Assembly: GCA_018262985.1 (NCBI GenBank)
Contig: JADFDI010000001.1
Location: 248,001-312,000, forward strand
Length of the DNA stretch: 64,000 bases
Source of the DNA: Spirochaetota bacterium
Lineage (GTDB): Bacteria > Spirochaetota > Spirochaetia > Treponematales > UBA12059
Direction: 5' to 3'
The position numbers and the translations under genes are program-made. The notes beneath the pieces are model-generated. The model did no database searches. It saw nothing but the letters and a program-made list of their open reading frames with translations, and had not been told where the DNA came from. Of this stretch, positions 1 to 64,000 are shown in pieces (position 1 is the stretch's first letter; the number at the start of each line of letters is the position of its first letter).

Positions 1-1698
1 GCCTTCACCTTCGCGGACGTGCCCTACCGGATACGGTCCTACGCCGAGCTTCTCGAGCGGCCGAAGGCGGGCATCCGCTTCGACGCGGCCGCGCACCGCC
101 GCGCCCTGGCGCGCGCGGAAGCGCTCGGCGCCGACGGGCGCCTGGTGCCCGGTCCCGACGGGCAGCCCCTGCTCGCGAGCCTCGCGGAAAAGCTGGTCGC
201 CATCCTCCTGGCCAAGGCGGGCAACCTGGTTCCGGGCGGCGGCCTCTGGCTCAACACCCAGCGGCCCGAGTGGAACGACGCGAACAACGCCCTGGTCGGC
301 TGGGGGCTTTCGCTCGTGAGCCTGGCCGAGCTCAGGCGCCTCCTCGTGTTCCTCCGCGACCTTCCCTGCCTCGACGCGGCCCTCAGCCTTCCGGCCGAGA
401 GCGCGGCCGCGCTGTCGGCCTTCGTCGGGATCATGGCGAAGACCCCTCCCGCGGCGGTCGACGATCCCCGCGCCCGCAAGGCCTGGATGGATGCCGTCGG
501 CCCCGTCATGGACGCATGGCGGGGCGCCCGGTACGCGCTCGCGGACCGCGCCGCGCTTCTCGCGGAGGCGGGCGAAAGCGTTCCGGAGCCGGACCGGGCG
601 CTCGCGCCGGAAGGCCTGCTCCGCGATTTCGTCGAAGGGCTCAGCGCCCTCGTGGAAGCTACCCTCCGGGCGAACCGCCGGAGCGACGGCCTCTGGCACA
701 GCTACAACCTGATGCGGCCGGGCGGCGGCGTCGTCGAGGTGGACCGCCTCTTCCTCATGCTCGAGGGCCAGGTGGCCATCCTCGGGAGCGGCCTCCTTTC
801 GCCGGAGGAGTCCGCGTCGCTGCTCCGCGCCCTCGCCTCGAGCGAGCTGTACGTCGGGGACCGGCGCAGCTACATCCTCTATCCGGACCGCGTCCTGCCG
901 GGCTTCCTGGAGCGGAACGTCCTGGACGCCGAAGCCCTGGCCCTGCCGCTCGTGAAGCGCCTCCTCGCCGGGGGCGGCGGGGGCGTGCTCGAGCGCCAGG
1001 CGGACGGCTTGGTACGCTTCGCCCCGGCCATGGCCAACCGGCACGACGTCGAGCGGGCCCTGGCCGCCGAGTCCGAGTCGGACCGCGCGGCCCTGGCCGG
1101 GCACTACGAGCGCCTGCTCCGCCACCGCGAATTCACCGGCCGATCGGGAACCATGTTCGGCTTCGAGGGCCTCGGGTCCATCTACTGGCACATGGTGGCC
1201 AAGCTCCTCCTGGCCGCCCAGGAGGCCTGCTTCGCGGCGCAGGCCGCCGCTTCGCCGGTCCTGCCCGAGCTCATCGAGAGCTACCGGGCCATCCAGGCGG
1301 GTCTCGGCTACCGCAAGACCGCCGCGGAGTACGGCGCCTTTCCCGCCGATCCCTACTCGCACACGCCTTCGGGCGGGGGCGCCCAGCAGCCGGGCATGAC
1401 CGGCCAGGTCAAGGAAGAAATCATCGCGCGCTGGGGCGAGCTCGGCCTGCGCTGGCGCCGGGGTCGCCTGGTCCTGGATCCCCTGCTCCTCGACCGCCGC
1501 GAGCTCGGGCGGGAAGGGGGCCTGGAGTTCACCTACCGCGGCATCCCTTTCCGCTACGTCGCGTCGGAACGGCCGTGGCTCCGGATACTCGGACCGGCGG
1601 GCTGGGAGGAATGCCCGGGCGCGGAAATTCCCTTCGCGTGCGCGCGCGCCGTGGAAGCAGGCATCGCGGCGACGAACGTCGCGGGATCCGCCCCGTGA
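1..1698 (+). CDS. C-terminal part of a large uncharacterised glycan-associated protein (partial)
   Basis: The reading frame is open from the first base of the window, so the gene starts upstream; 565 codons are visible. A GTG at 19 is an internal codon, not a supported start. The protein is rich in helices and carries the segments WLNTQRPEWNDANNALVG (near residue 85) and YSHTPSGGGAQQPGMTGQ (near residue 455), with no signal or membrane segment in this part. The helical pattern and the WND motif recall (alpha/alpha)6-barrel glycoside hydrolases or phosphorylases such as GH94, but I cannot assign a family or catalytic residues. Its TGA overlaps the GTG of the GH3 gene by four bases (GTGA), so the two are probably translationally coupled and act on the same glucan. 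Function is inferred mainly from that context. Confidence 0.6.
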   Translation, partial: AFTFADVPYRIRSYAELLERPKAGIRFDAAAHRRALARAEALGADGRLVPGPDGQPLLASLAEKLVAILLAKAGNLVPGGGLWLNTQRPEWNDANNALVGWGLSLVSLAELRRLLVFLRDLPCLDAALSLPAESAAALSAFVGIMAKTPPAAVDDPRARKAWMDAVGPVMDAWRGARYALADRAALLAEAGESVPEPDRALAPEGLLRDFVEGLSALVEATLRANRRSDGLWHSYNLMRPGGGVVEVDRLFLMLEGQVAILGSGLLSPEESASLLRALASSELYVGDRRSYILYPDRVLPGFLERNVLDAEALALPLVKRLLAGGGGGVLERQADGLVRFAPAMANRHDVERALAAESESDRAALAGHYERLLRHREFTGRSGTMFGFEGLGSIYWHMVAKLLLAAQEACFAAQAAASPVLPELIESYRAIQAGLGYRKTAAEYGAFPADPYSHTPSGGGAQQPGMTGQVKEEIIARWGELGLRWRRGRLVLDPLLLDRRELGREGGLEFTYRGIPFRYVASERPWLRILGPAGWEECPGAEIPFACARAVEAGIAATNVAGSAP

Positions 1699-3641
1699 AC
1701 GCCTCGGACCTCGCGGCGCGCTCCCTTGCCGACGCGCGCGCGCTCCGGCGCGGGACGCTCCGCGCCGCCGGCCTCCTCGCCGCATCCCTGCTTCTCGTGA
1801 CGGGCGCCGCCTGCTCCTCCGCGGCGCGCCGCTCCGGCGAGGGGGCCGAAGCGGCGGCCGAGGCGGCGCTCCCGCTTCCCCTCGCCACCGGCGCCATTCC
1901 CCCGGACGCCATCTGCCGGGATCCCGCCGCGAGGGCCGAGGCACGGGCGCGCGACCTCCTTGCCCGCATGACGCTCGAGGAGAAGGTCGGCCAGATGACC
2001 CAGGCGGCCCGCGACTACATCCTCGGCGCGGAGGAGGACATCGGCGCCTACGGCCTCGGCTCGCTCCTCTCCGGCGGCGGCTCGGGGCCGAGGACGAACA
2101 CCCCGGCGGCCTGGGCCGACATGTACGACCGCTACCAGAGGGCCGCGCTTTCGAGCCGGCTCGGCATCCCCATGATCTACGGCATCGACGCCGTCCACGG
2201 CAACAACAACGTCCGCGGCTCCACCATCTTCCCGCACAACATCGGCATGGGCGCGACGCGGAACCCCGAGCTGGTCCGCGAAGCCGCCCGCGTCACGGCG
2301 GTCGAGGTCGCGGCCACGGGAGTCGACTGGACCTTCGCCCCCTGCGTGGCGCCCGTGCGGGACATCCGCTGGGGCCGCACCTACGAGGGCTACTCGGAGG
2401 ACCCCGTCCTCGCGGGCCTCCTCGGCGAGGCGGCGGTCCGCGGCTTCCAGGAGGGCTCCGCCGCCGACTCCATCCTGGCCACGGCCAAGCACTACCTCGG
2501 CGACGGCGGGACGGAGGGCGGCGTCGACCGCGGCGACGTCCGCGTGGACGAGGCGACGCTTCGTTCGCTTTTCCTTGCTCCCTACCTGCCTTCGCTCGGG
2601 GCCGGCGCGGGCTCGGTCATGGTCTCGTTCTCGAGCTGGAACGGGCAGCCCATGCACCAGAACCGCTACCTGATAACGGAAGTGCTGAAGGGCGAGCTCG
2701 GTTTCCGGGGCATCGTCGTCTCCGACTGGGCGGGCGTGCGCGAGGCCCCCGGCGATCCCGTCACCCAGGCGAGGCTCGCGATCAACGCCGGCATCGACCT
2801 CGTGATGGTGCCGGACGACTACAAGGGCTTCATCGACACCCTGCTGGGCCTGGTCCGCTCGGGCGAGGTGCCGGCGGAACGGATCGACGACGCCGTCCTC
2901 CGCATCCTCGAGGCGAAGTTCAGGATCGGCCTCTTCGAGCGACCCTGGGCCGAGCGGAGCCTGCTGGAATCCGTCGGGAGCCCCGGGCATCGCGCCGTCG
3001 CGAGGCGGGCCGTGCGGGAATCCCAGGTCCTCCTCAAGGACGAGGGCCTGCTTCCCCTGCCGAAAACCGGGCGCATCCTGCTCGCGGGTTCGGCGGCGGA
3101 CAACGTGGGCCTCCAGTGCGGCGGCTGGACCCTCACCTGGCAGGGACTCTCGGGCAACGCGGTGCCGGGCACGAGCCTCCTGGAAGCCCTGCGCGAGGTG
3201 GGCGGATCCGGCGTCGAAGTCGTCGTCGTGGAGGATCCGGAGGCGATAGCCGCCTTGATGAAGGATGGCGACCTGGCCATCGTGGCGAGCGGGGAGCGGC
3301 CCTACGCCGAGGGGCAGGGGGACGACCGCGTCCTCGCCTTCCGCCCCGCCGACCTCGAGTACATCAGGGCTTTCGAGGCGGCCGGCGTCCCGGTTCTCAC
3401 GGTGCTGTTCTCGGGCAGGCCCCTCATGATCGGGGAGGCCCTCGCGTCGAGCCGGGCCTTCGTCGCGGGCTTCCTGCCCGGCACCGAGGCGGGCGGGCTC
3501 GCGGACCTCCTGTTCGGCGACGCTCCCTTCACGGGGAAGCTGCCCTACACCTGGCCCGACTCGGTCGACGCCATCCCGATCCAGTCCACGGCGCCCGCGC
3601 CCGGCGTCCTCTTTCCGCGCGGCTGGGGCCTGGGCGGCTGA
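1695..3641 (+). CDS. Glycoside hydrolase family 3 beta-glucosidase, lipoprotein
   Basis: This 648-residue protein should release glucose from the non-reducing end of beta-glucans or cello-oligosaccharides outside the cytoplasmic membrane. The GTG start overlaps the previous stop; it precedes a hydrophobic segment ending in Cys40, which looks like a lenient lipobox (GAAC). The GH3 N-terminal barrel shows MTLEEKVGQM, IPMIYGIDAVHGNN, DIRWGRTYEGYSEDP, KHYLGDGGTEGGVDRGD and the nucleophile motif VVSDWAG. The C-terminal alpha/beta sandwich follows from about residue 440 (RRAVRESQVLLKDEGLLPLP). Length and motifs match the exo-glucanase/BglX-like branch of GH3. It ends about 50 bases before a terminator hairpin shared with the convergent glmS. 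Exact substrate is not readable from sequence. Confidence 0.93.
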   Translation: MNASDLAARSLADARALRRGTLRAAGLLAASLLLVTGAACSSAARRSGEGAEAAAEAALPLPLATGAIPPDAICRDPAARAEARARDLLARMTLEEKVGQMTQAARDYILGAEEDIGAYGLGSLLSGGGSGPRTNTPAAWADMYDRYQRAALSSRLGIPMIYGIDAVHGNNNVRGSTIFPHNIGMGATRNPELVREAARVTAVEVAATGVDWTFAPCVAPVRDIRWGRTYEGYSEDPVLAGLLGEAAVRGFQEGSAADSILATAKHYLGDGGTEGGVDRGDVRVDEATLRSLFLAPYLPSLGAGAGSVMVSFSSWNGQPMHQNRYLITEVLKGELGFRGIVVSDWAGVREAPGDPVTQARLAINAGIDLVMVPDDYKGFIDTLLGLVRSGEVPAERIDDAVLRILEAKFRIGLFERPWAERSLLESVGSPGHRAVARRAVRESQVLLKDEGLLPLPKTGRILLAGSAADNVGLQCGGWTLTWQGLSGNAVPGTSLLEALREVGGSGVEVVVVEDPEAIAALMKDGDLAIVASGERPYAEGQGDDRVLAFRPADLEYIRAFEAAGVPVLTVLFSGRPLMIGEALASSRAFVAGFLPGTEAGGLADLLFGDAPFTGKLPYTWPDSVDAIPIQSTAPAPGVLFPRGWGLGG

Positions 3642-3693
3642 GCGCGGCGCCCTGTCCGGCGCCCGGCGCCCGGCGATTTTTCCCGCATAAAAA

Positions 3694-3723
3694 GCCGCCG
3701 CCGGCCCGGGGACCGGCGGCGGC
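3694..3723 (-). terminator. Rho-independent terminator of glmS
   Basis: An 11-bp perfect G+C stem (3694-3704 with 3713-3723) and an 8-base loop are followed on the minus strand by TTTTTA (3689-3693). It lies 26 bases past the glmS stop codon. On the plus strand it is also positioned to stop GH3 transcripts but lacks a U-run there. Confidence 0.85.
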
Positions 3724-3749
3724 GCGAAACCGGTCGACCCGGCTTCCTT

Positions 3750-6227
3750 TCAGTCCACGGTGATCGACTTCGACACGTTCTTCGGCACGTCCGGGTGGAC
3801 GCCGTGGTCCGCGACGCGGAGCGCGTCGAGCCTCTCCATCTTGATGGCCGACATGCGGAACGCGAGCCACTGCAGCACGATGGTGGCCGAGAAGACGAAG
3901 AGGTCGCGGTCGCCCGTGGGCGGCGTCTCGATGAGGAAGGAGCGGTAGCGTTCGTCGCCCGCGGGCCGGCCAGAGGCGGCCAGAGCGAGGTCGGCGCGCT
4001 TCTCAGCGATCAGCACGATGTCCGCGCCGCGGATCTTGTGCGTGTGGATCTGGCTGATGGTGATGCGGACGTCGCGCTCGTCCGGCGGGCAGACGAACAC
4101 GAGCGGGTAGTTGGCGACGCTTCCCTCGAAGATTTCCGGCTTCTCCGCGAGCAGGCTCTCGAGCGGCAGGGCCTCGAGGCGCGCGCGCTCGGCGGGCGCG
4201 GCGGCGGCCAGCGCGCTCCGGTACGAGTCGAGCAGGGCTTCCGCGCGCGAGAGGCCGAGCACGGTGTTCTTGCCGAGTATGGTGTTCGGCCCGTGCTTGA
4301 ACTCGGCCGCGTCGTAGCCCTCGGCGTGGCAGAGCACCACCTCGCGGACCTTGAGGGCGCCTTCGCGCGCGAGCCCGAAAAGGCCCGTGCCGAGCACGTG
4401 GATGGAAGCCTCGAAGGCGAGGCGGCGCGCGGCCTCCTCGACCGCGGGGAGCGTGTGCGCGATGGTGTCCTCGACGAGGCGAGCGGCGCGCGCGAGCTTC
4501 TCGCGGAGCTCGGCCTCGCCCGCGCGGAAGCCCGAGGCGATAAGCCAGAGGATGAGGGCCTGGCTCGTGAAGCTCTTGGTGGCGGCCACCGCGATCTCCG
4601 GCCCGCAGAGGATGGGCAGGTAGAAGTCGGAGAGCTCCTGGGGAATGCGCGAGTTCTCGCTGTTGACGAGCGAGGCGCGCCGCACGCGCGGGGCCTTTTC
4701 GCGCGCGTCCTGGAGGATGTCCACGAGGTCCTTCGTCTCGCCCGACTGGGTGATGGCGACGACGAGGTCCCGGTCGGAAAGGGTGCCGAGGTACATCGAG
4801 CGGAACTGGCCCGGATTGCAGGGGTACACGGGAATGAGCGCCAGATGGTCGAAGAAGTAGGCGGCGGTCAGGGCGGCGTGGAACGAGGTGCCCGAGGCCA
4901 CGAGGTAGACGCGGCCGCCTGAGTTCGCGGTCTCGCGGACGGCTTCGCGCAGTTCGCCGAGGCGGCGCAGCACGGCGCGGCGCTTCCGCCAGACCAGGAC
5001 CGAGTCGAGCAGGGCGAGGTCCGCCCGGTGCGCGGGCGCGGCCTTTTCGAGTTCGGAAAGAAAGGCCTTGTCGTCGGAAACGAGCTCGAGCGGGACGCGG
5101 AGGCCGCGCTCGCGCACGCGCGAGGCGAGCTCCCGCCAGGGGGCCTCGCCGAAGACCGCGTCGACTCCGGCGGCCAGCTTCGCGGCGGATTCCTCGTCCG
5201 AGAGGGCGAGCACCCGGTCGGCCGCTTCCTTGGCGATGTCGCGCTTGTCCTCGAAGGCGGCCTCGAGCGCGTCGGCCTCGGGGTCGCGGGTGTAGTAGCG
5301 GCGGATCCGCTCGACGTTGGCGGGCGTGGAGGAGATCTCCTGCTCCATGAAGTAGGAATATTTCGGATCGAGGGCGGTTTCCTTGACGTCGAGCTTCGAG
5401 CGCTTCGGCCGGGGCTTCGAGAAGCGGAGCTCGCCGCCGAGGCTGAAGACCACGTAGTCGTCGTGGGTGTACCAGAGCCCCTCGCCCTCGGCCAGGGGAA
5501 TCAGGGCGCGCGTCTTCGAGAGGACCGAGGTGAGGTCGCTCGACACCACGACGAAGGGGCCGTTCGAGTCCGTCCCGATGCCGGCGTAGAGCGAGGACCC
5601 GGACTTGATGGCGACGCAGCCCGGCACTTCCGGGTCGGCCACGCAGGCCGCGTACGAACCGTCGGCGCGGGACTCGGCCTTCCGCGCGGCGTCCACCATG
5701 AGCAGCACCGCGTCGGGCACGGGGGCGCCCTCGAGCCCCGCGGCCGCGAGCGCGCGCCGTCCGGCGGCCACGACCGGAGCCGGATCCGCGCGGTTGGCGG
5801 CGATGCCGTCCTCGACGAGGTGCACGACGATCTCGCCGTCGTTCTCGCTCTTCAAGCGGTGGCCCTGGGCCTCGAGCTCGGCGTGGAGCGTGTCGGTGTT
5901 GGAGATGTTGCCGTTGTGGGCGCCGACCATGTGGATCTTGCAGTCCACCTCGTGCGGCTGCGAGTTCCGCTCGTCCACCGCGCCGTAGGTGGCCCAGCGG
6001 ACCTGGCCGATGAAGCGCTGCCCCGAACGGCCGGGCATGCCGAGCTCCTTCGTGACGACGCTCGGCGCGCCGACCTTCTTGAGCAGGACGATGTTCCGGT
6101 CGGCGCCGATGAAGGAAGCGCCCGTGGAATCGTAGCCGCGGTACTCGAGCCTTTTGAGCAGCTCGGAAGCCTCGAAGCCGAGGCCCGTCTTCTCGTCCTT
6201 GTAGCAGAGGGAAACGACGCCGCACAT
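3750..6227 (-). CDS. glmS: Glutamine--fructose-6-phosphate aminotransferase (enlarged GlmS)
   Basis: The enzyme makes glucosamine-6-phosphate from fructose-6-phosphate and glutamine, the first step of amino-sugar synthesis for peptidoglycan and LPS. The N-terminal amidotransferase has Cys2 exposed after Met removal (MCGVV), RGYDSTG, QVRWATYG, HNGNISN and SENDGE. Two SIS domains follow: SGTSFHAAL near 446 and ITQSGET, then GPEIAVAATKSF and EFKHGPNTIL. It ends KSITVD, close to the usual KSVTVE. It is 825 residues, versus about 610 for typical GlmS; roughly 120 extra residues (about 310-430) sit between the glutaminase and SIS1, and more lie inside the last SIS domain. The conserved RWATHG is RWATYG here. 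An AAGGAG site precedes the ATG, with a promoter and terminator of its own, so it is monocistronic. Confidence 0.93.
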   Translation of the reverse strand: MCGVVSLCYKDEKTGLGFEASELLKRLEYRGYDSTGASFIGADRNIVLLKKVGAPSVVTKELGMPGRSGQRFIGQVRWATYGAVDERNSQPHEVDCKIHMVGAHNGNISNTDTLHAELEAQGHRLKSENDGEIVVHLVEDGIAANRADPAPVVAAGRRALAAAGLEGAPVPDAVLLMVDAARKAESRADGSYAACVADPEVPGCVAIKSGSSLYAGIGTDSNGPFVVVSSDLTSVLSKTRALIPLAEGEGLWYTHDDYVVFSLGGELRFSKPRPKRSKLDVKETALDPKYSYFMEQEISSTPANVERIRRYYTRDPEADALEAAFEDKRDIAKEAADRVLALSDEESAAKLAAGVDAVFGEAPWRELASRVRERGLRVPLELVSDDKAFLSELEKAAPAHRADLALLDSVLVWRKRRAVLRRLGELREAVRETANSGGRVYLVASGTSFHAALTAAYFFDHLALIPVYPCNPGQFRSMYLGTLSDRDLVVAITQSGETKDLVDILQDAREKAPRVRRASLVNSENSRIPQELSDFYLPILCGPEIAVAATKSFTSQALILWLIASGFRAGEAELREKLARAARLVEDTIAHTLPAVEEAARRLAFEASIHVLGTGLFGLAREGALKVREVVLCHAEGYDAAEFKHGPNTILGKNTVLGLSRAEALLDSYRSALAAAAPAERARLEALPLESLLAEKPEIFEGSVANYPLVFVCPPDERDVRITISQIHTHKIRGADIVLIAEKRADLALAASGRPAGDERYRSFLIETPPTGDRDLFVFSATIVLQWLAFRMSAIKMERLDALRVADHGVHPDVPKNVSKSITVD

Positions 6228-6280
6228 GGGTGGAACTCCTTGTTCTGGTGGATCGGCGAATCGGCCGGCCGACGGCGACG

Positions 6281-6310
6281 AGTGTAGCGCGGCGCCGCGA
6301 AAACAGGCAA
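6281..6310 (-). promoter_or_regulatory. Promoter of glmS
   Basis: On the minus strand TTGCCT (6305-6310), an 18-base spacer and TACACT (6281-6286) lie about 55 bases upstream of the start, leaving a leader that carries AAGGAG. Assigned by pattern only. Confidence 0.5.
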
Positions 6311-6355
6311 CGAGGAAAGCGGGTCCGGCCGGGGTCGCGAATCCGGCGCGGCGCC

Positions 6356-6385
6356 TTGCCGCGACGGGCCGTCGCGCGCTAGCTT
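6356..6385 (+). promoter_or_regulatory. Promoter of the ABC exporter operon
   Basis: TTGCCG (6356-6361), 18 bases, TAGCTT (6380-6385). The predicted transcript starts near 6392, which is itself an in-frame ATG, 24 bases before the ATG that has a Shine-Dalgarno site. Confidence 0.5.
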
Positions 6386-6415
6386 CGTCCGATGGCCCCG
6401 GGAGGGCCCGTTTCC

Positions 6416-8194
6416 ATGGAAAAGACCGAATTCAGGGCGGAGGACGGGCGGCCGAGCGACCGCCGGGGACCGATCCGCTGGATACTGTCCAAGGTCGCCC
6501 GCTACGCGTGGCTGCCGGCCGCGGCGCTCGCGCTGTCGGTGCTCAACAACGTCGCGTTCTCGGCCCTCCAGTTGTTCGTGGGCCGGGGCTTCGGAGCGGT
6601 GGCCGAGGCCGCCTCCCGAGGCGCGGGCGCGGCCGAGCTGGGCCGCGCCGTGCTGCCGACCGCCGTCGCGCTCGCGATCGCAGCCTTCGTCCAGGGCGTG
6701 TCCGGGATAGGCCGCAACCTGTCGTTCGAGTTCCTCGCCCAGCGCCTGGAGCGGGACGCGCGCGCGGAATTCTACGCGTCCCTCCTCGGGAAGAGCGCCA
6801 CCTGGCACGCGCGCAACAAGATAGGCGACCTCATGGCGCGGGCGACGAACGACGTGCACTTCCTCAACCTGATGTTCAGCCCGGGCGTCCTCTTCATCAT
6901 GGACGCCGCGCTGACCATGTTCGTCCCCCTCGTCTACATCGCGGCCATCTCGCCGCGGCTCCTGCTCGTGCCGGCGCTCTTCTCGGTCGCGCTGGCCCTG
7001 ACCCTGGCGGACTACGCCCGCAGGCTCGAGCCGATCGCGGACGCCCAGCGCGAGTCCTTCGGCGCCATGAACGCGAAGCTCGAGGACGCCATCGAGGGCA
7101 TCGAGGTGGTCAAGTCGAACGTCGCGGAGGCGTCGGAGAAGGCGCTCTTCCTCGAAAAGGCGTGGAACGTCCGCGAGCTCTACGTGCGGCAGGCCATGGT
7201 GCAGGCGCGCTACTGGCCGCTCCTGGCCTTCGCCGTCGCGTGGGGGCTCGCCCTGTTCCACGCGCTCTCGCTCTGGAAGCGAGGACTGCTGCCCGACCTC
7301 GGCGCGGTCGTGTCGGCCATGCTGCTCTGGAACGGCTTCCGCTTCGCCACCTTCATGTCGGTCTTCACCTTCCAGCTTCTCCAGATGGGCCTCGCGAGCG
7401 CGCGGCGCGTGCTCGAGACCATGAACGACGAGTCGGGCATCGACGAGAACCCGGACGGGCGGAAGGGCCGCGTCGAGGGGCGGATCGAGTTCCGCGGCGT
7501 CGGCTTTTCCTACGGGGGCGAGAGCGTGCTCAAGAACCTCAGCTTCGTCGTCGAGCCCGGCGAGACGGTAGCCGTGGTGGGGCGCACGGGCTCGGGCAAG
7601 ACCTCGGTGCTCCGCCTGGTGAACCGCATCTTCGACCCGGACGAGGGGCAGGTGCTCGTGGACGGCGTGGACGCCCGCGAATGGAGCCTCGAGGCCCTGC
7701 GCTCGCAGACCGCGGTCATCGAGCAGGACGTCTTCCTCTTCTCGCGGCCGGTCGCGGCCAACATCGCCTTCGGCCGCGAGGACGCGTCTCCGTCCGAGAT
7801 AGAGGCGGCCGCCCGCGCGGCCCAGGCGCACGGCTTCGTGTCGGCCCTGCCGAAGGGCTACGACGAGGTGGTGGGCGAGCGCGGCACCACGCTCTCCGGC
7901 GGCCAGAAGCAGCGCGTGGCGATAGCTCGGGCGCTGCTCGCGGATCCGCGCGTGCTTCTCCTCGACGACGCCACGAGCGCGATCGACGCGGCCACCGAGG
8001 ACGAGATCCGCGCGGCCATGGACGGCGCGCGGAAGGGCCGCACCACCTTCCTCGTCACGCACCGCCTGGCCCAGATCAGGCGGGCGGACCGGATCCTCGT
8101 GCTCGACCGCGGCGAGCTCGTCGCGCAGGGCCGCCACGAGGAGCTCTACGAAACCGTGCCGGCCTACCGCCGGCTCTTCGAAAGGACGGCTTGA
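6416..8194 (+). CDS. ABC exporter half-transporter, subunit with degenerate nucleotide site
   Basis: A 592-residue half-transporter: six membrane helices (to about residue 330) fused to an ATPase domain. It shows Walker A GRTGSGKTS, the canonical signature LSGGQKQRVA, Walker B VLLLDDATSAID and H-loop THRLAQ. The residue after the Walker B Asp is Asp, not the catalytic Glu, the mark of the degenerate site in heterodimeric exporters such as TM287/288 and LmrCD. The second subunit follows three bases after the stop. I chose the ATG at 6416 because GGAGGG lies nine bases upstream; an in-frame ATG at 6392 coincides with the predicted transcription start and would add eight residues. Substrate unknown; lipids, drugs or peptides are all possible. 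Confidence 0.9.
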   Translation: MEKTEFRAEDGRPSDRRGPIRWILSKVARYAWLPAAALALSVLNNVAFSALQLFVGRGFGAVAEAASRGAGAAELGRAVLPTAVALAIAAFVQGVSGIGRNLSFEFLAQRLERDARAEFYASLLGKSATWHARNKIGDLMARATNDVHFLNLMFSPGVLFIMDAALTMFVPLVYIAAISPRLLLVPALFSVALALTLADYARRLEPIADAQRESFGAMNAKLEDAIEGIEVVKSNVAEASEKALFLEKAWNVRELYVRQAMVQARYWPLLAFAVAWGLALFHALSLWKRGLLPDLGAVVSAMLLWNGFRFATFMSVFTFQLLQMGLASARRVLETMNDESGIDENPDGRKGRVEGRIEFRGVGFSYGGESVLKNLSFVVEPGETVAVVGRTGSGKTSVLRLVNRIFDPDEGQVLVDGVDAREWSLEALRSQTAVIEQDVFLFSRPVAANIAFGREDASPSEIEAAARAAQAHGFVSALPKGYDEVVGERGTTLSGGQKQRVAIARALLADPRVLLLDDATSAIDAATEDEIRAAMDGARKGRTTFLVTHRLAQIRRADRILVLDRGELVAQGRHEELYETVPAYRRLFERTA

Positions 8195-8197
8195 GCC

Positions 8198-10000
8198 ATG
8201 GGCTTCATCCTCGACGGACTCGAGAGCGAGAGCTACGACCGGGCCTATTCGGACCGCCAGCTCGTCCGGCGCATCGGCGCCTATTTCCGTCCGTACCGGA
8301 AGCACATCGCGGGCGTCGCGGCCTCGATCGCGCTCGCGAGCTTCGCGGAGGCCGGGGTCGACCTGCTGCTCTTCAAGGCGGTGGACCTCGTGGCCGCGAC
8401 GGGCTCGTACCCGGTGTTCGCGGCGGTGGCGGCCGCCTTCATCGCCATCGAGGGCCTCTCCTGGCTCGGCAACTACCTCCGGCAATACCTCTCCTCGAAG
8501 TTCGTCGGCGACGTGGTGTACGCGCTCCGCTCCGACGCGATGGGCGCCGCGCTCGCGCACGACCGCTCGTTCTACGACGAGCACGCCTCGGGCAAGGTCG
8601 CCGCCCGCGTCGCCACCGACACGCAGGACTTCTCCGACGTCATCAACCTGGTCGTGGATTTCCTCTCGAACCTGCTCGTGGTCGCGGCGGCCGCCGGCAT
8701 CCTGCTCGCGGTCAGTCCTCCGATGGCCGCCCTGCTCGTCGGCATGGCCCCGCTCGCCGCGCTCGCGGCGCTGGCTTTCCGGCGCCTGGCGCGCTTCGTC
8801 ACGCTGCAGGCCAAGCGCGCGTCCGCCGACATGAACGCGCGCATCCAGGAGTCCATCGCGGGCATCGGCGTCGCCAAGGCCTTCCGCAAGGAGCGCTCGC
8901 TATACCGCGACTTCTCGGAGGGCAACCGGACCGCGTACCGCTTCGGGCTCCGCCGCGGCGTCGTGCTGAACCTGATCTTCCCCGCGGTGGGCATACTCTC
9001 GGGCATCGGCTCGGGCCTCGTGGCCTGGTTCGGGGCGCGGCGCCTCGCCGTCGACCCCTCGCTCACCCCCGGCGCCTGGCTCTTCTTCATGACCGCGGTC
9101 GGACGCTTCTGGTGGCCCATGCTCAACCTCGCGAGCTTCTGGTCGCAGCTGCAGGACGGCTTCTCGGCGGCCGAGCGCGTCTTCGCCCTCATCGACCGCG
9201 AACCGCGGGTGCGGCAGTCGGGTTCCGCCGCGCCGGAACGCTTCGAGGGACGGCTCGAGTACCGCGACGTGCGCTTCTCCTACGACGGCAAGACGACCGT
9301 GCTCGACGGCCTCACGCTCGACGTGGCGGCCGGCGAGAAGCTCGCCGTGGTCGGCCGGACCGGCGCCGGCAAGACGAGCCTCGTCCGGCTCTTCCTCCGC
9401 TTCTACGAATTCCAGGGAGGCTCCGTCCTCGTCGACGGGCGCGACATCCGCGAGCTCGACCTCGCGGCCCTGCGCCGCGCCGTCGGCTTCGTCCCCCAGG
9501 ACCCCTTCCTGTTTCCCGGCACCGTGCGCGACAACATCCGCTACTCGAGGCCCGACGCCTCCGACGCCGAGGTCGAGCGGGCCGCGCGCGGCCTCGGCTC
9601 GGGCGACTGGGTCGACGACCTGCGCGGCGGCCTCGACGCGGAGACGGGACACCGCGGCTCGTCGCTCTCGATGGGCCAGCGCCAGCTCGTCGCCCTGGCC
9701 CGCGTCCTGCTCAAGGATCCGGTCTGGTTCGTGCTGGACGAGGCCACCGCCAACGTCGACCCCTTCACCGAGGCGCAGGTGCAGGACGGGCTCGAGTCCG
9801 TCATGCGCGGCCGCACCGCCATCGTGGTGGCGCACCGCCTGACCACCGTGCGCGACGCGGACCGCATCGTCGTCGTGGAGGACGGCCGGATAGCGGAGCA
9901 GGGCTCGCACGGGGAGCTCCTCGCGCGCGGCGGCTACTACGCCCGGCTCTACGAGGCCTACTTCCGCCACCAATCCAAGGAATACGTGCTGGAAGCGTGA
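8198..10000 (+). CDS. ABC exporter half-transporter, catalytic subunit
   Basis: A 600-residue partner of the preceding gene with the same membrane-domain plus ATPase layout. It has Walker A GRTGAGKTS, a non-canonical signature LSMGQRQLV, a full Walker B WFVLDEATANVD with the catalytic Glu, and H-loop AHRLTT. In a heterodimer its LSMGQ faces the Walker A/B of the first subunit, so both defects fall in the same ATP site, while the site using this Glu and the partner's LSGGQ stays intact. This is the known arrangement of asymmetric exporters. The gene starts three bases after its partner and ends at the polypurine repeat. Substrate cannot be told from the sequence. Confidence 0.92.
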   Translation: MGFILDGLESESYDRAYSDRQLVRRIGAYFRPYRKHIAGVAASIALASFAEAGVDLLLFKAVDLVAATGSYPVFAAVAAAFIAIEGLSWLGNYLRQYLSSKFVGDVVYALRSDAMGAALAHDRSFYDEHASGKVAARVATDTQDFSDVINLVVDFLSNLLVVAAAAGILLAVSPPMAALLVGMAPLAALAALAFRRLARFVTLQAKRASADMNARIQESIAGIGVAKAFRKERSLYRDFSEGNRTAYRFGLRRGVVLNLIFPAVGILSGIGSGLVAWFGARRLAVDPSLTPGAWLFFMTAVGRFWWPMLNLASFWSQLQDGFSAAERVFALIDREPRVRQSGSAAPERFEGRLEYRDVRFSYDGKTTVLDGLTLDVAAGEKLAVVGRTGAGKTSLVRLFLRFYEFQGGSVLVDGRDIRELDLAALRRAVGFVPQDPFLFPGTVRDNIRYSRPDASDAEVERAARGLGSGDWVDDLRGGLDAETGHRGSSLSMGQRQLVALARVLLKDPVWFVLDEATANVDPFTEAQVQDGLESVMRGRTAIVVAHRLTTVRDADRIVVVEDGRIAEQGSHGELLARGGYYARLYEAYFRHQSKEYVLEA

Positions 10001-10010
10001 TCGGGAAGAG

Positions 10011-10170
10011 GAAGACCGAGAGGACAGGATGAACAGGATGAGGAAGGATTGACAGGACGGGGATGGAGGTAGGGGAGAGGAAGAAGAGGAGGAAGATCGA
10101 GAGGACAGGATAACAGGATCGGGGAGGATCGACGGGACGGTACGGGGAGGTAGAGGAACAGGGAGGTGAA
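10011..10170 (+). repeat. Imperfect 81-base tandem duplication, purine-rich
   Basis: Two copies with a period of 81 bases: the block beginning GAAGACCGAGAGGACAGGAT at 10011 recurs as GAAGATCGAGAGGACAGGAT at 10092. Both contain nested ACAGGAT units (GACAGGATGAACAGGAT and GACAGGATAACAGGAT). The plus strand from 10004 to about 10200 is almost only A and G. It fills the gap between the ABC operon and the next promoter; no gene is visible in it. Confidence 0.8.
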
Positions 10171-10209
10171 GGGCAGGAGACGGGAACGGGTGGGGCGGGC
10201 AACATGTCC

Positions 10210-10238
10210 TTGACCGCGCCCGGGGGGCATCGTAAGCT
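10210..10238 (+). promoter_or_regulatory. Promoter of the MASE3 kinase
   Basis: TTGACC (10210-10215), 17 bases, TAAGCT (10233-10238). It lies downstream of the most upstream in-frame ATG (10204), so translation is more likely to begin at the GTG at 10264, which has GGAAAGG (10246-10252) before it. Confidence 0.5.
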
Positions 10239-10263
10239 CCCGACCGGAAAGGCGGGCCGAACC

Positions 10264-11757
10264 GTGGGCAACGAGCGTCTGGTCGCGGAGTTCAAGTCCT
10301 CGGTCCTGGTGTTGCTGGCCGGCGCGGCTATAGTCGCCCTCCGCTTCGCGGGGGGCTACCTTCTCTTCCACACGCTCGCGGAGCTGTTCAGCGTCGTCAT
10401 CGCGGCCACCTTCTTCCTGCTCGCCTGGCACACCCGGAAGCACAACGAGAACCCCGGCCTGGTCGCGCTCGGCATCGTGTACTTCTTCGTCGCCATCCTC
10501 GATACCCTCCACGCCCTTTCCTTCCCCGGCATGGCCGTGTTCGCGCACGCGCCCTTCGCGGCCAATCAGCTCTGGATCGTGGCGCGCTGGATACAGGCGC
10601 TCGGCCTCTTCGCCTTCGGGCTCTGCGGAGAGCGGACCACCAAGGCGTACGGTCCGCTGGCGCTCGCCCTCGCGATCCTGGCCGGCGCGGGCGTCCACTC
10701 CATCCTCGTGTCGCGCGGATTTCCCGCGTGCTTCGTCGAAGGCGTCGGGCAGACGCCCTTCAAGGTGGCCAACGAGCTCGGTATCATGGCGACCTTGCTC
10801 GCGGCGGTCCTGGCGCTGATCGCCAGGAAGGGCCCCTGGCCTTCGGGCGTGCGCGCCAAGCTGATCGTCTCGATCGTCCTCACCTTCCTGTCCGAGCTCA
10901 CGTTCACGGCGTACGCTGCCAACCACGACTGGCTCAACATGAGCGGGCACCTGCTCAAGATCCTCGCGTTCTGGCTGATCTACCGCGCCATCGTCGTCAC
11001 CGGGCTCGAGCGGCCGACCGAGCTGCTCTACGCGCGGCTCGACGCGAAGCGCGCGGACCTGGCGCGGAGCAACGAATCGCTGTCCGCGGTGCTCTCGATA
11101 CTGTCGCACGACCTCAAGGGGCCGCTCTCGGCCATCTCGGGCATGTCCGGGTCCCTGGCCGAAGCGGCCGCGGCGGGCGAGACCGGGAGCCTTTCGCGGC
11201 GGCTCTCGCTGATCGGCGATTCGGCCGCCAACGCGCTCTCGCTCGTGGAGCGGGTGCTGGCCTGGGGGCGGGCGCAGAGCGGCCAGCTCGAGCCGGCCCG
11301 CGAGCGGATCGGCGTCGAGGGGCTGGTGGCGGAACAGACGGCCCTGCTGGCGGAAAACCTCAGGTCGAAGGATCTCTCCTGGGCGGTCGCGATTCCGGAG
11401 GGGGCGGCGCTGCTGGCGGACCGCGAGATGACGGCGACGATAATCCGCAACCTCGTCCAGAACGCCGTCAAGTTCACGCCGCGGGGCGGCCACGTCCGGA
11501 TCCGCGCGGAGCGCGAAGGCGCCGCGTGGGCGTTATCCGTGAGCGACGACGGCATCGGCATGTCGGAAAACGAACTGGCGCGCCTCGACGGCCCCGGGCG
11601 GCGCCTCCGCGGGGTCGGCACCGAGGGCGAGCGAGGCTCGGGCTTCGCCCTCGTCATGTGCCGCGAGTTCGCGAAGCTGATGGGCGGCGCCATCCGGGCG
11701 GAGAGCCGGCAGGGCGAAGGCTCCACCTTCACCCTCGTCCTGCCGGCGGCGGACTGA
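10264..11757 (+). CDS. MASE3-type membrane sensor histidine kinase
   Basis: About 497 residues. The N-terminal 240 residues hold seven or so membrane helices with the ALSFPGM and HDWLNMSGH segments typical of MASE3 sensory domains. A coiled stretch follows, then a HisKA dimerisation domain with the phospho-acceptor motif SHDLKGPLS, and a HATPase domain with NLVQNAVKFTP (N box), SDDGIGMS (G1) and ERGSGFAL (G2). No receiver is fused and no response regulator is adjacent, so the partner is elsewhere. Signal unknown. The start is placed at GTG 10264 because a TTGACC-17-TAAGCT promoter lies between it and the ATG at 10204; that ATG would add 20 residues. It ends 12 bases from the convergent MFS gene. 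Confidence 0.88.
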   Translation: MGNERLVAEFKSSVLVLLAGAAIVALRFAGGYLLFHTLAELFSVVIAATFFLLAWHTRKHNENPGLVALGIVYFFVAILDTLHALSFPGMAVFAHAPFAANQLWIVARWIQALGLFAFGLCGERTTKAYGPLALALAILAGAGVHSILVSRGFPACFVEGVGQTPFKVANELGIMATLLAAVLALIARKGPWPSGVRAKLIVSIVLTFLSELTFTAYAANHDWLNMSGHLLKILAFWLIYRAIVVTGLERPTELLYARLDAKRADLARSNESLSAVLSILSHDLKGPLSAISGMSGSLAEAAAAGETGSLSRRLSLIGDSAANALSLVERVLAWGRAQSGQLEPARERIGVEGLVAEQTALLAENLRSKDLSWAVAIPEGAALLADREMTATIIRNLVQNAVKFTPRGGHVRIRAEREGAAWALSVSDDGIGMSENELARLDGPGRRLRGVGTEGERGSGFALVMCREFAKLMGGAIRAESRQGEGSTFTLVLPAAD

Positions 11758-11769
11758 GTCCGGGCCGCG

Positions 11770-13134
11770 TCAGTCCGACGCGGCCGAGGCCATGGTCGGA
11801 CCCGCGCCCGCGCCGTCGGCCGCCGCGCCGCCCCCGGCGCCTGACGCGCTCTCCGGGCCCGCCTTCGCGATCCGGAACTTGGCCAGCACCGGCGGGATGA
11901 CGAGGAGGGCCGAAGCCGCCGTCACCCAGAACGGCGCGACCGGCGCGACGCCCTTCCAGAGCATGGCGCCGAGCCAGGGCGCGGGCAGGGCCACGAGGCC
12001 GTTCGAGGTGGACAGGAAGCCGAACGCGATGCCGCGCAGGTTCTCGGGCACCGCCTTCGAGATGAGGCTCTGGTAGGCCGGCTGCAGCATGCCCATGGCG
12101 AAGCCGAAGGCGACGAAGCTCGCGCCCGCGGTCCACGGCGAGGGGAAGAGGATGAGCAGCAGGAGGGCGACGAAGGCCGTGGCGTAGCCCGCGGCGATGG
12201 CCCAGCGCTCGCCCCGGCGGTCGGCGAAGTGCCCGGCGGGGATCATGACCAGCATGCTCGCGACGCCGGACAGCGAGTTGAGGAGCCCTATCGCCGCCAC
12301 GTCGAGGCCGCGGTGCTCCTGGAGGAAGAGCGGCAGCAGGTTGCCCGAGAGCCCGAAGGCGATGTCGCGCACGCCGTCGGAGAGCAGCAGCCAGGTGATG
12401 ACGCCGCCCGAGACCGCGAGGCCGAGCATGGTGCGGAGCGAGGCGCCGAACGACCTGAGCGAGACCTCGCCGTCGCCCCGTCCCTCGCCCGAGCGCGCGG
12501 CGTCGCGGGCCATGGCCAGGCGGATGAGCGTGGCCGCGAAGTAGAGCGAGGCCGCGATCCAGATGAGCGCGCGCCAGCCGAGGAAGCGCGCGGCGAGCCC
12601 GCCCGCGAGCGGCCCGACCACCGACACGATCTGGAACAGCGTGCTGGTGACGGCGTAGACCTTGGCGCGGTTCTTCTCGTCGGAGCGCTCGGCGATGTAG
12701 GCGTCGAAGCTCGGCGAGACGAAGGCCCCCGAGACCGCGCCGACCACCTGCCCGACGAGCAGCCAGCCCCACGTGGGCGCCAGGATGGTGCCCACCCAGC
12801 CGAGCATGCCGGCCACCGAGCCGATGGCGATGGACCTGAGCCTGCCGATGCGGTCCGAGAGCCAGCCGCCCGCGATCTGCATGAGGAGCGGCATGATCAT
12901 GGACAGCGTGAAGAAGAGCCCGATGTCGTCGACGCCGGCGTCGAGCTCCCGGAGGTAGAGCGGCAGGATGGGGAAGAACATCATCCCGCCCACGTTGGCG
13001 AGGATCATGGCTCCCATGAAGGTGGCCATCCTCGCGTCGACGAGGGGCCTCGCCCCCGTCGTCGGGGACCCCGCGGGGCTCCCCGCGGCCGCGGCCCCGT
13101 CGGGCGCCGCGCCGCTTGTCTTGTTGGTGCGCAT
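11770..13134 (-). CDS. Major facilitator superfamily transporter
   Basis: 454 residues with 12 predicted membrane helices between about residues 40 and 430. The loop after helix 2 carries the MFS motif A (GGWLSDRIGRLRS) and the equivalent C-half loop reads GHFADRRGERW. A long Ala/Gly-rich tail follows the last helix. Proton-coupled export of small molecules or drugs is the usual role of such proteins; the substrate is not evident. The ATG at 13134 has no Shine-Dalgarno sequence but a TTGCCG-18-TACCTT promoter ends six bases before it, so the mRNA is probably leaderless. The longer frame starting at 13170 would begin inside the -35 box. Confidence 0.88.
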   Translation of the reverse strand: MRTNKTSGAAPDGAAAAGSPAGSPTTGARPLVDARMATFMGAMILANVGGMMFFPILPLYLRELDAGVDDIGLFFTLSMIMPLLMQIAGGWLSDRIGRLRSIAIGSVAGMLGWVGTILAPTWGWLLVGQVVGAVSGAFVSPSFDAYIAERSDEKNRAKVYAVTSTLFQIVSVVGPLAGGLAARFLGWRALIWIAASLYFAATLIRLAMARDAARSGEGRGDGEVSLRSFGASLRTMLGLAVSGGVITWLLLSDGVRDIAFGLSGNLLPLFLQEHRGLDVAAIGLLNSLSGVASMLVMIPAGHFADRRGERWAIAAGYATAFVALLLLILFPSPWTAGASFVAFGFAMGMLQPAYQSLISKAVPENLRGIAFGFLSTSNGLVALPAPWLGAMLWKGVAPVAPFWVTAASALLVIPPVLAKFRIAKAGPESASGAGGGAAADGAGAGPTMASAASD

Positions 13135-13140
13135 GCCGGG

Positions 13141-13170
13141 AAGGTAGCGCGGCCCGCGTTCCGCCGGCAA
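13141..13170 (-). promoter_or_regulatory. Leaderless promoter of the MFS gene
   Basis: On the minus strand TTGCCG (13165-13170), 18 bases, TACCTT (13141-13146), then six bases to ATG at 13134. The 315-base gap up to the next gene otherwise shows only GC-rich sequence and the ExoI promoter. Confidence 0.55.
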
Positions 13171-13434
13171 GGTCGCCCCGGGGCCTTCGGGACGAAGCGG
13201 AAGGGGGCGGTCGGGCCGGAGCCGTCCCGAGCGAGGTTTTCCGTTTCCGACTCAGGCCCGCCCTTCGCGGGGCGACGCCGTCACGGGCGGGGCGGGGTGC
13301 CGGGAGGCAGGCCCGGGATGGAAGGGCCCGGGAGGGAAGGGGCGCGCGCTTCGCGGCGGGCGCGTCTAGGCGGGCGATTCCGCGCCCCTTCTCTCCCGGA
13401 CGGGACCCGACCGGAGCGCGATCGCCCCCGCGCG

Positions 13435-13443
13435 TGGTATAGT
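13435..13443 (+). promoter_or_regulatory. Extended -10 promoter of the ExoI gene
   Basis: TGGTATAGT, an extended -10 element, ends six bases before the ATG at 13450. There is no clear -35 and no Shine-Dalgarno site, predicting a leaderless transcript. Confidence 0.5.
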
Positions 13444-13449
13444 CGCGCC

Positions 13450-15081
13450 ATGCCCGCGAGCTTCCTCTGGTACGACCTCGAAACCTTCGGCCTCGACCCG
13501 GCGGCCGACCGCGTCGCGCAGTTCGCGGCCGTCCGCACCGACGGCGAGTTCCGCGAGAAGGGCGAACCCGTCCTCCTCTACTGCAAGCCGGCGAAGGACT
13601 ACCTGCCCGACCCGCGCTCGTGCATGGTGCACGGCATCACGCCCGCGCACGCCGACGAGGCGGGAACCGGCGAGTACGAATTCGCCAAGGCGCTCCGCGC
13701 CGAGATGCTGGTGCCGGGCACGACGACCGGGGGCTACAACACGCTGGCCTTCGACGACGAGTTCGTGCGGCACCTGTTCTGGCGCAACCTCTTCGATCCG
13801 TACGAGCGGGAGTGGGCGAACGGGAACTCGCGCTGGGACCTCATCGACCTGGCGCGCGCCGCCCGCGACCTAAGGCCCGAGGGCGTGGTGTGGCCGAACC
13901 GCGACGACGGCAGGCCCTCGTTCCGCCTCGAGGCGCTCGCGAAGGCGAACGGCATCGCGCACGAGAACGCGCACGACGCGCTGTCCGACGTGCGGGCCAC
14001 CATCGGCCTCGCGCGCCTCCTGCGCGAGAGGCAGCCGAAGCTGTTCCGGTGGTACTGGACGCACCGCTCGCGCGACTCGCTGACGCGCCTCGTCGACCTG
14101 GTGGAGCGCACCCCGCTCGTCCATGCCGCCGCGGGCTTCACCTCGGAGCGCGGCTGCACCACGCTCGTCGCGCCGCTCGCCGTCGACCCGGCGAACCGCA
14201 ACAACCTCTTCGCGGTGGACCTCCGCTTCGACCCCGAGGCCATCCTCGAGCTCGGGCCCGACGAGATCCGCGCGCGCGCGTTCGCGAAGGGGGAGGAGCT
14301 CGAGGGCGCGCGCGTCCCCCTCGTCAAGATCCGCCTCAACCGCTGCCCCTTCCTGGCGCCCGCCGCCACTCTGAGCGCGGAGGCCGCGGAGCGGCTCGGA
14401 CTCGACGCGGCCGCGGCGGAAAAGCGGCGCGCCCTGCTCGCCCGGCACCCCGAGCTGATCCAGAAGATGGTGGCGGCCTTCGAGCTGCCCGGGCCGCGCG
14501 AGGAGAGCGCCGACCCGGAGCTCCGCCTCTACTCCGGCAGCTTCGTCGGCGACGACGACAAGGCGCGCCTTTCGAAAGTCCACGCGGCCATCGACGAGCT
14601 CGGGCCCGCCGCCGCGAAGCGCGAGGCCTACGCGCTCAAATTCCGCGACGAGCGCCTCGCGCAGCTTTTGCGGCGCTTCTGGGCGCGCAACTTCCCCGAA
14701 ACCCTGCCGCCCGCCGAGGCGGGCCGCTGGCGCGACTTCTGCGCCGCGCGCCTCCAGCTGCCGCAGGGCGAGGGGCGCGTCGACCTCGCCGAATACGGCA
14801 GGCTCGTCATGGCCCGCCTCGACGACCCCGCCACGCCCGCGCGCGACCGCGCCCTGCTCCACGCCCTCCTTTCGTGGAAGCGCGCGCTCGAGGACGAGGT
14901 GCTGTCCTGGAGCGGCGCCGCCCGCGAGAGCGTCGCGGGCGGGCTGCCGCCGGGCTCCGCGGACGGCCCGCGCGAACCGGTGGCCGGAGGGCTGCCGCCG
15001 GGCTCCGCGGACGGCCCGCGAGAACCGGTGGCCGGAGGGCTGCCGCCGGGGACGGGCGCCCGGCCCGATGCCGATTCGTGA
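13450..15081 (+). CDS. sbcB: Exodeoxyribonuclease I (SbcB-type 3'-5' ssDNA exonuclease)
   Basis: Degrades single-stranded DNA from the 3' end in recombination and mismatch repair. The DEDDh nuclease core shows YDLETFG (Asp9, Glu11), GYNTLAFDDEF and HDALSDVRATIGL; the SH3-like and C-terminal helical parts typical of ExoI follow (RLYSGSF, LKFRDERL..LLRRFWARNFPE). At 543 residues it is longer than E. coli ExoI (475), mainly because of a Gly/Pro-rich tail after residue 490 made of a 16-residue unit (EPVAGGLPPGSADGPR) repeated nearly three times. Start ATG 13450 follows an extended -10 at leaderless spacing. A longer open frame upstream to 12229 is antisense to the MFS gene and is not used. RBS GGGGAGGAGG of the next gene lies just after the stop. 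Confidence 0.93.
   Translation: MPASFLWYDLETFGLDPAADRVAQFAAVRTDGEFREKGEPVLLYCKPAKDYLPDPRSCMVHGITPAHADEAGTGEYEFAKALRAEMLVPGTTTGGYNTLAFDDEFVRHLFWRNLFDPYEREWANGNSRWDLIDLARAARDLRPEGVVWPNRDDGRPSFRLEALAKANGIAHENAHDALSDVRATIGLARLLRERQPKLFRWYWTHRSRDSLTRLVDLVERTPLVHAAAGFTSERGCTTLVAPLAVDPANRNNLFAVDLRFDPEAILELGPDEIRARAFAKGEELEGARVPLVKIRLNRCPFLAPAATLSAEAAERLGLDAAAAEKRRALLARHPELIQKMVAAFELPGPREESADPELRLYSGSFVGDDDKARLSKVHAAIDELGPAAAKREAYALKFRDERLAQLLRRFWARNFPETLPPAEAGRWRDFCAARLQLPQGEGRVDLAEYGRLVMARLDDPATPARDRALLHALLSWKRALEDEVLSWSGAARESVAGGLPPGSADGPREPVAGGLPPGSADGPREPVAGGLPPGTGARPDADS
14926..15051 (+). repeat. 48-base in-frame tandem repeat in the 3' end of the ExoI gene
   Basis: Units at 14926-14973 and 14974-15021, with a partial third at 15022-15051, are nearly identical at DNA level. 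They encode the repeated VAGGLPPGSADGPRE block at the protein's C-terminus, outside the nuclease fold. Such an array is prone to copy-number change. Confidence 0.9.
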
Positions 15082-15097
15082 GGGGAGGAGGAAGCGC

Positions 15098-15694
15098 ATG
15101 AGGAAAGCGATCATGCTGGCGGTGGCGCTGTCGCTCGCCGCCGGCTTCGCGTCCGCGACCCCGGACCGGGCGATCCACGTGGTCGAGCAGCTCGTCGGCT
15201 TCCGCGGCGACGCCATGGTCGTCCGGCAGCTGGTCCGGGACAACCTGGGGAGCCACTTCGAGTCGCGCATCCAGGTCTGGCTGCTCGAGCGGCGCCTCGC
15301 GGACGGCGAAACGCTGTCCCGCCTCCTTTTGGCCGACTATCGCGAGCTCAGGTACGACGGCCTCGAATTCCGCGAGGTACGCCCCGACGAGCACCTCGCC
15401 GAGGTCCTCGCCGCGCGGCCGGACCTGTTCTTCGACCTCGAGTACGCGTTCCCCGAGGGAAACCAGCAGGGCCTGCGCGTCGAAGGCCGCGAGCTCGTCT
15501 GGACCGCCAAGGGCGAGGAAGGCCGCCTCGACCTGCTTTCGCGCCTGCCCGAGCTGGCCGGCTATCCCGGCACGGCCTCGGTTCTCCAGGAGTATGGCCG
15601 CGAAGGGTACCGGGTCCTGCTCGTCGACTTCGGGGCCTCCTGCGCGGACACCGACTACTTCCAGAGGGTCGTCGCGCTTCCCCTGCGGGAATGA
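15098..15694 (+). CDS. Secreted protein of unknown function
   Basis: 198 residues with a clear signal peptide (MRKAIMLAVALSLAAGFASA, cleavage near residue 20) and a mature part of mixed alpha/beta character without membrane helices. I recognise no family. Segments such as LRYDGLEFREVRPDE and YRVLLVDFGASCADTDY are not diagnostic. The ATG at 15098 is chosen because GGGGAGGAGG ends seven bases before it; an in-frame ATG at 15068 would sit inside the ExoI gene and hide the signal peptide. It starts 17 bases after the ExoI stop and may be co-transcribed. Probably periplasmic. Confidence 0.75.
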   Translation: MRKAIMLAVALSLAAGFASATPDRAIHVVEQLVGFRGDAMVVRQLVRDNLGSHFESRIQVWLLERRLADGETLSRLLLADYRELRYDGLEFREVRPDEHLAEVLAARPDLFFDLEYAFPEGNQQGLRVEGRELVWTAKGEEGRLDLLSRLPELAGYPGTASVLQEYGREGYRVLLVDFGASCADTDYFQRVVALPLRE

Positions 15695-15729
15695 AGGCGC
15701 CGCCGACCGGGTCCCGACCGCCCTCCCCC

Positions 15730-15759
15730 TTGCCCCGCGCGCCGCTTCCCGGCTTAACT
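15730..15759 (+). promoter_or_regulatory. Leaderless promoter of the HAD gene
   Basis: TTGCCC (15730-15735), 18 bases, TTAACT (15754-15759), then six bases to the ATG at 15766. The -10 is poor, but the geometry matches the other leaderless promoters here. Confidence 0.4.
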
Positions 15760-15765
15760 CCCCGC

Positions 15766-16437
15766 ATGGCAGCTTCCGCATCGCGCACCGTGCTTTTCGA
15801 CTTCGGCTACGTCCTGACCGGGCCGCAGGACGTCTCGGCCTTCGACCCGCTGCTCGCGGAGCTCAGGCTCGGACGCGTCGCCTTCCTCGAGGCGTGGGGC
15901 CGGCACCGCGCGGGTTTCGACTCGGGCGCGCTCGACGCGCGCGCGTACTGGGAGCGCGTCCTTTCCGAGGCGGGCCTGGCCGGGGCCGCGGACTGGGTCG
16001 GCGCGCATTTCGAGCGGATCATGCGCGCGGACCTCGGCGCCTGGGCGACGCCGCGCAAGGCCATGCACGTCCTCGTCGGCCGGCTCCTCGACGCGTCCGT
16101 CCCCGTCGGCATCCTCTCGAACATGCCGCCCGGCGCGGGCGCGAAGTGGATGGCGCTCTGGCCCGCGCTCGACCGCGTGCCCCTGAAGCTCTGGTCCGGC
16201 GACGAGGGGCTCGCCAAGCCCGATCCGGCCATCTACCGCCTCTTCCTGGAGCGCTCCGGGTGGCGGGCGGAGGACACGCTCTTCGTGGACGACGTCCGGC
16301 GCAACGTCGAGGCGGCGGCGGCGCTCGGCTTCGCGACGCACCTCTTCGAGGGCGAGAACGCCGCGGTCGCGGCCGTCGAGGACTGGGTCGCGCCGGCCCT
16401 CAGTCGTCCCCGCGAGCGGAGCGCCACGCGCGGATGA
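15766..16437 (+). CDS. HAD-superfamily hydrolase (YihX-like phosphatase)
   Basis: 223 residues. Motif I is FDFGYVLTG (nucleophile Asp12; the second acidic position is Gly14, as in the YihX branch), motif II is SNMPP, motif III KPDPAIYRLF and motif IV FVDDVRRNVEAA, with a cap domain between motifs I and II. Members dephosphorylate sugar phosphates or similar metabolites in the cytoplasm. The exact substrate cannot be predicted. A longer frame from 15691 is possible but has no start signal. The last 38 bases overlap the convergent recQ gene. Confidence 0.88.
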   Translation: MAASASRTVLFDFGYVLTGPQDVSAFDPLLAELRLGRVAFLEAWGRHRAGFDSGALDARAYWERVLSEAGLAGAADWVGAHFERIMRADLGAWATPRKAMHVLVGRLLDASVPVGILSNMPPGAGAKWMALWPALDRVPLKLWSGDEGLAKPDPAIYRLFLERSGWRAEDTLFVDDVRRNVEAAAALGFATHLFEGENAAVAAVEDWVAPALSRPRERSATRG

Positions 16438-18343
16438 CGGCGAGGAAGTCCTCGCCGTAGCGCGCGAGCTTCCGTTCGCCGACGCCGAAGATGTCGGCCA
16501 TGGCCTCGAGGTTCCGCGGTTTCCGCCGGGCGAGCTCGCCGAGGGTGCGGTCCGAGAAGACGACGTAGGGCGGCACGCCGATCGAGTCGGCCAGTTCCTT
16601 GCGCTTCCGCCTGAGCTCGAGGAAGAGCTCCGCCGAGCTCTCGTCGCCGTCGGCGCCCGCGAGGACGGCCGCCCGCTCGCGGCCCGCGGCTTCCGGGTCG
16701 CGCCGCGCCCCGCCTCCCTTCGCCCTGCCTTTCTTCACGAGCCGCGCCTCCGCGAGCGCGAGGGGCCGGGTAGGGTAGGGCCCTTTCTCCTTGAAGAACG
16801 CGTAGGCCCGCTCGGTGAGCTTCAAGACGCCGTGCGGCGGCAGGGCCTCGAGGTGGCCGGTCCCGAGGAGGCGGCGCGCCAGTTCCATCCAGGCGGCCTT
16901 CGACAGGTCCGCGCCGATGCCGAACACGGAGAGCGCGTCGTGGCCGTAGCGCTCGACCTTCTCGGTGCGCTCGCCGCGCAGCACGTCGGCGGCGTGGCCG
17001 GCGCCGAAGCCGGGGCCGCCAGAGGCGTCGCGGCCGCCCCCCGTGCGCGCCACGGCGGAAAGGAACTTGAGCGCCTCCGTGCCGAGGTCGACGAGGCCTA
17101 CGCCGGAGGCTGCCTGGCGGCAGACGTCGCAGACGCCGCAGTCCTTCGCGGCGGTTTCGCCGAAGTGCTTCAATATGAAGCGGCGGCGGCAGCTCGCGCC
17201 CTCCGCGTAGCGCGCCATCTCGGCCAGCTGGGCTTCCGCCACCGCGAGCCGCTCCGCGTCGAGCTCCGAGACGAGGCGCCGGAGCTTCGAGACGTCGCCG
17301 TAGGAATAGAAGAGCAGGCAGTCGGCGCTGAGGCCGTCGCGGCCCGCGCGGCCGATCTCCTGGTAGTACGATTCGAGGTTCTTCGGCAGGTCCATGTGGA
17401 CGACGAAGCGCACGTCCGGCTTGTCGACGCCCATGCCGAAGGCCACGGTGGCCACCACCACGCGGACGTCGTCGCGGACGAAGGCCTCCTGGTTGCGCTT
17501 GCGCGTCTCCTTGTCGAGCCCCGCGTGGTAGGGCAGGGCCGCGACTCCCGCCGCCCGCAGCTTCGCGGCGACGTCCTCGGTGGCCGCGCGCGACATGCAG
17601 TAGACGATGCCCGACTCGAGCGGGCGCGCGGCCACGAACTCGAGGAGCCGCGAGACGGCGCCGCGCTTCGGCTCCACCGAGATGCGCAGGTTGGGCCGGT
17701 CGAAGCTGGCCACGAAGGGTTCGCAACCCGACAGCGCGAGGCTCTCCACGATGTCGGCGCACACCTCGGGGGTCGCGGTCGCCGTCACCGCCAGGCAGGG
17801 CGTGTCGGGCAGGCGCGCGCGCAGCTCCGCGATGCGCCGGTAGTCGGGCCGGAAGTCGTGTCCCCAGTGCGAGATGCAGTGCGCCTCGTCGACCGCGAGC
17901 AGGGCGGGCCGGATGGCGTCGATGAGCTCGAGGAGCCGCGGCGAGCCGAGCGCCTCGGGGGCGACGTAGACGAGCCGTGCCTCGCCCGAGCGCGCGCGCG
18001 CCGCGGCCGAGCGCCACTCCTCGGCCGAGAGCGCGGAGTTGAGCGCCACCGCGCCGATCCCCGCCTCCACGAGGCCCGCTATCTGGTCGGCCATCAGCGC
18101 GATGAGGGGCGAGACGACGAGCACGCTCCGGTCGAGGACCAGGGCGGGCACCTGGTAGCAGAGGCTCTTGCCCCCGCCCGTCGGCAGGATGGCGAGGGCG
18201 TCGCGGCCGGAGAGCACCGACTCCACGATCTCGCGCTGGAGCGGGCGCCAGGACTCGAAGCCGAAGACTTCGCGGAGCAGGCGGTCGGCGCGTTCCATCA
18301 AAGGGGCGGCGTCGTTCGGGGCGCGGCGGATACGGTCTTTCAC
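16400..18343 (-). CDS. recQ: ATP-dependent DNA helicase RecQ
   Basis: Unwinds DNA 3' to 5' in recombination and replication-fork repair. Superfamily 2 motifs are all visible: LPTGGGKSLCYQ (I), DEAHCISHWGHDFRPDY (II and the aromatic-rich loop), TATATP (III), FGMGVDKPDVR (V) and YYQEIGRAGRDG (VI). The RecQ zinc site follows (C-RRRFILKHFGETAAKD-C-GV-C-DV-C), then a winged helix and an HRDC domain near the end (FSDRTLGELARRKPRNLEAM, FGVGERKLARYG). Length (647) is normal. GTG 18343 is preferred over GTG 18352 because a TACAGT element ends seven bases before it and overlaps the latter. The 3' end overlaps the HAD gene by 38 bases. Confidence 0.96.
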   Translation of the reverse strand: MKDRIRRAPNDAAPLMERADRLLREVFGFESWRPLQREIVESVLSGRDALAILPTGGGKSLCYQVPALVLDRSVLVVSPLIALMADQIAGLVEAGIGAVALNSALSAEEWRSAAARARSGEARLVYVAPEALGSPRLLELIDAIRPALLAVDEAHCISHWGHDFRPDYRRIAELRARLPDTPCLAVTATATPEVCADIVESLALSGCEPFVASFDRPNLRISVEPKRGAVSRLLEFVAARPLESGIVYCMSRAATEDVAAKLRAAGVAALPYHAGLDKETRKRNQEAFVRDDVRVVVATVAFGMGVDKPDVRFVVHMDLPKNLESYYQEIGRAGRDGLSADCLLFYSYGDVSKLRRLVSELDAERLAVAEAQLAEMARYAEGASCRRRFILKHFGETAAKDCGVCDVCRQAASGVGLVDLGTEALKFLSAVARTGGGRDASGGPGFGAGHAADVLRGERTEKVERYGHDALSVFGIGADLSKAAWMELARRLLGTGHLEALPPHGVLKLTERAYAFFKEKGPYPTRPLALAEARLVKKGRAKGGGARRDPEAAGRERAAVLAGADGDESSAELFLELRRKRKELADSIGVPPYVVFSDRTLGELARRKPRNLEAMADIFGVGERKLARYGEDFLAVIRAWRSARGDD

Positions 18344-18350
18344 GGGCGCC

Positions 18351-18379
18351 ACTGTAGCTTCGATCGCCGGAACCGGCTA
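18351..18379 (-). promoter_or_regulatory. Putative leaderless promoter of recQ
   Basis: On the minus strand TAGCCG (18374-18379), 17 bases, TACAGT (18351-18356), then seven bases to GTG 18343. No Shine-Dalgarno sequence is present. Confidence 0.4.
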
Positions 18380-18434
18380 GATCCCCGGCCCGGCCGCCGC
18401 GGGTTCGGGTTCGCGCTCCACGACCGTCCGGCCC

Positions 18435-21032
18435 CTATTCGCACTCCCCGTCGGCGTCGGCGCGTCCGTCCGGCTCGCCGAGGGCCGCGAGCTCCCGGCC
18501 CAGGACCGCGAGCGTCGCGTCCCAGGCGGATTCGAGCTCGCCTGCGAGCCGGGCGAATTCCGTCCCGCGGCCGATGGCGGCGGCTTCCTCGAGGCGGGCC
18601 GCGGCGCCGTCGACCGCCAGCGCGCCGAGGGTCCGAGCGCCGCTCCGCGTCGCGTGCGCCAGCTTCCGCAAGGACTCCGCGTCCCCCGCCGCGAGCGCCG
18701 CCGCGATCTCCTCCCGCTTCTGCGCCGCTTCCTCGCGGAAGATGAGGGCGAGCTCGGAAAGCAACGCGGCGTCGCCGCCGATGCGCGCCAGGGCTTCGCG
18801 CAGGTCGAGCTTCTTCCCTTCGCCGGCGGCCTGCCGGCGTTCGAAATCGGCCGCCGCCTGGGTGGCCGCCTCCGCCGCGCCCGCGAAGCGCGCCAGCGTG
18901 CCCTCGAGCGCCGCCAGCGAGAGGGGCTTGGAGATGAAGTCGTCGAAGCCCGCATCGTTCAGCCGGTTCCCGAGCTCGGACGCGAGGTGGGCAGTCATGG
19001 CGACGAGCGGCAGGTGCGGATATCCCGCCTCTCCCGAGCGGACGCGCCGCGCTATCTCGACGCCGTCCAGGTCGGGCAGCTCGATGTCGAGGAACGCGAG
19101 CGCGTAGCCCCCCTCCCGTAGTCGCTCGAGCGCCTCCGCCCCGTTGGCCGCGCGGTCGACGCGATGCCCCAGCTGGCCCAGGACCCGGGCCGCCACGAGC
19201 GCGTTGAGGTCGTCGTCCTCGACCAGGAGCACCGAAAGGGGAGTCAGGGGCAGGAGGGGCGAGCCTTCCTCCGCGGCGCCCTCGTCCTCCCGGGCTATCC
19301 GGTCGGGATCCCCGACGGGAAGGCGGCATTCGAAGCGGAAGGTCGAGCCTTCCCCGGGTCGCGAGCCGACCGTCACGTCGCCGCCCATCATGCGCGCCAG
19401 GCGCCGCGCGATGCCGAGCCCGAGCCCCGTGCCGCCGTACTTCCGGGCCGTGTCCGCCCCTCCTTGCGAGAAGTCGTCGAAGACCGCGGCCATCCGCTCG
19501 GGCGCTATGCCGATGCCCGTGTCCGCGACGGAAACGGCCAGCGCGACGGGGAACCCGTCGTCCGCGACCGCGGCGTTTTCGATGGTCACGGAAACGCCGC
19601 CGCCATCGGTGAATTTGATCGCGTTCCCCACCAGGTTGAGGACGACCTGCGAGTAGCGCAGCGGATCGCCGAGCGCGGCCCGGGGCACCTCGTCGGACGC
19701 GGAGAAACCGAGCGCGAGGCCCTTCCGCTCCGCCAGGGGGCGCATGGACCGGACTATCCGCTCCGTCTGCCACACGGGGTCGAAGTCGACGGATTCCAGG
19801 GTCATGCGGCCCGATTCGATCTTCGAAAGGTCGAGCACATCGTTGATGAGGGCGAGCAGGCGCTTCGAGGCTTCCACGGCGAGCTCGAGATCCTGGCGCT
19901 GCCCCCGGTCGACGCAGGACCGGAGGGTCAGCTCGACGAGCCCGACCACCGCGTTGAGGGGCGTGCGCAGTTCGTGGCTCATCGAGGCCAGGAAGGCGCT
20001 CTTGGCGCGGTTCGCCTCGTTGGCGCGGGTTTTCGCCTTCTCGAGCTCCGTGACCTCGGTGGCCGTGGCGAACCATGCCTCGGGCTGTCCCCTCCGCTTG
20101 CGGTCGACCAGGGGCTTCACCTCGACGCGGAAAGAGCGGTTTCCGACGCGGACCATGGAGTCGCCCCGCTCGAATGCGTCCGCGAACGCGGGATCCGCGC
20201 CGTCGAAGCGCTCGCCCTCGGCCGCCGCGGCGCGGCCGAACAGCCTGGAGGCCGGACGGTTCCGGGCGATCACGCGCCGGTCCGCGGAGAGCACCCAGAT
20301 CGGGATGGCCACCGCGTCGAACATCAGGTTCTTCGGGTACGGGATGCGCTGCAAGGGATCGTAGCCCAGGTTGGCGATCGCGATGGCGATCATGGCGACC
20401 GCGAACGCGAGGGGGGTGAAGTCGACCGCGGTCCGGAGCGCGGGCAGCTGGTAGAGGACGTTGGCCGCCATGCTGAAGGCCAGGGCTCCGAGCACGACGA
20501 TGCGCCAGCGGCGTCCCGCGCCTTTGGCCCCGAGCGCCCCTCGCGCCAGGCGGACGCCCGCCCAAAGCACGAGCGGGTAGTGGTAGGCCGACTTGAACCA
20601 GAACCAGGCGCCGCGCGTCGGGTCGAGGAAGCCGAAGGCGTCGTAGCGGTACTCGCTCCAGAAGCGCATGTGGAGCGGATTGCTCACGGCCAGGACGGTC
20701 AGGATCGCGGGCGCCAGCCACTGCGCCCAGGCGGGAACCCAGCGCCGTCCGGCGACCCCCGCGACCCGGGCGTACTCGAACATGGCCGTCGGCACCAGGT
20801 TGACCCCGACGAAGATGGCGTGGTAGGCGGCGAAGGAGACGGACTGGTCGTATACCGTGATCTGCACGAGCTTGGCCATGCACCAGACGGCGACGGACAG
20901 GTTGAGGACGGCGAAGGACGCGTTCGCTCCCCGCCGGGCCGAGACCGCACTGTCGATGGTCAGGTGCACGGAGAGGAGCACCACGAGGAACAGGATCCAA
21001 CGGTAGGCCGCCAGGCCGCCGCTCACTATCAT
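18435..21032 (-). CDS. Hybrid sensor histidine kinase (7TM-PAS-HisKA-HATPase-receiver-HPt)
   Basis: An 865-residue multi-step phosphorelay sensor in the inner membrane. Seven hydrophobic helices fill residues 8-225, resembling the HisKA_7TM sensory region. A PAS-like segment (about 240-330) is followed by HisKA with SMSHELRTPLN (His353), HATPase with NLVGNAIKFT, ADTGIGIAPE and KYGGTGLGLGI, a receiver with LLVEDDD and FLDIELPDLDG, and a C-terminal HPt-like domain with LAHATRSGARTLGA. All phosphotransfer residues are present. GAGGAG lies five bases before the ATG. It is divergent from the DHOD-like gene and 91 bases upstream of recQ. No output regulator is adjacent. Confidence 0.93.
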   Translation of the reverse strand: MIVSGGLAAYRWILFLVVLLSVHLTIDSAVSARRGANASFAVLNLSVAVWCMAKLVQITVYDQSVSFAAYHAIFVGVNLVPTAMFEYARVAGVAGRRWVPAWAQWLAPAILTVLAVSNPLHMRFWSEYRYDAFGFLDPTRGAWFWFKSAYHYPLVLWAGVRLARGALGAKGAGRRWRIVVLGALAFSMAANVLYQLPALRTAVDFTPLAFAVAMIAIAIANLGYDPLQRIPYPKNLMFDAVAIPIWVLSADRRVIARNRPASRLFGRAAAAEGERFDGADPAFADAFERGDSMVRVGNRSFRVEVKPLVDRKRRGQPEAWFATATEVTELEKAKTRANEANRAKSAFLASMSHELRTPLNAVVGLVELTLRSCVDRGQRQDLELAVEASKRLLALINDVLDLSKIESGRMTLESVDFDPVWQTERIVRSMRPLAERKGLALGFSASDEVPRAALGDPLRYSQVVLNLVGNAIKFTDGGGVSVTIENAAVADDGFPVALAVSVADTGIGIAPERMAAVFDDFSQGGADTARKYGGTGLGLGIARRLARMMGGDVTVGSRPGEGSTFRFECRLPVGDPDRIAREDEGAAEEGSPLLPLTPLSVLLVEDDDLNALVAARVLGQLGHRVDRAANGAEALERLREGGYALAFLDIELPDLDGVEIARRVRSGEAGYPHLPLVAMTAHLASELGNRLNDAGFDDFISKPLSLAALEGTLARFAGAAEAATQAAADFERRQAAGEGKKLDLREALARIGGDAALLSELALIFREEAAQKREEIAAALAAGDAESLRKLAHATRSGARTLGALAVDGAAARLEEAAAIGRGTEFARLAGELESAWDATLAVLGRELAALGEPDGRADADGECE

Positions 21033-21142
21033 CTGGACTCCTCGGTTCGGGTCGCTCGCTCGGAGCGGGACGCGGGACGCGGGTCGTGGGTCGCGCCGCG
21101 GCGGCCCGTCGGGCGCGCCGAGCGGAGGCGCGCTTCCGACGG

Positions 21143-21148
21143 ATTATA
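21143..21148 (-). promoter_or_regulatory. -10 element of the hybrid kinase
   Basis: A consensus TATAAT on the minus strand about 110 bases upstream of the kinase start. No TTG-type -35 is obvious. It lies back-to-back with the plus-strand promoter at 21174-21202. Confidence 0.4.
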
Positions 21149-21173
21149 ACCCAAGCGCGGACGCGGCGCGAAT

Positions 21174-21202
21174 TTGCCCCGGCGCCCCCAGCTCCGTATA
21201 CT
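21174..21202 (+). promoter_or_regulatory. Promoter of the DHOD-like gene
   Basis: TTGCCC (21174-21179), 17 bases, TATACT (21197-21202), leaving a leader of about 27 bases with GGAGG before the ATG at 21235. Confidence 0.6.
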
Positions 21203-21234
21203 TCTCGCATCGCCCCACCCGGAGGATCAAAGCC

Positions 21235-22221
21235 ATGGCCGATCTCGGAACCACGTATCTCGGTATCCGCATAGCGAACCCCGTCGTCGTCGCGGCCTCG
21301 GGCCTCGTTTCGAACATAAACGGCGTCGAGAAGGCCGCCAGGGCCGGGGCCGGCGCCATCACGCTCAAAAGCCTCTTCGAGGAGCAGATCGAGGCGGAGG
21401 TCGCCGCGGCCGAATCCTCCCTGCCGCCCGGCGCCAACTCGGAGGCCGCGGAATACCTGCGCGGCATGGGGCTCCACGCCGGCGCCAACGATTACCTCGC
21501 CCTGATCCGCGGCGCCAAGCAGGCCGTCGGCGTGCCCGTCGTCGCCAGCGTCAACTGCGCCGCGGGACCCTGGTGGACGGAGTTCGCCAACCAGATCGAA
21601 TCGGCCGGCGCCGACGCCCTCGAGCTCAACATCGGCTTCGTTCCCCTGGACGGCTCGGAATCCGCCGAGAAGATCGAGGACCGCGTCGTGTCCATCGTGC
21701 GAGACGTCCGCGCCGCCACCCGCTTGCCGCTGGCGGTCAAGCTCGGCCCGGACTGGACCAACTTGAACCACCTGGCCCCGCGCCTCGTCGAGGCCGGCGC
21801 GCGCGCCCTCGTCCTCTTCAACCGTTTTTACCGCCTCGACGTCGACCTCGACGCCATGAAGCTCAAGGCCGGCCCGACCCGCGCCGGGGCCGAGGACTAC
21901 CACGAGACCCTGCGCTGGATCGGCATGCTCGACGGCCGCCTCCGCGACGCCGAGCTCGTCGCCGGCAACGGCGTCCGCGACGCCGAGACCGCGCTCCGCC
22001 TCGTCGCCTCCGGCGCCTCGGCCGTGCAGGTCTGCTCGCTCGTCTACGAGAAGGGCTACGACGCCATCGGCGGCCTCGCGCGCGCCATGTCGGCCCGCCT
22101 GGACGCGCTCGGCCTCAAGGATCTCAGGTCGCTCCGCGGACGGCTCTCGCGCCGCATGAGCGAAAAGCCCGAGGCCTGGGGCCGCGCCCAGTACGTGCAG
22201 GCCCTGACCGGCATCTCGTAA
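21235..22221 (+). CDS. Dihydroorotate dehydrogenase-like flavoprotein
   Basis: 328 residues forming an FMN-binding TIM barrel of the DHOD type: YLGIRIANPVVVAASG, GAGAITLKSLFEEQ, VVASVNCAAGPWW, ADALELNIGF, LAVKLGPDWTN, VAGNGVRDAETA and GASAVQVCSLVYEKG. Authentic DHODs oxidise dihydroorotate in pyrimidine synthesis with a Ser or Cys base. This subgroup, usually annotated only as DHOD-like, lacks an obvious match to that loop, so the substrate may differ. No other pyr gene is nearby. GGAGG precedes the ATG and a terminator follows the stop, so it is a single-gene unit. Confidence 0.85.
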   Translation: MADLGTTYLGIRIANPVVVAASGLVSNINGVEKAARAGAGAITLKSLFEEQIEAEVAAAESSLPPGANSEAAEYLRGMGLHAGANDYLALIRGAKQAVGVPVVASVNCAAGPWWTEFANQIESAGADALELNIGFVPLDGSESAEKIEDRVVSIVRDVRAATRLPLAVKLGPDWTNLNHLAPRLVEAGARALVLFNRFYRLDVDLDAMKLKAGPTRAGAEDYHETLRWIGMLDGRLRDAELVAGNGVRDAETALRLVASGASAVQVCSLVYEKGYDAIGGLARAMSARLDALGLKDLRSLRGRLSRRMSEKPEAWGRAQYVQALTGIS

Positions 22222-22248
22222 GCGCCCGCGCCTCGAAACCCGCCATCG

Positions 22249-22280
22249 CGCCCGTCCCCTCCCCCGGGGCGGGCGTTTTT
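22249..22280 (+). terminator. Terminator of the DHOD-like gene
   Basis: CGCCCG-t-CCCC pairs with GGGGCGGGCG (22266-22275) around a C-rich loop, with one bulged T; TTTTT follows at 22276-22280. Confidence 0.75.
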
Positions 22281-22454
22281 CTTATTGTGTGGCGTCCTCC
22301 GCGTGGACAAAGGTCATCATTTCAGCTCGTGAAGTCCGGATGCCGGTCCCGTTCCGACAATCGGCAATTTCTGGGTAAAACGACCACCGCTTCCCGTGTT
22401 CGCGGATCGTCCGTGGATCCCTCAAGACCGATGCCATCCCGAATCAAGGCGGCG

Positions 22455-22463
22455 TGGTATACT
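22455..22463 (+). promoter_or_regulatory. Extended -10 element of the amidohydrolase-like lipoprotein
   Basis: TGGTATACT, about 100 bases upstream of the ATG at 22567. No -35 is clear. The 345-base gap 22222-22566 otherwise holds only the upstream terminator and an untranslated leader. Confidence 0.4.
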
Positions 22464-22566
22464 CTCCGCGAAGAAACGCGCTGAAGCCGCGGGGATGGAA
22501 AGACTTCGATCGGCACCGAAACGGTCCACCCGTCCCGGTGGTGAAATTACGGAAAAAGGGGACCCA

Positions 22567-25116
22567 ATGAAAAAGCCTGTCGGGAAAGTGCTGTACCCGA
22601 TCCTCGCCATCATCCTGTGGAGTTGCGTCCCGCTGGTCGGTGACGATCCGTCGATCACGGATCCATCCGATCTGCCTGTCGATCCCAATTCACCGATAGC
22701 GACCGGCGAGACGCCGCCGGCCGGTCCGGGCATCAGCGTGATACCCGGGAACGAATACCTGCTCTACTGGGGCGACCTGCTCGCGCCCGAGGGCTTGATC
22801 AGAAATGGACAGATGCTGGTCTCTCCGGATGGGACCATCGAGTACGTGGGTACGGACGCCTCTGCGCATCCCCAAGCAGCGGGGGCGACCAGGATCATCG
22901 CTCCGGACGGCCTCGCCGGTCCGGGGCTCATAGACGCCGACCGGCACGTAAGGTACTGGGGCGAGCCGATCACGGTCGCCCGCGATCAGAAATACGATCA
23001 TCGGCATGAATGGTGGAAGGGCTTGAACGGTCATTCCGTGCTGATGATTCCGTCGGTGGCCGATGCCCTTCCCGATGAAATCCAGGGCGTCCTGGACGGC
23101 GTGACCTCGGCCGTCCAATTTTCCTCCGGGGTTCCGGGGTTGATGCGTAACCTTGCCGCGGTGGAAGCGGATCTGGACATCCATCCGGTCAACGGCGAAA
23201 CCTTTCCGCTCGGCGATGCCGCCGGCGATTTGACGCTCGATCCGGATTCCTTCAGTCCGGTCGTGACCGGCGCCGGATTGAGAGCCGAACCCGGAGCTTC
23301 GATCCTCGAGGCGTCCATGGGCCTCAACGACTACGCGAGGACCGAGTTCCTCGCGATGACGGCTGACCATTTCGACCTTCTTGCCCCGAGGGTTTCGCTG
23401 GCGGGCGGCGCGGGGCTCGCCAGCGAAGATCTCCGGACCATGGCGCTTTCGGGGGTCGGTCTGATCTGGACACCCAGATCGGACCTCAACCTATACGGCG
23501 ACACGGCCAGGGTAAGCACCTTCCATCGGCTCGGGGGCAAGATAGCGCTCGGATCATACTGGAATGCCACGGGGAGCCTGAGCGTCCAGCGCGAACTGCG
23601 CGCGGCCTACGAGTACAACAAGACCTACCTGTCCTCCACGTTCAATACGCGGGAGCTTTACGCGATGGCCACGTCCGACGCGGCGGACTTGGTCGGAGCC
23701 GGAACTCGGATCGGCAGGCTCGCGGCGGGGTACCAGGCGGACTTCGTCGTCTACCGGAAGGATGGGCGTGAAGGATACGACGTTCCCATAATGGCGGATC
23801 CGGAACGCGTGGCGCTGGTCTTCAGGTCCGGGATCATCCTCTCGGGCGACAGCGAGCTCTGCCTTTCGCTTCCCCACGGGCTCGACGCGCATGACGACGT
23901 ACTCGCGGGATCGACCACGAAGAGCCTGTTCCTGTCCCGGGAAACCGGGACCGATTGGGCGGCATTCACCGCGGCCTACGCGGGGAGTTATGGCGTTCAG
24001 ACTACGATTGACTCCGGATACCCCGTCTCGGCCATCCCGGCCAGGCCTTCCACGTCGGTTCCGACCTACGACGGCGTGATCCGCGCCGGCGACAAGGACG
24101 GCGACGGTATCGCGGACGCGCAGGACCTCGCGCCTTCCGTTTTCAATCCGATCCGCCCGCTGGATTCCGGCTCGCAGCAGGACGCCGATGGCGACGGCCT
24201 GGCCGACGAGGCGGACCCGGCACCATGGTACGCCGGGACGAGTCCCGGGAGCGTACTCCCTGCTCCGACGGGCTTGGCCGCCGATTCAAGCGCGGTCTAC
24301 CCGATCGGCCTGTCCTGGAACGAAGTGGCCGGCGCGGATGGGTACCAGGTCTATCGCGATTCCGGCGACGCGGGGACGTATTCGTTCCTGGTCTACGCGG
24401 GAAGCGCCAGCGCATGTTTCGACGGATTCGCCGAAGGCGGGAGCCTGTACCGGTACAAGGTCCGCGCTTACGACGCCCATGGTCCCGGAGCCTTCTCGAC
24501 GCCGCTGTCGGCGACCGTTCCCGATGTCGAGCTGGCCCGCGTGTTCAATGCAGGAGCGATCGACGCAATCCCTCCAGGGTCGATCGTTTCCATCAGGAAC
24601 GTGTACGTCACGGAGGTTTCATCGAAGGGATTCTACCTGCAGGAACCCGAGTTCGCGGATTTCTCCGCCGGTTACGTGTACGCCCCCGGAACGACATCCG
24701 TGGCGCGAGGTAACCGGATCAGCCTCAAGGCCGAAGTCTCGTCGTACTATGGAGCGGTGCAACTGAGGAATCCCGTCGTCACCGTCGAGGACGCGTCGTC
24801 GACCCTGCCCTTTGCCCCTTGGACGACCGCAGGTGCGGACGCGGCCGATGGTTCCGGCGCTTTCGGTCCGATGATGTACCGCCTCGTGCAAGTCGATAAC
24901 CAGGCTTGGTCCTACAACAACGAGGACATCTCCGATACCTCGTGCGTTTTCATCCTCGAAAGCGGGATCAGGATCAATAATGCGCTCTACTCGGTTCCCG
25001 CTCCGACGGGGGCGACGGCCTGGTCCGCCATACGCGGCATACTCATGGTGGACATGAGTGGTCATCAAGTGCTGTGTCCCAGGGAACCCGGCGACTTGGT
25101 CGAATATACGCCTTGA
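22567..25116 (+). CDS. Lipoprotein with degenerate amidohydrolase domain, TSP3-type calcium repeats, FN3 and OB-fold-like domain
   Basis: 849 residues; a lipoprotein signal ends LWSC with Cys20. Residues 60-430 align with metal-dependent amidohydrolases: GPGLIDADRHVR (118-129) sits where the metal motif HxH belongs, WTPRSDLNLYG (301-311) and LGSYWNATGS (328-337) where GTDW normally supplies the metal Asp, and LAAGYQADFVVY closes the composite domain. First His is Asp125 and metal Asp is Tyr331, so catalysis is doubtful. Two Asp-rich calcium repeats follow (DKDGDGIADAQD, DADGDGLADEAD, about 509-550), then an FN3-like domain (566-652) and a beta domain (about 665-760) like the OB folds in secreted nucleases. 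AAGGGG precedes the ATG. The sequence is visibly less GC-rich than its neighbours. Likely surface-exposed; function unknown. Confidence 0.75.
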   Translation: MKKPVGKVLYPILAIILWSCVPLVGDDPSITDPSDLPVDPNSPIATGETPPAGPGISVIPGNEYLLYWGDLLAPEGLIRNGQMLVSPDGTIEYVGTDASAHPQAAGATRIIAPDGLAGPGLIDADRHVRYWGEPITVARDQKYDHRHEWWKGLNGHSVLMIPSVADALPDEIQGVLDGVTSAVQFSSGVPGLMRNLAAVEADLDIHPVNGETFPLGDAAGDLTLDPDSFSPVVTGAGLRAEPGASILEASMGLNDYARTEFLAMTADHFDLLAPRVSLAGGAGLASEDLRTMALSGVGLIWTPRSDLNLYGDTARVSTFHRLGGKIALGSYWNATGSLSVQRELRAAYEYNKTYLSSTFNTRELYAMATSDAADLVGAGTRIGRLAAGYQADFVVYRKDGREGYDVPIMADPERVALVFRSGIILSGDSELCLSLPHGLDAHDDVLAGSTTKSLFLSRETGTDWAAFTAAYAGSYGVQTTIDSGYPVSAIPARPSTSVPTYDGVIRAGDKDGDGIADAQDLAPSVFNPIRPLDSGSQQDADGDGLADEADPAPWYAGTSPGSVLPAPTGLAADSSAVYPIGLSWNEVAGADGYQVYRDSGDAGTYSFLVYAGSASACFDGFAEGGSLYRYKVRAYDAHGPGAFSTPLSATVPDVELARVFNAGAIDAIPPGSIVSIRNVYVTEVSSKGFYLQEPEFADFSAGYVYAPGTTSVARGNRISLKAEVSSYYGAVQLRNPVVTVEDASSTLPFAPWTTAGADAADGSGAFGPMMYRLVQVDNQAWSYNNEDISDTSCVFILESGIRINNALYSVPAPTGATAWSAIRGILMVDMSGHQVLCPREPGDLVEYTP

Positions 25117-25143
25117 TGGACTGAAGCGGGTTTCCGTCCCGCC

Positions 25144-25175
25144 CGCCCGCCCCCTGCCCCGGGGCGGGCGTTTTT
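25144..25175 (+). terminator. Terminator of the amidohydrolase-like lipoprotein gene
   Basis: CGCCCGCCCC (25144-25153) pairs perfectly with GGGGCGGGCG (25161-25170); TTTTT follows. Confidence 0.85.
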
Positions 25176-25201
25176 CCGTCCCCCGTTTCCGCCGGCCGGT
25201 C

Positions 25202-25207
25202 TATAAT
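25202..25207 (+). promoter_or_regulatory. -10 element of the aminopeptidase gene
   Basis: A consensus TATAAT about 93 bases upstream of the ATG at 25300. No convincing -35. The leader is very GC-rich and ends with AAGGAG. Confidence 0.5.
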
Positions 25208-25299
25208 CCATCCCCGCCGCGCGTCCGCGGCGCATCCGTCGCGTCAGTCCCGCGCCCGCCGCGCGCCGGCGACGTTCCCCCCTCGAACAAGGAGAAGCC

Positions 25300-26415
25300 A
25301 TGCTCGACCAACGCTTCCGCGTCCTCGCCAAGACCCTCGTCACCCATTCCGTGAAAGCCAAGCCCGGCGAGAAGATCCTGATCCAGTCCACCGGCGCCGA
25401 CGCCGCCTTCGTGCGCGCCATCGTCGAGGCCGCCTACGACGCGGGCGCCGTCCCCTTCGTCACCCTGCGCGACCGAGCCCTCGAGCGCGCCTGGGTCTCG
25501 CGAGCGTCCGAGGAGCAGCTCCGCCTCCAGGCCCGCTTCGAGCGCGAGCGCATGAAGGAGATGGACTGCTTCATCGGCTTCTCCGCGCCGCACAACTCGG
25601 CCGCCTGGTCCGACGTCCCGCACGACAAGCTCGACCTCTGGCAGAAGACCATCTGGAAGGAGGTCCACATCGAGGAGCGCGTGCCGAACACCCGCTGGGT
25701 GGTGCTCCGCTATCCCACGCCCGCCATGGCCCAGGCCACGCGCATGTCGGAGGAAGCCTTCGAGAATTTCTACTTCGACGTCTGCACCCTCGACTACGGA
25801 AAAATGTCCAAGGCCATGGACGCCCTCGTCGAGCTGGAAAAGAAGACCGACACGGTCCGCCTCGTCGCGCCCGGCACCGACCTCGCGTTCTCCATCAAGG
25901 GCCTCCCGCCCGTCAAGTGCGCGGGCGAGATGAACATCCCCGACGGCGAGGTCTACACCGCCCCCGTGCGCGACTCCGTCGACGGCGTCATCAGCTACAA
26001 CGCCCCGAGCGAGTACCAGGGCTTCGAGTTCAAGGACGTCCGCCTCGAGTTCAAGCACGGGAAAATCGTCAAGGCCACGGCCAACGACTCCGAGCGCATC
26101 AACAAGGTCTTCGACACGGACGAAGGCGCCCGCTACGTCGGCGAGTTCGCCATCGGCGTCAACCCCTACATCACCAAGCCCATGGGCGAAACCCTCTTCG
26201 ACGAGAAGATCGCCGGCTCCATCCACTTCACGCCCGGCAACTCCTACGACGACTGCTTCAACGGCAACCGCTCCGCCGTCCACTGGGACCTCGTCCTCAT
26301 GATGGACCCCGCGGCCGGCGGCGGCGAAATCTGGTTCGACGGCCGCCTGGTCCGCAAGGACGGCCGCTTCGTGATCCCCGAGCTCGAGGGCCTCAACCCG
26401 GAAAACCTGAAGTAA
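25300..26415 (+). CDS. M29-family metallo-aminopeptidase
   Basis: 371 residues, the usual size for the AmpS/PepS/aminopeptidase T family, which removes N-terminal residues from peptides in the cytoplasm using two metal ions. Expected metal-ligand regions are present: CAGEMNIPDGEVYTAP, VGEFAIGVNP, AGSIHFTPGNSYDDC and HWDLVLMMDP. The N-terminal part has the family's open alpha/beta fold (VKAKPGEKILIQS). AAGGAG lies eight bases before the ATG. A GC hairpin follows the stop by some 20 bases. It forms a single-gene unit. Confidence 0.93.
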   Translation: MLDQRFRVLAKTLVTHSVKAKPGEKILIQSTGADAAFVRAIVEAAYDAGAVPFVTLRDRALERAWVSRASEEQLRLQARFERERMKEMDCFIGFSAPHNSAAWSDVPHDKLDLWQKTIWKEVHIEERVPNTRWVVLRYPTPAMAQATRMSEEAFENFYFDVCTLDYGKMSKAMDALVELEKKTDTVRLVAPGTDLAFSIKGLPPVKCAGEMNIPDGEVYTAPVRDSVDGVISYNAPSEYQGFEFKDVRLEFKHGKIVKATANDSERINKVFDTDEGARYVGEFAIGVNPYITKPMGETLFDEKIAGSIHFTPGNSYDDCFNGNRSAVHWDLVLMMDPAAGGGEIWFDGRLVRKDGRFVIPELEGLNPENLK

Positions 26416-26432
26416 ATCGCGTCCCCTGAATA

Positions 26433-26545
26433 TGGAAGGGGGGGGCGCCATACCGCGCCCCCCCCTCGCTACGGTCGCGCTTCGCGCGTCCTCCGCTACC
26501 CCCCGGCCTGGGGGCTTCGCCCCCAAGCCCCCGCCTTCCCCGCTA
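26433..26545. repeat. GC-rich block of short palindromes
   Basis: Contains an 11-bp stem (eight G's then CGC at 26438-26448, pairing with 26455-26465), and a second hairpin GGGGGC-TTC-GCCCCC at 26510-26524. No U-run follows either stem. The block looks like a dispersed intergenic palindromic element, or an mRNA 3' stabiliser for the aminopeptidase. No gene is visible. Confidence 0.5.
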
Positions 26546-26568
26546 CGCGCCGCCTTCACCGGATTTTT

Positions 26569-26584
26569 GTAGACGGCCGTCTAC
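26569..26584. promoter_or_regulatory. Perfect 16-bp palindrome, candidate operator
   Basis: GTAGACGGCCGTCTAC is its own reverse complement and ends 12 bases before the ATG at 26597. It overlaps the predicted -35 and lies upstream of a TATCAT -10. Its position fits an autoregulatory site for the LuxR-type regulator encoded second in this operon. Confidence 0.55.
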
Positions 26585-26598
26585 GGCTCCTGTATCAT
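26570..26598 (+). promoter_or_regulatory. Putative promoter of the membrane-LuxR operon
   Basis: TAGACG (26570-26575), 17 bases, TATCAT (26593-26598). The -10 overlaps ATG 26597 and ends seven bases before an in-frame GTG at 26606, the leaderless spacing seen elsewhere here. Confidence 0.4.
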
Positions 26599-27136
26599 GC
26601 CCGGCGTGGAAACCGCGGACATCGAGCCGACCTGGGACCGACTCGCCGCCCTCGCCGCCGAGGCGCTCCGGATGGATCCGGACGAGGCCGCGCGCTTCCG
26701 CGACAACCGCGTCGCTAAGCTCGTCGGGCTCCTGCCCTTCGCGGCCGGCTGCGACGACGCGGAGCGCGCCGCGCTCGCCCACCTCGCCGTCTATGTCGTC
26801 GCGGGGCGCGGCGGCGCGCGCGCGGTCTTCGACCACGCGCCCGGCGACGACGTCGAGCCGCTCGCGCGACTTTCGACCATAGCGGATTTCCCGGGCGGCG
26901 ACCCGGACGTCCTCGCGCGCGGCATGGCCCTGCTCGGCCTCTGCATGCTGGCGGGTTACCGGCGCGACGCCGCGAAGGATCTCGCCTCCGGTGAATACAA
27001 CCCCATCAATTCAGGCGCATGGGACTCAGGCCGCGTCGAGGCGGCCCTGCTCGCCGACGCGCGGGCCGTCGACCCGGGCGTCCTCGACGCGATCATGACC
27101 GAAACACAAGCCCTCGAAGGCTATTGGGAGATTTGA
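26597..27136 (+). CDS. Unknown cytoplasmic protein coupled to a membrane LuxR regulator
   Basis: 179 residues, mostly helical and acidic, with no signal, membrane helix or motif that I recognise. Its middle (LAVYVVAGRGGARAVFDHAPGDD) and C-terminus (GEYNPINSGAWD, MTETQALEGYWEI) may be useful search seeds. There is no Shine-Dalgarno site. The ATG at 26597 is used, but a TATCAT -10 overlaps it, so the in-frame GTG at 26606 may be the true, leaderless start. The downstream regulator begins one base after its stop, so the two form an operon and probably one functional pair. It could be the regulator's signal-handling partner; that is only an inference from the pairing. Confidence 0.7.
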   Translation: MPGVETADIEPTWDRLAALAAEALRMDPDEAARFRDNRVAKLVGLLPFAAGCDDAERAALAHLAVYVVAGRGGARAVFDHAPGDDVEPLARLSTIADFPGGDPDVLARGMALLGLCMLAGYRRDAAKDLASGEYNPINSGAWDSGRVEAALLADARAVDPGVLDAIMTETQALEGYWEI

Positions 27137-27137
27137 C

Positions 27138-27854
27138 ATGACGAACAAGCTGCGCGCCACCGGAATCCTTTTTACCATCGTCTTCGCGCTTGGCATCCTC
27201 GTCGCGGTGGCCGGAGCCTACCTGCGCACGCGCGACCTCATGTTCGCGATAAGCCATCCGTACGTCCTCGTCATGGGGGCGTCCGCCGCGCTCCTCCTGC
27301 TCAGCGCATTCGTCGATCGCCTGCGTTGGCTGCAACCAATCCTGTTCCTGGTGACGGCGCCTCTTTCAATCATCACCGATTCGCGCGGCATCTACGGGCT
27401 CGGCTTCTTCATCGTCGGGGTGTTGCTCCTGGAGCGGGCCGGTTTCTTCCTGAAGCGCCGCGCGCCGAAGGTGGCCTTGCTCGGGGCATACCTGCTCGCG
27501 GTCGAGATCGCGGCGGCCGTCCTCTCCAAAAACTCCCCCGTCAGCGCCCTCGCGCCCACCTTCTTCATCGCGGCCTTCGCGCTCTTCCTCTGGTTCCTCT
27601 ACAAGGACCGGCTCGTGATCCACCTCGCCGAGCCGAAGGCGAAGCTGTCGTTGACGGAGAAGGGTCTTTCCAACGCCGAGCGCGCCTACGTCTTCGAGAT
27701 GACCCGGGGCAAGCAGCAGAAGGAAGTCGCCATCGACTTCGAGGTGGCCGAGTCCACCGTGCGCAACACCTTGGCCCGCGCCTACCACAAGCTCGGCGTC
27801 GAGGACAAGGCCGGTCTCGCGGTTCTCGCGGAGAAATTCGAGATCGTGGACTGA
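27138..27854 (+). CDS. Membrane-anchored LuxR-type transcriptional regulator
   Basis: 238 residues. Five or six hydrophobic helices occupy residues 8-156, followed by a charged linker and a C-terminal LuxR/GerE helix-turn-helix at about 176-235 (GLSNAERAYVFEMTRGKQQK, then VAESTVRNTLARAYHKLGV and DKAGLAVLAEKF). It is a one-component regulator that would bind DNA while embedded in the membrane and so sense a membrane or lipid-soluble signal; that reading is inference from architecture. It starts one base after the preceding gene. A 16-bp palindrome in front of the operon is a plausible binding site. A terminator follows directly. Confidence 0.85.
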   Translation: MTNKLRATGILFTIVFALGILVAVAGAYLRTRDLMFAISHPYVLVMGASAALLLLSAFVDRLRWLQPILFLVTAPLSIITDSRGIYGLGFFIVGVLLLERAGFFLKRRAPKVALLGAYLLAVEIAAAVLSKNSPVSALAPTFFIAAFALFLWFLYKDRLVIHLAEPKAKLSLTEKGLSNAERAYVFEMTRGKQQKEVAIDFEVAESTVRNTLARAYHKLGVEDKAGLAVLAEKFEIVD

Positions 27855-27857
27855 AGT

Positions 27858-27887
27858 GCGGGGGCCGGCAGCGGCCCCCGCTTTCCT
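27858..27887 (+). terminator. Terminator of the membrane-LuxR operon
   Basis: GCGGGGGCC (27858-27866) pairs with GGCCCCCGC (27873-27881) around a six-base loop, then TTTCCTT. Confidence 0.7.
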
Positions 27888-29086
27888 TACCAGACCTTGA
27901 ACGAGTCCGTGTAGATCGTCGTGGTCGTTCCCCAGCCGGTCCAACCGGTGCCGACGAAGATGATGGCCGGCAGCGGGATGTCGTGCATGGGCAGGTCCGT
28001 GACCCGCTCCACGCCGTCGACGCTCACGTCCATGAGCTTCCGCTCCAGGTCGAAGCGGACCTCCACCAGGTACCACGCGTCGGCGACGCACGGCACTCCC
28101 GTGCCCCGTCCCTCGGTCCCGTAGGCCATGATCTCCGAGCCCGGATTCAGCACGACCGCGTCGTATTCCCGGCTCTCGTTCGAGGCGACGCGCTGGAAGA
28201 AGCCGAGGTGGGCGCCGGCCTGGCTGCCCGAGGCGACGCGCAGGGCCGCCCGCCACGCGAGCTCGGTTCTTCCGGTCAGGTCGAGGCCGATGCCGTCGGC
28301 GCGCACCCAGTTGGCGTAGCCCGTCTGCATGAAGGACTTGTCGCCCTCGTAGGCCTGGCCCGCCGTGGCCCGGCCGACGCCGGCGCCCGACCACAGGTTG
28401 TACCAGCCCCACGACGAGGGGTAGGCGCCTTCGGCGTAGGAGTCGAAGGGGTCGTTGACCAGGTAGGGCCTCGTCGTCACCTCGCCGACGCGGACGGCGG
28501 GCCGCAAAAGGTATTCGCCCGAGCCGGTGAGATGCACCGAGGCGTAGGGGTCGAACGCGAGGGGGACGCGGGTGACTCCCGCGGCGCCCACGATGAAGCC
28601 GCCGACCAGCTTGACGCCGGTGTTCTCGCCGCTCGGGACTCGGAGCGGCAGCGTCTCGTCGCCGGCCCCGCGGTCCGCCAGGATTTCGTTGTCGCGTGCC
28701 AGGATCAGCCTGATCTGCTCGTACTCGCCCGCCTCGAGCTCCGCGAAGCCGAGGGCCGCCGCGTCGTCCGCCAGGGCAAGGAGGTCGAAGACCCGGCCTC
28801 CGTCGCCGAAATCCACCGCCACCGTCCAGTCCGAGTCGACGCGGCAGAGCTCGACGCGCAGGATCCGCACCAGGATCGCCCGGATCTCTCCGACCGGACC
28901 CGCCTCGGGCGATGCCGCCGCCGAGCGAAGCCCGACGGCTTCCTCGGGCGTCGCAGCCTCCAGAACCAGCTCCACTGCACCTCGCGGCGCCGCGTCCACC
29001 GACGCGGCGGGGTTCGGGCAGCCAGCCATCGCGACCGCCAAAACCAGGACGGCCGCGAGGCGCATGCACCTCGCGAGCCTCTTCAT
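27887..29086 (-). CDS. DUF4382-domain lipoprotein with C-terminal jelly-roll-like domain
   Basis: 399 residues. The signal peptide ends VAMAGC with a lipobox Cys near residue 21. Residues 30-180 match the DUF4382 pattern (EIRAILVRILRVEL, FDLLALADDAAALGFAELEAG, EYEQIRLIL, VPSGENTGVKLVGGF, VTRVPLAFDPYASV). Residues 200-399 look like a concanavalin/LamG-type beta sandwich (NDPFDSYAEGAYPSSWGWYN, then WYLVEVRFDLERKLMDVSVDG). It is probably an outer-surface or periplasmic lipoprotein, perhaps carbohydrate-binding. The ATG at 29086 is chosen for the AGGAGG upstream; the TTG at 29116 lies on the -10 element. Confidence 0.82.
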   Translation of the reverse strand: MKRLARCMRLAAVLVLAVAMAGCPNPAASVDAAPRGAVELVLEAATPEEAVGLRSAAASPEAGPVGEIRAILVRILRVELCRVDSDWTVAVDFGDGGRVFDLLALADDAAALGFAELEAGEYEQIRLILARDNEILADRGAGDETLPLRVPSGENTGVKLVGGFIVGAAGVTRVPLAFDPYASVHLTGSGEYLLRPAVRVGEVTTRPYLVNDPFDSYAEGAYPSSWGWYNLWSGAGVGRATAGQAYEGDKSFMQTGYANWVRADGIGLDLTGRTELAWRAALRVASGSQAGAHLGFFQRVASNESREYDAVVLNPGSEIMAYGTEGRGTGVPCVADAWYLVEVRFDLERKLMDVSVDGVERVTDLPMHDIPLPAIIFVGTGWTGWGTTTTIYTDSFKVW

Positions 29087-29115
29087 GACGCTTGGCCTCC
29101 TTGAGCCAACTGACA

Positions 29116-29144
29116 ATTGTATCTCGGAATAGAAACAATAACAA
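29116..29144 (-). promoter_or_regulatory. Promoter of the DUF4382 lipoprotein gene
   Basis: On the minus strand TTGTTA (29139-29144), 17 bases, TACAAT (29116-29121), with a short leader containing AGGAGG. One of the strongest consensus promoters in the window. Confidence 0.6.
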
Positions 29145-29233
29145 GGAGGCAGCGGTCGGACCGGGGGACGCGGCGCGATCGCGCGCGCCGGCGGCGTGCC
29201 GGAACGGGCCCGGCGGCCCGCTCCGACGCGCGG

Positions 29234-29936
29234 TTACCTGCCGATTTCCTTGAGCCGCGCCTCGATGCCTGAGCCCGAGAGCGCCTTGACGAAGGCTTCG
29301 GCGTCCGCGCGCGTTCCCTCGTACATGCCCCAGTGGATCGGGATGGCCAGGGCGGGCTTCACGTCCTTGACGGCCTCGACCGCCTCGGCCACCGAGCCCA
29401 TGGTGTAGGTCTGGCCGAGCGGCAGCAGCATGAGGTCGGCGCGCGCGCTTCATCTCCGGAATCCGCTCGGTGTCCCCGGTCACGTAGACGCGAACGCCGT
29501 CCGCCTCGATCACGTAGCCGACCCAGCCGTTCGATTTCGGGTGGAATTTCGTCTTGACCAGGTTGTAGGCGCTCACGGCCTCGATTACGCAGAAGCCCAG
29601 GTCCACGCGGTCGCCCACCGCGATTTTCTGGAAGCCGGGCGCGTCGAAGGGCGCGAGCTTGACGGCGTCCGGCGCCGCTATCCGTTCGATGTCCGCGGGG
29701 CTGTAGTGGTCGTCGTGGCGGTGGGTGACGAGCACCAGGTCCGCCTTGGCGAGGCCGACCGGAAGCTTGAAGGGGTCGACGGCCACGAGCTTGCCGCCCG
29801 CGGGAAAGGTGACGGAGTCCTGCCCGTACCAGCGGAGCTTCGAGGCCAGCGCCTCGACGGCGGGCGGAACCTGGGCCGGAAGCCCCGAAGCCATGGCGGT
29901 CAGGGTCGCCGCGAAAAGCAGCCTCATCGTGGACAT
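29234..29936 (-). pseudogene. MBL-fold metallo-hydrolase, secreted, interrupted by a frameshift
   Basis: Two frames together give one complete metallo-beta-lactamase-fold protein of about 233 residues. The first (from ATG 29936, with GGAGG upstream) has a signal peptide, the metal motif THRHDDHYSP and YVTGDTERIPEMK. The second (ending at 29234) continues LMLLPLGQTYTMGS, then AIPIHWGMYEGTRADAEAF, with the late His ligand. The switch occurs near 29436-29455, where the minus strand reads ATGAAG followed by an alternating GC run: deleting one base restores the frame. Either this is a recent inactivating slip, a sequencing or assembly error, or programmed slippage. Without repair the protein ends in an unrelated tail. 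Confidence 0.8.
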
Positions 29937-30044
29937 GTCGCCTCCTTCACGTCGCGGGCGCCGACGGACCGGATGCCTCGCGGCCTTCCCGCCCGATCCG
30001 CGCCGACCCGAGGTTCGGCGGCGGACGCGGGCTTCCGAGCTTGC

Positions 30045-30389
30045 CTAGAATACGCCTTTTATGTACGGCAGCGCGCCGATCTCGGCGTAGACCGCGTGCA
30101 TCTGCTCCCTCGAGGCGAAGGTGACGCGCGCCCCGAAGCGCCCGTACTTGGCGCCCGGCTTGCGGTCGCCCTGGGTCATCGAGCACTCGACGCCGTGGCG
30201 CGCCAGGATGCTTTCGACGTCCACCTGGATGCTCGCGCCCTCGGCGAGCACGTAGATGGTGCGGAGGTCGAAGCTGACCGGGAATTCGATCTTCGAGCCG
30301 TCGAAGGCCTCCGCGCCCGAGGGCGCTCCCGGCGCGGCCGGATCCATGCCGGGCTCGCCCTCGTCCGCCCGTCCGTTCGTCGTGTCCAT
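30045..30389 (-). CDS. DUF493 (YbeD-like) family protein
   Basis: 114 residues. After a Gly/Pro/Asp-rich N-terminal stretch of about 30 residues, the rest follows the DUF493/YbeD pattern: FPVSFDLRTIYVLAEG, then GRFGARVTFASREQMHAVYAEIGALPYIKGVF, an ACT-like ferredoxin fold. E. coli YbeD is encoded next to the lipoate-transfer genes, but here the lipoate ligase is 18 kb away, so a regulatory or binding role remains unproven. AAGGA lies directly before the ATG, too close to serve as a normal ribosome site. No partner gene is obvious. Confidence 0.75.
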   Translation of the reverse strand: MDTTNGRADEGEPGMDPAAPGAPSGAEAFDGSKIEFPVSFDLRTIYVLAEGASIQVDVESILARHGVECSMTQGDRKPGAKYGRFGARVTFASREQMHAVYAEIGALPYIKGVF

Positions 30390-30486
30390 TCCTTAAAGAT
30401 GCAGGAAATCGGTCCGCGAGTCCATGCCCGAACCCGGGCTCGGGGGATCGCGGCGGGCGGCTCGGGCGCGGGGCGTGCGGCGAGAG

Positions 30487-32334
30487 TCAGCGCGTCCGGC
30501 GCATCCCGTCCCGCGCCGCGGCTTCGCCCTTCCGGAGCGCCTCGAGCCGCGTTGCGAAGCGTTCCCGGGCCTCGGCGCGGGCGGCCAGGCACGCGGCCGG
30601 GTCGAGGCCGCCTTCAGCGTGCCGCGCGTCGATCCAGACCAGCTCCTCGGAAAAGGCTCGGCGCCGACCGGGCGACATGAAATTCTTGAGGAGGTCGCGG
30701 AAGACCGGCGCGCCGAGCGTCGCGATCGCGAGCGTCCGGTCCGGCACCCCCGCGAGCGCCGAGGCGCCGAGGCGCCGCCCCGCCTTCGAAGCCAGCTCCT
30801 CGAACCCGTCGCTTTCGCACGCGGCCCGGAATTCCGCGAAGCGCCCGTCGCGGAAGCGCGCTGCCGCCGGCGCGAGCGCGGACCTCGCGAAGGGCGAAAG
30901 CTCGAGGCGGCCCGAGCCCAGTTCCCCGGCGACGTAGCCGAGCGCCGCGAGGTCCGCCGCCGCGGCTTCCGCCTCGTCGGGAGCGTCGGCGGGGTCGAGC
31001 GATGCCAGGGCGGCCTCGAAGTCCTCGGCCCAGATCGAAGGCGCGCGCGCGACGAGGTCGCGGGCGCGGAAGCCGGCTCGGGGCGCCAGGGCCGCGGAGC
31101 CGTCCCGCGTCTCCGTCGCGGCGTAGAGCGCCTTCACGAGCTCCGCCGGGCGGAAGGCCGCGGCGAGGCGCGACACGAGGCGCGCGCGATCGGAATCGTC
31201 GAGGAGCCTGAGGAAGGCCGCGAGCGAGGGACGGGCGGCGAAGCGCCGCGCCGCATGCGGAGCCAGGCGCGCGCGGAGCCGCCGGTTCGCCTCGAGGAAG
31301 CGCGCCGCCGGGTCTGTCCCCGCGTCGGGGATCTCGTCGCCCGCCAGCTTCGAGAGGAATCGCGCCGCGGATTCGTGGACGGCCGCGAGGAACGGAATGT
31401 CGCGCGCGCCGAGCCTGAGCTCGGCCTCGACCGCGAAGGGGGCTGAGCTTCCCGCGCCGAAAGGGGCGTCCGAGCGCACGGGCGGCGCGACGCTCGCTTC
31501 GCCCGCGGGCAGCTTGAGCGAGGCCAGGAAGGCGGCGGCTGCCTTCGCGGAGGCGGCCGCGAGCGCGGCGAAGCGTTCCGCGGCCGCCGGACTGCCCGGA
31601 TCGGAAACCGGAAGGGGCGGGAAGAGCAGGGTCCACTCGACCTTCGACGCGCCGATCGGGATCGCGCAAGCTATGGCCGTGCGCGCTCCGAGCGCCGCGG
31701 CGGCGCTGCGGGTCAGCACCGCCGTCGGCACGGCGCGGGCGATCGCGCCGGGCGCCGGCTGGAATTCCGACGGCACGAGCAGCGAAAAAGCCGGGAAATC
31801 GAGCGACGCCTCGACGCGTAGGCGGGCCGGGACCTCGGCGGACGCCCCGGTGCCTTCATTCGCGCTTGGATCTCCGGCCCCGTCGGTCCCGCGCGGGGCG
31901 GCCGGGCCGCGGACCGCGTAGATCGGATAGCCCTCCGGCGCGGCCGCTTCACCTTTGGCCCCGCGGCGCACGCGGCGGCGCGGCGCGTTCTCCGCGCGGT
32001 ACAGCTCCAGCTCGGACGCGGCGAGGCGCGGATCGGCGGCGGCGCAGGGCTCCTCGGCCGCCAGGCGGCAGCCGAGCGGCGAAACCAGCGCGGCGAGCGC
32101 CGCCCTCGGGCCCGCGTCGTCCAGGTCGGGAGGGAAGAAGGCCCGGGCCGCCGCCTCGTCCGCCGAATCGGTCCAGGCGGCCAGCACGCGCGAGCCTTCC
32201 GGCGCGGCGAAGGAGGCTCCGGGTCGGCGCGCGACGTAGCGCCGCCTCCGGCCGTCGAGTCCGTGGACGCGGTCGAGGACGGCCGCTTCGCCGACGGTCC
32301 CGAGGGCTTGGCGTCTGCGCGGGAACAGGCCCAT
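30487..32334 (-). CDS. Large Ala-rich protein with a FliG-like C-terminal domain
   Basis: About 615 residues, strongly Ala/Arg-rich, with no signal or membrane segment. A segment at about 531-600 (LAIATLGAPVFRDLLKNFMS, then PGRRRAFSEELV and EARERFATRL) has the spacing and key positions of the FliG C-terminal domain core, where the usual pattern is an LALALKGA-like helix followed by NMSKRA. An earlier stretch (LAAFLRLLDDSDRARLVSRL) also recalls FliG. I therefore suspect a distant relative of the flagellar rotor switch protein; the first 300 residues match nothing I know. The ATG at 32334 has GGAGG eight bases upstream and is preferred over the ATG at 32355. No flagellar gene is adjacent. Confidence 0.65.
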   Translation of the reverse strand: MGLFPRRRQALGTVGEAAVLDRVHGLDGRRRRYVARRPGASFAAPEGSRVLAAWTDSADEAAARAFFPPDLDDAGPRAALAALVSPLGCRLAAEEPCAAADPRLAASELELYRAENAPRRRVRRGAKGEAAAPEGYPIYAVRGPAAPRGTDGAGDPSANEGTGASAEVPARLRVEASLDFPAFSLLVPSEFQPAPGAIARAVPTAVLTRSAAAALGARTAIACAIPIGASKVEWTLLFPPLPVSDPGSPAAAERFAALAAASAKAAAAFLASLKLPAGEASVAPPVRSDAPFGAGSSAPFAVEAELRLGARDIPFLAAVHESAARFLSKLAGDEIPDAGTDPAARFLEANRRLRARLAPHAARRFAARPSLAAFLRLLDDSDRARLVSRLAAAFRPAELVKALYAATETRDGSAALAPRAGFRARDLVARAPSIWAEDFEAALASLDPADAPDEAEAAAADLAALGYVAGELGSGRLELSPFARSALAPAAARFRDGRFAEFRAACESDGFEELASKAGRRLGASALAGVPDRTLAIATLGAPVFRDLLKNFMSPGRRRAFSEELVWIDARHAEGGLDPAACLAARAEARERFATRLEALRKGEAAARDGMRRTR

Positions 32335-32477
32335 GCGGGAAACCTCCGCCGCCATTCTAGCGCCGCATCGGTTCCGGCGCCACCGCCGTCCGACGAGCCG
32401 ACCGGGGCTTGCGCCCGCGCGTCCTCATGGGCGAACATGGTTCGCGCCAGACAGCCGATTCCGCAGGAGGCCGCCGC

Positions 32478-32813
32478 ATGTCAGCCCGCTTCTTCCCCGA
32501 TCGGGACCAGCCCTTCGTGACGGTCGCCGAAGGTTCCGTGCGCCGCAAGCTGCGCGCGCACGGCCCGTCCCTCATGATGGTCGAGGTCTATTTCGAAACC
32601 GGCGGCGTCGCGCCGGAGCACGCGCACCCGCACGAGCAGGCCACGGTCTGCCTCGAGGGGCGCTTCGAGTTCACCGTGGAGGGCCGGACCGAGCCCATGG
32701 CCGCCGGCGACTCGGTCCACGTGCCCGGCGGCGTTCCCCACTCGGTGCGCTGCCTCGAGCGGGGCCGCATGCTCGACGCCTTCACCCCGCCGCGCGAGGA
32801 CTTCCTGCGCTGA
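32478..32813 (+). CDS. Small cupin-domain protein
   Basis: 111 residues forming one cupin barrel. Motif 1 is APEHAHPHEQATVCLEGRFEF with three His and one Glu placed to bind a metal, and motif 2 is PGGVPHSVRCL. Such single-domain cupins act as small metal-binding sensors, isomerases or dioxygenase-like enzymes; nothing here tells which. AGGAGG ends nine bases before the ATG at 32478, which rules out the upstream ATG at 32409. It ends 15 bases from the convergent CsgG/PEGA gene. Confidence 0.88.
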   Translation: MSARFFPDRDQPFVTVAEGSVRRKLRAHGPSLMMVEVYFETGGVAPEHAHPHEQATVCLEGRFEFTVEGRTEPMAAGDSVHVPGGVPHSVRCLERGRMLDAFTPPREDFLR

Positions 32814-32828
32814 GGCCTCGGCCTCCGG

Positions 32829-33983
32829 CTAGTACATGCCCTGCCACACGTCGGTGCGCTCGAGGTCGATCTCGACGCGCACGCGGCCGTAGCGGTTGTC
32901 GATGGAAAGCTCCAGCTTGACGAGGCCGAGCGTCGCCTCGATCTCGACCTCTTCGCCCTTCTTCGCCGCCAGCTTCCATTCGCCGGTCTCGGCGCCCACC
33001 GTAAGCCGCGGCGAGAGGACCAGGACGCCCGAGGAGTCGTCCGGGCGCAGCTCCAGGCGCACGTCCACCGTCGCGCCCTTCCGGTCGACGAAGGATACGG
33101 CGAGGGGTTCCGCGGCCTTCGCGACCGCGTCGCCCTCCCAATAGAAATCGTCCTCGTGGATGCGCTGGAGCTCGTAGAGCACCGAGTTCCAGTCGCGGGT
33201 GCGGTCGCGGAGCACCTTCCGCTCGCCGCCCGAGAGCTCGAAGGCTTCCTCCCAATCCCCGAAGCTGATCTCCGGCAGCTTGACGACGCCGAAGCCGCGC
33301 CCGAGCGTGGTGCGGACGACGTGCCTGCCGGGCTTCACCTTCTCGATGACGAAGGGTACGTCCACCTTGCCCGTCGTGTACCCGACGAAATTTCCGTCCA
33401 GGTAGATCTCCGCGCGGATAAGGGGCGAGTGGAGCGCGACGACGCCGGGCGACTCGTCCTTCAGGTTGACGATGTTGCGGTCGCCCTCGGGGTCCGCGAA
33501 GGCGGGGCGCTTGCCGGTCAGGTACTCGACGAGGCTCTCGGCGGCCCGGTGGACCGTGTTCTCGCCCGGGCCGCGCTCGGCGAAGGCGCCCGTGCGCCCC
33601 GTCGCCACGTTCGTCACGCGGATGGTCACCAGAACCTCGCCCGCCATGGCCAGGAAGTCCGCGGACACGAGGTAGTCCGCGCCGAGCAGCTTGCCGACCT
33701 TCAAGGCGCTCGTGCGGTCGTCCACGAGCCCCGAGAGCTGCAGCTCCTGCTCGGCCAGCACGCGGTCGAGGCTCGATCGGTCCACGAGCGCCACGCCCGG
33801 CGCGCGCGTCAGGTCGTAGAGGACGAGGCCCTGCACGAGGCCGCCCACGTAGTCGGTGCGCGGGTCGACGTCGAGGTTGCGCGCGGCCGTGAATGCCACC
33901 GTGACGGCGCCGGATTGCGCGAGGGCCGGAGCGGCTGCCAGCGCCAGGAAGGCGAGCAGCGCGAGGGCGCGTGACTGCTTCAT
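32829..33983 (-). CDS. Secreted CsgG-like protein with PEGA domain
   Basis: 384 residues with a signal peptide (cleavage after ALA near residue 22). Residues 25-150 resemble the CsgG/FlgO-type domain (VTVAFTAARNLDVDPRTDY, LVDRSSLDRVLAEQELQLSG, ALKVGKLLGADYLVSADFL). A PEGA domain follows near 205-250 (AEIYLDGNFVGYTTGKVDVP, then RHVVRTTLG), and a C-terminal beta-rich part of unknown kind. CsgG-like proteins of this soluble sort are common in spirochaetes and other diderms and are thought to assemble envelope structures; the role here is inferred. The ATG at 33983 follows a TTGCCG-17-TATCAT promoter by seven bases with no ribosome site, so the mRNA is probably leaderless. Confidence 0.85.
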   Translation of the reverse strand: MKQSRALALLAFLALAAAPALAQSGAVTVAFTAARNLDVDPRTDYVGGLVQGLVLYDLTRAPGVALVDRSSLDRVLAEQELQLSGLVDDRTSALKVGKLLGADYLVSADFLAMAGEVLVTIRVTNVATGRTGAFAERGPGENTVHRAAESLVEYLTGKRPAFADPEGDRNIVNLKDESPGVVALHSPLIRAEIYLDGNFVGYTTGKVDVPFVIEKVKPGRHVVRTTLGRGFGVVKLPEISFGDWEEAFELSGGERKVLRDRTRDWNSVLYELQRIHEDDFYWEGDAVAKAAEPLAVSFVDRKGATVDVRLELRPDDSSGVLVLSPRLTVGAETGEWKLAAKKGEEVEIEATLGLVKLELSIDNRYGRVRVEIDLERTDVWQGMY

Positions 33984-33990
33984 GCGCTCG

Positions 33991-34019
33991 ATGATAGGCG
34001 CGAGCCTTCGGCGCGGCAA
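33991..34019 (-). promoter_or_regulatory. Leaderless promoter of the CsgG/PEGA gene
   Basis: Minus strand: TTGCCG (34014-34019), 17 bases, TATCAT (33991-33996), seven bases, ATG 33983. The best example of the leaderless type in this window. Confidence 0.65.
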
Positions 34020-34135
34020 GCGGGTCGCGAAGCGGAGGGGAAGAACCCGACGGGCCGAGCCCCGAGGCTCGCTTCGCCCCCGACGAAGGCCCGCCCGCCT
34101 GGCCGCGCGGCGCCGCGTGCGCCCGCATGGCGCGC

Positions 34136-34141
34136 TATACT
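34136..34141 (+). promoter_or_regulatory. -10 element of the MuiA-like gene
   Basis: TATACT about 43 bases upstream of the ATG at 34184, giving a normal leader with GGGAGG. No clear -35. Confidence 0.4.
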
Positions 34142-34183
34142 GTGCGGGAGGTCCGGCGCCGTTCCGGACCGGGAGGCCGCCCC

Positions 34184-35848
34184 ATGCCGTCACGGAAAAC
34201 CCTCGCCCTGCCCGCGCTTTTCTTCGCCCTCGCCGCCGCGCTCGCCGCGGAGGGGAGCCTGGACCTCGCCACGCGCGTCGCGCGGGTGGTGGTGTACCCC
34301 GACCGCGCCCTCGTGACGCGGCGCGCCGAGTTCGAGCTCCCGAAAGGCGAGACGACGCTCGTGCTCACCGGCCTGCCCGCCGCGCTCGACCCGGCCAGCG
34401 CGCAGGTCTCAGGCTCGGGCGCCTTCACGCTCCGCGACGTCAGGCTCGCCCTGAAAGCGCAGGTCCGCGACGTCTCCGCGCGCCGCATCGAGCTCGAGGA
34501 CGAGAAGCGCGGCTTCGAGGCCAAGCTGGCCGTCGTCGACGACCGGATCCGCGAGGCGGAGGAGGAGCGCCGTTTCCTGGCCGGCCTCGTGGCGCGGCTG
34601 ACCTCGACCTCCGGCTCAGGCGATACCGAGGCCTTGCCCGCCGATCCCGCCCAGTGGGGCAAGCTGCTCGACTTCCAGCGCGCGCGCAACGCCGCCATCG
34701 ACGCCTCGCTCCGCGACTCGCGCGCCGAGGCCGCGCTCCTGAAGGCCGAGCTCGACCGGGTGGCGCGGGAGCTGCGCGCGCTCGGCGCCCCCGTCGGGCC
34801 GGCCACCTACGAGGCCTCGCTCGTCGTCTCCGCGGCCGCGGCGGCCAGGGTTCGCGTCGACTTTTCCTACCTCGTCTCCGGCCCCTCGTGGAGGCCGGAC
34901 TACGTCATCCGCGCCGACTCGAACGGCTCCCGGCTCTCGGTGCAGTACCGGGCCTTCGTGCGCCAGGCCACGGGCGAGTCCTGGGACGGCGTCGAGCTCC
35001 AGCTTTCCACCGCCCGCCCCCGGGTCGGCGGCAGCCTGCCCGACCTTTCGCCCTGGTACGTGGATGTCTACGAGCCCGTCGCGCTGACCCGCGGCTACGC
35101 CGCGCCTGCCCCCGCGGCCGCTCCGTCCATGGCGCGCGAATCGTCCGCCGACAAGTTCGCCCTCGACGAGGAAGCCCTCCCCCCCATGGCGCTCGAGGTC
35201 GCGAGCGCCGTCTCCGGCGCCACGTCGGTCACCTTCGCCATCGCCGGCGCCACCAGCGTGGCCGCGGACAACGCGGAACGCCTGGTCACCGTCGCCCTGC
35301 TCGACCTCGCCGCCGAGTACTCCTGGGCGGCGACGCCCGCGCTCTCGCCCTTCGCCTATTTCCGCGCCGAGGCCGTCAACGCCTCGGACTTCCCCTTCCT
35401 GCCCGGCGCGAGCCACGTCTACGTGGACGGCTCCTACGTGGCGGAGGCGTCCATGCCCTCCGTGAGCCCCGGCGGGAGCTTCCGGACCGACCTCGGGGTG
35501 GACGAGTCCATCACGGTCGCGCGCAAGCTCGTGCGCAAATTCGACGAGACGACGGGCGCGCTCACCAAGCGCTCGAAGACCGCCTGGGAGTACGAGCTCC
35601 GCGTCGCGAACGGCAAGAAGCGCGAAGTGACGCTCCTCCTTTCCGAGCGCGCCCCCGTCTCCCTCGACGAGCGGATCGTCGTCAAGCTGCTCGCGCCCGC
35701 GTACTCGAAGGACACCGAGACGCTCCGCAAGCTCGATGGCGACATCTACGAGTGGACCCTGCGCCTCGCGCCCGGCGCTGAGCAGAAGATCCCTTTCTCC
35801 TTCAGCGTGGATTACCCGAAGGGCGAGACGGTGACGGGTTTGGAGTAA
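34184..35848 (+). CDS. MuiA-family protein (DUF4139), secreted
   Basis: 554 residues. A signal peptide (cleavage near AAALAAEG) is followed by the DUF4140 domain (VARVVVYPDRALVTRRAEFE), a long coiled coil at about 100-200 and the DUF4139 beta-rich domain (VDFSYLVSGPSWRPDYVIRA, GESWDGVELQLSTARP, then YEWTLRLAPGAEQKIPFSFS near the end). The family is named after a mucoidy inhibitor in proteobacteria; its biochemical role is unknown, but an envelope location is consistent. GGGAGG precedes the ATG at 34184; the longer frame from 34127 would begin upstream of the -10. Divergent from the CsgG/PEGA gene. Confidence 0.88.
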   Translation: MPSRKTLALPALFFALAAALAAEGSLDLATRVARVVVYPDRALVTRRAEFELPKGETTLVLTGLPAALDPASAQVSGSGAFTLRDVRLALKAQVRDVSARRIELEDEKRGFEAKLAVVDDRIREAEEERRFLAGLVARLTSTSGSGDTEALPADPAQWGKLLDFQRARNAAIDASLRDSRAEAALLKAELDRVARELRALGAPVGPATYEASLVVSAAAAARVRVDFSYLVSGPSWRPDYVIRADSNGSRLSVQYRAFVRQATGESWDGVELQLSTARPRVGGSLPDLSPWYVDVYEPVALTRGYAAPAPAAAPSMARESSADKFALDEEALPPMALEVASAVSGATSVTFAIAGATSVAADNAERLVTVALLDLAAEYSWAATPALSPFAYFRAEAVNASDFPFLPGASHVYVDGSYVAEASMPSVSPGGSFRTDLGVDESITVARKLVRKFDETTGALTKRSKTAWEYELRVANGKKREVTLLLSERAPVSLDERIVVKLLAPAYSKDTETLRKLDGDIYEWTLRLAPGAEQKIPFSFSVDYPKGETVTGLE

Positions 35849-35867
35849 GCGCACGGCGAGATATGCT
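35839..35867 (+). promoter_or_regulatory. Putative promoter of the 35.9-kb lipoprotein gene
   Basis: TTTGGA (35839-35844, overlapping the MuiA stop region), 17 bases, TATGCT (35862-35867), leader with GGAGG. Confidence 0.35.
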
Positions 35868-35903
35868 TTGACGGGGGAGCCGCCGGCTTCCCGGAGGTGA
35901 ACA

Positions 35904-37241
35904 ATGATCCGCAGGATGTCGATTCCCCTTCTGGCCGCGTTCGCGTTCGCCGCGCTCGCGGCCTGCGTCCCCGACGCGCCGCTTTCCGCGGCCAACAATC
36001 CCTCGAGCGCCTTCTTCGACGTTCCCCCGGCCCTGGTCGGCGACCTGGCCGCGCGCTCGGCCCGCACCGCGACGAGCGACGCCTGGGTGGCGTCCGCGGT
36101 GGAATCCTACTACGAGTACGTCCGCGGCCAGGTGCGCTTCGGCGCCGAGCTCGCCGCCGGCGTGCGCAACCTGATCGGGGACCTCGAGTCCGTGGCCTGG
36201 GGCGACGGATTCCTCCTGGACCAGGACGTCGCGCTGATCGAGGGCTCGAACGCCGAGGCCAAATTCCGCTGGAAGACGCTCGCGACCGGTTCGTGGTCCC
36301 TCGAGTGGTGGAAGCTCGACGACACCAAGATCCTGGAGCTCGCCTTCACGCGGGACGGAGGCCGCTACGCGGGAGAGGTCCTCGTGAACGGCGTCACGTT
36401 CGCCGAGGGGCTCGCGGCCGGGCTCGACGCGCCGGACATGGTGCGCGTCGCCTTCGACTCCGATTCCGACGGCGCGGGCACCTCGACCCTGTACGTCGAG
36501 GTCGAGGACTTCCGCGCCCACCCCGACCTCGACGACGGCATCGTCGGCGGCGAGGAGGACCTGGTCATCTCGCTTTCGAAGGACCCGTCCGGTACGGTGA
36601 GCATCGGCTCCATCGCCAGGGTGACCAACAGCCGCCACTTCGTCTGGAACGGCTACGACTACGCGGGCGCCCTGGACACGGGGTCCACCGCGGAAACCCG
36701 CTACTACGTCGCGGCCGGCACGGGCACGCTCTCCGGGCTCGCCACCGTGCACCTGGGCATACCCGTCACCGTCGCCGCGGACGCTTTCACCGGCTACGGC
36801 GTCGGCGACCTGGTGGCGCAGCTCCTGACGGACCGGCTCAACAACGACTATCAGTTCGACGCGGATACGACGGGATGGGAGGTCGTTACGACCCTCAACA
36901 CCTTCGCCGACCCCCAGCTCGCCACGGGAGCCACCGTCGCCGACTACACCAACACCGTGGCCGAGGTGCGCGACGCATTGCTCGACACGCAAGCTGGGCT
37001 CGTCGCGCTTTCCCAGCCGCCTGAAAATATTGTCGACTACCTGGTCGACATGACGGCCATCGAGAACCCCGCGTACTTCGACGCGTCCGGCTACACGGGC
37101 TACGGCGCCGCGCCGGGCTCGGGCTACCCGGACCTCGGCGACGCGGCGGCGTTCGCCCTGGTGCCCGCCGTCGCGGAGGTCGAGGCGCTCGCCACCGGCG
37201 AGGAAATTGTCTTCGCGACGACGGGCGACCCGGGCTTCTAG
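35904..37241 (+). CDS. Lipoprotein of unknown function
   Basis: 445 residues; the signal ends ALAAC with lipid-attachment Cys21. The mature protein is acidic and Thr/Tyr/Asp-rich with many predicted beta strands and no membrane helix. I recognise no domain. Repeated aromatic, Gly- and Asp-rich stretches (FRWKTLATGSWSLEWWKLDD, HFVWNGYDYAGALDTGS) suggest a surface-exposed beta protein. GGAGGTG lies seven bases before the ATG. It starts 55 bases after MuiA and is followed by its own terminator, so it may form a two-gene unit with MuiA or be transcribed alone from the promoter at 35839. Confidence 0.78.
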   Translation: MIRRMSIPLLAAFAFAALAACVPDAPLSAANNPSSAFFDVPPALVGDLAARSARTATSDAWVASAVESYYEYVRGQVRFGAELAAGVRNLIGDLESVAWGDGFLLDQDVALIEGSNAEAKFRWKTLATGSWSLEWWKLDDTKILELAFTRDGGRYAGEVLVNGVTFAEGLAAGLDAPDMVRVAFDSDSDGAGTSTLYVEVEDFRAHPDLDDGIVGGEEDLVISLSKDPSGTVSIGSIARVTNSRHFVWNGYDYAGALDTGSTAETRYYVAAGTGTLSGLATVHLGIPVTVAADAFTGYGVGDLVAQLLTDRLNNDYQFDADTTGWEVVTTLNTFADPQLATGATVADYTNTVAEVRDALLDTQAGLVALSQPPENIVDYLVDMTAIENPAYFDASGYTGYGAAPGSGYPDLGDAAAFALVPAVAEVEALATGEEIVFATTGDPGF

Positions 37242-37267
37242 GCGACGCTGGCATCGGGAGAGGAAAA

Positions 37268-37297
37268 GGCCGCGGCTCGACGCCGCGGCTTTTCTTT
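37268..37297 (+). terminator. Terminator after the 35.9-kb lipoprotein gene
   Basis: GCCGCGGC (37269-37276) pairs with GCCGCGGC (37282-37289) around TCGAC, followed by TTTTCTTT. Confidence 0.8.
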
Positions 37298-37306
37298 CTG
37301 CCTTCC

Positions 37307-37335
37307 TTGATCCGAACCAACCGGTTCAATAGACT
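37307..37335 (+). promoter_or_regulatory. Promoter and candidate operator of the Phd/PIN toxin-antitoxin pair
   Basis: TTGATC (37307-37312), 17 bases, TAGACT (37330-37335); the -10 ends seven bases before ATG 37343. The spacer holds an inverted repeat GAACC-aacc-GGTTC (37314-37327), well placed for antitoxin autorepression. Confidence 0.55.
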
Positions 37336-37342
37336 AGGTTGT

Positions 37343-37585
37343 ATGGAAGGGACCATCACGGTCGGGGTCTTCGAGGCGAAGACGCGCTTTTCGGAGCTGG
37401 TGGAGACATGCGCGGCGGGGGGCGAGATCCTCGTCACGAAGCGGGGGAGACCCCTGGTCCGCATCGTGGGCGCGGGAAGGGAAGGGCCGGGGCGGAACGC
37501 CGTCCTCGGGGAGCTCGCCGCCATCCGCGCGCGCGCGGGCAAGGGTCCCTCCATCCGGGAACTCATCGACGAAGGCAGGCCGTGA
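37343..37585 (+). CDS. Phd/YefM-type antitoxin
   Basis: 80 residues with the Phd/YefM pattern: TITVGVFEAKTRFSELVE near the start, then GGEILVTKRGRPLVRIV, forming the DNA-binding N-terminal domain, followed by a helical tail (GELAAIRARAGKGPSIRELI) that would neutralise the toxin. Its stop overlaps the toxin start (GTGA). The ATG at 37343 is preferred over the ATG at 37307, which lies on the -35 element. No Shine-Dalgarno sequence is present; the transcript should begin at or next to the ATG. Confidence 0.88.
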   Translation: MEGTITVGVFEAKTRFSELVETCAAGGEILVTKRGRPLVRIVGAGREGPGRNAVLGELAAIRARAGKGPSIRELIDEGRP

Positions 37586-38001
37586 ACGCGCTCGCGCTCG
37601 ACGCATCCGCGGCGGCTTCGCTCGTCCTGCCCGACGAGAAGTCCGACGCGGTCGCGCGCGTTCTCGAGGGCTTGCCCGAGCTTGCGCGCATCGTGGTGCC
37701 CGCGCTCTGGTGGTACGAGCTCGCGAACGTGCTCGCCCTCGCGGTCCGTCGCGGCCGGATCAAGGAAGCCGACTCGATCCGGGCCTGGAACCTGCTCTGC
37801 GCCCTCGAGCCCGTCAGCGACGCCCGCACGGGGCCGATTCACGGCCTCGAGCTGGTGGAGCTCGCGGGGCGCCACGGCCTCTCCGCCTATGACGCCGCCT
37901 ACCTGGAACTGGCCATGCGTACCGGCGCTCCGCTCTGCACGCTCGGCGGACCGCTCCGCGACGCCGCGGAGCGCGCGGGCGTGCGCGTCGTGCCGGACTG
38001 A
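37582..38001 (+). CDS. PIN-domain toxin (VapC-like), one active-site acid missing
   Basis: 139 residues of the PIN RNase fold that usually cleaves RNA with Mg2+. Acidic residues are present at Asp7 (LALDASAA), Glu46 (WWYELANVL) and Asp104 (AYDAAYLELA). The fourth acidic position, normally TLD in the C-terminal strand, reads TLG (Gly122). Activity may be reduced or may depend on three acids. GTG 37582 overlaps the antitoxin stop by four bases, so the two are translationally coupled. The mixed pairing of a Phd-type antitoxin with a PIN toxin is common. Confidence 0.88.
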   Translation: MNALALDASAAASLVLPDEKSDAVARVLEGLPELARIVVPALWWYELANVLALAVRRGRIKEADSIRAWNLLCALEPVSDARTGPIHGLELVELAGRHGLSAYDAAYLELAMRTGAPLCTLGGPLRDAAERAGVRVVPD

Positions 38002-38117
38002 ATCGGAACGCGCCGACGCGCTCCACCCCGTGGCTGTCCTGCGTCGGGCGCGCATGCTACCTTGATTCCACAGGGTCGGGCGACGCGCCGGCGCGCCGCT
38101 TCCCGGGGAGGTGTCCC

Positions 38118-39395
38118 ATGCTCCTGATAGACCGCGGCGCGCGCGACGCCGATATTTCCCAAACAGAAGCCCGCGAGCTCGTCCGCGCGGCGGTTTCCCG
38201 CGTTTTTCCGACGGGTAACGTGGCGGCCCTGCCGCCCGACGGCACCCGCGCGCACTCGCGCTCAGGTCTTGTGCTCGGCGCGACGGCCGCGGCGCTCGGC
38301 GACAGGCTCGCGCTCGTCCTGCCCGCGCTCGGCACCCACGAGCCCATGACGGCTGCGGAGATCGCGCGGCTCTACCCCGACGCGCCGGCCGCGCGCTTCG
38401 CCGCCCACGACTGGCGGCACGGCGTGGTCGAGCTCGGCCGGCTGGAGGGCGCCTTCGTCGAGCGCGTCTCCGGAGGCGCGCTCCGCTACGACTGGCCCGC
38501 GCAGGCGAACCGCCTCCTCGTCGAGGGCGGTTTTTCAGGCATCGTGTCGATCGGCCAGGTGGTGCCGCACGAGGTGGCCGGCATGGCCAACCACGCCAAG
38601 AACCTCTGGGTGGGCGCGGGCGGCAAGGAGGCCATCGACAAGAGCCACTTCCTCGGGGCGGCCTACGGCATGGAGCGCATGATGGGCCGCGCCGACACGC
38701 CCGTGCGCGCCCTCTTCGACGAGGCGCTCCGCCGCTTCGGTTCGAAGCTCCCCCCGATCCTGTGGATCCAGACCGTCGTGGGCGCGCGCCCGGACGGTTC
38801 GCTCGCACTGCGCGGCATCTACGCCTCCACCGACCGCGAGTGCTTCGACCGTGCCGCCGCGCTCTCGCGGGCGGTGAACCTCGACCTGCTCGACGCGCCG
38901 CTCCGCAAGGTGGTCTGCTACCTGGACCCCGAGGAGTTCCGCTCGACCTGGCTCGGCAACAAGGCGGTGTACCGCACGCGCATGGCCATCGCGGACTCCG
39001 GCGAGCTCGTGGTGCTCGCGCCGGGCGTGCGCCGCTTCGGCGAGGACCTGGGCATCGACGCGCTTATCCGCAAGTACGGCTACCGGAGCTCGGCCGAGGT
39101 TCGCGCCTTGGTGGAGCGCGAGCCGGACCTGGCCGGCGCCCTCTCCGCCGCGGCGCACCTGATCCACGGCTCGAGCGAGGGCCGTTTCCGCATCACCTAC
39201 GCGGCGGGCGGGCTGTCGCGGGACGAGGTCGAGGGCGTCGGCTACGCCTGGGCGGACTACGGGGAGGCGGCCGCGCGCTACGACCCCGCGCAGCTCCGGG
39301 CGGGCGTCAACGTCCTTCCCGACGGCGAGGAGATCTTCTTCGTGCCGAACCCCGCGCTCGGGCTCTGGGCCACGAAGGCGCGCTTCGGGGCCTGA
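38118..39395 (+). CDS. LarA-family protein (nickel-pincer lactate racemase-like)
   Basis: 425 residues of the DUF2088/LarA fold. The N-terminal domain has ALVLPALGTHEPMTAAEI and HDWRHG; the second has SIGQVVPHEVAGMANHAKNL and KSHFLGAAYGMERMM, where LarA proteins bind the nickel-pincer nucleotide through His and Lys. LarA enzymes racemise or epimerise 2-hydroxy acids. The pocket sequence differs from lactate racemase itself, so the substrate is likely another hydroxy acid. No larB, larC or larE homologue is in the window. GGGGAGG lies before the ATG. Convergent with the DUF4256 gene. Confidence 0.82.
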   Translation: MLLIDRGARDADISQTEARELVRAAVSRVFPTGNVAALPPDGTRAHSRSGLVLGATAAALGDRLALVLPALGTHEPMTAAEIARLYPDAPAARFAAHDWRHGVVELGRLEGAFVERVSGGALRYDWPAQANRLLVEGGFSGIVSIGQVVPHEVAGMANHAKNLWVGAGGKEAIDKSHFLGAAYGMERMMGRADTPVRALFDEALRRFGSKLPPILWIQTVVGARPDGSLALRGIYASTDRECFDRAAALSRAVNLDLLDAPLRKVVCYLDPEEFRSTWLGNKAVYRTRMAIADSGELVVLAPGVRRFGEDLGIDALIRKYGYRSSAEVRALVEREPDLAGALSAAAHLIHGSSEGRFRITYAAGGLSRDEVEGVGYAWADYGEAAARYDPAQLRAGVNVLPDGEEIFFVPNPALGLWATKARFGA

Positions 39396-39485
39396 CCCCG
39401 GACCCGGAAGGCGCGCGGGATCGGACCCCGGCGACCCGCGCGCCGCCCCCGCTTCCGGGCCCGCGACCTGGGTCGGCGAGCGGGC

Positions 39486-40049
39486 TCAGATCTTGAGCGA
39501 GGCCCGGAAGCCGCGCGCGCCGTAGTACGAGTCCGCGCCGTTGTGGTAGGTGAAGACGCGGCCGTAGCGGCGGTCGCCGAAGATGGCGCCGCCGAGCTTC
39601 CGCACTTCGGGAGGCGTGAGGAGCCAGCTCGAGGTCTTGAGGTCGAACTCGCCGAGCGCCTGGAGCCGCGCGTAGAGCGCCTCGTCGAGGAGCTCCGCGC
39701 CCATTTCGGCGGCCAGGTCCATGGCGCTCGTCGCGGGCTTGTGCTCCTTGCGCGATTCGAGGGCCGCGCGGTCGTAGCAGAGGCTCCGCCGGCCCGCGGG
39801 GCTCTCGGGCGAGCAATCGCAGAAGAGGAATTCTCCCGTGGCGGCGTCGCGGCCGGTCACGTCGGGTTCGCCGCCCGTGCGCTCCATTTCCGAAAGCGAC
39901 CACAGCTTGTCCGGGGCGGCCTCGAGCCGCTTGCGGACCGCGGCCCAGTCGAGCCCCTCGTGCCGCTTCGCGTGCTTCGCGAAGCGCGCCTCGAGCTTGT
40001 CGAGCAAATCGTCGCGCCGCGCGGCGTCGAGCTTCATGTCCTTTGCCAT
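39486..40049 (-). CDS. DUF4256 family protein
   Basis: 187 residues matching DUF4256 along its length: LLDKLEARFAKHAKRHEGLD, LWSLSEMERTGGEPDVTGRD, FLFCDCSPESPAGRRSLCYD, LESRKEHKPATSAMDLAAEM, and near the end VFTYHNGADSYYGARGFRAS. The family is widespread in bacteria and cytoplasmic; its function is not established. GGAGG sits just before the ATG at 40049, ruling out the longer frame to 40208. The 429 bases upstream, to the helicase start, hold no gene and probably include the helicase's leader and this gene's promoter. Confidence 0.9.
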   Translation of the reverse strand: MAKDMKLDAARRDDLLDKLEARFAKHAKRHEGLDWAAVRKRLEAAPDKLWSLSEMERTGGEPDVTGRDAATGEFLFCDCSPESPAGRRSLCYDRAALESRKEHKPATSAMDLAAEMGAELLDEALYARLQALGEFDLKTSSWLLTPPEVRKLGGAIFGDRRYGRVFTYHNGADSYYGARGFRASLKI

Positions 40050-40478
40050 GCGTGCCTCCACTTCCCTCTCAAGGTACTGCCGCGCGCCCCGGGGCGTCAC
40101 GAAGCTTCCGGGTGGAACGCGGCTCCAGCGAGCGCGGCGCGGGGCTGCCCGGCGCCGCCTCCGCGGGAAGGCGGGCCTTCCGCGAAGGGCGAAGCGAGCT
40201 GGCGCCAAAGCCCGTTCGCCTTGTTCACAAAGCGGTTCGAGCTTTTGGAGTTTCCGCGACCCGTGCCACTAGCCGCGATGGATCGATCCGGAGTATCTTG
40301 GACGCGGAGTCCTTCGTCGCCCCGTCGGCGCCGGCCTCCAGGGGAGGGGCTTTCGACCCGTCCTCCGCGTCCGGCCGTCAGCGCCGGCGCCAGCACCAAC
40401 GGGGCACGGTCCGATGCAGCGCCACGCCATACCCGGGCGTCGTGTTCCGCGCGCTCCCTGCCCGCACAAGGATTCCCT

Positions 40479-42029
<1,551 letters not shown>

Positions 42030-43586
42030 GCCCGAGGCTCTCCGAAGTCTCCGGATCGGTCCCGGCCGGAAGGCCGGGGCCGTCGTCCTCGACCTCGAGG
42101 ACGACCTCGCCGTCCGGCGAGCGGAGCCGGACGGCGATGGCGGCTTCGCGGCCGTTCGCGGCGCCGTATTTGAGCGCGTTGGTGACGAGCTCGTTCATGA
42201 CCAGCCCGCAGGGCAGGGCGCGCTCGATGGCCAGGACGAAATCGTCGGCCTCGACCGCGAGCGTCGCGCCGTCCGCGTGCAACGAGGCCCCGAGGTGCTG
42301 CACGAGGCTTCGGGCGTACTCCGCCATGGGAATGCTCGAAAGGTCGTCCGAGCGGTAGAGCTGTTCGTGCACCAGGGCGATCGATCGGATCCGGTCCTGC
42401 GAGGCCTGGATGAGCTTGCGGTCCTCCGCGTCGCGCACCGAGCGCGACTGCAGGGCCAGCAGGCTCGCGATGATCTGCAGGTTGTTCTTGACGCGGTGGT
42501 GGATCTCCTTGATGAGCACGCTCTTCTCGTCGAGCGCCCGCCGGAGCGCCGCCTCCCTGAGTCCGATGGCTTCCGCCATGGCGTCGAAGGTTTCGGTGAA
42601 AGCGGAGAATTCGCGGGGGAAGTAGCCGCCGCGCGGCGCTACCGACTCCATGCGCCCGTAGCGTCCGGCGGCGACCGCGCGGGCGCCCGCCGCCAGGGCG
42701 TCGAAGGGTTTCATGATCAGGCGGCCGAGCGCGACCGCCACCGCCGCCGAGGCGAGGGCGCAGGCCAGTCCCGTGAGGACGAGTCGGGCGAGCATGCGGG
42801 TGGTGCCCGCGAGCACGGCCTGCCGTTCCCGGAAATACAGCACCCGCCAATTCGATCCGGTTATCGGCGTCGACGCGACGAGCCATTCGCGTCCGTCCTC
42901 CTCGATCTCCAGGGGCGCGGCGTCGGGGCCGGCGTCGAGGCTCGAGGCGTGCCGTTGCTCGCGGACGAAGACCGGATCGGAATGCGCCACGAAGCGTCCC
43001 CGGGCGTCCACGATGCCGATGCGGTCGCTTTCGTCGGTCCGGAGCGGGCGGATGAAGTCGGAGAGTTGATCCAGGTCGAGCAGCACCGCGCCGACGAGGT
43101 CCCCGAACGGCATCCACACCGATACCGTCATCGCGCCGGTGGCCAGGGCCACGTACGGATTCGAGTAGACGGCGTCGCCCGAGGCGAGCGCCTCGGCGAA
43201 GCCCGGCGAGCCGGACAGGTCCGTGCCGATCCGTTTCGGGTCGCCGGGCGCGAGGTCGAGGATGATGCCCGCGCGGTCGGCCACTATCAGGGTGTCGACG
43301 TCGTCCTTGTTCCAGGTAAGCGCCTCGAGGAAGCCGCGGCGTTCTGCGTCGTCGTGCCCGGTCTCGAGGAAGCGGGCTACGGAGCCGAGCATGCGCAGGG
43401 GGGTGCGGATGTAGCGCTCGGTCTCGAGCGCGATCGAGCGGGCCACCGAGCGCATGGAGTCGAGCGCGGTGGCCCGCGCCTCACCGTCCGCCACCAGGGT
43501 GGCGCTCAGGGTGCCGAGCGTCGCCGGCGTCAGCGCCGCCGCGACCAGGGCGATGATGAGCATGCGCCTGAGGCTTTTCATGACGT

Positions 43587-44741
43587 TCAGGGAAGCATCT
43601 CGAAACGACCGTCGCGGACCACGGAAAGCCGGTAGGGACGGTCGCAATCCCCGTACGGGTCGAAGCGGAAGGGGCTTTGCAGGGTGAACGGCTCTTCCAG
43701 CGAAAGGAGCGCCGCCTTGATGGCCGGGCCGTCCAATCCGCGCGCGTTTTCCAGGGCCTGGGCCATGATGCGCATGGCCTCGTAGCCGTACTCGGCGCCG
43801 AAGTCCGCCTCCTCGCCGTAGCGCGCGCGGAAGGCCTCGCGGAAGGCCCGGTTCGCCTCTCCGGGATGGTCGGGATCGAGGCCGCTGACGGCCACCACGC
43901 CCTCGACCGAGCGACCTCCGAAGGCGAGCAGGTCGTCGGTGCGGCCCCAGAGCGGGATCAGGACGAGGGGCGACGCGCCCGCTCCGGCCAAAGCCTGGCA
44001 GATGTTCGCGACGTCCCAGGCCGAGGCCGAGAGGAGGATCGCGTCCGGATCTCCGGCCATCAGGGATTCGGCGACCGCGGAGTAGTCGGTGTCCGACCCG
44101 GTCGGGAAGCCGAGGCCGCCCAGGATCGACCCGCCGCCCGCGCGGAAGGTCTCCTCGAAGCGTTCCTTCATGGGAATCGAGTACGAGCGGTTGGTGAGCT
44201 CCCAGGCCACCGCGGCCCGTCGCCTGCCCGAGGCCAGGGCGTGGAGCGCCAGATCCCGGCCTTGCAAATCGCTGGAGGCCACGATGCGGAAGAAATAGTC
44301 GTCCTTGCCCGAGTGCTCGGGCGCGGATACGGTCGGACTCAGCAGGGGAACGCGCTTCTCGGTGGCGAAAGCCGCCGTCAGGACGCCGGTCTTGCTGGCC
44401 ATGTGGCCCACGAGGCAGACGACGTCGGCGTCGACGAGGAAGCGGTCCGCCTCGAGCGCGGTTTCGGGCGAATCGCCGTCGTCGCGCACCAGGAGCTCGA
44501 TCGGGCGTCCGCGGACGCCTCCGGCCGCGTTGATCTCGGCGGCGGCCAGCTCGATGCCGTTGCGGCCCATGACCCCGAGCCGGCCGCTGAGCCCCGTCAG
44601 GCCCACCGGCACGCCGACCAGGATCGGCTCGCGCGCGCACGCGGCGAGACCCAGCGCCACGCACAACAGGAGCCCGCCCGGGCGGGCGATCCGCTTCGGT
44701 GCCGGAGAAAGGTCCGTTCGCCGGTCGTCATGCTTGCCCAT
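43587..44741 (-). CDS. Periplasmic branched-chain-amino-acid-type substrate-binding lipoprotein
   Basis: 384 residues; a lipobox LAAC with Cys35 anchors it. The mature part is a type 1 periplasmic-binding (Peripla_BP_6, LivJ-like) protein: VGVPVGLTGLSGRLGVMGRN, GIELAAAEINAAGGVRGRPI, VCLVGHMASKTGVLTAAF, VPLLSPTVSAPE and FGAEYGYEAMRIMAQALEN. No ABC permease or ATPase genes are near, and the next gene is a sensor kinase, so it is more likely a sensory ligand-binding partner than a transport component. Ligand unknown, probably an amino acid or small amide. GGAGGGAG lies before the ATG. Confidence 0.9.
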   Translation of the reverse strand: MGKHDDRRTDLSPAPKRIARPGGLLLCVALGLAACAREPILVGVPVGLTGLSGRLGVMGRNGIELAAAEINAAGGVRGRPIELLVRDDGDSPETALEADRFLVDADVVCLVGHMASKTGVLTAAFATEKRVPLLSPTVSAPEHSGKDDYFFRIVASSDLQGRDLALHALASGRRRAAVAWELTNRSYSIPMKERFEETFRAGGGSILGGLGFPTGSDTDYSAVAESLMAGDPDAILLSASAWDVANICQALAGAGASPLVLIPLWGRTDDLLAFGGRSVEGVVAVSGLDPDHPGEANRAFREAFRARYGEEADFGAEYGYEAMRIMAQALENARGLDGPAIKAALLSLEEPFTLQSPFRFDPYGDCDRPYRLSVVRDGRFEMLP

Positions 44742-44766
44742 CGTTCACTCCCTCCGCCCGCCTGCT

Positions 44767-44795
44767 ACGATAGGCGGAAAGCGGCGGCGGCGCAA
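44767..44795 (-). promoter_or_regulatory. Promoter of the binding-protein/kinase operon
   Basis: Minus strand: TTGCGC (44790-44795), 17 bases, TATCGT (44767-44772), with a leader of about 20 bases containing GGAGGGAG. Confidence 0.5.
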
Positions 44796-44839
44796 GTTGA
44801 CCGGAACCGTACCGGGCCTGTCCGCGCGGGGACGGCCTG

Positions 44840-45044
44840 GGAGCCTGTCGGGCTTGTGAGCGCCGATATGCCATGACCGGTGGGTGAATGGTTTGTCGGA
44901 CGGCTTTTCGACGGAGAGGGGCGCCCCTCGGCATAAAATCGGCTCGTCAATCGGGCCGTACGGGAAGTATGGCCCTCAATCCTCCCCGGTTTTCTGCTCG
45001 AGGTTCGCTGTCTCTCCGTCGAAACCCCAAGCCCGACAGGCTCC
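44840..45044. mobile_element. MITE-like 205-base element with 17-bp terminal inverted repeats
   Basis: GGAGCCTGTCGGGCTTG at 44840-44856 is repeated exactly in reverse complement at 45028-45044. A second, inner inverted repeat TTTCGACGGAGAG (44906-44918) pairs with 45012-45024, and a 14-bp palindrome GAGGGGCGCCCCTC lies at 44915-44928. No ORF fills the element. The right end touches the stop codon of the EAL gene. It may instead be a large structured 3' element or a REP-type repeat. I see no clear target duplication. Confidence 0.5.
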
Positions 45045-46555
45045 TAGCAGAAGCGGTAGCGCATTCCCCGTTCGCGCAGCTTCGCGACGAAGGTCTCGTA
45101 TTCCGCGGCGTTCAAGGGTTTGGCGATCAGGAAGCCCTGGAAGCCGCGGCAACCCATGTCCCAGAGCGAGCGGAGCGACTCGGCCCGCTCGACGCCCTCG
45201 GCCACCAGGTCGAGCTCGAGCCCCCGGGCGATGCCCACCAGCGAGCGGACGATGATGCGGTCGTGCCGGTTGCGGTCGAGGTTCTCGACGAAGAGCCGGT
45301 CGATCTTGATCTCGTTGAGCGGGAAGCGGTGGAGGTGCGAGAGGCTCGAGTACCCGGTGCCGAAGTCGTCCACCGATACGCGGATGCCCGCCGCCGCGAA
45401 GCGCTCGAGTATGCGCGCCGCCGCGTCCGGATCCTCGAAGAGGCTGGTCTCGGTCAGCTCGACCACGAGGCGCGACGGGTCGAAGCCGACCATGCGCACG
45501 AGGCCTTCCAGCGTCTCGATGGTGTCCTCGTTGCGGAACTGGCGCGCCGAGAGGTTGAGCGAGAGCCCCGTCTCGGCCAGCGGGCCGTCCTTCCATTCCG
45601 CGAGCTTGCGCGCCACCTGGTAGATCAGCCACTTGCCGATGGGCTGGATGAGTCCGGTCTCCTCGGCCAGGGGTATGAAGAGCGAAGGCAGGAGCTGTCC
45701 GCGGCCCGGGTGGTTCCAGCGTATCAGGGCCTCGGCCTCGACGCGTTCGACCACGAGCTCGTCGCCCTCGAGGGCGCTCGCGAAGAGCTTGGGCTGGTAG
45801 CGCAGGCTGAACTGCTCGCCGATGTCACGGATGGCGGCGCTTTCTATGGCGCGGATGATGTCGTTCTGGAGCTCGAGCCGCTCGATGGCCCGCTCGAGGT
45901 GCTCGTCCTTGAACAGGACGAAGGCCTCGCGGCGCTCGGCGGCCAGGCCCACCGCGATGTCCGCGCGGTGGAGCAGTTCCGACCTGTCGTCGGCGTGCTC
46001 GGGCCAGTAGGCCGCTCCCGCGGACACTTGCAGGGCGATCTTGAAGCCGGCGAACACGTGGGGCTCCGCCAGGCTCGAAAGGAGCTTCTTGAGGAAGGCG
46101 AGCAGGGGCTTCCCTTTCAGCGAAGGCAGCAGGAGGACGAACTCGTGCTCGCGGGTGTGGAAGACCCGGTCCTCCGCGCGGAGCAGGGTCTGGACCCGGC
46201 AGCCGGTCTGGTAGAGCAGCCACTCGGTGATGCTGGTGCGGAGCGTTTTCCGGACCGTGGCGTAGTTCGGGCCGAGCTGGACGATGAGGACGGCGAAGCC
46301 GGCTTCCGGATCGCGCGTCTCGATCCAGCGCTCGAGCTCGCTCTCGAGGCGGAAGTGCGTGGGCAGTCCGCTCTGGGGCTGGAGCGAGAGCTTGCGCTCC
46401 AGCGCGTCCACGCGCGTTCGGAGGCGTTCGTTCTCGTCCTTCAGCTTGAGCATTTCCGCCGGTCCGGTCGGAACCTCGGGAAGCTCGGGGCCGAAGGCGT
46501 CCGGTCCGGGCGTCGCGGCGACGGCCGCTTCGCCTTTCACGTGCAGTTTTTCCAT
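45044..46555 (-). CDS. Cyclic-di-GMP phosphodiesterase, degenerate GGDEF plus EAL
   Basis: 503 residues, cytoplasmic. A short coiled coil near residue 35-60 precedes a GGDEF-type domain whose signature reads REHEF (HTREHEFVLLLPS), so it should not make c-di-GMP. The EAL domain looks intact: EALIRWNHP, LNLSARQF, VELTETSLFED, VDDFGTGYSSLS, KIDRLFVENL, VAEGVER and the closing QGFLIAKPL. It therefore probably degrades c-di-GMP, with the GGDEF-like part regulating it. CGGAG lies five bases before the ATG at 46555. A candidate promoter (TTGGAA-18-TATCCT) lies about 130 bases upstream. The gene ends inside the inverted repeat of the MITE-like element. Confidence 0.9.
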   Translation of the reverse strand: MEKLHVKGEAAVAATPGPDAFGPELPEVPTGPAEMLKLKDENERLRTRVDALERKLSLQPQSGLPTHFRLESELERWIETRDPEAGFAVLIVQLGPNYATVRKTLRTSITEWLLYQTGCRVQTLLRAEDRVFHTREHEFVLLLPSLKGKPLLAFLKKLLSSLAEPHVFAGFKIALQVSAGAAYWPEHADDRSELLHRADIAVGLAAERREAFVLFKDEHLERAIERLELQNDIIRAIESAAIRDIGEQFSLRYQPKLFASALEGDELVVERVEAEALIRWNHPGRGQLLPSLFIPLAEETGLIQPIGKWLIYQVARKLAEWKDGPLAETGLSLNLSARQFRNEDTIETLEGLVRMVGFDPSRLVVELTETSLFEDPDAAARILERFAAAGIRVSVDDFGTGYSSLSHLHRFPLNEIKIDRLFVENLDRNRHDRIIVRSLVGIARGLELDLVAEGVERAESLRSLWDMGCRGFQGFLIAKPLNAAEYETFVAKLRERGMRYRFC

Positions 46556-46810
46556 AAACTCCGCTCTGTCTTTCGTCAGGCTCAGCGGCTCCGTCCATGG
46601 GGCCGCGCGCGAGACCCGATGCTCAATCGGCGCTGTTTCGGGCGGCGGGTACTTTTCGTGCTTCTTCTCTCGAATCAGAAGGATACGGTACGTTGGTTGG
46701 AATTTCCAATTTACCGGGGCAAATTCCACCGCGGAGGACCGGCCGCCGCCCGATCGCTTCCCTCCGTCGCGGGACGGGGAGGGTAGCCTGCGCGCCGCCG
46801 GGTTTCAAGC

Positions 46811-46816
46811 TATATT
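46811..46816 (+). promoter_or_regulatory. -10 element of truA (leaderless)
   Basis: TATATT ends seven bases before the ATG at 46824; no ribosome-binding sequence and no clear -35. The gap 46556-46823 also holds a TTGGAA-T-TTCCAA inverted repeat at 46697-46709. Confidence 0.45.
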
Positions 46817-46823
46817 CCATTCC

Positions 46824-47606
46824 ATGCGCGAAAACGGCTCGATCGAAGGTCCGGACCCCCGCTCGGAGGTCGGCCGCGTACTCAAGTTGGTCGTCGCCTA
46901 CGACGGCACCGATTTCAAGGGCTGGCAGCGCTTGCCCGGCAAGGCGCGCACCGTGCAGGGCTTCCTCGAGGCGGCGCTGGGCCGCGTCCTGGGCGAAGCG
47001 GTCGAGGCGTCCGGCGCCGGCCGTACCGACGCGGGCGTGCACGCGGAGGGCCAGGCGGCCTCCGTTCCGACGCGGAGCGGCAAGTCGACGGAGCGCATCC
47101 TCCGCTCGCTCGACGGCGACCTGCCCCCCGATCTCGCCGTGCTCTCGGCGGAGGACGCCGAGCCGCGCTTCCACGCCCGCTACCGCGCGACGGGCAAGCT
47201 CTACCGGTATCGCCTGCAGGTCGGCGCTCGGCCGGACCCCTTCGCCGCCCGGTACGCGCTGCGCGTCACCGACGCGCTGGACCTCGGCGCCATGCGCTCC
47301 GTCGCGGCCGCGCTGGTCGGCCGCCGCGATTTTTCCGCCCTCACCAACGCCCGGGGCGACAAGAGCGCCGTGCGCGAGCTCCGCGCCGTCCGCGTGGTCG
47401 AGCGCGCGGACTTCCTCGACCTCGAGTTCGAGGGCGACGGCTTCCTGCGGAACCAGGCGCGCATCATGGCGGGCGTCCTGCTCGAAGCGGGGCGCGGCCG
47501 GATCGACGCCGCCGGCGTCGTGGCCCTGCTGGCGGAGGGGCTGCGCGCCAAGGCACCCGGCGCGCTCGAGGCGAAGGGGCTCTGCCTGGTGAAGGTGTTC
47601 TACTGA
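46824..47606 (+). CDS. truA: tRNA pseudouridine synthase A
   Basis: 260 residues; converts uridines 38-40 of tRNA anticodon arms to pseudouridine. The catalytic Asp69 is in SGAGRTDAGVHAEGQ, preceded by VVAYDGTDFKGWQ and followed by FHARYRATGKLYRYRL, DFSALTNARGD and GDGFLRNQARIMAGVLLEAG, all standard TruA signatures. The longer open frame back to 46284 is antisense to the EAL gene. The start at 46824 follows a TATATT -10 at leaderless distance and no Shine-Dalgarno sequence. Convergent with the thioredoxin gene, 40 bases away. Confidence 0.95.
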   Translation: MRENGSIEGPDPRSEVGRVLKLVVAYDGTDFKGWQRLPGKARTVQGFLEAALGRVLGEAVEASGAGRTDAGVHAEGQAASVPTRSGKSTERILRSLDGDLPPDLAVLSAEDAEPRFHARYRATGKLYRYRLQVGARPDPFAARYALRVTDALDLGAMRSVAAALVGRRDFSALTNARGDKSAVRELRAVRVVERADFLDLEFEGDGFLRNQARIMAGVLLEAGRGRIDAAGVVALLAEGLRAKAPGALEAKGLCLVKVFY

Positions 47607-47646
47607 GCGAAGGGAGGGCGGACGAGGCGGCTCGGATCAGCCGCCT

Positions 47647-47979
47647 TCAAAGCGAGGGCGCGTCCGCCGGCCAGGCCTTGCGGAGCTCCGCCTCGATGCG
47701 CTCGCGGGGGTAGGCGCCGGTGAGTCGCGCGAGCTCGCGGCCCTTCCAGAACAAGGCCAGCGTGGGCACGCCCGAGACCTCGTGGGCGCCGGCCACCTGG
47801 GGTTTGCGGTCGATGTCGACCTTGACCACGAGCAGGGATCCCTTGTGGGCGCGGGCGAGCGATTCGACCACGGGCGAGACTATCTTGCAGGGACCGCACC
47901 ATTCGGCGTAGAAGTCGGCGAGCACCGGCCGTTCGGCGCTCTTGATCAGTTCTTCGAAGGATGCGGGTAGGCTGGCCAT
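47647..47979 (-). CDS. Thioredoxin
   Basis: 110 residues, a normal-length cytoplasmic thioredoxin that reduces protein disulfides. The active site is AEWCGPCK (Cys28, Cys31), followed by VKVDIDRKPQVAGAHEVSGV and PTLALFWKG with the cis-Pro. The ATG at 47979 is seven bases after a TATCTT -10 and lacks a ribosome site, so a leaderless mRNA is likely. Its -35 is fused to the end of the terminator of the upstream gene. No thioredoxin reductase is in the window. Confidence 0.95.
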   Translation of the reverse strand: MASLPASFEELIKSAERPVLADFYAEWCGPCKIVSPVVESLARAHKGSLLVVKVDIDRKPQVAGAHEVSGVPTLALFWKGRELARLTGAYPRERIEAELRKAWPADAPSL

Positions 47980-47986
47980 GGGCTGG

Positions 47987-48016
47987 AAGATACCGACGCG
48001 GGCCGGCGAACGGAAA
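47987..48016 (-). promoter_or_regulatory. Leaderless promoter of the thioredoxin gene
   Basis: Minus strand: TTTCCG (48011-48016), 18 bases, TATCTT (47987-47992), seven bases, ATG 47979. The first T's of the -35 are the U-run of the preceding terminator. Confidence 0.5.
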
Positions 48017-48055
48017 GGGCCGGAGCCCGAAGCGCTCGGCTTCGGACTCCGGCCC
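48014..48055 (-). terminator. Terminator of the small secreted protein gene
   Basis: A 16-bp stem with one mismatch (48017-48032 with 48040-48055) and a seven-base loop, followed on the minus strand by TTTCC. Confidence 0.6.
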
Positions 48056-48083
48056 CGATCGGACCGGGTTTGCCGCGAAGGGC

Positions 48084-48530
48084 TTACCAGCGGCCGCCGC
48101 GACCTCCGCGACCGCCCATCATGCCGCCGTAGGGCATGGCGCCGTAGGAACCGCGACCCTGGAACTGGGTGGCCAGGTCGAAGGTCTTCGAGCCGACCGT
48201 GATCTTGGTGGCCGCGAAGATCGGGCGGGTCTGGCCGGCCGGAGCCGGGTACTCGGAACCCTCCACCTTGAGGGTGGCGCCGACCTTGATTTCCTCGATG
48301 TAGGCGGTGCGGAAGAAGCCCGGGAAGTGGAGGATGTAGGTGACGTCCTTCACCACGAGGGCGGCCACGCCGTCCACGATCTGCAGCTTGCCCTCGAGGG
48401 TCTTCACCGCGGGGGCGGCGGGGGCGGCGTAGGGATAGCCGCGGCCCATCATGGGGGCGAAGCCCTGGGCGGATACGATGCCGACGAGGGCGGCAAGGCC
48501 GATGATCGCGAAAACGATGCGCTTCTGCAT
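48084..48530 (-). CDS. Small secreted protein, Gly/Met/Arg-rich C-terminus
   Basis: 148 residues with a signal peptide (cleavage near VSAQG, residue 21). The mature protein has an OB-like beta region (TLEGKLQIVDGVAALVVKDV, TLKVEGSEYPAP, then ITVGSKTFDLAT) between a Pro/Ala/Tyr/Met-rich N-terminus and a Gly/Arg-rich tail (GGMMGGRGGRGGRW). I recognise no named family. It is probably periplasmic, and the tail may bind nucleic acid, metal or surfaces. The ATG at 48530 has AAGGAG seven bases upstream. A second strong site, AGGAGGTGA at about 48574-48582, is not followed by a usable start. Confidence 0.78.
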   Translation of the reverse strand: MQKRIVFAIIGLAALVGIVSAQGFAPMMGRGYPYAAPAAPAVKTLEGKLQIVDGVAALVVKDVTYILHFPGFFRTAYIEEIKVGATLKVEGSEYPAPAGQTRPIFAATKITVGSKTFDLATQFQGRGSYGAMPYGGMMGGRGGRGGRW

Positions 48531-48739
48531 GGCGAACTCCTTGAAGGTTCTGTTCCGGCGATTCTCGTTCGCCGTCACCTCCTATATTGCAATCCCCGTG
48601 CCAAGGCTCCCGATCTGTGAGATTTTTCTTCGTTTTGTCTCGGGAATCTTGGCGACGCAGCAAATAAATATCTAATAAGGACTTAAATCCACGGCACGGG
48701 GGCGATGGCGCTTCCGGTTCCTTGTCTCGATCATTTTTC

Positions 48740-48790
48740 TCCTCCTTCTTCCCTATCCGCACTGCGCCTCTGCGTCTCGGCGGGTCTCTT
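48740..48790. repeat. Dispersed-repeat relative, minus-strand arm
   Basis: On the minus strand this reads CCGAGACGCAGAGGCGCAG followed by a purine tract, closely resembling the CCACGGAGACACGGAGGCAC unit at 53.7 kb. It lies in the leader-free gap upstream of lplA, which otherwise holds AT-richer, pyrimidine-rich sequence and no gene. Confidence 0.4.
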
Positions 48791-48842
48791 TTCGTTTCAT
48801 CCCTGCGCATTATTTTCCCGTCCTGCCCACATCGTGCGCTTT

Positions 48843-48871
48843 TTGCCTTTCGCGGCTCCGGTCCGTATCTT
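48843..48871 (+). promoter_or_regulatory. Promoter of the lipoate ligase gene
   Basis: TTGCCT (48843-48848), 17 bases, TATCTT (48866-48871), ten bases before ATG 48882; no Shine-Dalgarno site. Confidence 0.5.
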
Positions 48872-48881
48872 AATGCCTGAC

Positions 48882-49766
48882 ATGATTACTAAGCTATCCC
48901 GGTCGCCCTGGCGCGACCCGGCCGTCAACCTCGCCCTCGAGGAAGGACTCCTCGAACGCGCGACCCCGGGCGGGCTCCGGCTGCATCTCTACATCAACGA
49001 GCCCAGTGTCGTGTTCGGACGAAACCAGAATCCCTGGGCCGAGAGCTCGGGCGTCCTGCCCGAGTTCCGCCGCGTTTCGGGGGGCGGGGCGGTGGTCCAC
49101 GGTCCAGGCTGCCTCTGTTGGTCCTTCGTCGGGTCGCGAGGGCGCTTCGATCTTCCGGAAGCCCTCGACTTCGTGAAGTCCGCCTGCGCGCGCCTCGGCG
49201 TCGAGTGCGCCGCGGACGACCGGGGCGCCCTCTTCGCGGACGGCCGCAAGCTTTCAGGCAGCGCGCGCGCGTTCCGGGGCGGCGCCGCGCTGGTCCACGG
49301 CACCCTGCTCGTCGAGGCGGACGCCGCCGCGCTCGAGTCCGCGCTCGAACCCCGCGCGGAGCCCGCCTGGTCGAAGGCCCTGCCCTCGAAGCGCGCGCGC
49401 GTCGGGACCCTCGCCGACCTGGCGCCCGGGCTTGCGATGGAGGACGCGGTCGAGGCCTTCCGCGCGGAAGCGGCGGCGCGCTTCGGGGGCGGCGCCTGGG
49501 AAGCGCCGCCCGAGGATCCGGAACTCGCCCGTCGCGTCGCGCGCCACCGGAGCCGCGAGTGGGTCTACGACCGCACGCCGCCCTTCGCGGTCCGCTCCGG
49601 CGACCTTTCCTTCCGCGTGGAGGAAGGCCTCGTCGCGGCCATCGAGGCCGAACCGGGAAAGCGGATACCGCCCGGGGCCTTCGCGGTCCTGGGCCGGCCC
49701 TTCGACCCCTCTCGGGTCGCCGCGCCGCGCGGCGACGCGGCGCCCCTTTCGCGCCGTACCGCATGA
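48882..49766 (+). CDS. lplA: Lipoate--protein ligase A
   Basis: 294 residues. The enzyme activates free lipoate with ATP and attaches it to a lysine of lipoyl domains. Signature motifs are NLALEEGLLE, EPSVVFGRNQNPW, RRVSGGGAVVHGPG (adenylate loop) and FADGRKLSGSA with the catalytic Lys123, then HGTLLVEAD. The PDH genes directly downstream encode its likely substrate, the E2 lipoyl domain. The ATG at 48882 is chosen because the promoter's -10 ends ten bases earlier; the ATG at 48873 is also possible. The first gene of the cluster. Confidence 0.92.
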   Translation: MITKLSRSPWRDPAVNLALEEGLLERATPGGLRLHLYINEPSVVFGRNQNPWAESSGVLPEFRRVSGGGAVVHGPGCLCWSFVGSRGRFDLPEALDFVKSACARLGVECAADDRGALFADGRKLSGSARAFRGGAALVHGTLLVEADAAALESALEPRAEPAWSKALPSKRARVGTLADLAPGLAMEDAVEAFRAEAAARFGGGAWEAPPEDPELARRVARHRSREWVYDRTPPFAVRSGDLSFRVEEGLVAAIEAEPGKRIPPGAFAVLGRPFDPSRVAAPRGDAAPLSRRTA

Positions 49767-49784
49767 AAATCTTTGGAGGAAACG

Positions 49785-50261
49785 ATGGAATCGGATGAAG
49801 CGGTCGCCTTCGACGGATTGATGGAACGCGTCGCGGATCTTCTCGAAGTCGCGCGCGTCGCCTTGCTGTCCACCGTGGACGCAAGCGGGCGGCCCCGCGC
49901 GCGCTGGATGACGCCCGTCACCCTGCCGGGCCTTCCCGGCCGCATTTTCTCGGTGAGCTCGCCCAAATTCGACAAGGTCGCGGAGATCGCGGCCAACCCG
50001 GCCGTGTCCTGGTCCGTCCAGACGGCGGGCCTCGACGTCGTGGCCGAGGCCCGCGGCGACGCCTGGGCGGTCGACGACCAGAAGCTCAAGGCCGGGGTGC
50101 TGGAAGCCATCGGCCCCCGCCTCGAGGCGTTCTGGCACGCCAACCCGAACCCGCGCGACCTCGTGGTCCTCGAGACCGAGGTCGACGAAATCGTCCTTTC
50201 GTACACCCTCAAAGGAAGGACCCTGCGCGCCGCGCGGAAGGAGGAAGTCCGTGGCCGATAA
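49785..50261 (+). CDS. Pyridoxamine 5'-phosphate oxidase-fold protein
   Basis: 158 residues with the split beta-barrel of the PNPOx/general stress protein 26 group: VALLSTVDASGRPRARWMTP, IFSVSSPKFDKVAEIAANPA, VSWSVQT and FWHANPNPRDLVVLETEVDE. Members bind FMN, F420 or haem, but true PNP oxidase residues are not evident. GGAGGA lies five bases before the ATG at 49785, which sits 18 bases after lplA; its 3' end overlaps the E1alpha start by 11 bases. Tight packing in the PDH operon suggests a linked redox or cofactor role, which is inference. Confidence 0.85.
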   Translation: MESDEAVAFDGLMERVADLLEVARVALLSTVDASGRPRARWMTPVTLPGLPGRIFSVSSPKFDKVAEIAANPAVSWSVQTAGLDVVAEARGDAWAVDDQKLKAGVLEAIGPRLEAFWHANPNPRDLVVLETEVDEIVLSYTLKGRTLRAARKEEVRGR

Positions 50262-51315
50262 GACGTACCCGAAACCCTCCGCTCCGGCCCCGGGCGCCGG
50301 CCCGGGCCGGCTCGGCGGCCTCGACAAGGCCGAGCTCCTCGACCTGCTCCGCCGCATGCAGCTCATCCGCTCCTTCGAGGAGCGCGCGGGCCAGATGTAC
50401 GGCCTCCGCAAGATCGGCGGTTTCTGCCACCTCTACAACGGGCAGGAGGCCGTCGGCGTCGGCGCCGTCTCGGCGCTCGACCTCGAGGCCGACTACGTCC
50501 TGACCGGCTACCGCGACCACGGCCACGCCCTGGCCTGCGGCATGGACCCGAAGGCCATCATGGCCGAGCTCTTCGGCAAGGCGAACGGCTCGAGCCGCGG
50601 CAAGGGCGGCTCCATGCACCTGTTCGACGCTTCCCGGCACTTCCTCGGCGGCAACGGCATCGTCGGCGCGCAGATCCCCGTGGCCACGGGCGTCGCCTTC
50701 GCGCAGGCCTACCGGGGCCGCGCCTCCGGCGAGGGAGCGAAGCCCACGGGCGCCACGCTCTGCTTCTTCGGCGACGGCGCCATCCATCAGGGCGCCTTCC
50801 ACGAGTCGCTCAACCTGGCCCGCATCTGGAAGCTGCCGGCGGTCTACGTCGTCGAGAACAACCAGTGGGGCATGGGCACCAGCTGGAAGCGCGTCAGCTC
50901 GCTCGAGGAGTTCCACCGCATGGCGGACGGCTACGGCATGGTCGGCGTCGACGTCGACGGCATGGACGTCCTCGCCGTGCGCGAGGTCGTGGCCGCGGCC
51001 CGCGCGCGCGCCCTCGACGAGGGCATCCCGACCCTGATCGAGGCCGAAACCTACCGCTACAAGGGGCATTCGATGAGCGACCCGCAGAAGTACCGCTCGC
51101 GCGAGGAGGTGGACGAGTACCGCTCGCGCGACCCCATCCTCGTCCTCAAGGACCGCATGGCCGCTGCCGGCCTCGTCACGGAAACCGAATGGGAGGCGAT
51201 GGTCAAGGAGACCGACGCCCTGGTCGACGAGTCGGTCGCCTTCGCCGAGGCGGGTCCCGAGCCCGCCCCCGGCGCCCTCTACGAGGACGTCTACGCCACG
51301 GAGCTCGCCCTATGA
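50251..51315 (+). CDS. pdhA: Pyruvate dehydrogenase E1 component, alpha subunit
   Basis: 354 residues. Binds thiamine diphosphate and Mg2+ and decarboxylates pyruvate together with E1beta. Key motifs are GFCHLYNGQEAVGVG, GYRDHGHALACG, GKGGSMHLF, the TPP motif GDGAIHQGAFHESLNLARIW and its ending VENNQWGMGTS, and the phosphorylation-loop equivalent RYKGHSMSDPQKYRSREE. GTG 50251 follows GGAAGGAGGAAG and overlaps the preceding gene. The stop overlaps the E1beta start (ATGA). Neighbours E1beta and E2 support pyruvate rather than acetoin or branched-chain 2-oxo acids, though acetoin dehydrogenase cannot be fully excluded. Confidence 0.93.
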   Translation: MADKTYPKPSAPAPGAGPGRLGGLDKAELLDLLRRMQLIRSFEERAGQMYGLRKIGGFCHLYNGQEAVGVGAVSALDLEADYVLTGYRDHGHALACGMDPKAIMAELFGKANGSSRGKGGSMHLFDASRHFLGGNGIVGAQIPVATGVAFAQAYRGRASGEGAKPTGATLCFFGDGAIHQGAFHESLNLARIWKLPAVYVVENNQWGMGTSWKRVSSLEEFHRMADGYGMVGVDVDGMDVLAVREVVAAARARALDEGIPTLIEAETYRYKGHSMSDPQKYRSREEVDEYRSRDPILVLKDRMAAAGLVTETEWEAMVKETDALVDESVAFAEAGPEPAPGALYEDVYATELAL

Positions 51316-52295
51316 GCGTCATCACCTACCGCGAAGCGCTCAACCGCGCCCTCGACGAGGAGCTCGAGCGCGACGGCTCGGTCTTCCTCATGGGCGAGGA
51401 AGTGGCCGAGTACGACGGCGCCTACAAGGTCTCGAAGGGACTCCTCGCCAAGTACGGCGCGCGCCGCGTCGTCGACACGCCCATCACCGAGCTCGGCTTC
51501 ACGGGCCTCGGCGTCGGCGCCGCCATGGCGGGCTTAAGGCCCGTCATCGAGTGGATGACCCACAACTTCGCCCTGCTCGCCCTCGACCAGGTCATCAACG
51601 AGGCCGCCAAGATGCGCTCGATGTCCGGCGGCCAGTTCAAGGTGCCCATCGTCTTCCGCGGACCGAACGGCCCGGCCGAGTACCTGGCGGCCCAGCATTC
51701 GCAGGCCCTCGCCTCGTACTGGGCCCACGTGCCCGGCCTCAAGGTGGTCGCGCCCGCCACGCCGGCGGACGCCTACGGCCTCCTCAAGTCCGCCATACGC
51801 GACGACGACCCCGTGGTCGTGCTCGAGGCCGAGATGGCCTACTCGTGGAAGGGCGAGGTGCCCGACGAAGAGTACCTGACCCCCATCGGCAAGGCCGACC
51901 TCAAGCGCCCGGGTTCCGACGTCTCGATCATCACCTTCGGCAAGCCCCTGAAGATCGCGCTCGAGGCCGCCGAGGCGCTCGCGGCCGAGGGCGTCTCCGC
52001 AGAGGTGCTCGACCTCCGCACGGTGCGCCCTCTCGACGAGGCGGCCATCCGCGAGACCGCCCGCAAGACGGGCCGCGTGGTCGTCGTCGACGAGTCCTGG
52101 CCCGTGGCGAGCGTCGGCAGCCACGTGGCGCACCTCGCCGCGCGGGACGCCTTCGACCGGCTCGACGCCCCCGTGGAGCTCGTCTCCGGCGAGGACGTGC
52201 CCATGCCCTACAACCACGGCCTCGAGCTGGCCGCCCAGCCCTCGGTCGCGAAGATCGTCGCCGCGGCGCACCGCGCGCTCTACAAGGAATCCTGA
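51312..52295 (+). CDS. pdhB: Pyruvate dehydrogenase E1 component, beta subunit
   Basis: 327 residues, the usual size. Motifs include FLMGEEVAEYDGAYKVSKGL, RVVDTPITELGFTGLGVGAA, RPVIEWMTHNFALLALDQVI, GPNGPAEYLAAQHSQAL, and the transketolase C-terminal part with DVSIITFGKPLKIALEAAE, LDLRTVRPLD and EDVPMPYNHGLE. It supplies part of the thiamine diphosphate site and contacts E2. The ATG overlaps the E1alpha stop by four bases; one base separates its stop from the E2 start, so translation is coupled throughout. Confidence 0.95.
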   Translation: MSVITYREALNRALDEELERDGSVFLMGEEVAEYDGAYKVSKGLLAKYGARRVVDTPITELGFTGLGVGAAMAGLRPVIEWMTHNFALLALDQVINEAAKMRSMSGGQFKVPIVFRGPNGPAEYLAAQHSQALASYWAHVPGLKVVAPATPADAYGLLKSAIRDDDPVVVLEAEMAYSWKGEVPDEEYLTPIGKADLKRPGSDVSIITFGKPLKIALEAAEALAAEGVSAEVLDLRTVRPLDEAAIRETARKTGRVVVVDESWPVASVGSHVAHLAARDAFDRLDAPVELVSGEDVPMPYNHGLELAAQPSVAKIVAAAHRALYKES

Positions 52296-52296
52296 A

Positions 52297-53712
52297 ATGG
52301 CTGAACGACTGCTCATGATGGCCCTCTCGCCGACCATGGAGGAGGGCGTGCTCGCGCGCTGGCGCGTGGCCGAGGGCGAGGCCTTCAAGGCCGGCCAGGC
52401 CCTCTGCGAGGTGGAGACCGACAAGGCCACCATGGACTACGAGGCGCCCAAGGCCGCGGTGCTGCTCAAGATCGTCGCGGCCGTCGGGGCCAAGGCCCGC
52501 GTGGGCGAACCCATCGCCGTCATCGGCGCGGCCGGCGAGGATTATTCAGCCCTGCTCGGGAAGGAAACGGGGGGAAGCGCGGGGGAAAACGCCGCGCACG
52601 CCGCAAGCACGGCTTCACCCGCTTCCGGGGCGCGGCCTTCTTCCGGAACGGTCGCCTCCGGCCGCCCGGCGGCGGTCTCCGCGGCGGCTCCTCCCCCGGG
52701 CGGCGCCGACGCGCGTCCGGCGGCGCCCGTGTCGGCCTCCGCTCCGACGGCCCCGGTCGCGCCCGCGGTTCCGTACCCGGCGGCCGGCGGACACGTGCCC
52801 GTCGCGCCGGCAGCTCTGCCGCCTTCCAGCCCGCTCGCCCGCGCGCGAGCCCTCAAGCACGCGGTGGACCTCCGCCTCGTGCGCGGCTCCGGCCCCGGCG
52901 GGCGCGTGGTCGAGCGCGACGTCCTCGAGGCCGCGCGCTCGGGCACGGCGCGCTTCGGCGCTCCGCCGCCGCTCCCAGCGGCACCGGGCTCCGCCGCGGC
53001 AGGCTCCGGCCCCCTCGTCGACGAAGAGCGAGCCGTGGCCGGGAAGCGCGCGGTCATCGCGCGGCGCCTCTCGGAAAGCTTCTTCACGGCGCCGCACTTC
53101 TACCTGAAGCGGACCGTGGACGTCGGGCGGCTCCTTGCCGCGCGCGCGGCCCTCAACGCCGCGCGGGGCGAAAAGCTTTCGCTCAACGCGTACCTGGCCA
53201 AGCTCTCGGCCGTCGCCCTCTCGCGCCACCCGGCCCTCAACGCGGGTTGGAAGCAGAAGCCGGACGGGAGCGCCGTCGTCGAGTACCGCGCGCGGGTGGA
53301 CGTCGCGCTCGCGGTGGCCCTGCCGGACGGGCTCGTCACGCCGGTCGCGCGCGACTGCGGGCGGAAGGGCGTCGCCGCCATCGACGCGGAGTACGCCGCC
53401 CTCATCTCCAAGGCGCGCGCGGGCTCCCTCCTTCCCGAGGAGTATTCCGGCGCCACCTTCACCATCAGCAATCTCGGCAGCTTCGGCGTCGAGGAGTTCA
53501 CGGCCATCATCAACCCGCCGGGCTCGGCCATCCTGGCGGTCGGAGCCGCGCGGAAGGAGCCCTTCGTCAAGGATGACGGCACCCTCGGCGTCCGCGACGC
53601 CATGACGCTCACCCTGGGCTGCGACCACCGCGTGGTCGACGGCGCCGTCGGCGCCGCCTTCCTCGCCGAGCTCGCCGCCCTGATCGAAGAACCTCTGGCG
53701 GCCCTGCTATAA
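52297..53712 (+). CDS. pdhC: Dihydrolipoamide acetyltransferase (E2 of PDH)
   Basis: 471 residues forming the core of the complex. A single lipoyl domain (1-80) carries the modified lysine in VETDKATMDYE. A long Ala/Pro/Gly linker (about 85-175) leads to the peripheral-subunit-binding domain (SSPLARARALKHAVDLRLVR, then GPGGRVVERDVLE) and the catalytic domain with TFTISNLGSFGVEEFTAIIN and the active-site motif CDHRVVDGAVGAAF. It accepts the acetyl group on lipoate and passes it to CoA. The lipoate ligase at the head of the cluster probably modifies it. It is followed by a repeat region, then E3. Confidence 0.95.
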   Translation: MAERLLMMALSPTMEEGVLARWRVAEGEAFKAGQALCEVETDKATMDYEAPKAAVLLKIVAAVGAKARVGEPIAVIGAAGEDYSALLGKETGGSAGENAAHAASTASPASGARPSSGTVASGRPAAVSAAAPPPGGADARPAAPVSASAPTAPVAPAVPYPAAGGHVPVAPAALPPSSPLARARALKHAVDLRLVRGSGPGGRVVERDVLEAARSGTARFGAPPPLPAAPGSAAAGSGPLVDEERAVAGKRAVIARRLSESFFTAPHFYLKRTVDVGRLLAARAALNAARGEKLSLNAYLAKLSAVALSRHPALNAGWKQKPDGSAVVEYRARVDVALAVALPDGLVTPVARDCGRKGVAAIDAEYAALISKARAGSLLPEEYSGATFTISNLGSFGVEEFTAIINPPGSAILAVGAARKEPFVKDDGTLGVRDAMTLTLGCDHRVVDGAVGAAFLAELAALIEEPLAALL

Positions 53713-53729
53713 CTAGAAGACCACGGAGA

Positions 53730-53897
53730 CACGGAGGCACGGAGGAAAGAGGGAGAAAGCAAGAGAAGCTGCTCAGGAATCGGTACTCGATCGTTTCCTC
53801 TCCCTCTTCCCTGCGTCGCTTCGCTCCGCTTTCGGCATGGAAAGATTGAAGTGCGCACTAGCGCGCGCAGCCTCATCCCAAACTCCGTGCCTCCGTG
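53730..53897. repeat. Inverted repeat between pdhC and lpd
   Basis: CACGGAGGCACGGAG (53730-53744) is matched exactly by its reverse complement at 53883-53897, inside a wider block starting CCACGGAGACACGGAGGCAC. The arms enclose a less GC-rich 138-base stretch with no gene. Related to the sequence at 48.74 kb. It resembles the common CCACGGAG..CACGGAGG type of dispersed intergenic repeat. Confidence 0.65.
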
Positions 53898-53910
53898 GTT
53901 GATTTTCCCG

Positions 53911-53919
53911 TGGTATGCT
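53911..53919 (+). promoter_or_regulatory. Extended -10 element of lpd
   Basis: TGGTATGCT, about 20 bases before the ATG at 53940, immediately after the inverted repeat; suggests E3 can be transcribed separately from E1-E2. Confidence 0.4.
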
Positions 53920-53939
53920 CCAACGGAAAGGAAACCTGA

Positions 53940-55352
53940 ATGGCTGACTACATGTACGACGTGGCGATAATCGGGGCGGGGCCGGGCGGGTACGTGGCCG
54001 GCATCCGCGCGGGACAGCTCGGGCTCAGGGCCTGCGTCATCGAGAAGGACAAGCCGGGCGGCGTCTGCCTCAACGTGGGCTGCATCCCGTCGAAGGCGCT
54101 CATCCGCCAGGCGGAGCTCTTCCACGACGGCAAGGCGGCCCTCGAGGCCGCCGGCGCCACCGTGGACCTCTCAGGCTGGACCTACCGGCCCGCCTGGAAG
54201 AAGAGCCGCGACGCGGCCGCGAAGCTTTCGCGCGGCGTCCAGTTCCTGCTCAAGAAGAACGGCGTGGATTATATCGAGGGAAGCGCGCGGCTCTCCGGCG
54301 CGCGCGAGGTGGAGCTCGAGGGCGGCCGGAAGATCACCGCCGCCGCCGTCATCGTGGCCACGGGCTCGCGGCCGCGCGAATTGCCCGGCTTCGAATTCGA
54401 CGAAGACCGCGTGCTCTCGAGCACGGGCGCCCTCATGCTCGAGGAAGTCCCGAAGAGCCTCGCCGTGCTCGGCGCGGGCGCCATCGGCATGGAGCTGGCC
54501 TTCGTCATGAACGCCTTCGGCGCCAAGGTGACCGTGGTCGAGCTCCTCGACCGCGCCCTGCCGCTCGAGGACGAGGAGACGGCCGCCGTCGTGGCCAAGG
54601 AGTTCAAGCGCTCCGGCATCGAGATCCTGACCGGCGCCAAGGCCCTCGGCGTCGATCGTTCCGCCGACGGGATCAAGCTCCGCGTGCAGGCGAAGGACGG
54701 GACCGAATCGACCGTCGAGGCGGAGCGCCTCCTCGTCGGCGTGGGCCGCGCGCCCAACACCGCGGGGCTCGGGCTCGAGGAGCTCGGCGTCAGGCTCGAG
54801 CGCGGCTACGTGCGCGTCGGCGACTATATGGAAACCAACGTCGCGGGCGTCTACGCCATCGGCGACATCGCGCCGAGCCTCCAGCTGGCCCACGTGGCCA
54901 GCAAGGAAGGCGAGATCGCGGCCGAGCACATCGCGCACGTCCTCAAGGGCTCGCCGCTCCCGAAGGAAAAACGCGTGGATCCGCTCCTCGTGCCGAGCGC
55001 CGTCTACTGCGAGCCGCAGGTCGGCAGCTTCGGCCTCTCCGAGGCCAAGGCGAAAGAAACCGGCGTACGCCACGCGGTGGCGCGCTTCCCCTTCCGCGGC
55101 ATCGGCAAGGCGGTGGCCACCGAGGCGCCCGAGGGAATGGTCAAACTGGTCTACGACCCCGAGACCACGGAAATCCTCGGCGCAAGCGTGGTCGGCGCGG
55201 CCGCCACGGAAGTGGTCCACGAGCTCCTGCTCGCCAAGGGCGCCGAGCTCCTCGCCGAGGACCTCGCGGACCTGGTGCACGCGCACCCGACCATCAGCGA
55301 GGGCGTCATGGAAGCAGCGCGCGCCGCCCTCGGCCGCGCGGTGCACGCCTAG
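53940..55352 (+). CDS. lpd: Dihydrolipoamide dehydrogenase (E3)
   Basis: 470 residues; reoxidises dihydrolipoamide of E2 with FAD and NAD+. The FAD fingerprint is VAIIGAGPGGYVAGIRAGQL; the redox disulfide is in GGVCLNVGCIPSK (Cys43, Cys48); the NAD motif is LAVLGAGAIGMELAFVMNAF; GVYAIGDIA marks the second FAD contact; and the C-terminal HAHPTISEG gives the catalytic His-Glu pair. GGAAAGGAA lies before the ATG. It is set apart from E2 by a 227-base repeat-containing gap with its own -10. MtfA follows by seven bases. Confidence 0.96.
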   Translation: MADYMYDVAIIGAGPGGYVAGIRAGQLGLRACVIEKDKPGGVCLNVGCIPSKALIRQAELFHDGKAALEAAGATVDLSGWTYRPAWKKSRDAAAKLSRGVQFLLKKNGVDYIEGSARLSGAREVELEGGRKITAAAVIVATGSRPRELPGFEFDEDRVLSSTGALMLEEVPKSLAVLGAGAIGMELAFVMNAFGAKVTVVELLDRALPLEDEETAAVVAKEFKRSGIEILTGAKALGVDRSADGIKLRVQAKDGTESTVEAERLLVGVGRAPNTAGLGLEELGVRLERGYVRVGDYMETNVAGVYAIGDIAPSLQLAHVASKEGEIAAEHIAHVLKGSPLPKEKRVDPLLVPSAVYCEPQVGSFGLSEAKAKETGVRHAVARFPFRGIGKAVATEAPEGMVKLVYDPETTEILGASVVGAAATEVVHELLLAKGAELLAEDLADLVHAHPTISEGVMEAARAALGRAVHA

Positions 55353-55359
55353 TCGCGCC

Positions 55360-56187
55360 GTGGGCCCCGTCGCCTGGCTCCGCGAAAAGCGGCGCGAGAA
55401 GCTCGCCGCCCTCCACCCCGTCGACGACGAGGCCTGGGACCGGGCCGTCAGGCACCACCGCGTGCTCGACGGCCTTTCCCCGGAGGAGCTCGCGAAGCTG
55501 CGCTCCATGGCGGCGGCCTTCCTAGCCGAGAAGAAATTCGTCGAGGCGCGCGGAGCCGTCGCGGACGCGGACGCGCGGCTCTCGATCGCGGTGCAGGCCT
55601 GCCTGCCCCTCCTCGAGCTGGGCCTGCGCTGGTACGACGACTGGGAGACCGTCATCCTCGTGCCGAAGGAATTCAACTACACGCGGCGCGAAGTGGACCC
55701 CTCGGGCATCGTCACGGAATGGGACGACGAGCTCGCGGGGCAGGTGCTCGAGCTCGGGCCGGTGGTGCTCTCGCTCCGCGACGTCGACGCCTCGGGCTGG
55801 GGCGACGGCTTCAACGTGGTCATCCACGAGTTCGCGCACAAGCTCGACGAGCGCGACGGCGAGCTGGACGGCTGCCCCCCGCTCCACCGCGGGGTGTCGG
55901 CCTCCGCGTGGCGCAAGGCCTTTCAGGCCGCCTGGACCGACTTCTCCGAGCGGGCGAAGAAGCCGGCGCCCTGGGGCAAGCGGAAGCGCGGGAAAGGCGC
56001 GCTTCCCCTCGATTCCTACGCGGCCGAGAGCCCCGACGAGTTCTTCGCGGTGGCCTGCGAGTACTTCTTCGAGCGCCCCTTCCGCCTCCGCGACGCCTAC
56101 CCGGAGGTGTACGCGGTCATGAAGGATTTTTTCCGCCAGGATCCGGCGGAGCGCCTCGCGCGGGCGGGATTGATCGGCCGCGCCTGA
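55360..56187 (+). CDS. mtfA: MtfA-like zinc peptidase
   Basis: 275 residues. The zinc motif VIHEFAHKLDERDG (His156, Glu157, His160) and the downstream ESPDEFFAVACEYFFE segment match MtfA, a peptidase that in E. coli binds the glucose repressor Mlc. Other family landmarks are LVPKEFNYTRREVDPSGIVT and GPVVLSLRDVDASGWGDGFN. No Mlc gene is visible here, so any link to sugar regulation is unknown. GTG 55360 starts seven bases after lpd and the gene is probably co-transcribed. A following 171-base gap carries the chemoreceptor promoter. Confidence 0.9.
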   Translation: MGPVAWLREKRREKLAALHPVDDEAWDRAVRHHRVLDGLSPEELAKLRSMAAAFLAEKKFVEARGAVADADARLSIAVQACLPLLELGLRWYDDWETVILVPKEFNYTRREVDPSGIVTEWDDELAGQVLELGPVVLSLRDVDASGWGDGFNVVIHEFAHKLDERDGELDGCPPLHRGVSASAWRKAFQAAWTDFSERAKKPAPWGKRKRGKGALPLDSYAAESPDEFFAVACEYFFERPFRLRDAYPEVYAVMKDFFRQDPAERLARAGLIGRA

Positions 56188-56225
56188 GCGACCGCGCGCT
56201 CCCTCGCCGCGGGGCGGGCCTTCCC

Positions 56226-56254
56226 TTGCAATGAAGCCCTCAAATCTCTATTAT
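56226..56254 (+). promoter_or_regulatory. Promoter of the chemoreceptor gene
   Basis: TTGCAA (56226-56231), 17 bases, TATTAT (56249-56254), leaving a leader of about 100 bases before ATG 56359. It resembles a housekeeping-sigma promoter rather than a flagellar sigma-28 type. Confidence 0.6.
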
Positions 56255-56358
56255 ATCCATAAGACGGTTCCCACGGGGTACGCGCGCCCTGCGCCGCGTT
56301 CAGCGCCTCCTCCCCGATCCCGGGTCCGCCCCGAAAACCGGACCGTCGCGGAAACGCC

Positions 56359-58512
56359 ATGAAAATCAGGACCAGAATCTCGCTCGCCCTCATGGGCACG
56401 GGCCTCGTCGCGACGCTCGCCTTCGGGGCGGTGGCCGCGCTCGCCGTCTCGGGGAACGCCCGCTCGATGGCCGACAGCAACCTCGGCTCCCAGCTCGGGG
56501 CGGTGGGACGTTCGATCGACCTCTTCCTCGACCAGGCGTCCGAGCGGCTGCCCGCCCTCGCGGAGGATGACGCCGTCAGGTCGGGCCTCGGCGCGCTGCC
56601 CGGCTCCCCGGGCTCGGGAGATCCGGCCGCGGCCCGGGAACTCGAGGCGCTGCGCGCCCGGCTGGACGGGGAGCTCGCCGCCGCCCCGCTCCTCACGGAA
56701 ATCCTCCTGGCCGACGACTCGGGGGGCAGGCTCCGCGCGCCTTCGACCCTGGCCGCCGAATTCGGCGACGCGCGCGAGGAGGGCTGGTACCTCGCCGCGA
56801 CCGGTTCGCCGGAAGGCGTGAGCGTCGGAGAACCGCGCCTGGCTTCGAGCGGAGCGACCACCCTCGCGCTCTCGACCGGCGTCCGGGACGCGCGTGGCGC
56901 GTGGCGCGGCGCCCTGGGGGTCCGGATCGACGCGACGGAGCTCCGCGACATGCTGCAGGCCCTCAAGGTCGGGGCGGCCGGCTTCGCGATCCTGTCCACC
57001 GGCTCGGGCGAGATCATCGCGAATCCCCGCGACTTCACCGCGGTCGGCACCGCGCTCGGAAGCGCTTCGGGCGGCGCCCTGCGCGTCGTCGCGGAGGGGG
57101 GACTCGCCGAGCTCAGGACCGTGGCCTATCGCGGCGATACCTGGCTGCAGCGCAGCGTCGCGATCGACCGGGGTCTCGTCCTCCACGGCTTCGTCCCCCT
57201 GTCCGAGGTCTACGACCCGGTCTTCGAGATCCTGCTCATGCTCGGCGCGACGGCGACGGGGCTCATCGCCCTCGCCCTGCTGTCCGCCCGCTTCCTCTCC
57301 GCGCGGGTATCGAAGCCCGTCGTCGCCGTGGCCTCGCGCCTCTCGGAGGTGGCGGACGGCGGCGGAAACCTGTCCGCGAGCCTCGCGGTCGAGTCGAACG
57401 ACGAGGCCGGCGACCTCGCGCGGCACTTCAACCGCTTCGCCGCCACGCTCCGTACGCTCTTCGGCGGCGTCAAGTCGCACGCCGAGCGCCTGCTCTCATC
57501 CTATGAAGAGCTCAACGCGGCCATCGCCGAGAACTCCGCCAGCGTGCGCGAGCTCGCGGCGGGAAACCGCAGCGCCTCGGAGACGGCGCAGACGCACGCG
57601 GGACTCGTGTCGGCCGCGGCCGGCGCCATCGAGGAAAGCGTCCGGGAGCTCGACGCCCTGCAGGCGGCGGTCGACGAGGCGGAGGCGACCGCCGCCCGGG
57701 CCGTCGAGGCTTCGGACAGGGGCTCGGTCCATCTTGAGGCCGCCGGAACGCTGGCGGAGCGGAACGACCGCTCCGCGGACGAGCTGCTCGGCGCCGCCGT
57801 CGAGGGCGACTCGGCCCTGCGCGAGCTGGACGGAGCCGGACGGGAGCTCGCCCTGGCGGCCGCGCGCATCCGCGATATGACCGCGCTCATCCTCAACATC
57901 TCTTCGCGCACCAACCTGCTCGCCATGAACGCGGCCGTCGAGGCCGCCCACGCGGGCGACGCCGGCGCCGGCTTCGCGGTCGTCGCCGAGGAGATCCGGA
58001 ACCTCGCCGACCAGAGCTCGCGCGGCGCCAAGGACATCCGCGACGCGACGCGCGCCATCTCGGAAGCCGCGGGCCGCAACCTGGAGCGCTCGGCCACCGC
58101 GCTCGACGCCTTCGGCCGCGTCCGGGGGCGCTCGGAGACGGTCAAGGAAATCGCCCGGGACATCGCGGGCGGCGTGCGCGGGCAGCACGAGGCGAACGCG
58201 ATCATCCGCGAGGGGCTCGCGGCGCTCTCCGCCGCCCTCGAGCGCGCGGTCGAGGCGGCCCGTCGCGAGGCGGAGCGCGGCGCGGCCGCGGCCCAGGCCC
58301 TCCGCGACGCCGAACGCCTGGCCGGGGAAATCGCGGCGGGGCGGCTCGAGGAGCGCCTGGCCATGGACGAGCAGGAACGCGCGATGGAGAGCATGCAGGA
58401 CGTTTCCGCGGAAGTCGGCAAGGTGGCGCGCGAACTGCGCGACGCCATGGGACGTTTCCGGCTCGGAAGCGACGATGCCGAGGCGCGGACGCGGGGGGAA
58501 GATCGCGATTGA
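56359..58512 (+). CDS. Methyl-accepting chemotaxis protein
   Basis: 717 residues. Two membrane helices (about 8-30 and 290-312) flank a Cache-type sensing domain ([55 protein letters not shown]). A HAMP domain follows ([20 protein letters not shown]), then a long signalling coiled coil with the hairpin tip [20 protein letters not shown] and [18 protein letters not shown], the spirochaete-like form of the conserved tip. No CheR-tethering pentapeptide is visible at the C-terminus. It should report a small ligand to CheA/CheW. The PP2C sensor gene begins 31 bases downstream but has its own promoter. Confidence 0.94.
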
Positions 58513-58537
58513 CCGCGGGCCGCAAAGGTCGTAGAGT
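58509..58537 (+). promoter_or_regulatory. Leaderless promoter of the PP2C sensor gene
   Basis: TTGACC (58509-58514, overlapping the chemoreceptor stop), 17 bases, TAGAGT (58532-58537), six bases, GTG 58544. Confidence 0.6.
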
Positions 58538-58543
58538 CTTGCC

Positions 58544-60724
58544 GTGCGCACCGTCAACCGCATCGCAGTCGTGCTCGCCCTCGTCGCCCTCTCGCCGGTC
58601 GGGCTCGGGGCCCTTCCCGTCGACCTGACCCTCTCGGAGCTCCGCGTGGCGAGGGGCTTCCGCCAGGACAGCCTCGCCACCCTGCCTGATCCCACCGACC
58701 CGGACTGGGCGCGCGTCAGGCCGACCCGCGGCGAGCGGCCGCTCATGATACGCGATCTCGGCGTGCGGGGCGCCGGCCCCTGGCGGCCCTTCGACCTGAC
58801 GCCGGACCCGGTGCAGGAATGGACCCTCGTCTGGCCCTTCGAGGCGGACCTGGGCCTGCTCAACGCGAGCGACCCGGCCGTCTTCCTTTCCCACGTCGGG
58901 CAGGGCTGGGAGCTCTACCTGAACGGGCAGCTGCTCCGCGACGAGCTCGAGCGGACGGGCGACGGCTCGCTCGTCCGAGAGCGCTCGTTCCGCAACGTCC
59001 TCGTGCCCATCGACAAACGGGCCCTCAAGCAGGGCACCAACATCCTCGCCATCCGCATAGCCGGCGATCCGCAGAACGACCGGACCGGCCTCAACCTGTC
59101 GGGGCCCTACCTGATCGACCGCTACGTGCGCCTCCGCGCCCGGACCCTCGAGTATCCGGAGCTGATGCTGGCGGGCGTCTTCTTCTTCTTCGCGCTCTAC
59201 CACATCCTCCTCTTCGCGCTCAGGCCGGCCTTCAAGTCCTACCTCGCCTACGGGGCGAGCACGCTCGGCCTGGCAGTCTACCTGGTCGCGCGGTCCAACG
59301 TGGCGGTCATGGCCATAGGCGACTCCGCGATACCGCGCCGCGTCGAGTACGGCGCGCTCTTCGTCGTGGTGCCGCTCGTCGTGGCGTTCTTCGACGTGGT
59401 GGTCCGCAAGAAGGTTTCGCTCTTCGCCTGGATCTACCTGGGCTTCGCCGTCGCGCTCGCGGCGGGGGCCGCGTTCCTGCAGCCGGAAATATTCCTTTAC
59501 GCGTGGCAGCTGGCCAGCGTGCCCGCCGTCATCTGGGTGCTGGGCTTCGACATCGCCGCGCCCGTGATGAGGAGCGCCCGGCTCGAGCTGGCGGCGCTCG
59601 ATCCGAAGGCCTTTCCCGGCGACCGCCTCTTGGCCTTCGTCCGGGGCGCGGCGCGCTCCGAGGGCGGGCAGATTTCCATAGCGGTGCTGCTGGCCGCCGC
59701 GGCCTCCATCGCCGACATCCTGATAGTCAATTCCGGCGGTTCGCCGCGCTTCACCCGCTGGGCCTTCCTGGTGCTGGTGCTCGGTACCGGCGCCGTGCTG
59801 GCGCGCGGTCAGGCGCTGGCGGTGGCCCGCACCGAGGCGCTCAACGACAGCCTCGGCGCGAAGGTCGAGGAGCGCACGCGAGAGCTGGCCGAGGCGGCGG
59901 ACGCGCAGAAGGCCCTGACCGCGGAGGTCGAAAAATCCAACCGCGAGCTGGTGGCCGCGTCCGAGGCGTCCGCGCGCGACATGGCCATGGCCGTGGCCGT
60001 CCAGCGCGGCTTCCTCCCGGTCTACCCGCCCTCCGAGTCCGAGTGGGACCTGGCCGTGGAATACCGGCCCGTCTCGGGCGTTTCCGGCGACTTCTACGAC
60101 TTCTACGTCGAGAACGGCCGCTTCGAGGGACTAGCGATCGGCGACGTCTCGGGCCACGGCATCGCATCGGGGCTCATCTCGGTGCTCTCGCGCTCCGTGT
60201 TCGAGCGCCGCTTCCACGAAAGCCGCGGGGAGCCGCTTTCGGTCTTCCTCGAGCGCGCCAACGAGGAGCTCCAGGAGGAACTCGCCGCGGTCGACAACTA
60301 CCTGACCTGCCTGGTGGTGCGACCCGCCGGCGAGCGGCTCGAGTACGTCAACGCGGCGCACACCGAGCCGATCTTCCGGCGCGCGGGGTCGCGGACCGCT
60401 TCCGTGCTGGCGCCCAAGGGCGCCGACGACTACAAGGGCCCGCCGCTCGGACTCGAGGACATCGCCTCCACCGCGCGCCAGCTTTCCTTCCGCATGGGAC
60501 CGGGCGACATCCTGCTCGTGTACACGGACGGCCTCGTGGAAGGCAAGAACGCGCGCGGCGAACTCTACGGCATGGAGCGCCTGCTCGCGAGCGTCGGACG
60601 GGCGCCCGAGCGGAAGATCTCCGCGCGGGTCGTGCTCGAGGGCATCATGGCCGACTTCGACGCGTGGACCGACCCCTCGAAGGTGGCCGACGACCTCACC
60701 GCCATCGTGCTGGTGAGGAAATAG
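58544..60724 (+). CDS. Membrane sensor with PP2C/SpoIIE phosphatase output
   Basis: 726 residues. A signal peptide precedes a jelly-roll-like extracellular domain (to about 190; VGQGWELYLNGQLLRDE, KQGTNILAIRIAGDP), like the extracellular part of 7TM-DISM sensors. Seven hydrophobic helices follow (about 205-430), then a coiled coil (AKVEERTRELAEAADAQK) and a PP2C/SpoIIE serine phosphatase domain with the metal-binding VSGVSGDFYDF and IGDVSGHGIASGLIS, and YTDGLVEGKNARGE and KVADDLTAIVLV. It probably controls an anti-sigma-antagonist partner-switching pathway. No anti-sigma genes are adjacent. GTG start has no ribosome site. Confidence 0.9.
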   Translation: MRTVNRIAVVLALVALSPVGLGALPVDLTLSELRVARGFRQDSLATLPDPTDPDWARVRPTRGERPLMIRDLGVRGAGPWRPFDLTPDPVQEWTLVWPFEADLGLLNASDPAVFLSHVGQGWELYLNGQLLRDELERTGDGSLVRERSFRNVLVPIDKRALKQGTNILAIRIAGDPQNDRTGLNLSGPYLIDRYVRLRARTLEYPELMLAGVFFFFALYHILLFALRPAFKSYLAYGASTLGLAVYLVARSNVAVMAIGDSAIPRRVEYGALFVVVPLVVAFFDVVVRKKVSLFAWIYLGFAVALAAGAAFLQPEIFLYAWQLASVPAVIWVLGFDIAAPVMRSARLELAALDPKAFPGDRLLAFVRGAARSEGGQISIAVLLAAAASIADILIVNSGGSPRFTRWAFLVLVLGTGAVLARGQALAVARTEALNDSLGAKVEERTRELAEAADAQKALTAEVEKSNRELVAASEASARDMAMAVAVQRGFLPVYPPSESEWDLAVEYRPVSGVSGDFYDFYVENGRFEGLAIGDVSGHGIASGLISVLSRSVFERRFHESRGEPLSVFLERANEELQEELAAVDNYLTCLVVRPAGERLEYVNAAHTEPIFRRAGSRTASVLAPKGADDYKGPPLGLEDIASTARQLSFRMGPGDILLVYTDGLVEGKNARGELYGMERLLASVGRAPERKISARVVLEGIMADFDAWTDPSKVADDLTAIVLVRK

Positions 60725-60816
60725 GCGGCGCTCCTTCCGCGGGAGCGGCGGGCGGTTCCGGTCCGGACCGGCGACTCTCGCGTTTCCGCGCCCGTCCCGC
60801 GCGGACTCCGCGTCCC

Positions 60817-60846
60817 TTGCCCCCGTCGCCCGCTTCGGATTAGCAT
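60817..60846 (+). promoter_or_regulatory. Leaderless promoter of rpiB
   Basis: TTGCCC (60817-60822), 18 bases, TAGCAT (60841-60846), six bases, ATG 60853; no Shine-Dalgarno site. Confidence 0.5.
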
Positions 60847-60852
60847 CGAGCC

Positions 60853-61287
60853 ATGCGCATAGTCATCGCGAACGACCACGGGGCGGTAGCCCTCAAGCAC
60901 GAACTCGCCGCCTTCCTCCGCTCCGCCGGCCACGAGGTGACGAACCTCGGCGTCGACGAGGAGACCCGCGTCGACTATCCCGACAAGGCCCGCGAGGCCT
61001 GCCTCGAATACCTCTCGGGCGGCTACGATTTCGGCGTCGTGCTCTGCGGCACCGGCATCGGCATCTCCATCGCCGCCAACAAGATCGACGGCATCCGCTG
61101 CGCCCTGGTGCACGACGCGTTCACCGCGCGCCTCGCGCGCGAGCACAACGACGCCAACTTCCTCGCGCTCGGCGGCCGCGTCAATTACGCGGAGAAACCT
61201 TCGGACATCCTCACGGCGTTCATGGCCGCGAAGTACGAAGGCGGCAGGCACGCGGAGCGGCTCGCGAAGATAGCGGCGCTGGAATAG
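60853..61287 (+). CDS. rpiB: Ribose-5-phosphate isomerase B
   Basis: 144 residues, typical RpiB/LacAB length; interconverts ribose-5-phosphate and ribulose-5-phosphate in the pentose phosphate pathway. ANDHGAVALK gives the substrate-binding Asp8-His9, VLCGTGIGISIAANK the catalytic Cys65 and anion hole, and REHNDANFLALGGR the His98-Asn99 pair. It could equally be a related sugar-phosphate isomerase of the family, such as an allose-6-phosphate isomerase. The gene stands alone with its own leaderless-type promoter. Confidence 0.95.
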   Translation: MRIVIANDHGAVALKHELAAFLRSAGHEVTNLGVDEETRVDYPDKAREACLEYLSGGYDFGVVLCGTGIGISIAANKIDGIRCALVHDAFTARLAREHNDANFLALGGRVNYAEKPSDILTAFMAAKYEGGRHAERLAKIAALE

Positions 61288-61383
61288 GCGGAATTCGCGC
61301 CCGGGCGCATGATGCGGGTATCGAGCGTTCCCGGGTAAGCCCCGGTTCCCTCCGTGGATATATCAAATCGTGAATGTTCCCGG

Positions 61384-61412
61384 TTGACGCCGCATCCCGA
61401 CGGATGTAGGCT
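61384..61412 (+). promoter_or_regulatory. Putative promoter of the cadherin-like lipoprotein gene
   Basis: TTGACG (61384-61389), 17 bases, TAGGCT (61407-61412), then a short leader with AGGGAGA before ATG 61444. Confidence 0.4.
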
Positions 61413-61443
61413 CCCCGCCTCATTTCACGCAGGGAGAATCGGC

Positions 61444-63099
61444 ATGTCCAAATCTTCATTCACCACGAAATGGCCCGCGGTCCTCCTGGCCGCGCTCGCT
61501 CTCTTCGCGGTTTCGTGCGACCTTTTCGGTTCGCCCGCGCCGACGGAAGATCCGGTCGACGATCCGGGAACCGGGACGCTTTCAACCGAGGCGCGCCTCG
61601 CGAGGCTGAACGTCGAGTATGCCGGCATTCCGGTAATGCTCACGCCAGCCTTCAATCCCGGCATCGACATCTACTCGGCGTCGTACTCGATCGGAGACGG
61701 CGTGCCCCACGATGCCGCGCTCCTGGGAATCACCGCGACCGCCTGGGATTCCGGCGCGATAGTCGATGGTGCGGGCGACTGGAATCTCGCGCCGGGATTG
61801 AATTCCAGGGAACTCACCGTCACCGCCGCCGACGGAGTGACGGAGAAAACCTACACGGTCTACATCACGCTGCCTGAGTCCGGGGAGGATAACTGCGAGC
61901 TTTCGACGCTCCTACTGGAAGGTTACGACCTGGGCTTTTCGGAACGCGACGCTTCCTACGCCTTGACCGTCCCCGCCGCGACCTCGTCGGTACGCCTATC
62001 CGCGACGCCCCGGTTCTCCGGTACGACGATCCAGTATTCGTACGACGGAAGCGAGCCGAGCCTGGATTACACGGGCGCGGTCGACATTCCCGTCGGACCA
62101 GCGGGAACGGACAAGCTCATCAGGGTTCGCGCGAGTGCGGAGTCGGGAGCCTCAAGGGAATACGGAATCGCCGTCCATGTCGCCTCCGAGGGCGCTTCCG
62201 CGATCGCGACCCTGGAATCGCTTGTCATGTATGACGAGGAGGAGGTCCCGATCGAACTGTCCCCGGCGTTCGCTCCCGGTATTTTCGCTTACACGGCCGT
62301 GGTTCCGAGCTTATGCATGACATTGGATTCCACGGTATTCACGACGACCGATCCGGGCGCATCGGTGAACGCGCCCGATAGGGTGGCACTCTCGGTCGGT
62401 GATAACACGCTGATGGTCAAGGTAAGCGCGCCGGACGGCATCGCGACAGAGACTTACACGATAAACGTCACGCGCGCCGCTCCGCCGGTCCTGACTATCG
62501 CCGTCCCCGCCGGTTCCATCGTCGACACCGCGTCGTTCACGGCCTCGGGCGATTGTTTCGATCCGAACGGAGAGATCGCATCGATCATTTTCACCTTCGA
62601 CTGGACTTCCGGGGCAGGTACCGCGACTCCTGATGTTTCCGGTGGTTTTTCCGTCGAACTGAGCACCGACGGTTTGGCGAACGGTCCGAACGCCCTCACG
62701 GCGATCGCGCGCGACTCATCCGGCAGCTGGCTCACCATGGATACCGTCGGCTTCGATTTTCCCTCCGGAGCGGCGACCCATGCGATCACGTGCACCGTCG
62801 ATTTGGCTCCCGGAAGCACCTTTACCGATGGTTACTTGATGGTCTCGCCAATCACCGGAGGCTTCGGAAGCGTGCACGGGTACCGTGCCGGAATTCCCGT
62901 TTCCCCATCGGATTTTCCCTACACGCTGACGCTCGATGGCGTTCCGGCCGGAGAGTACATGCTTCTGGCCATGATCACGGCCACGCCCGACGTGCAAGCT
63001 GGCACGATGTTCAGGAGCGACGACACGGTCATGGTGACCGTGGTCGACGAGGATCTCACCGTGCCGACGACGGTGATGATGTACGCGACCGCGCCCTGA
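61444..63099 (+). CDS. Lipoprotein with cadherin-like beta-sandwich repeats
   Basis: 551 residues; the signal ends AVSC with Cys25. At least two, probably three, cadherin-like beta-sandwich repeats are visible by their usual frame: LSPAFAPGIFAYTAVVPS, SVGDNTLMVKVSAPDGIATE, TYTINVTR and the earlier LTPAFNPGIDIYSASYS with VTAADGVTEKTYTVYITLP. A further beta domain (APPVLTIAVPAGSIVD) and a C-terminal domain with VPAGEYMLLAMITATPD follow. Such proteins are surface-exposed or adhesive; no catalytic motif is seen. AGGGAGA lies before the ATG at 61444. The gene is less GC-rich than its neighbours and uses more T-ending codons. A strong terminator follows. Confidence 0.85.
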   Translation: MSKSSFTTKWPAVLLAALALFAVSCDLFGSPAPTEDPVDDPGTGTLSTEARLARLNVEYAGIPVMLTPAFNPGIDIYSASYSIGDGVPHDAALLGITATAWDSGAIVDGAGDWNLAPGLNSRELTVTAADGVTEKTYTVYITLPESGEDNCELSTLLLEGYDLGFSERDASYALTVPAATSSVRLSATPRFSGTTIQYSYDGSEPSLDYTGAVDIPVGPAGTDKLIRVRASAESGASREYGIAVHVASEGASAIATLESLVMYDEEEVPIELSPAFAPGIFAYTAVVPSLCMTLDSTVFTTTDPGASVNAPDRVALSVGDNTLMVKVSAPDGIATETYTINVTRAAPPVLTIAVPAGSIVDTASFTASGDCFDPNGEIASIIFTFDWTSGAGTATPDVSGGFSVELSTDGLANGPNALTAIARDSSGSWLTMDTVGFDFPSGAATHAITCTVDLAPGSTFTDGYLMVSPITGGFGSVHGYRAGIPVSPSDFPYTLTLDGVPAGEYMLLAMITATPDVQAGTMFRSDDTVMVTVVDEDLTVPTTVMMYATAP

Positions 63100-63130
63100 T
63101 CTTCGGCCGGGTGGAACGAATCGAATCGAA

Positions 63131-63167
63131 AGCCGCCGCGGGCCCCCGGGCCCGCGGCGGCTTTTTA
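63131..63167. terminator. Bidirectional terminator between two convergent genes
   Basis: A perfect 14-bp stem (63131-63144 with 63149-63162) around CCCG, followed by TTTTTA on the plus strand; the A-run on the other side gives a short U-run on the minus strand. The plus-strand U-run overlaps the stop codon of the minus-strand gene. Confidence 0.88.
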
Positions 63168-64000
63168 TTCGGTCGACAGTTTCGCCGCCGCCGACCGGCC
63201 CGCCAGCGCCCCCGTCGAAAAGGCCGCCTGCAGGTTGTAGCCGCCCGAGTCGCCGTCCACGTCGAGGAGTTCGCCCGCGAGGAAGAGGCCGGGAACGAGG
63301 CGCGACGCAAGGGTCTTCGGCGAGACGTCCGCGAGCGCGACGCCGCCCGCGGTGGCCATGGCCTCGTCCCAGGGGGCGAGGGCTTCCACCTCGAAGGGGC
63401 AGGCTGCGGCGAGGCGTACGAGGGCCTCGCGGTGCTTGCGGCGGAAGGCAGCGCCCGTGACCCAGGGTTCGGCGCCGGCCAGTTCCACGAGGCCTTCCGC
63501 GAGGCGCTTCGGGACGCCGCACGAGGCCACGGCGTTCTTGACGTAGGCGGTCGGCGCGCGGGAAAGCTCGGCGGAAAGGCGCTCGCGGAACTCTTCGGCT
63601 CCGAGACCGGCGAGCTCGAGTTCGACGAGGTCGCCCGGGGCGATGCCGCGCGAGGCGTCGAGGATGCCCGGACCCGAAAGCCCCTCGTGCGTCAGGAGCA
63701 CGTCGCCTGAATGTTCCGCTACCTTCTTGCCGCCGCGGCGGACCGCGAAGCGCGCCCCGGGAAACGAGAGCCCCGCGAAATCGGCGAAGCGGTAGTCTTT
63801 CACGAGGAGCGCGGCGAGCGCAGGGCGCGGCTCCACGATCCGGTGGCCGAGCGCTGAGGCGAGCGCGTAGCCGTCGCCCTCCGAACCGAGCCTCGGGTAG
63901 GAGCGCCCGCCCGTGGCGAGCACGAGGGTCCGCGCGCGGAGCGGCTCCGGGGCTCCCGCGGCGGCGACCGAGAACGCGTCACCGTCCCGCGTGACCGAGG
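63165..64000 (-). CDS. HI0933/BaiN-like FAD-dependent oxidoreductase (partial, lacks N-terminus)
   Basis: The frame runs off the end of the window, so the first 130 or so residues with the FAD-binding GxGxxG are missing; the GTG at 63923 is an internal codon. What remains matches the HI0933/YhiN flavoprotein family: TLVLATGGRSYPRLGSEGDG, LLTHEGLSGPGILDAS, MATAGGVALADVSPKTL, and the closing LFLAGELLDVDGDSGGYNLQ with AFSTGALAG. The family contains a bile-acid reductase (BaiN) and proteins misnamed aminoacetone oxidases; substrate here is unknown. It converges on the cadherin-like lipoprotein gene. Confidence 0.92.
   Translation of the reverse strand, partial: SVTRDGDAFSVAAAGAPEPLRARTLVLATGGRSYPRLGSEGDGYALASALGHRIVEPRPALAALLVKDYRFADFAGLSFPGARFAVRRGGKKVAEHSGDVLLTHEGLSGPGILDASRGIAPGDLVELELAGLGAEEFRERLSAELSRAPTAYVKNAVASCGVPKRLAEGLVELAGAEPWVTGAAFRRKHREALVRLAAACPFEVEALAPWDEAMATAGGVALADVSPKTLASRLVPGLFLAGELLDVDGDSGGYNLQAAFSTGALAGRSAAAKLSTE

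Follow-up and report, generated by a model that had tools for sequence, protein, structure and literature searches.

Little is understood of how membrane-held transcription factors are reached by signals and locate their DNA sites. LuxR solos, which sense acyl-homoserine lactones, combine a GerE helix-turn-helix with a palindromic operator. In Coriobacteriia, the LuxR regulators DadR, HcdR and CadR carry 10–12 TM helices followed by a C-terminal LuxR/GerE helix-turn-helix, and regulators of the DadR type switch on genes for metabolic enzymes when the substrates are present (PMC9734109). Spirochaetota are reportedly rich in membrane-held transcription factors (PMC10269533). In VtrA/VtrC and ToxR/ToxS a membrane-held factor and a small partner, encoded by adjacent or overlapping genes, make up a two-gene cassette (PMC9214523), an arrangement shared by the locus described here. 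The locus lies in a window of 64,000 nt, to whose positions all coordinates given without a locus handle refer, within a 3.44 Mb genome (G000); G001 denotes a sister species of the same genus. The features of the cassette are as follows.

26569-26584, no strand assigned: perfect 16-bp palindrome GTAGACGGCCGTCTAC, the probable (predicted) operator of the ORF2 regulator, with conserved arms and a free 4-bp centre.
26570-26598, forward strand: sigma-70-like promoter TAGACG-17-TATCAT from the promoter scan, its -35 within the palindrome.
26606-27136, forward strand: ORF1, an all-helical soluble protein of 176 aa from an undescribed family, with a probable GTG start (alternative ATG at 26597, 179 aa).
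27126-27130, forward strand: GGGAG, a Shine-Dalgarno-like site of ORF2 read from the sequence, 7 bases 5' of the ORF2 ATG.
27138-27854, forward strand: ORF2, 238 aa, six membrane helices and then a GerE helix-turn-helix (Pfam match, hydropathy).
27666-27830, forward strand: GerE DNA-binding domain of ORF2, residues 177-231 (PF00196), with recognition helix ESTVRNTLARAYHKL.
27858-27881, forward strand: intrinsic terminator with 10 G-C pairs, between convergent genes.

ORF2 is a single chain that joins membrane helices to a DNA-binding domain, with neither kinase nor receiver. Six long hydrophobic helices lie within a 154-residue membrane part, and the GerE match scores 26.3 bits (5.7e-6; cut-off 23.5); how the domains are placed relative to each other is less certain in the structure model (pTM 0.54). 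With its LuxR/GerE-type C-terminal helix-turn-helix, ORF2 has the make-up of a transmembrane one-component regulator. Like the DadR type, it is a single polypeptide that would act from the membrane, a polytopic membrane domain preceding a C-terminal LuxR/GerE helix-turn-helix, a likeness drawn from published descriptions; that type has 10–12 helices as against six in ORF2, and the available sections of PMC9734109 mention no small cytoplasmic partner family such as ORF1. The transmembrane transcription regulators surveyed in PMC10269533 are, like ORF2, one-component and membrane-held; the words LuxR and GerE are absent from the text of that survey, and its available sections describe no dedicated cytoplasmic partner, whereas ORF1 is present here. 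In VtrA/VtrC and ToxR/ToxS the partner is tethered to the membrane and carries its sensor domain in the periplasm (PMC9214523), whereas ORF1 has no membrane helix and is the first gene of the operon, and ORF2, with its six helices, lacks a periplasmic domain. By the pairing counts given below, ORF1 is a small adjacent partner gene kept with its regulator, as is expected of a co-component. The solos that sense acyl-homoserine lactones resemble ORF2 in the GerE helix-turn-helix and the palindromic operator, which for ORF2 is predicted, but ORF2 has a membrane module and no autoinducer-binding domain appears among its Pfam matches. Nor is the pair a two-component system, since Pfam places no histidine kinase or receiver domain in ORF1 or ORF2, although one distant partner carries HisKA_2 and one HATPase. 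The first-pass annotation knew of no described system of exactly this form, and the open-licence papers searched yielded no GerE regulator that has six helices and a soluble partner in the cytoplasm. The cassette points to a simple signalling device that is apparently not yet described.

That annotation had described ORF1 as a 179-residue protein of no recognised family, encoded one base before a six-helix membrane protein ending in a LuxR/GerE helix-turn-helix. The one-base spacing (ORF1 stop TGA 27134-27136, ORF2 ATG at 27138) and the architecture of ORF2 are as stated, and ORF1 gave no match in the Pfam, NCBIfam, PHROGs and PADLOC family libraries; its length, however, is probably 176 aa, with a start at GTG 26606 likelier than at ATG 26597 because G001 carries ATC at the matching codon. 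With the -10 of the cassette promoter 7 bases before this GTG, a leaderless mRNA is probable; in several relatives the -10 is followed by 6-7 bases and then an ATG. A PDB sequence search with ORF1 returned weak, unrelated matches only, none of them credible, and by its sequence ORF1 is a member of an undescribed protein family. TerB, prompted by a loose motif likeness, was rejected, as PF05099 matched 0/30 relatives, several of them carrying ORF1. An AlphaFold2 model built from 17 sequences is globular and all-helical (pLDDT 92.6, pTM 0.89), and the top 19-residue hydropathy is 1.2. Invariant polar residues in the closer family are R54, H59, H77, D81, R88, D125, Y131 and N132; all but the first two show no variation across 26 aligned ORF1 sequences, and in distant members (L100-L105) several invariant residues are altered, for example R54 and H59. 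Mean column identity across families is 42% for ORF1 vs 29% for the regulator.

ORF1 relatives are present in 33/197 relatives and in 28/393 genomes drawn from the phylum. The named contigs that carry them are Spirochaetota MAGs, plasmid records gave no ORF1 match and IMG/VR gave one matching record. The family has so far been found in Spirochaetota only; collections from outside the phylum were covered with one query sequence or a peptide pattern of narrow scope. Whether ORF1 homologues always neighbour a membrane LuxR protein had been put forward as a test, and the pairing is close to general: a membrane regulator lies directly 3' of ORF1 on the same strand in 30/30 loci first examined, which were drawn from the search of 197 relatives (the L028 pair spans a run of N and L029 lies in broken frames), and 13 further, more distant loci show the same arrangement. 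Gaps between the two genes range from -11 to +71 bases in 22 measured pairs. "Always" is nevertheless too strong. Three loci depart from the pairing, namely G460, where a hexokinase gene comes next and there is no membrane partner, G025, which is truncated and divergent, and G447, which is truncated, and two partners are kinase-type. One ORF1 partner in G413 shares the membrane module (BLASTP 2e-15 over 192 aa) but has HisKA_2 replacing GerE, whereas a GerE domain is present in the partner of the other G413 copy. The gene after ORF1 in G225 encodes a membrane protein that contains a HATPase domain, the membrane likeness being weak. An apparent ORF1-regulator fusion in G051 (L028) was discarded, as the joined frame crosses a stretch of N. 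The genes flanking the cassette mostly differ among relatives, with no conserved targets beside it.

The regulator also occurs without ORF1, in 14/30 regulator loci, and ORF1 is thus not essential to it. In small-genome relatives (L055-L063), ORF1-less membrane GerE regulators lie between VanZ-like and MazG-like genes, named by eye and not by Pfam; loss of ORF1 would be the simpler history for this group because distant members possess the pair. In G000, two further membrane GerE regulators of 298 aa each stand in tandem (L157 2210-4157), without ORF1 and without the box. The IMG/VR record, L167, is classed viral and carries ORF1 and a membrane regulator at 1938-3605, with a box CTTGTAGACATTTGTCTACAAG between the cassette and an Xis-like HTH gene; the recognition helix of its regulator is divergent. 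The viral classification and the Xis-like neighbour suggest that mobile elements may carry the cassette.

Within the cassette promoter, the palindrome is indeed perfect and in the place first assigned to it, but it does not simply sit upstream of the promoter: it spans the -35 together with the first bases of the spacer. The promoter scan covered 1.6 kb and gave one sigma-70-like site, vs 0.1 expected. An exact copy of GTAGACGGCCGTCTAC occurs once in the 3.44 Mb genome, the relaxed form GTAGACN4GTCTA has one match in G000, the cassette promoter, and likewise in G001, and in both genomes the cassette site is the only match to the strict form TGTAGACN4GTCTACA at <=1 mismatch. In G001 the promoter is retained, as are the two arms of the palindrome, around a different centre (GGCT). 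No second box site is evident genome-wide in G000. A regulon built from two-mismatch sites was rejected, with 7 matches each in G000 and G001, cassette site included, vs 2-4 in the control, as was an SOS-box reading of the palindrome, given the single site in G000. The terminator credited to the cassette alone is present as a stem of 10 G-C pairs, but its location between convergent genes (a DUF4382 lipoprotein gene, convergent with the cassette, ends at 27887) means that it may serve both.

Among relatives, TAGAC-N4-GTCTA lies upstream of 8/19 cassettes (families f1 and f4 plus two relatives) and of 6/13 ORF1-less regulators, with 0.0 expected from Markov shuffles in either case. Conservation of the palindrome upstream of the pairs, the other test proposed at the outset, is therefore borne out for the arms in these cassettes, but the exact box is missing upstream of 11/19 in the f1/f4 set and of all cassettes outside it. 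Genome-wide, the strict box is found in 12/119 genomes, and control matches are nearly none. In family f1, GTAGACN4GTCTA is present in 12/12 genomes with the regulator vs 0/11 without it, a split with a chance of ~7e-7 assuming independent genomes, which relatives are not, so that the counts overstate significance. The same contrast is repeated inside genera, in g1 (G000 and G001 vs G002) and in g5. ORF1-less regulators retain the recognition helix STVRNT..R.Y.K and have lost the membrane-module residues F16, G87, R108, E123 and F142 conserved in cassettes, in a comparison that ignores lineage. Because these regulators keep both box and recognition helix, and because the box co-occurs with the regulator, the palindrome is the predicted operator of the regulator and does not belong to ORF1.

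In genus g5 the cassettes have no box; there the box precedes receiver-HisKA_2 kinase genes in G006, G018, G020 and G022. It also precedes an Hpt/CheA-like gene in the first of these genomes, G006, and a receiver gene standing alone in G020. In G071 a box pair precedes a receiver-sigma54 gene. This distribution suggests a broader signalling regulon in relatives. In G020, three tandem boxes about 32 bases apart (L164 4050-4127) lie upstream of the lone receiver gene.

We consider it rather probable that the cassette encodes a transmembrane one-component regulator that controls its own expression, together with a co-component dedicated to it in the cytoplasm. The original description, a self-contained one-component cassette, fits the pairing and is too narrow for relatives, where the box stands before other signalling genes and two partners are kinase-type. 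The computations show that the genes pair, that the operator is conserved and co-occurs with the regulator in the family, what fold and topology are predicted, and that the output domain is exchangeable; DNA binding, the sign of regulation, contact between ORF1 and ORF2, and the signal are inferred. Six helices joined by short loops would hold ORF2 in the membrane, with both of its termini on the inner side, and its GerE domain would bind TAGAC-N4-GTCTA as a dimer. As the box covers the -35 and spacer, ORF2 most likely represses its own operon. In relatives with the box 5' of the -35 (G010, G015, G017 and others) activation would be possible, and the sign may differ with box position. ORF1 would be made first, from a leaderless message, with its translation probably coupled to that of ORF2, and most likely contacts the cytoplasmic face of the membrane module to relay or gate the signal. 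Since short loops leave little outside the membrane, this signal may lie in or near the membrane or reach ORF2 from the cytoplasm via ORF1. ORF1 stays beside the membrane module even with a kinase output, which suggests that it acts with this module rather than with the GerE domain.

Alternatively, ORF1 could act as an enzyme on a small molecule sensed by ORF2, making or removing it, or could buffer it as a binding protein, with no contact between the two. Many invariant polar residues in the closer ORF1 family would suit such a role, and ORF1 is still paired when the output is a kinase, although a co-component explains that equally. We regard this as unlikely, given that sequence searches match ORF1 to no enzyme family and no solved structure, and that several of the invariant residues change in L100-L105, unlike a catalytic set. 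A different doubt concerns the palindrome, which might be the site of another regulator, of the GerE or some other family, acting on this promoter and on signalling genes while ORF2 has its targets elsewhere. The box before receiver-kinase genes in g5, where cassettes lack it, would be accounted for in this way, as would the position of the L167 box between the cassette and the Xis-like gene, though the recognition helix of that regulator diverges. The co-occurrence of the box with this regulator across f1 genomes, its presence upstream of regulators that have no ORF1 and the single genome site, at the cassette, in both G000 and G001 nevertheless make a separate regulator quite unlikely.

It is very improbable that ORF1 and ORF2 are neighbours by chance or operon inertia and that the palindrome is accidental. 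Adjacency can persist without shared function and regulators do occur alone, but the pair is preserved in many families and throughout the class with mostly different genes on either side, and the palindrome arms are kept while the centre varies, as in G001. The pairing counts, the upstream box counts and the f1 co-occurrence all contradict such an explanation.

That a kinase naturally takes the place of GerE suggests a sensing unit made up of ORF1 and the membrane module. By a bolder extension, which we advance tentatively and with some doubt, ORF1 may represent a new, so far undescribed class of cytoplasmic co-component that gates a six-helix receptor with exchangeable output, mostly LuxR-type and in a few cases a histidine kinase, as a modular device widespread in Spirochaetota. 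The cassette offers a compact test case, with a minimal membrane module, a nameless partner family and a defined candidate operator that occurs once in G000. Elsewhere in the window, on the reverse strand at 29121-29936, a gene of the metallo-beta-lactamase fold (Lactamase_B_3) is seemingly frameshifted, its C-terminal part lying in another frame, and appears to be a pseudogene or an assembly error.
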